Shown here: positions 1-64,000 of the stretch, piece by piece
How the letters are laid out: each line of letters begins with the position of its first letter
Numbering within the stretch: position 1 is the stretch's first letter
Position numbers and translations under genes: made by a program
DNA from: Pagrus major
Lineage: Eukaryota; Chordata; Actinopteri; Spariformes; Sparidae
Reading direction: 5' to 3'
Assembly (NCBI RefSeq): GCF_040436345.1
Contig: NC_133216.1
Location: forward strand, 17,770,110 to 17,834,109
Length of the DNA stretch: 64,000 bases
Notes under the pieces: model-generated
Databases searched by the model: none
The model's input: only the letters and a program-made list of their open reading frames with translations
Told to the model about the DNA's origin: nothing

Positions 1-328
1 GATTAGAGTCAATTAGCTAATGAACAAGGCACGGGGAGGGAAAGGTAGGACAAAGCTCTGTTAAAGGCTACAATCAAATAGAGTGCTGCAAAGGGAGAAC
101 TGAGACAAAGGAAACTGAAGGAAGAACTGAAGAGAAAATACAGTGTTGGGTGCTCTGCTTCATAGAGAGAACTTAAAAATAGTGGAGTGAAATAATTATT
201 TCAGAAAAAGAAAAAACTTTCGAGGAATTTATGAGAAACTGTTGTGATGAAAAGTCGGAGCATGATGTTTCAATCCAACTCCTGAGCTTTAAATGAGCTT
301 TGGTTAATGTGTCACTGTCCCCCCACAG

Positions 329-3300
329 AAACTATCACCATCACCCCGGCAGATGCCCGCTGGGTGGGGGCCTGGTGGCTGGGCTACCTCATAGCCGGGG
401 TCATCACCCTGCTGTCTGCCATCCCATTCTGGTTTCTGCCCCGCTCCCTGCCCATGTCCGGGCCCCGGGGCCCAGAGAAGTGCACACCGGAGCAGACAAG
501 TTTCATTAAAGACTCTCCTCTTCTGAAGCACAAGTATCCTGCAGACGACAATACGACTTTCATAGAGATGGCCAAAGGTAAGGATGGATTCAATGGATTG
601 AAACAAAAATATATGCCACCACAATGATTGACAAAATTGCTATAGGTACATCATAATTCTACACAAAGGGACATGTAAGTTGAGATTTTCTTTTAACAAG
701 TCAGACTGGGGGAACAGCAGTCTTCTGACTGTGGAGATTTCTAGTTTAAGGTCTCACATTAAGGTTTGACAAAAATGTTGGGTTCACCTTCCTCCTCATA
801 AAACAATTTCAAAGCCACTTTTTTAAAAAAAAAAGATTTTATTAAAACACTGAGTAGACCACATACCTCTGTCAAGGACAAACAGTCCCCTTTAATTTCA
901 TCAAACCTAATCCAATATCAAATAAAACATTACAATCTACAAGATCCAGATTTATTTGGATCCACATTAAATTGTACTCACTCATAGATACCAGCCACCT
1001 GGATATGACCGACCCATACATTGTTCCTTGAGAAATTAACAAAAATGTTGAAAAACACCCTGTCTTGGAATGTTAAAGAAAGTGAGAAAGAAATCCAGGA
1101 TCCGTCCTTTTTTTCGGATCTGCAGCAAAAGTTAATCGGGTCTATTCTGGGCCGAGACCCATCCTCCATCCAAGTTTCATGGATCTCGGTTCAGTAGTGT
1201 TTGTGTAATCCTGCTGACAAACCAACCAATGAACAACAAAAACAAAACAAACATGGACGAAAACAAAGCCTTCTTTGCAGAGTTAATTATGCATTGTTTA
1301 TATTTGTTGGTGCCTCATCGCTGCCTACTGTTAATCAACGGAATAATGTGTAACCAACAACAGGTTGTGACTCATGTTGCACACAATACAAGCAGAACAG
1401 GGACCAACATGTGCACTCCTAGTGGCCAGAAACTCCACAGGCTACCTTTAAATTTAAAGTCACTATATATTGTAGCCAGGCTAGCGTTTCAATAAACACT
1501 GGGGGGGCGGCAAACATTTTCGAATTCTTTAATTTTGTCCTACTTTCACAAGCCAACACTCATTCTCTTCCTCCTTCTTCAAGTAGACAGAAATACAGAA
1601 CCTTAATTTTATTGCAGTGATAAGAGATAGGTAATTAGAGATCCTATTAAATAGAAATATTGCATGTTTAACATTTTTCGGACAGTGTTTTAAAGGCAGA
1701 TTTGCATCCCTCTACAGACTTTTTTCCAACCCTGCGAACTCTGCTGGGACAACCTGTGTATTTGATCTACCTGTGTGTGACAATCATCCAGCTGAATTCA
1801 CTCATCGGCATGGTCACCTACAAGCCCAAGTACATCGAGCAGCACTTCAGGCAGTCTGCCTCAAAGGCCAACTTTCTAATGGGTATGCTACATGCAAAGG
1901 ATTTTCAAAAGCAAAAAAAAAAAACAGATTAAAAGCTGTGTTTTCACTGTCTACTTTCCTCTGACTGTTGTCTCTTCTCCCATCTATGTGTACACTGGCT
2001 CAAATCACAATGCTTAATGCAATACACAGATCCAATTGGCTGAGTAGTGTGTCATAAGTGATTTTCAACGCATGTAAGTTTCATGGGCCGCTAGTGCTGT
2101 AAAGGCTGCGCCTGTTAAAATAGACAGACTGTGTCAAAATGCAATAATTTTACATATTTTATCAGTTAAAGGTCTGGGTACGGATAGGATGGTGTCAGGG
2201 TCTGGACACGGATAGCGGTCCACCTACTGGTGATCTCGGCGGGGATGGAGGGAGATTGAAGGTTAACAAGGAGGGCGAATTGTGGTCACATTTGCTACAC
2301 TGTAAAACCTGACAGTAACCTTAAGTAACTTTACTTAAAAAAAAAATATGAGGAAACTCATTGCCTCAAAATGACCAAGTATATTAATGACTTTAAGTTG
2401 TTAAAACGTTTCATCTCGCACAACGGTTACTAAGCATTTTAGAAAACATAATGGTCTAACTCGTACACGGTAAATTAAAAAAAGCAAGGAAACCGATTAC
2501 CTCAGAATAACCAAGTAAAATAGTCTATTAAATTTAAGTTGTACGGCTAAACAGTTTTAACGACTTAAAATTATTAGTCTACTTTAGAGCGAAGTAAAGT
2601 CACTTTGTCGGATTTTACTGTCTAGCAAAATTGCACAATTGGGTTTCTAGAAAATTCCTTATTTCTACAAATACTGTATATACACATAGGAAATGTACAA
2701 GCTGCATATTAAAAAGAATACTTAACCTACATGTACAGTTATAAATTATTTGTGTGTGGAAACCTCGACTATCAGGGGAAGCTTTCCCGCTTGCTTCACA
2801 TTATATGGAAGAAAGAGCGCTAGGATTCGCATAGTTAATTCTAGTGTTCACAACATACACTTTAGAGACGACGCGTTTTAACATGTTTATAATTCCAAGC
2901 ATTTCTTCACCCAGTTAATTTGAGTTGTTGTTTTGCGTTTGCTTGACGAAGCAGAAAAAGGCGGTATTGTTAAAGAAAAGGAGGAGCGGGCTGCTCTAAT
3001 TCAGCCTACTAACCGCCACAGCTGCAGAGACGGGAGCTTTGTGAATATGAGAAGTGCTTTGCATATGAAATGAAATATCTAATGAAGTTGATAACATAAG
3101 ATGAAAGTATCTACGTACATGCGGTCTCATCAAGGGAGATGCCTGCACAGACTGGCTGCATATGAAAGAGAATGCATTATCAGTGACCAGAGCTAATGAC
3201 ATGGGTATAGATAAAAGACCAAGTTTTCACATTGATGTTCAATGAAGGTAAAAGAGAAGGAACTAAAATAATAAAAAGCAAGCAGCGCTATATTTTTGAT

Positions 3301-6195
3301 CAAGGGGATTTGGAGTGTGTGTAGTCTTCTTTCTCCTCTGAAAGTGCCTCAGTCGTTTACTTAGACGCTTTATTAGCAAGTGTCAGAAAGCTTTGATACT
3401 CTATTAAATCTTATTCTCTGTCTTTGTTCAAATCCGTATTAAGCCCTGAAAGCAACATCTAGTTTCAGCTAGTTATGATCCTGTGCTTTGGTGTTTTTTT
3501 ATATCATAGGTGTGATCAATATCCCAGCTGTAGCGCTGGGGATGTTTTCTGGAGGTTTACTGATGAAGAGGCTGAAGCTGAACATCATGGGAGCAGCCAG
3601 GTTTGCCTTTGGCACGTCTCTGATCGGTTACATCCTGTCACTGTTCTTCTTCACGATGAGCTGCGAGAACGCCAGGGTAGCCGGGGTGACACTTTCATAC
3701 AACAGGTGAGTCATAGATAATCACAAGGTGTTGTCAGATTATATTTAAATTCCGAATTCAGCAGAACAGAGTGCAATTAATGATCCAACGGACAGACATT
3801 AAATGCACCTCACGGGTTTCTACTTCTGGAATTGGTATGTTTAAGTCCATCTGGTTCGAATAAAACAAGTAAATGCTACTCAGCTTTCTGATTGCTTCAG
3901 TGTGTGACAAAAGGGACAATGTGGACTAGTATCTAGGCAGAACTGGCACAGAATGGGCGTAGGTTTCCATGGGGGCCACACATGAAAGAGCAGTATGAGA
4001 ACAGCTAACAGAACAAGCAGCAACATGCAAACCGCTGTTTGTAACACCGAGGCAACCAGCAGGTGATCACAAGCTTAAACCCAGCCAGAAATAACATTAC
4101 AGACCAACAAAAAGTCATCCCCCGTGTGTGCCCGATGCACTGCTGAGTCTGAAAACTGAGCTTCAATTGAAGTGACACTGCTGACAAAACAGATGAAAAG
4201 CAGTCAGATGGGTGCAAAGTGCTAATTAACCTGCAGTGAATGTGCTAAAACTGGCACACACAATCAAAACACAAGCCCTGCTTGTGGTAAATACACATTT
4301 TTCCATTAATTAATACTCATTAACTCTGTCCACCCTGGCGCCAAACATATTTAAAGATATAATATGTAACATTTCTGCATTGAAATGTCTAAAAATGACT
4401 AGCCCTTTGTTATCTATTCTGTGGAGTTGTGTACTTACGTTATCCCAAGTGTTTTCAGCAATTATATACTGTGGTTTTTAAACGCATGATGTGTAATTTC
4501 TGCCGCTAGACAAAAAACAAAAGAAATGCGTGAGTGTTGTGCAGGAAGGACCAGTCGTAGCAGGGGGCATAGCTGCTGCAGTTACTCTCCTCTACTGGCT
4601 GGCTCTGGAGGAGAGAGTTTGCTGCAGAGCCTGACTTTCTGGAGGAATAACCATCCAAAGTCACGTGGGATTCAGCTCTGGTCCGCAGCTGTCCACAGGA
4701 GGAAAGCTCAGCGATTGCCTTTTCAACTTTAGGGATTAAAAGTGGATTTACCTTCACTCCTGTTCATCAACCTGACTTTTCCTGATTCTCGCTAGTTTAC
4801 GGGTAATGTGTGGTAATCTGGCTGTTTGGGGCAAGTAAAAACTCACGCGAGTAATGTGAATTAACACAAACGATCCTGCATTTAAACTTGCTTTGCTGGT
4901 GGTGAACAAACCATTAAAAACCTATCTGACATGACTCACGCACAAATGTTAACAGATAATGTAACGTTTTAAAATTTTTATACACGCTTAGTCTCAGTCG
5001 CTGACTTAAGCGGGATTTATGGTTCTGCGTCAGGTCGACGGCGTACCTCCGCCGTAGCTACGCCGTCGACGCAGACCGCTACGCCGAACATCTGCGTCAC
5101 TTGACGCACGCCTCCCAAAAATCCTAACTACGCGTCGAAACGGCGCAGACAGCAGGGACATGCGACACGGACCTCGAGGGCTGTGATTGGTCCGCGTTAC
5201 ATCATTTCCGGGTCGCAGCGTTCAAAGGACGTACATACCACCTCCTCACACGTCTTCTCCTTCGTTTGGTATTTAACATTTGCACTAGAAGCATTTGTTC
5301 TTCAATATCGATCAGCTCCAGCTCCAAAAGTATCCTCTCTCGCTCAGTCGCCATTGTTCAATGTACTGTTTACCAGAGACCAGGCATGTTCACTCCCCGC
5401 TTCTGGCGTAACCGGAAAGTAAATACTCCAGGTACGAATTCATGCGGTTTCGTTACTCAGCGCCCCCTAGCGTTGTGGCGGTGAATTACCACGCGATGCA
5501 TAGACACCGCCGCACTACTATAAATGAAAAATCACGGCGATCATGTTCGCCGACGCCTAGGCGCACAATCGACGCAGAACCATAAATCCCGCTTTAGTCC
5601 TTCACTCTCTGACTCTATCTCAGAAGTTACAGTGACTGGCGACCAAATGAAATGTACTTTTACCTTGAGTAAACTGAGTGGATTTCTCTGGTTTTGAATA
5701 TTGTTGGAAACAAGTACACAACACAACGAAACACTGCAATACAAAGGTCTAGTACTTTTTTAAACTTTAATGCAGAATTCATACAGTATTCAACATTTTA
5801 TCGTATATCTTTGTATAGAGGTAATATAACTAATTATCTAATTGCCTCTCATTTGTGCCTCGTCTTCTTTCCAGCGTAGATACCGTATCTTACGATAAAC
5901 ACTCGCTGCTCGCAGCCTGCAACCAGGACTGTTCCTGTTTAGCAAGCGACTGGGACCCCGTCTGTGGCGAGAACGACGTCACATATGTTTCTCCCTGTCT
6001 CGCTGGCTGCACCGGTTCTACTGGCTCAGGAAAAAACACAGTAAGTTGTGCAGCAATAAAAAATGTTACACATGGAAATTAATGCTACATTCAGCTTCAT
6101 GAACTGATAAAATTGTGAATACCTCTGTGTGTTGCAGACGTGTGTATGAGTGTTTGTGTATAGTATTTACAGTGCACTGTATGTATTCCTGCATC

Positions 6196-6230
<35 letters not shown>

Positions 6231-9200
6231 CTATGTCCTGGCATACATGGTCACGTGTGTGCGACTGTGTGTGTGTGTGCATGTCTCTCCAGGTCTTCTC
6301 TAACTGTAGCTGTGTCGGTGTGGCCGGTAACTTTACGGCCAGTACAGGTCAGTGCCCTCACACGGACGACTGTGACAGGATGTTCCCGTACTTCCTGGCT
6401 CTCTCTGTCATCACTTCCTTTATCATCTCCCTCGGGGGGACACCAGGCTACATGTTTCTCATCAGGTCAGTATTAAATTTAAAAGTATCTTTTATGAAAA
6501 AAAGGACTTTGAAGTAACTGAATTATCTTTGCTCACACTGCTGCAAAGGGTCAGGGTCAGCTTTAATGCAATAATGCCCGTTATTCATATGTTGTTATTC
6601 TTCCCCTCGACATACTAAATAATTTAACATTTTATTTGCTGATGCAGCTTTAATGTGTGCATATATGATTTGGACCCTTTGAAGCTGTGTTAGCTGGTGC
6701 TGATTTTAGAGGCTCTATCTCAGTCTGCAAATGTTACATATTCAGCTTAAAAGGTGCACGTATGTAGTTTTGGGGAAGAATTGTTTTAACCGGAAGAGAA
6801 ATATGTTGTCCTTGTTTAGCAATTGTTATGCCTAAACAAACTAAATAAACAAAGTCTCTTTGTTTTGATGACTGAATACACAAACTGACCTTAAAGGACA
6901 ACACAATTTCACACTGTTTTACTTTTTTTTGTATGTGGCGGACCCTGCAGCCTTTCCAGCCTCAAACAGTGTTCTGGGAACCTTATTTTCCTCTGAGAAC
7001 AGCTTGTTTATTCAGATAGGGAAAAAAATAATATTTTTGATATAGTATTATTACCTCATTAAGGTTGTAAATATTACAATTCTGAGTTTGAATTTCTTCT
7101 CAAACTACATAGTGCACCTTTAATTTTGTTAGGAGTTGACGCCTGTCCTCACAGCTAAAATTACCAGCGCCCTCAGGAGCATATTGTAGTTGTCAGCTAC
7201 TGTTAGGATATGTGCCCTCTCTACAATATTACCGAGTTAACGAGACATAAGTTTCCACTTTGCAGCTGGTAACTCAGCACTCTCCCTGACCTCATTTGTG
7301 AGTATTAGATCAGAGTTTGGCCTTCAAGGCTTGAAGTGATTAAATAATTGCCTATGTCCTAGTAACCAGTACTGTCATATCAAGGATTTAAACCTCCAAA
7401 ATCATATGACTGGGAAAAAGGTTTGTTTGACAGAGCCACTGTTTGTACTTTGACAGACACAAAGACACAGTCATTGCCAATAAAAATAAGTCAGCTATAA
7501 ATGGCCAAAATCATTGTTTCTGACTGCTTTGAACTGTAAGGGAGCTAAATATAAAAACATCCCGTGATTCCTGGAAGTTAGCAGTTCCGCAAAAATGGAT
7601 TAAAAGTAAATAAATAGAAAATGTTTTCCATTCACAGTAACTGAATCATAGCAACAAATTATATAAAAACTATCACTGAATTTGCACGTCGGCGAAGAAC
7701 AAAGCCCGACCGATATATCTATTTGCTGATATTATCGACCAATATTTGCCTATCATAGATACATCTGTATCAGTGTAAAGGTTGTGCCAATATGAAAATA
7801 ATAATTATAAAGCAGAAAAAGATGATTGGGACAAGTGTTACCAATTTTGAGAGATCACAGCAAATAATGTGTGTACGTTGGCTGATATATCGAAATCTTT
7901 TACTCCCTAATGTCGGTATCGGCCCAAGCAATCGAGTATCAGTCAGGCTCTACTGAAGAACTCAATAGCCACTGCAAACACTGCTGCACATATGAGTCAT
8001 ATTAAAAAAGCAAGCATTCAGTGTTTTTAGCAGCAGGTGTTTTGTGCAAAATCTGATGATTGTCAAATGTTTTAATCATGAAGCTGTGTTGAGCTGCTGC
8101 AGAAAATGTCCCTCAAAGTGAATCAGTGGTGTTGTGTTATGAATGACAATTAATGATGGTCAGGATTGAAAGAGTGCACACCCCCTTCATTAATTAGCTA
8201 TAATAACTGGTCCCTCTGACACAGGAGAAATGGGTCAGCGCTGTGTCTCTCCCACTCATTTTTCTCAAGAAGATTGGTTGGTCTCCTGTAATTGCATCAG
8301 CCTACAGTATGTGTATTAGTTGTATGGTAGTCAGAACTTATGCTTCAAAAGACTTGAAATATGGATAACCAACAAAAGTAATGGAGGGACATTTTAGCTA
8401 ACTGGCTATTAAGTTACACTGAATTGAACTGCATTCATGTCTTCAAAATAACCACTATCAAATAGAAGGGTGATATTAGTAAGTGGAAATCCAATAATTC
8501 ATGTGACTCATTATTTGGAGCAGCTCTTTCTGGCTTATTAGCCCAATCAGCTCAAGGTTAACCTCACTGGCTGAAGCTGCAAATGCAATTCAAGTCCTCT
8601 TGAGTTAAACAGCTCCTGACAGATGAATAAGTAGAGAATGCAGTCATTAGCTAGAGGCTGTAAGGGGCCGTCTACTTAATACAGGCGGTCCTTGTAGAGC
8701 ATGCATAGTGGAGTTTTTCTTGCCAGCTCCTGCAATCCTGTTTGATGGGCAGGTGGACTCGTGCAATGTTTGACAGAAAATAACTGAAAAAAATGACATA
8801 ATCTTGATAAAAAATACAAATATTTTATGATTTCACCATAGCTATTACAGTGGAATACATGCAGTATACATATAGCCCCCAAACCATGTATTATGAACAT
8901 TATATAGCTTCTTCTGCATGACAGCTCCCTCTGCTGGCTGACACTCTGCTTAACACAACCATGCCTTTTACTGGTGAGACCCTCCATAGAGAAAAGATTA
9001 CATACTTCACCTCCCTTATCCTCTGCGTTGTTCTCCCTAAATCTCTTTCTATATATCTGTTTGTGTTTCTAGGTTTGAATGAGGGAATGTAGAGCAATTA
9101 AACCTACACACGAGTGTGCACACACAAAAACACATACACATACATACAAGACCTCCTAAAGCCATATCAGCTGATCCTGTTGGAATGCACTGGCCTCACT

Positions 9201-10971
9201 GGAATGAAATTGGTTAACTCGCTGTGTCTCTATGTCTCCTTGTACTGTCTATGTTGTATCATAAGGAGGCCATGGGTTATAATTGTCTTTAGACAGTGAG
9301 AGCATGCATTGTTGAGGCAGAGAAATGCCCATAGGTAGAAGTATCGTGTTTGGTCTCATCATTTCCCACCAAAACATGTTATATGTGTCCATAACTTTTA
9401 GCAAACATGTTTGCTGTTTTCCTATCTCATGAAATGTGTGAAAAGTCATTTTTTATGTGATGGAACAGGCTTTGGTAGCATTATTTGTGTGTATTGGTTT
9501 GTCTGAACATGGGATGACAACTTATATTTTTTAAGAGCTTCCCTTTTATTTAGAGAAAGAAACTTGAGTTCACTGACCTAGTTTCTGTTTTGTACTGGAG
9601 ACATGGCTGACATTTTTAAACCATTTCCCAAAATATGCATTTCTTCTTCATGCAGATGCATCAAACCACAGCTGAAATCTTTGGCCTTGGGTTTCCATGC
9701 TCTAGCAACACGTACACTTGGTAAGTCTCCCTCAAAAAAGAGCAAAATCTATGTCTCCAAGGTTCCATGTTCCCAAGATCCTATGTTCCCAGGGTCCTAA
9801 GTTACCAGAGTCTTATGAACCTAAGGTCCTATGTTCCCAAGGTTTTCTAGGTTCCCTTATGACCATGCCTCGAAAGGTTAGAGCTTTTTTGGCTGCACAA
9901 GTGGAACCTGCACAATATTAAGTAGGCGGTTTTGATGTTGTGGCTGAGCGGTGTATGTTCCCAGGGCCTTATCTTACCAGGTCCCTATGTTCCCAAGGTT
10001 CCAAGTTCCTGGGTCCTATGTCCCAGAGTCCCATGTTCCCAGGGTACTAACTTCCCATGGTCCTTTTTTCCTAGTGTAGGTTCCCAAGGGCCTATGTTCC
10101 CAAGGTCCTAAGCTCTCAGGGTCCTAGGTTCCCAAGAGCCGATGTTCTCAAGATCCTCGGTTCCCAAGCGTCTATGCTCCCAGGATCCTAGGTTCCCTGG
10201 TTCAATCATTTGTTTACACATATTAAAGGTCCCATTTGTAAGAAAAGTTGACTTTTGAGTCTCATTCCCAACTCATCAATTACTGGGGTAGACAGGACCT
10301 TGGGAACATAGGAAGGACTCCCTTCAAAACATAGATCCTCGATCAAGCACTTAGATAGAAACTGTCCTGTCGCTTGAACTACCAGATACACTCCAAAATG
10401 CATGTGCTTGCCAATTATTCAGTCTTTTAACCTCATTTGACTTTGGTCCTACAGCGGGGATCCCTGCACCCATCTACTTTGGAGCAATCATTGACACAAC
10501 ATGTCTAAAATGGGGTCAGAAGAGGTGTGGAGGCATAGGAGCCTGTCGAATCTACAACACCACTGCATACAGGTAGTACTCACATGACACTCAGAGTATT
10601 GAGAAAGATTCAGTTTTCTGACATGGTTGGGTCACATTTTCATTCTCACGTCTCATCTAATGTTTAGTTGAAGGCACCTAATCTTTACCTAATTATATTT
10701 TAGGTAGCTAATTATATTTTTTTTACTTCTCAGGATAGCGTACCTAGGTCTGACTCTGAGCCTGCGGACTATCTCCTTCATCATTTGCATCCCGGGCTTC
10801 ATTCTGCTCAGTCGACAGCTGAAGTCGGAGGAAAGAAACGGCATCCATGGTGCTCTGGCCAACGGTGGCACAGAACTGGAGGCACTCAGGAAGGAAGAGT
10901 TTGTGATCTCTAACTCTGACCAGTCACAGCAAACCTCAGACAACAGCACAGACAGGGAGACACGGCTGTGA
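329..10971 (+). CDS. slco1c1: Organic anion transporter, SLCO1 group (slco1c1-like), 3' eight exons
   Basis: This is the C-terminal part (455 aa) of a plasma-membrane OATP carrier; relatives move thyroid hormones, bile salts and steroid conjugates. Coding exons are 329-577, 1718-1882, 3510-3705, 5875-6040, 6293-6465, 9656-9720, 10455-10572 and 10734-10971. All introns are GT-AG and the phases agree throughout. Exon 329-577 carries the OATP signature [13 protein letters not shown]. Exons 5875-6040 and 6293-6465 encode the Cys-rich Kazal-like extracellular loop (CNQDCSC, DPVCGEN, CLAGC, NCSCVG) followed by a transmembrane segment. NFT and NTT glycosylation sequons are present. The protein ends in ETRL. 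The first exons and start codon lie outside the window. Segments such as [11 protein letters not shown] and NIPAVALG resemble vertebrate SLCO1C1 most closely. Fish have several SLCO1 paralogues, so the family is secure but the exact paralogue is inferred. Confidence 0.9.
845..1225 (+). repeat. Dispersed repeat, copy 1
   Basis: This is a copy of the repeat also seen at 20735-20962 and, inverted, at 23662-24015. Shared words include ACTCACTCATAGATACCAGC, AACACCCT, AGACCCATCCTCCATC and TTTTTGTGTAATC-type ends. It lies in an slco intron. The class (SINE-like or non-autonomous) is not resolved. Confidence 0.7.
5009..5593. mobile_element. PIF/Harbinger-like MITE
   Basis: This is a 585-bp element with perfect 23-bp terminal inverted repeats (5009-5031 and 5571-5593, beginning AGCGGGATTTATGGTTCTGC). 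It is flanked by a TTA target-site duplication (5006-5008 and 5594-5596). The TTA/TAA duplication is characteristic of PIF/Harbinger transposons. The subterminal part is CpG-rich and partly palindromic (around 5034-5070). It encodes no transposase, so it is non-autonomous. It lies in an slco intron. Confidence 0.88.
6195..6230 (+). repeat. (TA)n(GT)n microsatellite
   Basis: TA run to 6210 followed by GT repeats. Further GT-rich sequence continues to about 6280 in the short slco intron 6041-6292, ending close to the acceptor at 6292. Confidence 0.9.
6747..7123 (+). mobile_element. Inverted-repeat element, TTAAAGGTGCAC family, copy 1
   Basis: It begins TTAAAAGGTGCAC and ends ACATAGTGCACCTTTAA, so the termini are inverted repeats. 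Its interior (GGCGGACCCTGCAGCC, CAAACAGTGTTCTGG) matches copies 2 and 3 in reverse orientation. It lies in an slco intron. It looks like a non-autonomous DNA element; the superfamily is not assigned. Confidence 0.8.
7702..7955. repeat. Dispersed repeat with ACCGATATATC ends
   Basis: About 250 bp bounded by GCCCGACCGATATATC on the left and GAGTATCAGTCAGGCTCTA on the right. The ends are imperfect inverted repeats, and GATATATCG recurs inside. It resembles an old non-autonomous element and lies in an slco intron. Confidence 0.55.
9757..10205 (+). repeat. Degenerate minisatellite (unit like CCTATGTTCCCAAGGT)
   Basis: About 20 imperfect units of roughly 16-20 bases rich in TTCCCA and GGTCCTA, interrupted by about 100 bases of other sequence (about 9850-9950). 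It lies in the slco intron just after the 65-base exon 9656-9720. Confidence 0.85.
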
Positions 10972-12725
10972 CAGATCCAGCAGAACTGAAACTCCTTGTC
11001 TCCCTCACACAAACACAAACACACACACACAGACGGGCACACCACAGATGAACAAATACCAACCCACATACAGCCACACTATGTACAGCGTGATACTGTA
11101 CAAACGCACACACACAAATGAGATTTGCAGGGAATCACATGTTGTATCCGATCATCTCATAAAAGCATAAATTCTATATTTGTACTACTGGACCTGTGAA
11201 CGCTTTGTGAATTTGACAGAAATTTGATATAACTGAGATATTTCTTGAATGTACATGCTGTTTCTTTTCCTTATAAAGAAAATATAACAATATTTCCGGT
11301 TTAAAGGTGGCACAAGAGATTAGATGGGAAATGCGACTTGTACAGACTACTAGAAAAACATTATAATTCTGAAAACCAGCACTTATAAAGCTGCCGCTTT
11401 AGATTTTTTTCTTTCTGATAAGTTTTTCTTCCTGACATCACTGTTCCTGAACAGAAGAGGAGAAGTGGCCTTACAAAACCGGCGGCTCTAAATTTTAAAC
11501 AAAAAACACAATAATTAGGATCATTAGGCCTTCAAAGAGACCGGAAGTAAAGATTTTCTTTTTTAGAATTTTAAACAGAAAAGAGAAACGGGATGTAGTG
11601 GAAATATGTGTTTGAACATGTATTTCAGTGCCTATTTGAGGGCTTGGTGGTTGTTGACATATGTGCCTCATTCACTCAACAGTTACCTCTAAATCATGTA
11701 TGTCTCATCAATTTTGTAACATTTTGAATAGAATGCTATTTCATCTTACTTTTAAATATCAGACTGAATGTAAGTCCTAAGTCATTTAGAAAAATATTTC
11801 ATTTCTGAAAACTTTAGTCTTTTACTTTAAGCCCAAAGTCAGGTCTGATTGTACCGTAGTTTGTGTTCTGTGCTTTCTGGACGTGAACTTGTTCCACTGG
11901 TATTCATACTCACTAAAAATTATATTTTAGTGAGATTTAATTACCGGTTTGTTTCGTGGAGGCTGCTCCAATTTCAATATGGATGATGTCCAAAAGGGGG
12001 CAGTACACAATTCCTGTAGTTTCAACCAGCACCATCCACACTGAATTTTAGGTATTGAAGAGAGAATATTGTTTTAAATACATACGACGCACTACACTTT
12101 GTTGTGACGCTGATGATTAGGATCGGAGTGAATATGCTCAGAATTTGTGAATTTCTGATGTGTATGAGCTCTGCCTCCACATCTCATACCACTGCTACAC
12201 AGGAAGTGTAAGGTTATGTTGAGGTTTTTTTGTGTCTTTTTGTACGTGCATTAACTCAAACATCATGTTCTACTCTCAGGTCTTTTATTCTGAAACTCAG
12301 AACACATTTGTTTGAAATCTGTAAAAGTAATGCCTCGAAGTAAAAAAAAAAAATTGACTGGCTACTATATCTCAAGACAATAGTTTAAAAAAATATAATA
12401 CTTTTGTCTTTGTAAGTGTATAGCGTATTATTATTTTGTAAGGCCTCATTGCCCAAATGGATATGAACCATGTTGTCAATTTGCAGTATGTGGTGGCTGT
12501 ATCGTCTTTTGAATTCAGGTTCAGTTTCAGACACAGGTGAAGTACAGACTCAGAGGAAAGCAGCGAGCGGTGTAGAGGAAGGATGTCATTATCTCACTAA
12601 TGTAAGGCATTTACCTTGCATTGAAGAAATCAGAATGTAAATAATTTTCTTGGATTATTTTTGTAAAATTTCAAAGGATATCTTAAATGTAACACTAAAA
12701 ATAAAACTTTTAATATCCAATCAAA
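10972..12725 (+). other. slco1c1: slco 3' untranslated region
   Basis: About 1.7 kb of AT-rich sequence follows the TGA at 10969-10971 with no further coding similarity. It starts with a CA-rich stretch (about 11005-11120). It most likely ends just after the AATAAA at 12700-12705. The limits are inferred from the signal only. Confidence 0.6.
12700..12705 (+). terminator. slco polyadenylation signal
   Basis: This is a canonical AATAAA on the plus strand in an A-rich context. It lies 1.73 kb after the slco stop and about 90 bases before the oppositely oriented bcap29 signal. Confidence 0.6.
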
Positions 12726-12779
12726 TTATATGTTGGTGGTTTTTATTTCAAGGTGCTAATCATTCAAAACGAAGCACAG

Positions 12780-14031
12780 CGTGAACAAATGTGTCTTTAT
12801 TAAATAAAATGTACTACAAATAAAAAGGCACTTCCATCTGATTTCTGACTTCAACAGGAATATCAGAGCACAACTTAAAGGGGAATTTTTGCAATTTTAT
12901 GACCTGAAACTATCAGTGGCAATAACCCATCGATCATAAAAAGGGGAACAATAATGTGATGATTACAATGTCAGCTTCTCTTTCACAGTGACAAAGCTGT
13001 CTGGTTAACGGAAATATAACAATCAATTCAGCCCCTTTTCGTGACACACGGACAACTTAAACCTAACATGAATGCTTAAAACAGGCAGTGCAGCCTATAT
13101 ATAACAACAATCTGGATCTTCCGTGGCTCAAAAACATATAAAGTGACATATTTTAACCCCTTCTTCAGCCCAGATTGAATAACTTAACTAAGCTCATAGG
13201 TCTGCATTTATCTAACCCTACAGATATTAATTTTGACTTAGACCCACAAATACATCACGTCAGATTTTAAAGGAACTAAGAAGGAAACCAAAATGGAAAA
13301 AAGTAAGCTGGATGATGGAAATCTCCACTTGTTATCATTCAACAATAATAAGGTTAAAAAAAGCAGATTATCTGCTGCAACACAACAAAAATGTGAATAT
13401 GATTTGTCTTAGTGCATTTGTACATGCAAACTACAGTATATTTGGACAGCCATGCAAATACAGAGTGGATTTACATATTGCTGTCAAGCTCAAGGTGGGT
13501 GCGGCATATGTCCCTACTACATACAGTAATATAAAAAGCAAACCATTTGTATCAAAATACATTCATAACTGTTCAAGAGTGCTCTCGCTTACGACAAATC
13601 TTGGCCCCTACACCTGGCTAAAACAAACGACACAGCACACAACACCACCCATCCTTGTTCCATAAATCTTTAACATTAAGTGCTCTGTGATCAGACCTGG
13701 GTCCATTACTGACTGATCACTCTCCAATTACCAAGCTCAATTAATCTGCCTGATAGAGTGTGTGCTTGAAAAAGCAATCCACTTAGTCACACTGTGCCAT
13801 GCAGAAACAGGAAACACAGTATTACTCATTCTATTTAAGCCGGTCTGGTGCCTTCATAAAAATTATCCTCCATGCTTTAAAACCATTAACGATATCAGCA
13901 TAAGTCTGTGCCTCAGAGGAGCCAATTCTGATTTTGTGACACATGGTGGCATATGAAGGTAAAGCATGTGTTGCGGTGGATTTCTTGTGATTGCTGTGTA
14001 AAGAATTCAACCTTTAGGGATTTTACGATCA
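12780..14031 (-). other. bcap29: bcap29 3' untranslated region
   Basis: About 1.25 kb separates the bcap29 stop (14034-14032) from a minus-strand AATAAA at 12801-12796. Several short ORFs cross it, but none resembles a protein I know. The end is inferred from the signal. Confidence 0.55.
12796..12801 (-). terminator. bcap29 polyadenylation signal
   Basis: The plus strand reads TTTATT, which is AATAAA on the minus strand. It faces the slco signal at 12700-12705, so the two transcripts converge with only some tens of bases between the expected cleavage sites. Confidence 0.55.
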
Positions 14032-16252
14032 CTAGTCTTCCTTTTTGCTTCCACTTTCTTGAAGATTCTGAAAAGACAAAAAAAAAAAAATCAGAAGAGA
14101 ATGTCAGTTCATATGTTATGATATTATGTAAGGTTACATAAATACATCAGGGTTGTAACAAAATCCATTCCGTTTATCTACTGTTAATCCAACATCTGTG
14201 TGTGACACCCTGAAAAATACAGGATTTGCTCCCCTCAATAGTATTAAAACTCTGTTTTCAATTTCTCAACAACAAAACATATACCCTGCCTGACATGCTT
14301 AATTTGATTGTCACTCTGAAATGGTTATATTTAGGTAGCAAATGACCCAACAAGCCATTATCCTGCAGTGTTAATCGTCACCTGAAGCTCCTGATGTTCT
14401 TTCAACAGTCTGTCATACTCCCTGGCGAGACCGTCCATCTGCTTCTTCATCACATCCGCCTCTGACTGGGAGCTCTCCAGGGCTGCAGGGAAAACAAGCA
14501 CACATCAACGTCCTCACTGTCTTCAGCTACTAAAAGTGACAAGTTCATATATTAACTTTGCAGAGGTCAGAGTATAAATATAAGACTACCACATATGTAA
14601 AACTAACACCGACATAGACATGGACACGAACCATCTTTTGAGGTCTTCAGTTCTTCTTTTAGTTTCTCCATGTCCTTCCTCAACAGCTCCATGCCCTCCG
14701 CGGTAGCCTTATCACCCTTCCCGTCCATCAGAGTCTGAAAAACATCAAATGACATCAGCTCCAAGTACATGAAATACACAGCCCATCTAATGTAAACGTT
14801 CAGTGTGTGTATTCACATCTAGAGGTGGTTGGTGAGGGAAACCAAACCCAGTGTGAGGGTTTGGTAGACAAGTGTCTCAAACAGATGTATTACAGATGGT
14901 GTGTGCCTTTAAAGGAGCAATGCAAAGTTTACAGGCTGCCTTTGTTCAACAGCCTGAGTCTGAGTCTGAATGTAAACTAGACAAACCAGCAAAAAACACC
15001 AAGAATCTGCCACTAAAATGTATAATGTAATGTATGTAGTCTATTATCTTGTCAGATGTATTGTCTCATAGATTTTGCAGTTGTGGTTCTAACAACAGTA
15101 ACTTGACCTAACCTGTTTCAGCAGCTCATTATCCTCCATGTATTTCTTGGCAGTCTGGTTAGCGCCATCAGCCTGTGTCTGAAGAGCAGCCGTAGTACTC
15201 GACAATGTTGCCAGTTGGTTAATCAATGTGACCACTCGCTTCATAACCCTGCAAAAAAACAATTAAAAAAAGAGCTGGAGAAATACCTAATGCAAGGAAT
15301 CGATCTAGGCCTGCAACTAACTGATTCTCATGAATTATTCATCTTTTTTTGTCATCATAGTGTCAGTATAAGAGACTGAAGACTCACAGCCAGAGGAAGA
15401 CAGCGAAGCCAGAGATGTAGAGGTTCCTCTGGGCTCTGAAAAGCTTCATGTGCAGGTGATCAAACATGTTTGGTTGCAGCTTCGCATCTGTGCCAACTTC
15501 TTTACCTGAATATTTCCTCACCTCACGCACGGCATCTAATGGAAAAAGATGTCAGCATTTAAAAACTAAAAAGTTACACCATTTCTTCTATGTACCATGT
15601 GCATTTAGCTTTCAGTTTTAAACTTTTGTCCACAGTCATATGGTCTGATTCTGTTACAGTATCATATAGTACAGCAAATCCCCCACCTTCCCCCCAGCTC
15701 GGTGTTGCCGTTTCGAAACGCAACAGTTCACACAATCTCTAGCGGTCAGTGAGCAGGTCACAGCTCCAAATGGAGTTATTACCTACAGTACCTACAAGCC
15801 TGTAAGAAAATACTTACCAAGGAAGAGAACAATAAGGATTATGATCATTGTGAGAAACACTTTGTTCCAGAACTGAGCCAGACTGCCCCAGATCCTCAGG
15901 TGGAAAATTCTCTGCCATCTGCGACCACACATACAGACAGATCATCACACATCAGTTACAGACAGGTAATGTGACACAGTAATGTTCACTACTCACTCAC
16001 AACGCAACATGCAATCACAATCTTCTGCAAGATTCTGGAAGAAACTGTCGATCTGTCACAGCAGGGTGCACCCTTTGCTCTATGCAATTGATGTATTGAT
16101 CATACTACCAGGTTGTAGTTATACAAACCAGACACACACACACATGATTTTGTTATTTACCTCCTGGCTGAGATGAAGGGTATGCAGAGGATGACAAGAA
16201 TGCCAATCTCCACATAGAGAAAGAGGGCCACAGCAGTCCATTGCAGCGTCAT
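14032..16252 (-). CDS. bcap29: B-cell receptor-associated protein 29 (BAP29/BAP31 family)
   Basis: This ER membrane protein acts in export and quality control of membrane proteins. Coding exons in transcript order are 16252-16161, 15918-15818, 15535-15388, 15248-15113, 14734-14632, 14482-14382 and 14067-14032. They total 717 nt, or 238 aa; human BCAP29 is about 241 aa. The N-terminus MTLQWTAVALFLYVEIG begins the first membrane segment (about 10-27). The second (about 48-62) contains LTMIIILIVLFL, and the third (about 103-124) follows the family motif HMKLFRAQRNLY. The rest is a Lys/Glu-rich coiled coil (EYDRLLKEHQELQ). The C-terminus KKED is a dilysine ER-retrieval signal. The start follows a 5' non-coding exon ending at 16750. 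BCAP31 is the alternative identity, but the neighbour dus4l matches the DUS4L-BCAP29 arrangement of other vertebrates. Confidence 0.93.
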
Positions 16253-16749
16253 CTCTGGTGAAGGTTACAGTGTGTCAGGTTATACTAGTACAGTTGGGAG
16301 GATTGGCTAGCGTGTATGGCTTTACTTCCTTTGGGACAACAATGCAGCTTCTGTTGACAGAAATGATAACTTAAGCTCCTCATTCACTCCGCCCATAGTT
16401 CACATACCTTAACGTAAACTCTCAAAGGCTACAGTCAACTCTGTCAAACTCACAAGCAAAATGTGACAACAGAGTGGTTAAATACTCATTACAGGTAAAC
16501 ATCCATAACATACGCTTACGTTTTTGATAAGATTTGCCTGTTTTATCTTCTGTCCATGTTCAAAATCATAAATTCAACGCTCCGTGGTCAAAAGCTAACA
16601 TTAATCTAACGTGGGCGATTTAAGAAACAGCTAGCTATAAGGTGCGCTAACGCTAGTAAGCTAACTAGCAAAACGTTTTAAAATGACAATACAGTCACGT
16701 AAAGTGTCTAAATTATGTCGCAATTCAGGCATAAAGATGCACAATTTAC

Positions 16750-16870
16750 CAGCAGGTCCCTCAAACGTTGACTAAAAGAGAATAACTTCGGTGAACTTTT
16801 TTTTACATCAGCCACAGCGAAGTTTGTCTGCCTGCTTCCCTCTTCCGGGTCCAACGTCATTGGTGCCAGC
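16750..16870 (-). promoter_or_regulatory. bcap29 5' non-coding exon and promoter region
   Basis: A good donor (GCTG then GTAAAT on the minus strand) at 16750/16749 matches the acceptor CACCAG/AG just upstream of the bcap29 ATG, indicating a short untranslated first exon. The upstream side holds CTTCCGG on the plus strand near 16842-16850, an ETS-type core, and a second TTCCGG near 16890. No TATA box is evident. The start site is not fixed by the sequence. Confidence 0.5.
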
Positions 16871-16879
16871 TAGCCCGTC

Positions 16880-17640
16880 TGAAGTACACAACTTCCGGTT
16901 TTGATTTCCAAAATAAAACTAGTTAATTTAAGTTGTTTAACTTGATTTAATATTTTTTTCATTGGCCTGCTGTTATAATGTTAGACATTCATATGGGCTC
17001 ACTGTTTGTTAATTGGCTTCAGTGCTAACGCTTGTAATTTCATCGTCTATATTGACTTTTGTGGGCACACTCCCCTCCTTTAAACCATCAAGACCCATAT
17101 CTTGGCTTTACTTTGAAGGCACGATTGCATGTCATTCAAGAGCTCTTTATTAGCAAAACCAAATCTACAAAACTGTTTCTTTTTAACTCAGTATTTATAT
17201 TCAGTCTGCTGCCAAAATTAAGAAGTAATCATTTTATATAAGGACAATAGATATTACACTGCTTTTCAAAAAGCTAAGCGATCAGGAAATTAATAATTTT
17301 TCCAGTTTCACATTGTAGTTTTGTAATTTTTCTATACTTTTTTTACTGCGCTCAATGAAAAGATGTACTTAGTTGTAATATCCCTCATATTAAATGATTT
17401 CAAGAATATTGCACTTTATAAACCTTTTTTTTGTTAATAAAACTGATCAAATTTGTTTGTGATTTTGTGGTTGTGCACCTATATGTCCCATGTTACATGT
17501 GAGAAGCAAAAAAAACCCCCAAGCCTCAGTATGCACTCCCATGTACTCATTATTTAAGACAGCCATTAATAATGATAAGATATTCTGTTAATTAGCTACA
17601 ATTAAAGATATACGATCATAATAAAGAAGACAAACATTAG
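16880..17640. other. bcap29-dus4l spacer
   Basis: This AT-rich spacer lies between the bcap29 promoter and the 3' end of dus4l. I see no gene, RNA or clear repeat in it; a short plus-strand ORF at 17059-17241 has no recognisable similarity. Confidence 0.5.
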
Positions 17641-17664
17641 CCATATAATCAGTTTCTTTACAGT

Positions 17665-17670
17665 TTTATT
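17665..17670 (-). terminator. dus4l polyadenylation signal
   Basis: AATAAA on the minus strand, about 60 bases beyond the dus4l stop, implies a very short 3' untranslated region. Confidence 0.6.
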
Positions 17671-17728
17671 TGGCATAAAAATATAACATGAAAAAAACTA
17701 AAAACAAATATATCACATTTCAATATTC

Positions 17729-19640
17729 TCATGTTCCCAGTTCATGCACTGACCCGTATGTGTTTTGGAGGTAATCTATTACAGCTGAGGTACTGGATAG
17801 AGAGTTGAACACTTTTCTCTCAGGCTGGGAGCTAACCCTCTCCAGCATGTAGATAAGATGTTGGTGGAGGCAGGTGAATGGAGTGCCTTGCTCTACAGCG
17901 ATGTCCACCCAGTCCCATATACACTCCAAAGGAGTATCCTCATAGCCGTCGAACATGGCAGGGTTAGCAAGCAACCCCCGCGCAGCCATCACACCTAATG
18001 AGCAAATCCAAAAAAACAGGAAATTAACAAAGCAATATTGTCATTTATGCATCTGTTATAAATCAATACATGTACTTGTTTAAGAGTCAAATGTGCAAGA
18101 ACCAAACCTACCATCCACCCCGGTAAGCTGGTGAGTGGACTCCACATCACGGAGGTACTTTATGTCCCCATTGGCAATGACAGGCACGGAGACGCTGTCT
18201 TTGATTGTCTTTATGGCATCAAAATGGACCGGCTGGTGACGTTCTTCTGAGGTACGGCCATGGACTGTTATCCACGCCACACCAGCTGCTTCAGCCTTCT
18301 GGCAAAGATCTACTGTCCGCCTCAGGTCCTTGTGAATTCTGTAGGTAAAGTGAATTTCTTTCATGATTATTATCATCAGGTACTGACCCTCATTTCAACA
18401 CAGGATGTCATATTAAATGAATTCTGATGCATGCAAAATGTATTTTTACCAGGTACAGTATAATGTATGACCCAAACAACACTGGCATTGATATTTGGAG
18501 GTCTTGCTCTAGTAAAATGTTAAGGTTTCTTTTTACCTTATTTTGATGGATGCTGTGTAGTTTGGATTGTCCACTTGGTTTCTGACAAGTCTGACCATGT
18601 CTTTCACAAGTTCAGGCTTGTTGATGAGGCATGCACCATACCCAGCTGACATAGCCCACCTGAAATCACAACAACAAGGATTTGTGAGCATATTCAAGGA
18701 GCACAACGTTTTATAGATTTTTCTCTAATAATCCATGACAATCAAGCTTTATTAGCATTTAAAATTTCCATTACAAATGAACAAGTCAAACTGTAAGCTT
18801 TTGATCCTACAATCAAATTGTGAAATAAATAACAGAGTAATAAAATGTGCTTGGAGGCCAAAATGTATCAGGGTCCATTGTTAAGTAGTTGCACCTTTGG
18901 GGACAGCCACAGTTGAGGTCAACTCCATCTGAGAAAGGTGCAACCACACAGGCTGCATCAGCCAGAGTCTGGGCATCATGGGCTGCAAACTGCACTATCA
19001 GGGGCCGGTCATCTGAGAGGGAAAAGGAAAAGCAATCAATCACGATCGAGCTTCAAATTAACAACACATTCATCATATGGCAAGACTTGACATATTTGTG
19101 TAAAGATACTGTGCATTAGAAGTGGTGGTGGTGCAGTGGACAACAGGTGACATGCATGCAATGTAGCATACTCACGCTCATTAGTTGTGAATTCACTGTC
19201 TCTGGCTTTGACAGATCGCATGAAGTCAGAGGCAACTATCATTGGTGTGAAGCAGATATCACAGTTGTATTTCCTCACCAAGGACCTAAATGCAAGCCTA
19301 TGTGGAAAACAGACTTCATTGACTACAGTGCCCGAGAGACATACATGAAAAGGTAGTTGTACCTGCTGCAGTACGTCTAATATTCACTTCAAATGAGCAG
19401 AGTACTGGATGAAACACTTGACAACTAAATGCTAAACGCCATATGCATTAAGGTTCAGAGTTTTTTTCTTCTTGAATTTCACTTGAGGTCCAGTACTGCA
19501 AAAATAAACAATGCAATAGCTACCATTATAAAAGCTTATTCGACTTACTTTGAATACCGAACCATTGGGGCACAAATCTTCAGGACCTTTCCCTTTTCAA
19601 ACATGTCCATGATGCTGGTGTTACCATTAGAAGTCTTCAT
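17729..19640 (-). CDS. dus4l: tRNA-dihydrouridine synthase 4-like
   Basis: This flavoenzyme reduces uridine to dihydrouridine in the tRNA D-loop, using FMN and NADPH. Coding exons in transcript order are 19640-19549, 19297-19176, 19012-18895, 18659-18537, 18338-18112 and 17994-17729. They total 948 nt, or 315 aa; human DUS4L is about 317. The TIM-barrel motifs appear in order: CAPMVRYSKLAFR near the N-terminus, KARDSEFTTNE, DLNCGCPQR with the catalytic-type Cys near residue 108, VHGRTSEERHQP, VIANGDI and GVMAARGLLANP. The C-terminal helical part starts about YEDTPLECIWDWVDIA. The ATG at 19640-19638 precedes MKTSNGN. All introns are GT-AG. A second acceptor 12 bases into exon 2 (exon would begin at 19285) would delete LAFR in frame. 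The transcript runs toward bcap29 on the same strand. Confidence 0.96.
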
Positions 19641-20467
19641 TCTGCTCAAGCAGCACTGTTAGCCGGCTAGCATAACAAGCTAACGGGCGCAGTATCCAAG
19701 AGCAGGGTTCCGTCTAAGGATGGGTTCTGTCGGCTGACATCTATCTCATTGTTTCACAGACGAGAACAAAACTGGATATGTGCCGACAAATCCCACACAG
19801 CCACACAAAGACACACAGATATAGCTGTGTTTACTTCGGAACAACATTGAAACTACGACGCCTCAGTCCACCATGCGGGCAGGAAGTGTGGGCGTGTGTT
19901 TGTGACCTCTGAACCCATACGTCATACAGCGCAAAGTGTGTTTTTATTTGTTTATTTATTTTTATTTTTATTTTTAATATCATAAATGTCCATTCTCCAA
20001 TGTATTTAGCTTAGGCTGTACACGGTAATGTATTTTTTTTGTTTTAAAATAGATGTTCACGGTTCTACGTCACGCCAATTCATGCAATGCTGCGTTCAGG
20101 TTCTGTTGGGGAAAGGTATTTCTCAATCTTTCAAGTCACTAGAGCACACAATATCATTCAATAAACGTCATCCTTTGGTATTGAGGTACGGAACAATCAA
20201 TACAATCAATATCAGTGTCCTCAAAAGGGGCTTTGTGCGTTTATTGTAAACAGTGACTATGTTAAACAATTTGTTTTTACATTAAGAGCAGCAATGGCAT
20301 TAGTCTTCAGTCTTCATTGTGCAGGTAACTTGACATGATAATTGTAAAATATGTAAGCAACATATTAATAAAAGACATGATGGGGAATACAAAATAAATC
20401 TATCTCTTTCGATTACTGTCTCTCTGTGGATTACAATTATTACAACTGTCTGATTTACAAGACACTT
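19641..20467. other. dus4l upstream region and spacer
   Basis: This holds the dus4l promoter side, with several CpGs around 19680-19900 and no obvious TATA box. It is followed by T-rich spacer (a pure A/T run near 19945-19980). No exon is recognised. It ends where the inverted rflnb copy begins. Confidence 0.45.
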
Positions 20468-20582
20468 TGACTTGCTCACATGTTCAGGCCAGCTGAAGAA
20501 AGTGGGTCACTTCAGTGCTGAACTTTGAAGTACTGGCTCCTTATGTGTTGACTGTGGGACCAGTTTTTGTTTTGTATTGCAG

Positions 20583-20677
20583 GTTCCAGTTTTGCCCACT
20601 GGCTCTTTTCAGCAGCTACAGCCATTGTCCTTTGGGGAAGGCATAGCACTCGATCCATTACCGGCGACGGAAATAAG
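20583..20677 (+). pseudogene. Extra copy of rflnb exon 2 on the opposite strand
   Basis: This 95-base copy corresponds to rflnb exon 2 (24140-24046 on the minus strand) and keeps the acceptor (TTGCAG) and donor (GTGGGT). Its frame is open and includes LSFGEGIALDPLPATEIR. By eye it differs at two positions: 20603 (silent) and 20668, which changes Lys to Thr. No matching first or last rflnb exon is seen beside it, so it is most likely a non-functional fragment. It could still be spliced as a cryptic exon if this strand were transcribed. Confidence 0.85.
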
Positions 20678-20734
20678 GTGGGTTGACATTAGACCTGCTG
20701 AACGAGTGATGATATGTATGAAAAACTAGAATGG

Positions 20735-20962
20735 CACTCAGTAGAGCGTCTACCTCTGCCAAGACCCAACAGTCCCCTTTTGTACTCACTCATAGATACC
20801 AGCTACCTAAATATGCCTGATTTTTTTAAAGCTCTATACATTAATCCCTGAGAAAATCTCAAAGGAACACCCTATCTCACAAATGTTAATGAAAGAGAAA
20901 TAATTCCTGGATTTGTAACTTCATTTGGATCCAGACCAAAAGTAAATGGGGGGGAGGTAATA
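20735..20962 (+). repeat. Dispersed repeat, copy 2 (internally deleted)
   Basis: This copy lies inside arm 1 of the inverted duplication. It lacks about 120 bases present in the rflnb intron copy. It was probably carried along by the duplication rather than inserted independently. Confidence 0.7.
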
Positions 20963-21030
20963 AAAAAAAATGGCACACTGTGCTGGCTGTGGTATTTTTG
21001 TTTTAATATGTATCAAGACGTCCAACAAAC

Positions 21031-22004
21031 CAACAGACCTTATATTCTAAAGGGACAGCAGGCCTACAAGAAAATCACAGGCATGATTGAACCAAGTTGT
21101 GAAAAGATCTCCATCAGTGCAGGGCTAAAGTACCAAAAGGACAAGCTCAAGCTGTCAGATGAGTTTTGTGTAGTGGAAAGACAAAAAGTGACGAGATGGT
21201 ACAAGAGTTTTCCAAATACCTACTGATCCTCAGCTCTCACCAGGTCAGAACTGCGAATGTTGGAGGCACCTTCTGAGGAAACACCTATGGCACAGAAATA
21301 CTGAACTAATGGGATAAGAATTGATGCTGCAGTTTTTTTTCCCCCACACCCTAAAGCCAATCAGTTGAATAGACTGATCATGGGATCACAGAGAGGGATT
21401 ATGAGCTAGATGTAACATTAACTTCTTCAGAAAAGCCAAAAGTTCAGAAGAGGCTTTCTGAGGTTTGTCACCATAATCATTTACACTGACAATAAACAGA
21501 CTTTGATATTGGCTTGGTTTTACTTTACTTCAATTATCCCTGATTTCCAGTGTTACCATTCTTTATAAATCCAAAATTAAAATCTATAATGTTAAAAATG
21601 TATCTTGGAGCACAGAATCAACTCTGCTCCAAATGAACCCAAGTTCCCTTTAGTACTTTGACTCTCTGGCCACAGGAGGGCACTGAAGTAACACAGTTCT
21701 AGTCTTTATAAGACAATTCACCCTCGGGCATACTATTATTTTACTACCTGAAAGGATCAGTAACACATCCATCTATCCGGACTGTTTTACTGCGATTTGC
21801 TGATATTTAAATATATTAGCTGCACAGTGGGCTTTAGGTATGTGGCACTCAAAGCATAAAACACATTTTAAAACCAAGCCAGGAGCTTCTTCTTTGTGCA
21901 GGTATACAAATTAATGAAACATTTATGAATAATTACCTCAGTCTGTTGTCATCTTTCAAAAAGCACAAGGAGTGACTCATAAAATACACAACTGTTGAAC
22001 TAAT
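21031..22004. other. Spacer between the duplicated arm and the rflnb 3' end
   Basis: This spacer shows no recognisable exon. A 72-codon ORF at 21008-21226 starts inside the duplicated arm and looks fortuitous. Confidence 0.4.
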
Positions 22005-23117
22005 GAACACTTTATTTTAAACTGGCACTGAGTAAGTGACTAATATCAAAAAGAAGCATCAACACTTACATCAATAAGGCACAAAAGGGCATCATGAAAA
22101 TATCCCTTGCCGCGACTGTGGAGAGACCCGTTAATCAGCTGATAAAAATCTAAAACTTCAACAGAATAAATACAATTTCACTCCAATGCAAGCCAAAGAA
22201 AGTGATAGCAGTGGAATGCAGCTTGTTATTTTCACTATAAGCCAGTGAGTGATATCAAAAATTACTCCCCACACACAAACACACACACACACACACTCAC
22301 GATCCATCTATGCTACTTATCAGTTTGTTTAAGCTTACACATGTTCACTCAATCTACCAACATTTACAAGGCACATCATGAGTGGCAGCCATAAACAGCG
22401 GCCGGAGAGAAGGCTTAGACCGTGCTAACATTGTGCAGAAATACACAATACCCTGTGAAGAAACGAAACATGTGTTAAGTGTTTTCACCCCATCCTCTAT
22501 ACAGTGTGGATAAGTTAGTGATTTCTTAGCATGCACCACATTTAATTGCCTTTCATCTCCTTTACACAAGAGTCGCACACACACTTCTAAAAGCACTCTC
22601 CTTCAGAATTACAAACAACTTCTCTGAACTGATTCTGGCCTCAAATTCAAAACCAGTCTCGCGGCATACTTGGCCAACTTGAGAAGAGTGACTTTGCTGA
22701 GGGCGGATGAGTCTTCTCTTCATCTCTGTCCATATGAATCAATTCTACAGCCAATAAAAACAAATCAAATATGAGCTCTGGAAACCAATAAGCTGCAAAG
22801 TGAAGCGTTTAATGAAATATCCATTCCTGAGACGGATAGATCATCCACTGGCAGCAGGGATATAAACATATAAGACATAAGATATGGACTGAATCGATAT
22901 TTCGCCCTCTTTGTCCATGTCTTGTCATCTCTGATATCTGTAACATCGCAGCACAGACGCTTCCTGTCCACAGCTTGGGAAGAGCACTTAAAAAAACGAT
23001 AACGGGCTACACAAGTGTAAAAAGACAACACAGCAGGTCAATGGCAGCCAGCCTCGGGGGAGATACAGTATAGGGGCAATGGGAATAACCACCCCTATGT
23101 GTCCCCAACTCCCACCC
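22005..23117 (-). other. rflnb: rflnb 3' untranslated region
   Basis: About 1.1 kb follows the rflnb stop (23120-23118). A minus-strand AATAAA at 22016-22011 is a plausible end. A (CA)n tract lies near 22265-22297. The end is inferred. Confidence 0.5.
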
Positions 23118-24832
23118 TCACTGAGGTAGCTCTCTGCGGCCAGCCGCCTCCAGCTCCACGCTGGAGAGGAAGCGCCTTGATAGTCGGTGGCAATCGTAGC
23201 TCAGCTCTGTGGTGAAGACGGCGCTGGTTTTCTTGGGGTAGATGATGGTGGTGCTCTTGAAGTGCTGCGGCCGATGGCGAGGCTGGAACTCCAGCTGTGT
23301 CTTGTAGTGGCGCCAGGTGCTGTGGGGCACGGCCATTATGGTCTGCATGCAGTGTTCAAGGCCCTGGCCCGATGGCTGCAGGGCCACGCCCTGGATGAAG
23401 TGGCGGTCCGAGTCATAGTGCACAGATGAGGTGTATCTGTGGAGGAGGGAGAGTGTTTAATGGTTTTATTGGTGCTAAATTACTGATTACCAATTAAAAA
23501 GGTGCACTATGTGGTAGAGAAAGGTCTTCACCGACTGATTTTTATGCCTTAACAATCCATAGTCTTGTTTGCTTCTCAACACACGCAGTTGTTGGACGTC
23601 TTGATACATATTAAAGCAAAAATACCACAGCCAGCATGGTGTACCATTTTTTCTTATTACCTCTGCTTAGGAGGTTATGTTTTCACCCATGTCTGTAGGT
23701 TTGTAAGCATGATTACACAAAAACTACCAAATGGATTTCCACAAAACTTAGATGGAGGATGGGTCTTGGCCCAGGATGGACCCCATTTACTTTTGGTCTG
23801 GATCCAAATGAAGTAACAAATCCAGGAATTATTTCTCTCTTTCTTTAACATTTGTGAGATAGGGTGTTTCTTTGAGTTATTTCTCAGGGATTAATGCATA
23901 GATCTTTAAAAAAAAAAAAAACAGGCGTATTTAGGTAGCTGGTATCTATGAGCGAGTACAAAAGGGGACTGTTGGGTCTTGGCAGAGGTAGACGCTCTAC
24001 TGAGTGCCATTCTAGTTTTTTAAAGCATGTCTAATGCCAACCCACCTTATTTCCTTCGCCGGTAATGGATCGAGTGCTATGCCTTCCCCAAAGGACAATG
24101 GCTGTAGCTGCTGAAAAGACCCAGTGGGCAAAACTGGAACCTGCAATACAAAAAAACAAAAATTGGCCCCACAGTCAACACATAAGGAGCCAATACTTCA
24201 AAGTTCAGCACTGAAGTGACCCACTTTCTTCAGCTGGGCCTGAACATGCCAGCAAAGTCAACGAACTTTAACAAACATTTGGTTTGTTTTACTCAAAACT
24301 GGCTCATGTGGAAGTCAGCAAAGAAAACGATGGGCACGGTGCGACTGGCAGAGAGCTAGCAATTTATTTCAGAGCTCACTTCCTGTCTATTCAAACGCAG
24401 GGATATAACATCTACTCATGCATTTGTGGAAACCATCAGGCTTTTCATGCGTGGAGGACTAAATTCCTCGCAGTGTGCCAAGTCCTCCATATCAAATTGC
24501 AAGTAATGGAATGTTCTGGCATTTCCAATAAGAAATGTTGAGCTGCAATTCGTGGTCGTCTACCTTTCTCCACAGGGAGTTCATATTGCTTCAATAACAT
24601 ACATGCAGGAAGTAGCGTTAGTGTTACCTACCAGGGAGCCCCGTCCCTCGTCTTCAGACACCGGGCTCACGCCCCCGGCTTTCTCCGCGCACGCAGGCAG
24701 CAGCCAGGCGCTGGGGCTCGGGCTCGGCGGCAAGCCGGAGTCCGGGCTGTCAAGTCCTCTATCAGCCCTGCAGCTCATCACATCCAGCGGGTCTCCTTCA
24801 CAAACATTTGGCAAGTTCAACCTGCCAACCAT
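23118..24832 (-). CDS. rflnb: Refilin B (filamin-binding regulator, FAM101 family)
   Basis: Refilins bind filamin and promote perinuclear actin bundling; refilin B is linked to skeletal and chondrocyte development. Coding exons in transcript order are 24832-24632, 24140-24046 and 23436-23118. They total 615 nt, or 204 aa; the human protein is slightly longer. The N-terminus MVGRLNLP and the segment LDSPDSGLPPSPSPS are family hallmarks. Exon 2 encodes PLSFGEGIALDPLPAKEIR. Exon 3 encodes YTSSVHYDSDRHFI, FQPRHRPQHFKSTTIIYPKK and the C-terminal LRRFLSSVELEAAG-type motif (here SRRFLSSVELEAAG). The start is the ATG before VGRLNLP. Intron 2 contains a dispersed repeat (23662-24015). Exon 2 and its flanks are duplicated in inverted orientation at 20468-21030. 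rflnb lies in tandem downstream of vps53, as on human 17p13.3. Confidence 0.95.
23583..24260 (-). repeat. Inverted duplication, arm 2 (within rflnb)
   Basis: This is the rflnb-resident partner of 20468-21030. It spans part of intron 2, exon 2 and part of intron 1. The arms face each other across about 2.5 kb that includes rflnb exon 3 and its 3' untranslated region. Confidence 0.9.
23662..24015 (-). repeat. Dispersed repeat, copy 3
   Basis: This is the fuller copy, in rflnb intron 2 and inverted relative to copies 1 and 2. It runs from GAGGTTATGTTTTCACCC at one end to the TGGCAGAGGTAGACGCTCTA side at the other. Confidence 0.7.
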
Positions 24833-26391
24833 TTCTGGTTAAAAGTTGCGAAACTCCACCAAGTAAAACGCGGGTTTCGAAAGAGACTTCCAGGTTGCAG
24901 TTCCGTTAAGAGTATCCTGTTTTTTTTTTTTCTTTCCTCACGGTGTTTCCGCGAACCTCTTCCCCGGACAGGATGCACGGCTGCCCGCTGGAAATATCAT
25001 CAACCGGGGCGGTAATTCAGTCCCCTGAAAAACCACGTCACAACAGGGAAAACTCTTAAAAGAAAAAAAAAAAAACTACTCTCTAATGTGACATTAAAAC
25101 ATATGAAACATGAGGCAGCTCCACCGTGAGTGTAAGTTGAGAGTAGAAAATTTGTCCACTTGTGAGGGACCCCTGCTGCCCGCGGCTCCTCTTCAAACTT
25201 CTCCCCCCTCAGAGGGGCCTTCACATCCACAAACACTCGCAGAGGAAACGCCTTTTGAAGCACTTACCGGCTCCTGATTGGATGGCAACCAGAGACCGAG
25301 CTGGTCATGGGAACTTTTCCAGCCCCTCATTCAAAATTGGGACTTAGATGAACAAATTAGGCTGATAGTTTCTCCTGGTATTAGGCATAATGTGCAAAAT
25401 TGAAGCAGCGTACACCCATGTGAAGAACTTGGTGGCAATTTTTTTTTAATATTCTTCAACGATTGCCTGTGTAGCATACAATTAGACAATACAAACGATT
25501 AACAGTTCGGGCCCGACGGCAGGAATGCAGGAGGCATCAGAATCAGAGACCATAACCAGGGCGTTGACTTATAAAACATTTCTTTTTCTTCCACAGACTG
25601 TGATGTACTGTTCACATCTGAAGAGAACGTGTGGGAGCAGCTTCAGAGACAAAGAGATCACTTGGTAAAGCACTGAGACAAACGCATTTTGTCTCACTAA
25701 AACAAAACCTTGTTTTCACGTAAATGCAAAGAAGACAGAAGATTTCAGACTGGCCGCAAACGTGTACATACGTAGCCTACACATATACAGTACATGCGCC
25801 CCTCCCTCCTAGTCAGAGTCAGAGATTCATTTCAGGCCACCGTTGACACATGTCCACTTTAATGGATGCCAGAGATGCACACACATTTCAACCTGGTATC
25901 CTCCCTCTTGAATTAAACCATTTCGATAAAACCACGACTCTCCTTGATATACACTTTGTTTCGAATGTCACCTTAAATTAAGACCATGCTGCTTGTAATC
26001 ATCCTGGATTAGACATGTCCCAGAGAAGCAGCCAGAAATTAGTTAACAGCACTACATTCGGCTCTTCTGACTGCGAGTACATTGTGCAACGATGTACAAA
26101 TGTTACAAAGCTTAGACATTAGTGTCATGTCAAAGAAAAGGTGGGAAAGTACAGCATGACATGTGTAACAACAGCAAGTAGCAGTTGAGGAAGTTTCTTC
26201 ATAATCCAGCGTCAGCCTGGGTTCATATTACTGTCAGTCAGAAAATTCAGTCCACTTTTTGCTCTTTCCGCAGCTTTCCACGATAACTGAATGGAGCATA
26301 ATGAAGTCTTTGAGATGAATAACCTGCATCTCATCCTGCAGCCGTTTTCATTTTCAAGATGAGATTTCAGTGTGTGTGTGTGTGTGTCTGT
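24833..26391 (-). other. rflnb 5' region and vps53 3' untranslated region
   Basis: From 24833 to about 25300 the sequence is locally GC-rich and probably contains the rflnb 5' untranslated region and promoter; no TATA box or exact start is evident. From about 25850 to 26391 it should be the vps53 3' untranslated region. A minus-strand ATTAAA at 25863-25858 is a possible polyadenylation signal, and a CA tract directly follows the vps53 stop (near 26372-26390). Confidence 0.4.
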
Positions 26392-53648
<27,257 letters not shown>

Positions 53649-53716
53649 CGTCAAAACAAAACCGGAGACCTCTCCGGCAAAACACTTCCTGGTGAGGAGG
53701 CCTCTGGGATACTTGA

Positions 53717-53724
53717 TGACGTCA
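53717..53724. promoter_or_regulatory. Palindromic CRE in the vps53 promoter
   Basis: A perfect TGACGTCA lies 69 bases upstream of the vps53 ATG. It is the full CREB/ATF consensus and sits in the position expected for a TATA-less housekeeping promoter. Occupancy is inferred. Confidence 0.6.
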
Positions 53725-54669
53725 GAGAAACGGTGCTTTCAGGGCTGTCGGAAATCAGAGATGAAACCTGAGCTATGGATTTTATTTCGCACAAACATCC
53801 GTCGTCTCCTCTGTCTGTATTCCTTTCTTGTCACTGGGTGCAAATTTAATTTTATAAAATATAATTTTCTTTTGGACAAAAATAACTTGTACACAGGGTA
53901 AGAACCATTTGCACATATGGAGCAAAAGCTGTTGAAGGTGGGCATCAGACTCCACAGGGTGCAGCTGAGGTCTGAGGGTGTGATTCAATGACATAAGGGT
54001 GGTAGCCTAATTTATTTTTAAAGCAATCATAAACAAAATTAGATGCATTAATCAGGAAACATGGAACCAGTATAGGCATCAATGCTTCTTCTCCTGGCTG
54101 CTTGAGTGGTTGTCTTTATTTAAACGCACTTTGATCATGATTTCAGGTAAATTACATAAAATATAGGTGGATAAAGTGCACTTATGAAACAAGCATTTTT
54201 CACTTTTTATTCCACATCCACCTCATAAAGCCCTGCGTGAGCCAAGGTGATGAGAATCCCATCACTGAATGTTTTAATTAAATTTTACGCAGCCTTGCAA
54301 CCTCTTCCCACATTGTCTGCCTTCCACATGTCTTTAAATCCCTCCACAGCTCTGCTCCCTCTGATCCAAACACATCATGCTCTGCCCTGACCTGAAACAT
54401 TATTCCACTGACAATGTGCCTTTATATATTGTAAAAATTGCCTCTACCACACCTACTGTATCAAGAAGCCAGCCTCCTGCTACAGTGACACATTTCTATC
54501 TTTTGTGCACACATATCACCACCCAAGGAGTAGTAGTGCCCCCTGCTGTTAGCAAAAGAAGCAACACACAACGCACACACATGCACACATACAGTCAGTC
54601 CCAGCTTCTGAGCATTACACTATGTTTTATTCAAAAGAGAGGCATATAAACCCATGAAAGAGCTTCTTA

Positions 54670-54870
54670 GTGCAGCATTTAAAGGAAACAGAAGAAGACA
54701 AGGAGCGTGGCAAGACAGATGAGAGACGAGGAGAGGGGCAAAGCCGTGGAGTGGTGAAAAAGTAGAAGATGATAGAGGAGTGAAGAGACTTAGAAGTATC
54801 AGAGAGGGAGGGAGGGATGAGGAGGAGAAAAGAAAGCAGAAAAGACAGGAAAAGACAGAAATGGAGGTAT
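54670..54870 (+). repeat. Purine-rich block
   Basis: A GA-rich stretch with GAGG and AAGACA words in the region upstream of vps53. No coding signal. Confidence 0.65.
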
Positions 54871-56439
54871 CAGGTTTAACAGGAGATTATTTATGGGACT
54901 GAAAATCATTAGTGTAGAAAGAAGAAAAAGGAGAAGGAGAACATGACATCAAGACATGAGGTGATCTGGTCTAGCAGATCCTCATTGTTCCTCTGATGGC
55001 TCATTTTTATAAATGGAAGCAAAGACATGTAATTGCGGGAGCCTGGAAATGGCTGAATTTATGACTCATAGGACAAAGTTGCAAATGCATCTGATTGAAC
55101 TGAACTGCTAGAATTCATTAAGCGTCGCGTTCTGACATTTCTAGAGGATGTGGGAATGTACTGAAATGTAAAAAGAGGACGAGAGCGGAACACAGAAGAA
55201 GAGAAAGAAAAGCAATGAGAGAAAGAGGGCAGGAAGAGCACAGAGACGGCTGTAGCGTATTGTGTTGGTGTGCGGCAGAGCAGCTGTCAGATGGCTGATA
55301 TAAATCTCTCCCACAGAGGAAACACATCATGTTGCACAACTCACCAGGGGTCACAACTAACACTGCAGACAAGCAGCGTGTGTGTGTTTGTGTTGGTGCA
55401 TATGCATACATAGTGTGATGGGGTGCTGCAATACATACATGAAATATGAAAATGGGATGTAGATTCGAGTCATGGTTTGGTTAGGATGATAATGTGTATG
55501 ATGGGCCTAATGGAAGCTACAGAAGAAAAAGAAAAAATGGCTGCATAATCCAGCTGTGTAGACATCTGCTTACATGAGAAAAATGACTAATAGAACAACA
55601 TAAAAATGCATAATTACAGTATCAAAGGAATAGTTTGACATTTTGGGTTAAATGAGAAGATCTTTGCTCGCACATCTGTTTGCTCAAAGGTGTCATTTAC
55701 ACTGGGGACACTGGGAGCATGTCCCCACCACTTTTCCAAATGGCCAGTTTTGTCCCCGTCTTTTTTAGAAAGCATAATTTGTTTAAAATATATTTTAAAA
55801 AATCTTGCACCAAATGAACAAATGAGAATGCTTTGCTCACCATCGGCACCTGCAGTTGAAACTGGCTTCTGTTGATTCTGGTGCGAAATTATGACAACAT
55901 TATAACTTAAGATGTGGGCTTTAATAGGCCTACACTTTAAACTAAGGCTAAGCAACAGAATACAACATGTGCAGGAAAACTGCTATTGTTCATTGTCTAA
56001 TGGATGTGCAGATGCAGATACAATAAATCAGAATGCAATACATTAGATGGACTGAACCTGCATGATGTTGCAGCTGTAGATGTAATGTGGATGACAGTTA
56101 CTTACGCAGTCAGTGCCCCTCTGATGTGCCATTATGGATTGTCTTTTTTTTTTTTTTTTTTACCGCCATGAATATAATCTCTGACCTCACTGCCTAAAAT
56201 CATGTGTATTAAAGACCATTTAAACATGTTTTTCATTTGAGCCGCTCTGTCCCCACCAATTTTCAGCACAAAGTGATGACTTGGTGTGTGTTCAATGTGA
56301 AGCTGGAGACAGCAGCCGGTTAGCTTAGTAGAAAGACAGGAACCAGGCTAACGTTTTCCCTCCTGTTTGTCATCTTTATGCGAAGCTAGCAAGCAAAATA
56401 GCCCCATTGAGTTCCTTTTTGTCTTATATATTTTTACCA

Positions 56440-56652
56440 TATTAATGAGGTAATAATACAAACTGAGAAATTATTTTTTCCCTATCCGAATAAACAAGCT
56501 GTTCTCAGAAGAAAACAAGGTCCCCAGAACACTGTTTGAAGCTAGAAAGGTGGCAGGGTCCGCCACATATAAACTCAGTAAAACAGTATGAAATTGTGTT
56601 GTTTATTTTGTTTGTTTAGGCTCCTTTGAGAACTACATAGTGATCCTTTACG
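56440..56652 (-). mobile_element. Inverted-repeat element, same family, truncated copy 3
   Basis: This shares AACAAGCTGTTCTCAGA, GCAGGGTCCGCC and AAACAGTATGAAATTGTGTT with copy 2 and keeps one terminus (ACTACATAGTGATCCTTTA). The other terminus is not seen. Confidence 0.75.
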
Positions 56653-59600
56653 ATTTATGCATCGATCCATAAAGCCAGAAGAAACTACAATTTTTCATGC
56701 ACTAGTCAATTTTGAGATTTTGGGCCATTTTTCTTCCGTGACGCATTTTTCCAGATTAAGGGAACGAAAACACTTCAAATACTAATTTAGGTTTTACTTG
56801 AATTTATATTTCTGTTCTGAAATTGTAAGCAAATGAGTGCTTACTTAATTGCCTCATTTGCAATTTGAAACAAAACTTCAGAAAACTGGTAATACAAAAA
56901 AATCAAGCAAGGGAAGTTGATTTCCATTACTTAAAATTCACTTGTCATATCTTGCCACAAGCAGAATTTTGTTGTTGTAGCTGGTTGCGGTGGAGCTGTT
57001 TTTTTACTTTATATACTGTTTAAAGATGCATTTTATTTTCATGGATTACTTTTACGTAAACCATAATTTGCAAAGTAACAAGTGACTGAAGCTGTCAAAT
57101 GAATGTAGTGGAGTAAAAAGCAACATGTTTCTCTTTGAATTGTGGTGGAGTAGAAGTATAAAGAAGCAGAGAGTTTCTACCACTGGTATTAACACATCCA
57201 AAGTCAGATTGGGGAAAAAGCTGGGTAGACAGAATGACTAGATAACCACAGTCATGATAGCTCTTAATTAGCCAGACGCTTTCTGATAGCTTTTGGAAAG
57301 CCATTTGCTGCTAATGCCTGAGCTGACTATGCTGAACTGTTGTCACTAACAGCTTTCTGCCTTTCTTGTTGGCTGGGCAGCGTTCACGAAATAAGAGGCT
57401 TCAGGTCAAGCAAAAGCAAAGCGGTTCAGCAAGGCGATGCATCCTGGAGTCTGTGGAGAGGAAAAGAAAGGGAGATGAGCATGTCAGCAGGAAGTCATCT
57501 CAAGGTTTTTGGGCTTATTTGCAGCGATGGACGTGATGTTCGTTCAGGGTCGCGAAGAGGTCGAAATTTAGAGCACTTATGAGAAGAGTTTCAACGTCTG
57601 GAGGAGAAAGAGACCCCGAATATAAAGCAACATGTCAAGTTTGAGCTACAAATCTCATTTCCTGAATCAGAACATGAGCTTTCAGTGGTCACCTGATGAA
57701 AATATCCAACAGTTGTATGAAATCTTAGCAGGGGACCGACTTGAGAGCATTTGTTCCAGGTTGTGTTGAAAGCCTTCCTGCCCAAAATCAGCTGCTTTGA
57801 GCTTAATTTGCAACTGGAAAAGCACTGAAGATTTGCAAAGTGGATGCAGCAGTTGGTGGCTTGGAGTTTGGTCCAGGGGTTTAACTCCTCCTGGAAGGCA
57901 AGGAGGCAACGCAAGATGTTCTGCTTGACGAGATTTCCAAAGATTGTTGCATCAGGAAAACAGCAGTTTCTTGTGTATTGAATTTTTGTCACATTTAAAA
58001 AAACACAGCAAAAGCATGCTGACAACATGTGCAGTTAATGTGGGATTAAAATTCAGCTGATTCGTTGATTCTCTGGCAGCTGAAACAAGATGCACAATCT
58101 GTGCCTTCAAGTGAGCCCCTCGGCTTCCTGAATCATCCTAACTAATGAAGACTAAAACTGTTTCCTAAGATTAAAGACTTGATATGTAGGAATTCTGCAC
58201 TCACATGTCAAAAATGACCAGTTAAGTTGTGAGTTTACGCCTGTTGCTACTTCAGGGATAGGGAAGTTGGCGAACGAGACCAACTTTTGACAAGACATTG
58301 CCTCATCTGTGAACATTTGTGCCCGAGTCACGTCAGATAGATTTTCATCAGCAGTCGTGGTTGTTTGATAGTCTATTCACCACCACTGAAGTGAGTTTGA
58401 CTGCAGGATAATTTGTGTTTATCTGCGTCACTCATGCAGTGTTTATTTGTCCCAAACAGCCAGATTGCTTCATTGTATAAGATAACATTAGCGAGTAACA
58501 GCACACAACAAGGGTGTCTCTGTAATGTCTTCATGAAGTAAAGAACATTTCCCCTCCAGCTCCAGTCAGCAGTCAACATTACAGTATGTAATAGCACCGT
58601 GGAGGTCAGCTCCGCGGATCGTTGCTGCAGTCAGGTTGATAAACAGGAGTGAAGACAAATTCAACAAAAGTTAAAAAGTCACGTCTGAGCTCTCCTCCTC
58701 ACTAATATACAAAAACGTTTAAATTCCTGTATTTTAGCAAAAACAATTTGCAAATGCAAATCATATTACTTGTTTTTCTAATCTGATTACGTCATTCTGA
58801 TTAAATGTTATTTGTTACTACCCAACCCTAATTGTGTGCTGACAAAGACAGCAAGGCAACATCTTTCTGAAGTGAGCCTCAGCCATGTTCTGTTTTTGCG
58901 ATCTGTCCAAACCCGGTCAGACCTCCAAAGTACTTTGATTGGTCAAATCCCAACAGCTCTCTGAATGTTGTGTCACAGAAGTGTACAGCGTTTGGATGCA
59001 TTCTGGCTCACAGCATGTATTCTACAAAGAAGCAAACTGAGTTGCAAATGCCAAAGTTTGGGGAATTAGGGGAGGAAAAAAATAAAAATCAGTTAATTAG
59101 ACACCAAAATAATTGAGAACGTATTGGCTTAGATCTCTGACTGGCTCAGGATTTATACCCCTGCGACACTGAAGCAACATTGCATGAATAAAAAATATGT
59201 ATTGCCTTCCATGCCTCAAGGAACAACCTGGTGATGGTGAAGGACATGAAGCATGCCATCTGCACGGACATTTAAGAGTGATTCAAAGTCATAAACATGC
59301 ACCTCGGCACTCTTTTTTTTATTCTTTGCAATGGATTTCTTTGGCCCACCACTTGCGGCAGACTTCTGCTGAGAGTCAGATTCAACTTTCAGGATCTAAG
59401 CAGCTTGTCTGGCCTCTTCAGGATGATCACAGTGCATGAAGAAGTGGAAAACAGCACGAAACAAACAATCCACTGCCACTATCACTGTTAGGTGGAGAGC
59501 TGCTGTGGCAGAGAGAGAAACTCACAAGGCAGAGATTCAAGGCTGGCAGAACGAGACGCTTTGCACTCCAGCAGTCTTCGAGCAGAATCCAGACAGCTTT

Positions 59601-62600
59601 CTGATCGGGCATGAAAACTCATCAACTGATCATGCAGTTTTTGCCGTACGAGCTCTTTCTTTTCCCACTTGGTCTCCATCACTCGTCTACAGACGTGCAT
59701 CATATTGAATGAGATGTCATGATGATGTTCATTAAATAAGCAATAATAATAAAAGAGTAATGTAAGGGTCAAGTTTGGTGGAGAACAAGGTAAACATATT
59801 TTGTTGTGTTGCTTACGTTGCTAACACTAGCTAGGGTAGTACAGTATGCTGTAGAACTCCGGCCATTATTATTATTTTTTTTTTTCCCACAAACATGTAA
59901 CTACTAAGACTCTTGATGCTCACTCTCAGCGCAGCACCTGCCCTCGTTGGTTTGGATCTATGTGCATACTCCTATTTGAACCTTAGATATCATTACAGCC
60001 CTGGTATGTATCCTGCTTGAGTGTGATTAAGCTAAGTTAAATGTCATCTGGAAATAGAAAATCAGACCATTATTCCTTTGTGGTACAGTACCTACATGCC
60101 CTTCGTGACACTGAGCATAATAGGAGCATACGGTTTTAACCCTCCCTTTATCAGCTGAAATTGACATGCAAATTTAAATGTCAAGGTTAAATTTAATATG
60201 AGATTTAAAGAGCAGTGCAATCATCTTATTTTGCCAAGATTATCTGTCACGGTGGATTTAGGGCTTTATTTGTCTTGAAGCAGATGAAAAAGAGGAAAGG
60301 GGAACCGAATGACAGTTAATTTTAACTCTTAAATGAATTCAGCCGCAGGGATTTGAGTGTTGTAATTGTCACAGTGGCAGGTAAATTCAAAATGATTGCA
60401 TTCATTTATTTACAGATATGAGGTGCAGGAGGATGACTTCTTCTGTGGATCATTTAATTACTCATGTAAACTGTAGATTTAACAGGGAACATGGGGATAT
60501 CAGTGTTTTGACTCAAAATTAATGATGGATTCAACATATTTTTTTTTATTAACTTTTACCATTGAAGTTTAATTAAAGAGTTTGTAACTACTTTTTCACA
60601 AGCAGCATGGAAATGAATAGGAGCAGAAAGTAATGTGCATTGATGAGGAAGGGTAGCATGCTAGTTTTGGATGCTATAGCCCGTTAGCTGACAGCGGGAA
60701 TCCCCTAATCCTGCATTTATGCTACAGTGTTCAAGTCCTACACTCTCATGTATCATTCACACATTATTGCTAAGTACTCTCTGTCCATCATACTCAAACT
60801 AAAGCTAATCTGACACATTGCAGCCATATGCTTGTGTGTGTGCTTGTGTGCTGACCGAAAAGCAATGTCATACTTGGCCTGAGCGTGCCGTACTTAAACC
60901 TTGTATCTGTGTGCGCTTGTACAGCATACAGAAACACTGAACCCTAAAGACCCGAATGTGCAAGTAAACATCTTCCTCTGTGTGCACTCATTTGTGAGCG
61001 CCCATGTTTAGTATGTGCATTTGTTTTTAAAACACACACATGTCTCCGTGTACATGCTTGCATGCATATGGTGCATGTGTGTGTGTGTGCTGGCATGTGT
61101 GTGAGTATGTGTGCAGTGACAGATGGTCCATTTAATAACCTTGATAGCACGGTCGCCTGTGGAGGGAGCTGGGACGCCCAAGATGCAGGGAGTGACCTTG
61201 TTTTGTAAGACCACAGAGGGAGCAACCTGTTAACAACTGGGAGTGTGAATTGCGTGTGTGTGTATGTGTGTTTCAATTGGCATGCGTTAAAGGGCAACAC
61301 CTTTCCCAAAGCAGATATCCACTTCAGATACTTCTACAACAGGTTAAAATAGAGAAGGGGAGACAGGAGGCAGATTTTTATACAAAAACCCCTGGAGATA
61401 TTTTGATACAACTTTTTTGTAGGTAACTTGTGTCTGTGTCCTACTTGTTGACAGTCATACAAAATTTCTACAAGCAACGTTAGAGTCACAATATTGATTT
61501 AAACAAGAGAAGTTAAATGTTGCATCTGCTCCCACGTTGTAACAGTATACTGTATGGGGGCAACTGTAAAGACACACATAGACACAGACAACAATAAACA
61601 CCCGAGAATATAAATATAGTCGAAACAATTTAATATGAATGAAGCAGTTAATCTCAGTTATTAGCCAGTTAGCTTAGCTTTGCATTCCCACTGGAAAAAA
61701 GGGAGAAACTAGCGAGCGAGCGAGCCATGCTCCGTCCGAAAGAAGAAAAATTAACCTACCAGCTCACAAAAAAAACATTTTAGATCTTGTTTGTTAAACT
61801 GCTACTAAAAAACAAAGAGCTGAGTTTCTAACTTCTGTAGGATTACTTCCTGCAGCTGGCAATGAGTTGTAGGTTTTTCTATGTATCAAACAAACAAGAT
61901 ACCTTATAGTCAGTGAGCTGTAGAGGTGCTGCCAGGTGGATTCTGTTACCTTCGGACACCTGTTTCCAGACTTCGTGCTAAAAGCTAACCTGTCATATTT
62001 ACTGTACAGCAAGAGCGCTATCAATCTTGGCGAGACACCAAGTAAGTCTATTTTTCCAATTTTGTCAAATTATTCCTTTAATACTTATCATTTGTATTAC
62101 ACAAACTGCTCTGCCCTCCTCTCAGCGTCTTTGAAATATTACCTCAGAAAACTAACTTGAAGGGACATTAAAATGAAAAAAAAACAAAACAAATCCATCA
62201 AACCCACACATACCCTAAAGAAAGAACAAATGTAGGACTGTAATAACACTGCATCAAAATGTACATGAGGGACATTAAGGACAAGCTCGTGAACAAATTG
62301 TGCAGGCTTCTAAATCTGCACCTGGGAGGACGTGTCAGCAACAGTATACTCTTCACAACTTGGTATGACAGACAGTTGAAGGGGAACGAAATCAATTTCC
62401 TGTAATAAATCTTGGTGCAAAATGAGACGGAGCCTCAGAATTAACGTGAGAAAGATGAATCATGAGGATATATTGCAATCAGGATTGATAAGAATCCTCC
62501 CTCGTCTAGCGTAAGAAAAACAATTTCTGTTTCATTAAAATAAATCCTTTCAGGATTTTCTTCCTCCCCAATCTCACTCCTCCATCTGTCTGTATTTGTT

Positions 62601-63870
62601 TGCAAATTTGCATTTCTCCATTGCTTTTATTTCATTCCCCCCTTTTTCTCTGCCCTAATTGTCTTTTTTTTTCTGTAGGACTTGTGCCACGACGAACACG
62701 AGGACTACCGCGTGTGTGGAAGCGTTTGCGTGCATGCATGCAGGTGTGGGTGCAAATGACCGTAAAAAGGGGTGTGCATATGATCGAGCGTGGGTCGCAT
62801 GCTCGCGTGTTCCCGGGAGCCTGTGTGGGAGTATCTGCGTATACCTTTCGTGCCTGGTTGTGTAGGACTAATCTGCACGGAAGACCCTGTAGTGACATTA
62901 ACTGTTGCAGAACACAGGACACTCGAGGTTCGAGTACAGTAATTATTCTCTCTCTTCGTCTCTCAATCTTGATTTGAATGTATGTCAGAGAAAATGACAG
63001 GGTAATTACATGCGTGATTCTGTTGCTCTCTGTCTCGCTGGGTATTTCACTCTATTCTATTCTTTTTTCAACGTTCCAACTGCTTTTCCTTCTCGCCTCT
63101 CTCTGGGGATTTTTTGAGCGCGGAGTGAGGCTTTGTGCCGATGTTCCTTTCATGGCATCGAGGCGAAGGAAAACGCGGGGCTGGAGAGGAGAGCACGAGA
63201 CAGTGAATCACATGTGGAGGAAGAGAGGTCGGAGAAGGAGGAAACGAGAGCAATCGAAGAGGGAGATTAAAAGAAAGACATGAGCAGCGGAACTGAGGTC
63301 ACTTCATGTTAAATTCAATTTTTTTTTGCGTTGAGAAATTGACTGATGCCACTACAATAATGCTTCTAGAGTCCTAGAGAAGCCACTTTAAAGCCCACTA
63401 TATGTGCTCCCTCAAGGCCATATATTTATACTGACCTGTCTGACACACTGTGGATGAAAGAGGGTCGTGTTTCTCTTCTACTTTTCTTCTTGGGCCTAAT
63501 CAGTACCTGTTAAGACTGTGATTACCCCTAAATATTGATGAGTACATTACAGCTTTGTAATTAGTTCACTTGACTCATCCATTTCCGTTGCCAGATAAAT
63601 GCGCCCTCGAGCTGTTGCATCGACACACAGGCACGCCGACACGCCTGCAAACACACACTCCATCAGACTGGATTTCTGGGATCTCGAAGAAAATCCACTT
63701 CTGGGAATTAACGGCAAATGAACTGAAGGGGAGTTCTGACAGGCTGAAACCAATTATAATGAGTGTGTTCCAAACATTACAACGGTTTGCTGTCATTGTC
63801 TGATCCCGGTCAGTCCACTGCTGCTAACTCATACCATAATCAGATTCATGACGTATTCTGCTGCTTTACT

Positions 63871-63910
<40 letters not shown>
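63871..63910 (+). repeat. (CTA)n trinucleotide repeat
   Basis: About 13 perfect CTA units near the right end of the window. Confidence 0.95.
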
Positions 63911-63912
<2 letters not shown>

Positions 63913-64000
63913 GAAACAACATTATAAAATTGGTATTTTTTTTGTGTGATTTGGCACCCATTCAACTGTACGCGTGCATTTAGTCATGATTACATTACAA

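Follow-up and report, generated by a model that had tools for sequence, protein, structure and literature searches.

Evidence for an inverted segmental duplication spanning exon 2 of a putative rflnb gene in Pagrus major

A segment of the minus-strand rflnb gene that holds exon 2 and parts of both flanking introns is matched by a second, inverted segment that lies in intergenic DNA beyond the 3' end of the gene. The best overall explanation, to which we assign a probability of roughly 0.8, is that a piece of rflnb was copied once at the DNA level, in inverted orientation, and that the copy has since been drifting as non-functional sequence. All coordinates are those of the window, by which we mean the whole 64 kb stretch of Pagrus major DNA that was analysed. 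The features on which the argument turns are as follows.

24632..24832, minus strand: coding exon 1 of rflnb, from the ATG (gene model)
24046..24140, minus strand: exon 2 of rflnb, 95 bp, starting in phase 0 and ending two bases into a codon (gene model; PF15068 match of the joined exons)
23118..23436, minus strand: exon 3 of rflnb, coding part and stop (gene model)
22011..22016, minus strand: probable rflnb poly(A) signal AATAAA, its function taken from the sequence motif
23589..24261, minus strand: source arm within rflnb, 673 bp (gapped alignment)
20467..21028, plus strand: inverted copy arm, 562 bp, with part of rflnb intron 1, exon 2, part of intron 2 and a truncated dispersed element (gapped alignment to 24261-23589)
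20583..20677, plus strand: copy of rflnb exon 2, with an open frame and with AG acceptor and GT donor retained (alignment and gene model)
23656..24006, minus strand: dispersed element in the source arm, the span being that of its matches to a second copy and not its true edges

The three-exon model encodes a protein of 204 residues, and each of its two introns begins with a GT donor and ends with an AG acceptor. The joined exons match PF15068 (FAM101, the refilin family) at 284.1 bits (cut-off 27), with nearly the whole profile covered, and by its predicted protein the source gene is a member of that family. Its assignment to refilin B rather than refilin A is putative and is taken over from the initial annotation; the Vps53 neighbourhood fits it, in that frames matching Vps53 in Pfam neighbour rflnb on the same strand, and the human RFLNB neighbourhood at 17p13.3 is one that we take to include Vps53 as well. 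No solved structure matched the protein at E-values up to 1, and no Rfam family reached its cut-off between 19000 and 25500. Between 20400 and 23130 the minus strand holds a single AATAAA, at 22016-22011, which lies ~1 kb short of the copy arm; ATTAAA variants are also found at 22813, 22546 and 21007, the last of these inside the copy arm.

The initial annotation, made from the letters of the DNA, had described an inverted duplication of exon 2, and gapped alignment bears this out with arm edges that differ from those first given by no more than 6 bases. Over 544 aligned sites the arms differ by 25 substitutions (15 transitions and 10 transversions; K2P 0.048) and nine gaps, the largest of which are 93 bp and 22 bp absent from the copy arm and 18 bp absent from the gene arm. 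The main block of the pair was found at E = 1e-177 when 20000-24600 was compared by BLAST with the 64 kb window, and a repeat search reported the pair as seven ungapped blocks (I1 to I7) of 91-98% complementarity. Self-comparison, which had been suggested for the region from 20 to 24.5 kb, recovered the arms as the strongest of the pairs retained for the whole window. This comparison was run with low-complexity masking and gave 18 rows at E = 1e-10; after self rows, mirror rows and rows shorter than 80 bases (including a 75-base block of the arm pair itself) had been dropped, seven non-self matches were retained, and the arm pair scored highest among them.

In the source arm, exon 2 is preceded by the end of intron 1 and followed by ~40 bp of intron 2, the dispersed element and a further ~65 bp of that intron. 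The two arms lie in opposite orientation and share exon 2 as well as intron DNA to either side of the element, which is what marks an inverted segmental duplication. A match restricted to the dispersed repeat was considered and is rejected, since exon 2 and additional intron DNA are common to both arms. To judge from the alignment, the exon 2 segment is a real and ordinary inverted segmental duplication. We found no mention of it among the titles and opening lines of abstracts listed for rflnb, refilin, inverted and exon duplication, and F8 int22h.

The copy of exon 2 is well preserved, as had been noted at the outset: frame, acceptor AG and donor (GTGGG) are kept, and only two of its 95 bp differ from 24140-24046, one being silent (GGG/GGC) and the other replacing lysine with threonine (AAG/ACG). 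It had been suggested that this closeness reflects a recent event or gene conversion, a suggestion that the distribution of differences does not support. The exon carries 2 differences in 95 sites and the rest of the arms 23 in 449 (Fisher p = 0.28, a comparison of low power at 95 bp). The longest run without substitution is 67 sites, a length equalled or exceeded in 69% of 20,000 simulations (P = 0.69), and the variance of substitution spacing (P = 0.48) is likewise compatible with a random spread. Because the exon's lower rate of difference is not significant and the substitutions are evenly spread, there is no sign of gene conversion or of selection, and nothing here calls for either. A possible objection to drift alone is that frame and splice sites have survived ~5% divergence; drift permits this over 95 bp, and selection would give the same outcome.

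A functional additional exon would be expected in the same orientation and within the transcript, but the copy lies on the strand opposite to its own gene and beyond the probable poly(A) signal, and its 95 bp do not make up a whole number of codons. Lysine, the residue in the gene, scores 1.5 bits higher under the family profile than the copy's threonine. The polarity of this difference is weak, and the lysine position may vary within the family: rat RefilinA is said, in PMC5087682, to carry only two lysines, K128 and K179, so that the exon 2 lysine is possibly not conserved in RefilinA.

The dispersed element gives some purchase on what happened to the arms after duplication. A second copy of it lies in pieces at 848-1287, near an OATP transporter frame, and carries a 22-base A-rich insertion; its main piece (972-1226) is 71% identical to the element. 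About 115 bp of the element are absent from the copy arm, and the 93 bp and 22 bp gaps probably represent a single loss. We assign this loss to the copy arm because the second element copy retains the missing stretch, the far end of which rests there on a weak piece (E = 0.006). The second copy supplies an outgroup base for 14 of the arm differences, and it sides with the gene arm at eight of them, with the copy arm at four and with neither at two, a weak count given the poor alignment at the ends; the split suggests that both arms have changed. The 18 bp without a gene-arm counterpart are at 20699-20716 in the copy arm, near the edge of the element.

The course of events that we favour is as follows. 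A DNA-level event, for instance template switching while DNA was being replicated or a break repaired, would have copied ~0.67 kb of rflnb once (exon 2, with the adjoining end of intron 1 and the first part of intron 2, which already carried an old dispersed element) and placed the copy in reverse in the intergenic stretch that follows the gene; the copy would then have drifted without function, gaining substitutions and losing ~115 bp. The arm inside rflnb is presumed to be the source because it alone lies in a complete three-exon gene. Past the arm edges we found no similarity beyond chance: out of 200 shuffles, 52 at one edge and 141 at the other scored as high with 300-bp flanks, and 54 and 156 with 1000-bp flanks. 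The stretches compared at the copy's two edges had no exact direct repeat of at least 6 bp in common. A processed retrocopy was also considered and is rejected as unlikely, since the copy includes parts of introns 1 and 2 and is without such a direct repeat. Neutral rates are commonly quoted as a few substitutions per site per billion years, at which a K2P of 0.048 would place the duplication, very roughly, ~5-12 million years ago; this is a soft figure.

Four other readings would give the arms a different standing, and we take them in order of how well they survive. The first, which we think improbable, is that the rflnb transcript at times continues past its poly(A) signal, so that the arms pair as a long double-stranded RNA enclosing exon 3, with A-to-I editing, retention or decay as the result. 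The initial annotation had raised such pairing, and one part of its claim stands: the arms can pair. Joined by a linker of 30 A, they are predicted to fold to -959 kcal/mol with 522 inter-arm pairs, where five shuffles of the copy arm gave -308 to -325 kcal/mol, and, given read-through, a single minus-strand transcript would span both. The same folding is, however, to be expected of any inverted duplication with such identity. The condition set on it, a read-through transcript, fares less well: because the copy arm is reached only ~1 kb past the probable poly(A) signal (22016-22011), double-stranded RNA would require a transcript that runs on at least that far, and the source arm is chiefly intronic and would be removed by splicing.

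The second reading, a shade less probable than RNA pairing, makes the arms a substrate for inversion, in which recombination between them flips the intervening segment and parts exon 3 from exons 1 and 2, comparable to gene-breaking inversions mediated by duplicons elsewhere. An exchange carried out in silico within the exon copies indeed transferred exon 3 to the plus strand, where it followed the copy of exon 2, and deprived exons 1 and 2 of it; an arm-to-arm inversion is conceivable and on this model would break rflnb. Against this, arms of ~0.6 kb and 95% identity are short for such recombination, the longest identical run between them is 67 bp, and the window shows the gene order intact. 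Pairing of the arms as a cruciform, also put forward initially, is implausible: they are separated by a spacer of 2.56 kb (21029-23588), and extrusion is improbable over such a distance. The broader proposition that the duplication regulates or recurrently breaks rflnb, either through long double-stranded RNA in read-through transcripts or by toggling the exon 3 segment, we regard as a long shot.

Third, the copy might serve as an exon of a non-coding or otherwise new plus-strand transcript, started for example backwards from a dus promoter region that we would guess to lie near 19.9 kb. The intact acceptor, donor and frame would suit this, as would the dus gene, which is on the minus strand with its most upstream recognised frame at 19036-19383. 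We nevertheless hold it to be very unlikely. No signal of conservation is seen in the exon copy (the 2/95 against 23/449 given above), and a Pfam scan of 11 of the 14 plus-strand frames of at least 80 aa between 6.1 and 25.1 kb found none at the curated cut-off, a scan to which non-coding and short exons would be invisible. Two of these frames gave weak matches that fell below cut-off and are not accepted, DUF7953 on 20852-21226 and DGF-1_4 on 10907-11170. A scan of 20400-21100 for bacterial promoters and terminators, meaningless in a vertebrate, returned chance numbers (2 against a mean of 1.8, and 1 against 0.7). To judge from these comparisons, the copy is most likely without function.

Least likely of all is an assembly artefact, through misplacement of a piece from the other haplotype or through a fold-back chimera, since the arms differ by 4.6% and nine gaps, which is above the usual difference between haplotypes, whereas a fold-back chimera would give near-identical arms; the window is also free of N bases.

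A drifting inverted duplication of this kind has ready parallels. Small dispersed inverted segmental duplications of genic DNA are a general class, and the rflnb case is like them in being a DNA-level copy of exon and intron, in opposite orientation, a few kb from its source and drifting uniformly; as far as can be seen, it differs only in the gene concerned. The int22h repeats of F8, one lying in the gene and the other outside it, resemble the rflnb arms in layout, and recombination would split the gene in either case; the rflnb arms differ in being ~0.6 kb long and 95% identical, in sharing no run of identical bases above 67, and in being known here from one sequence. F8 int22h and other inversions mediated by inverted repeats are taken up in PMC3211038 and PMC3961182. 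Among fishes, PMC11499932 describes four megabase-sized inversions in the Atlantic herring, three of which are flanked by inverted duplications 8-60 kb long whose cores are 95-99% identical. Those duplications, too, are inverted and lie in a fish genome, but the rflnb arms are 0.6 kb long and the gene order between them is intact.

As a drifting duplication only, the copy matters little beyond annotation, where its exon could be mistaken for part of a gene or could attract mis-mapped reads. Should the arms in truth pair in RNA or recombine, they would amount to a natural experiment, if a small one, on what an inverted duplicate does to the expression or integrity of the gene beside it.

Other repeats were seen in the window. 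A separate dispersed repeat family has at least four partial copies, at 6750-7121, 28962-29054, 52251-52612 and 56430-56602, with 77-87% identity in the pairs found. A weak inverted pair (4815-4970 and 58292-58466) is 69% identical over 176 columns, and a long CA/GT microsatellite, one of several within the window, occupies 35849-35948.
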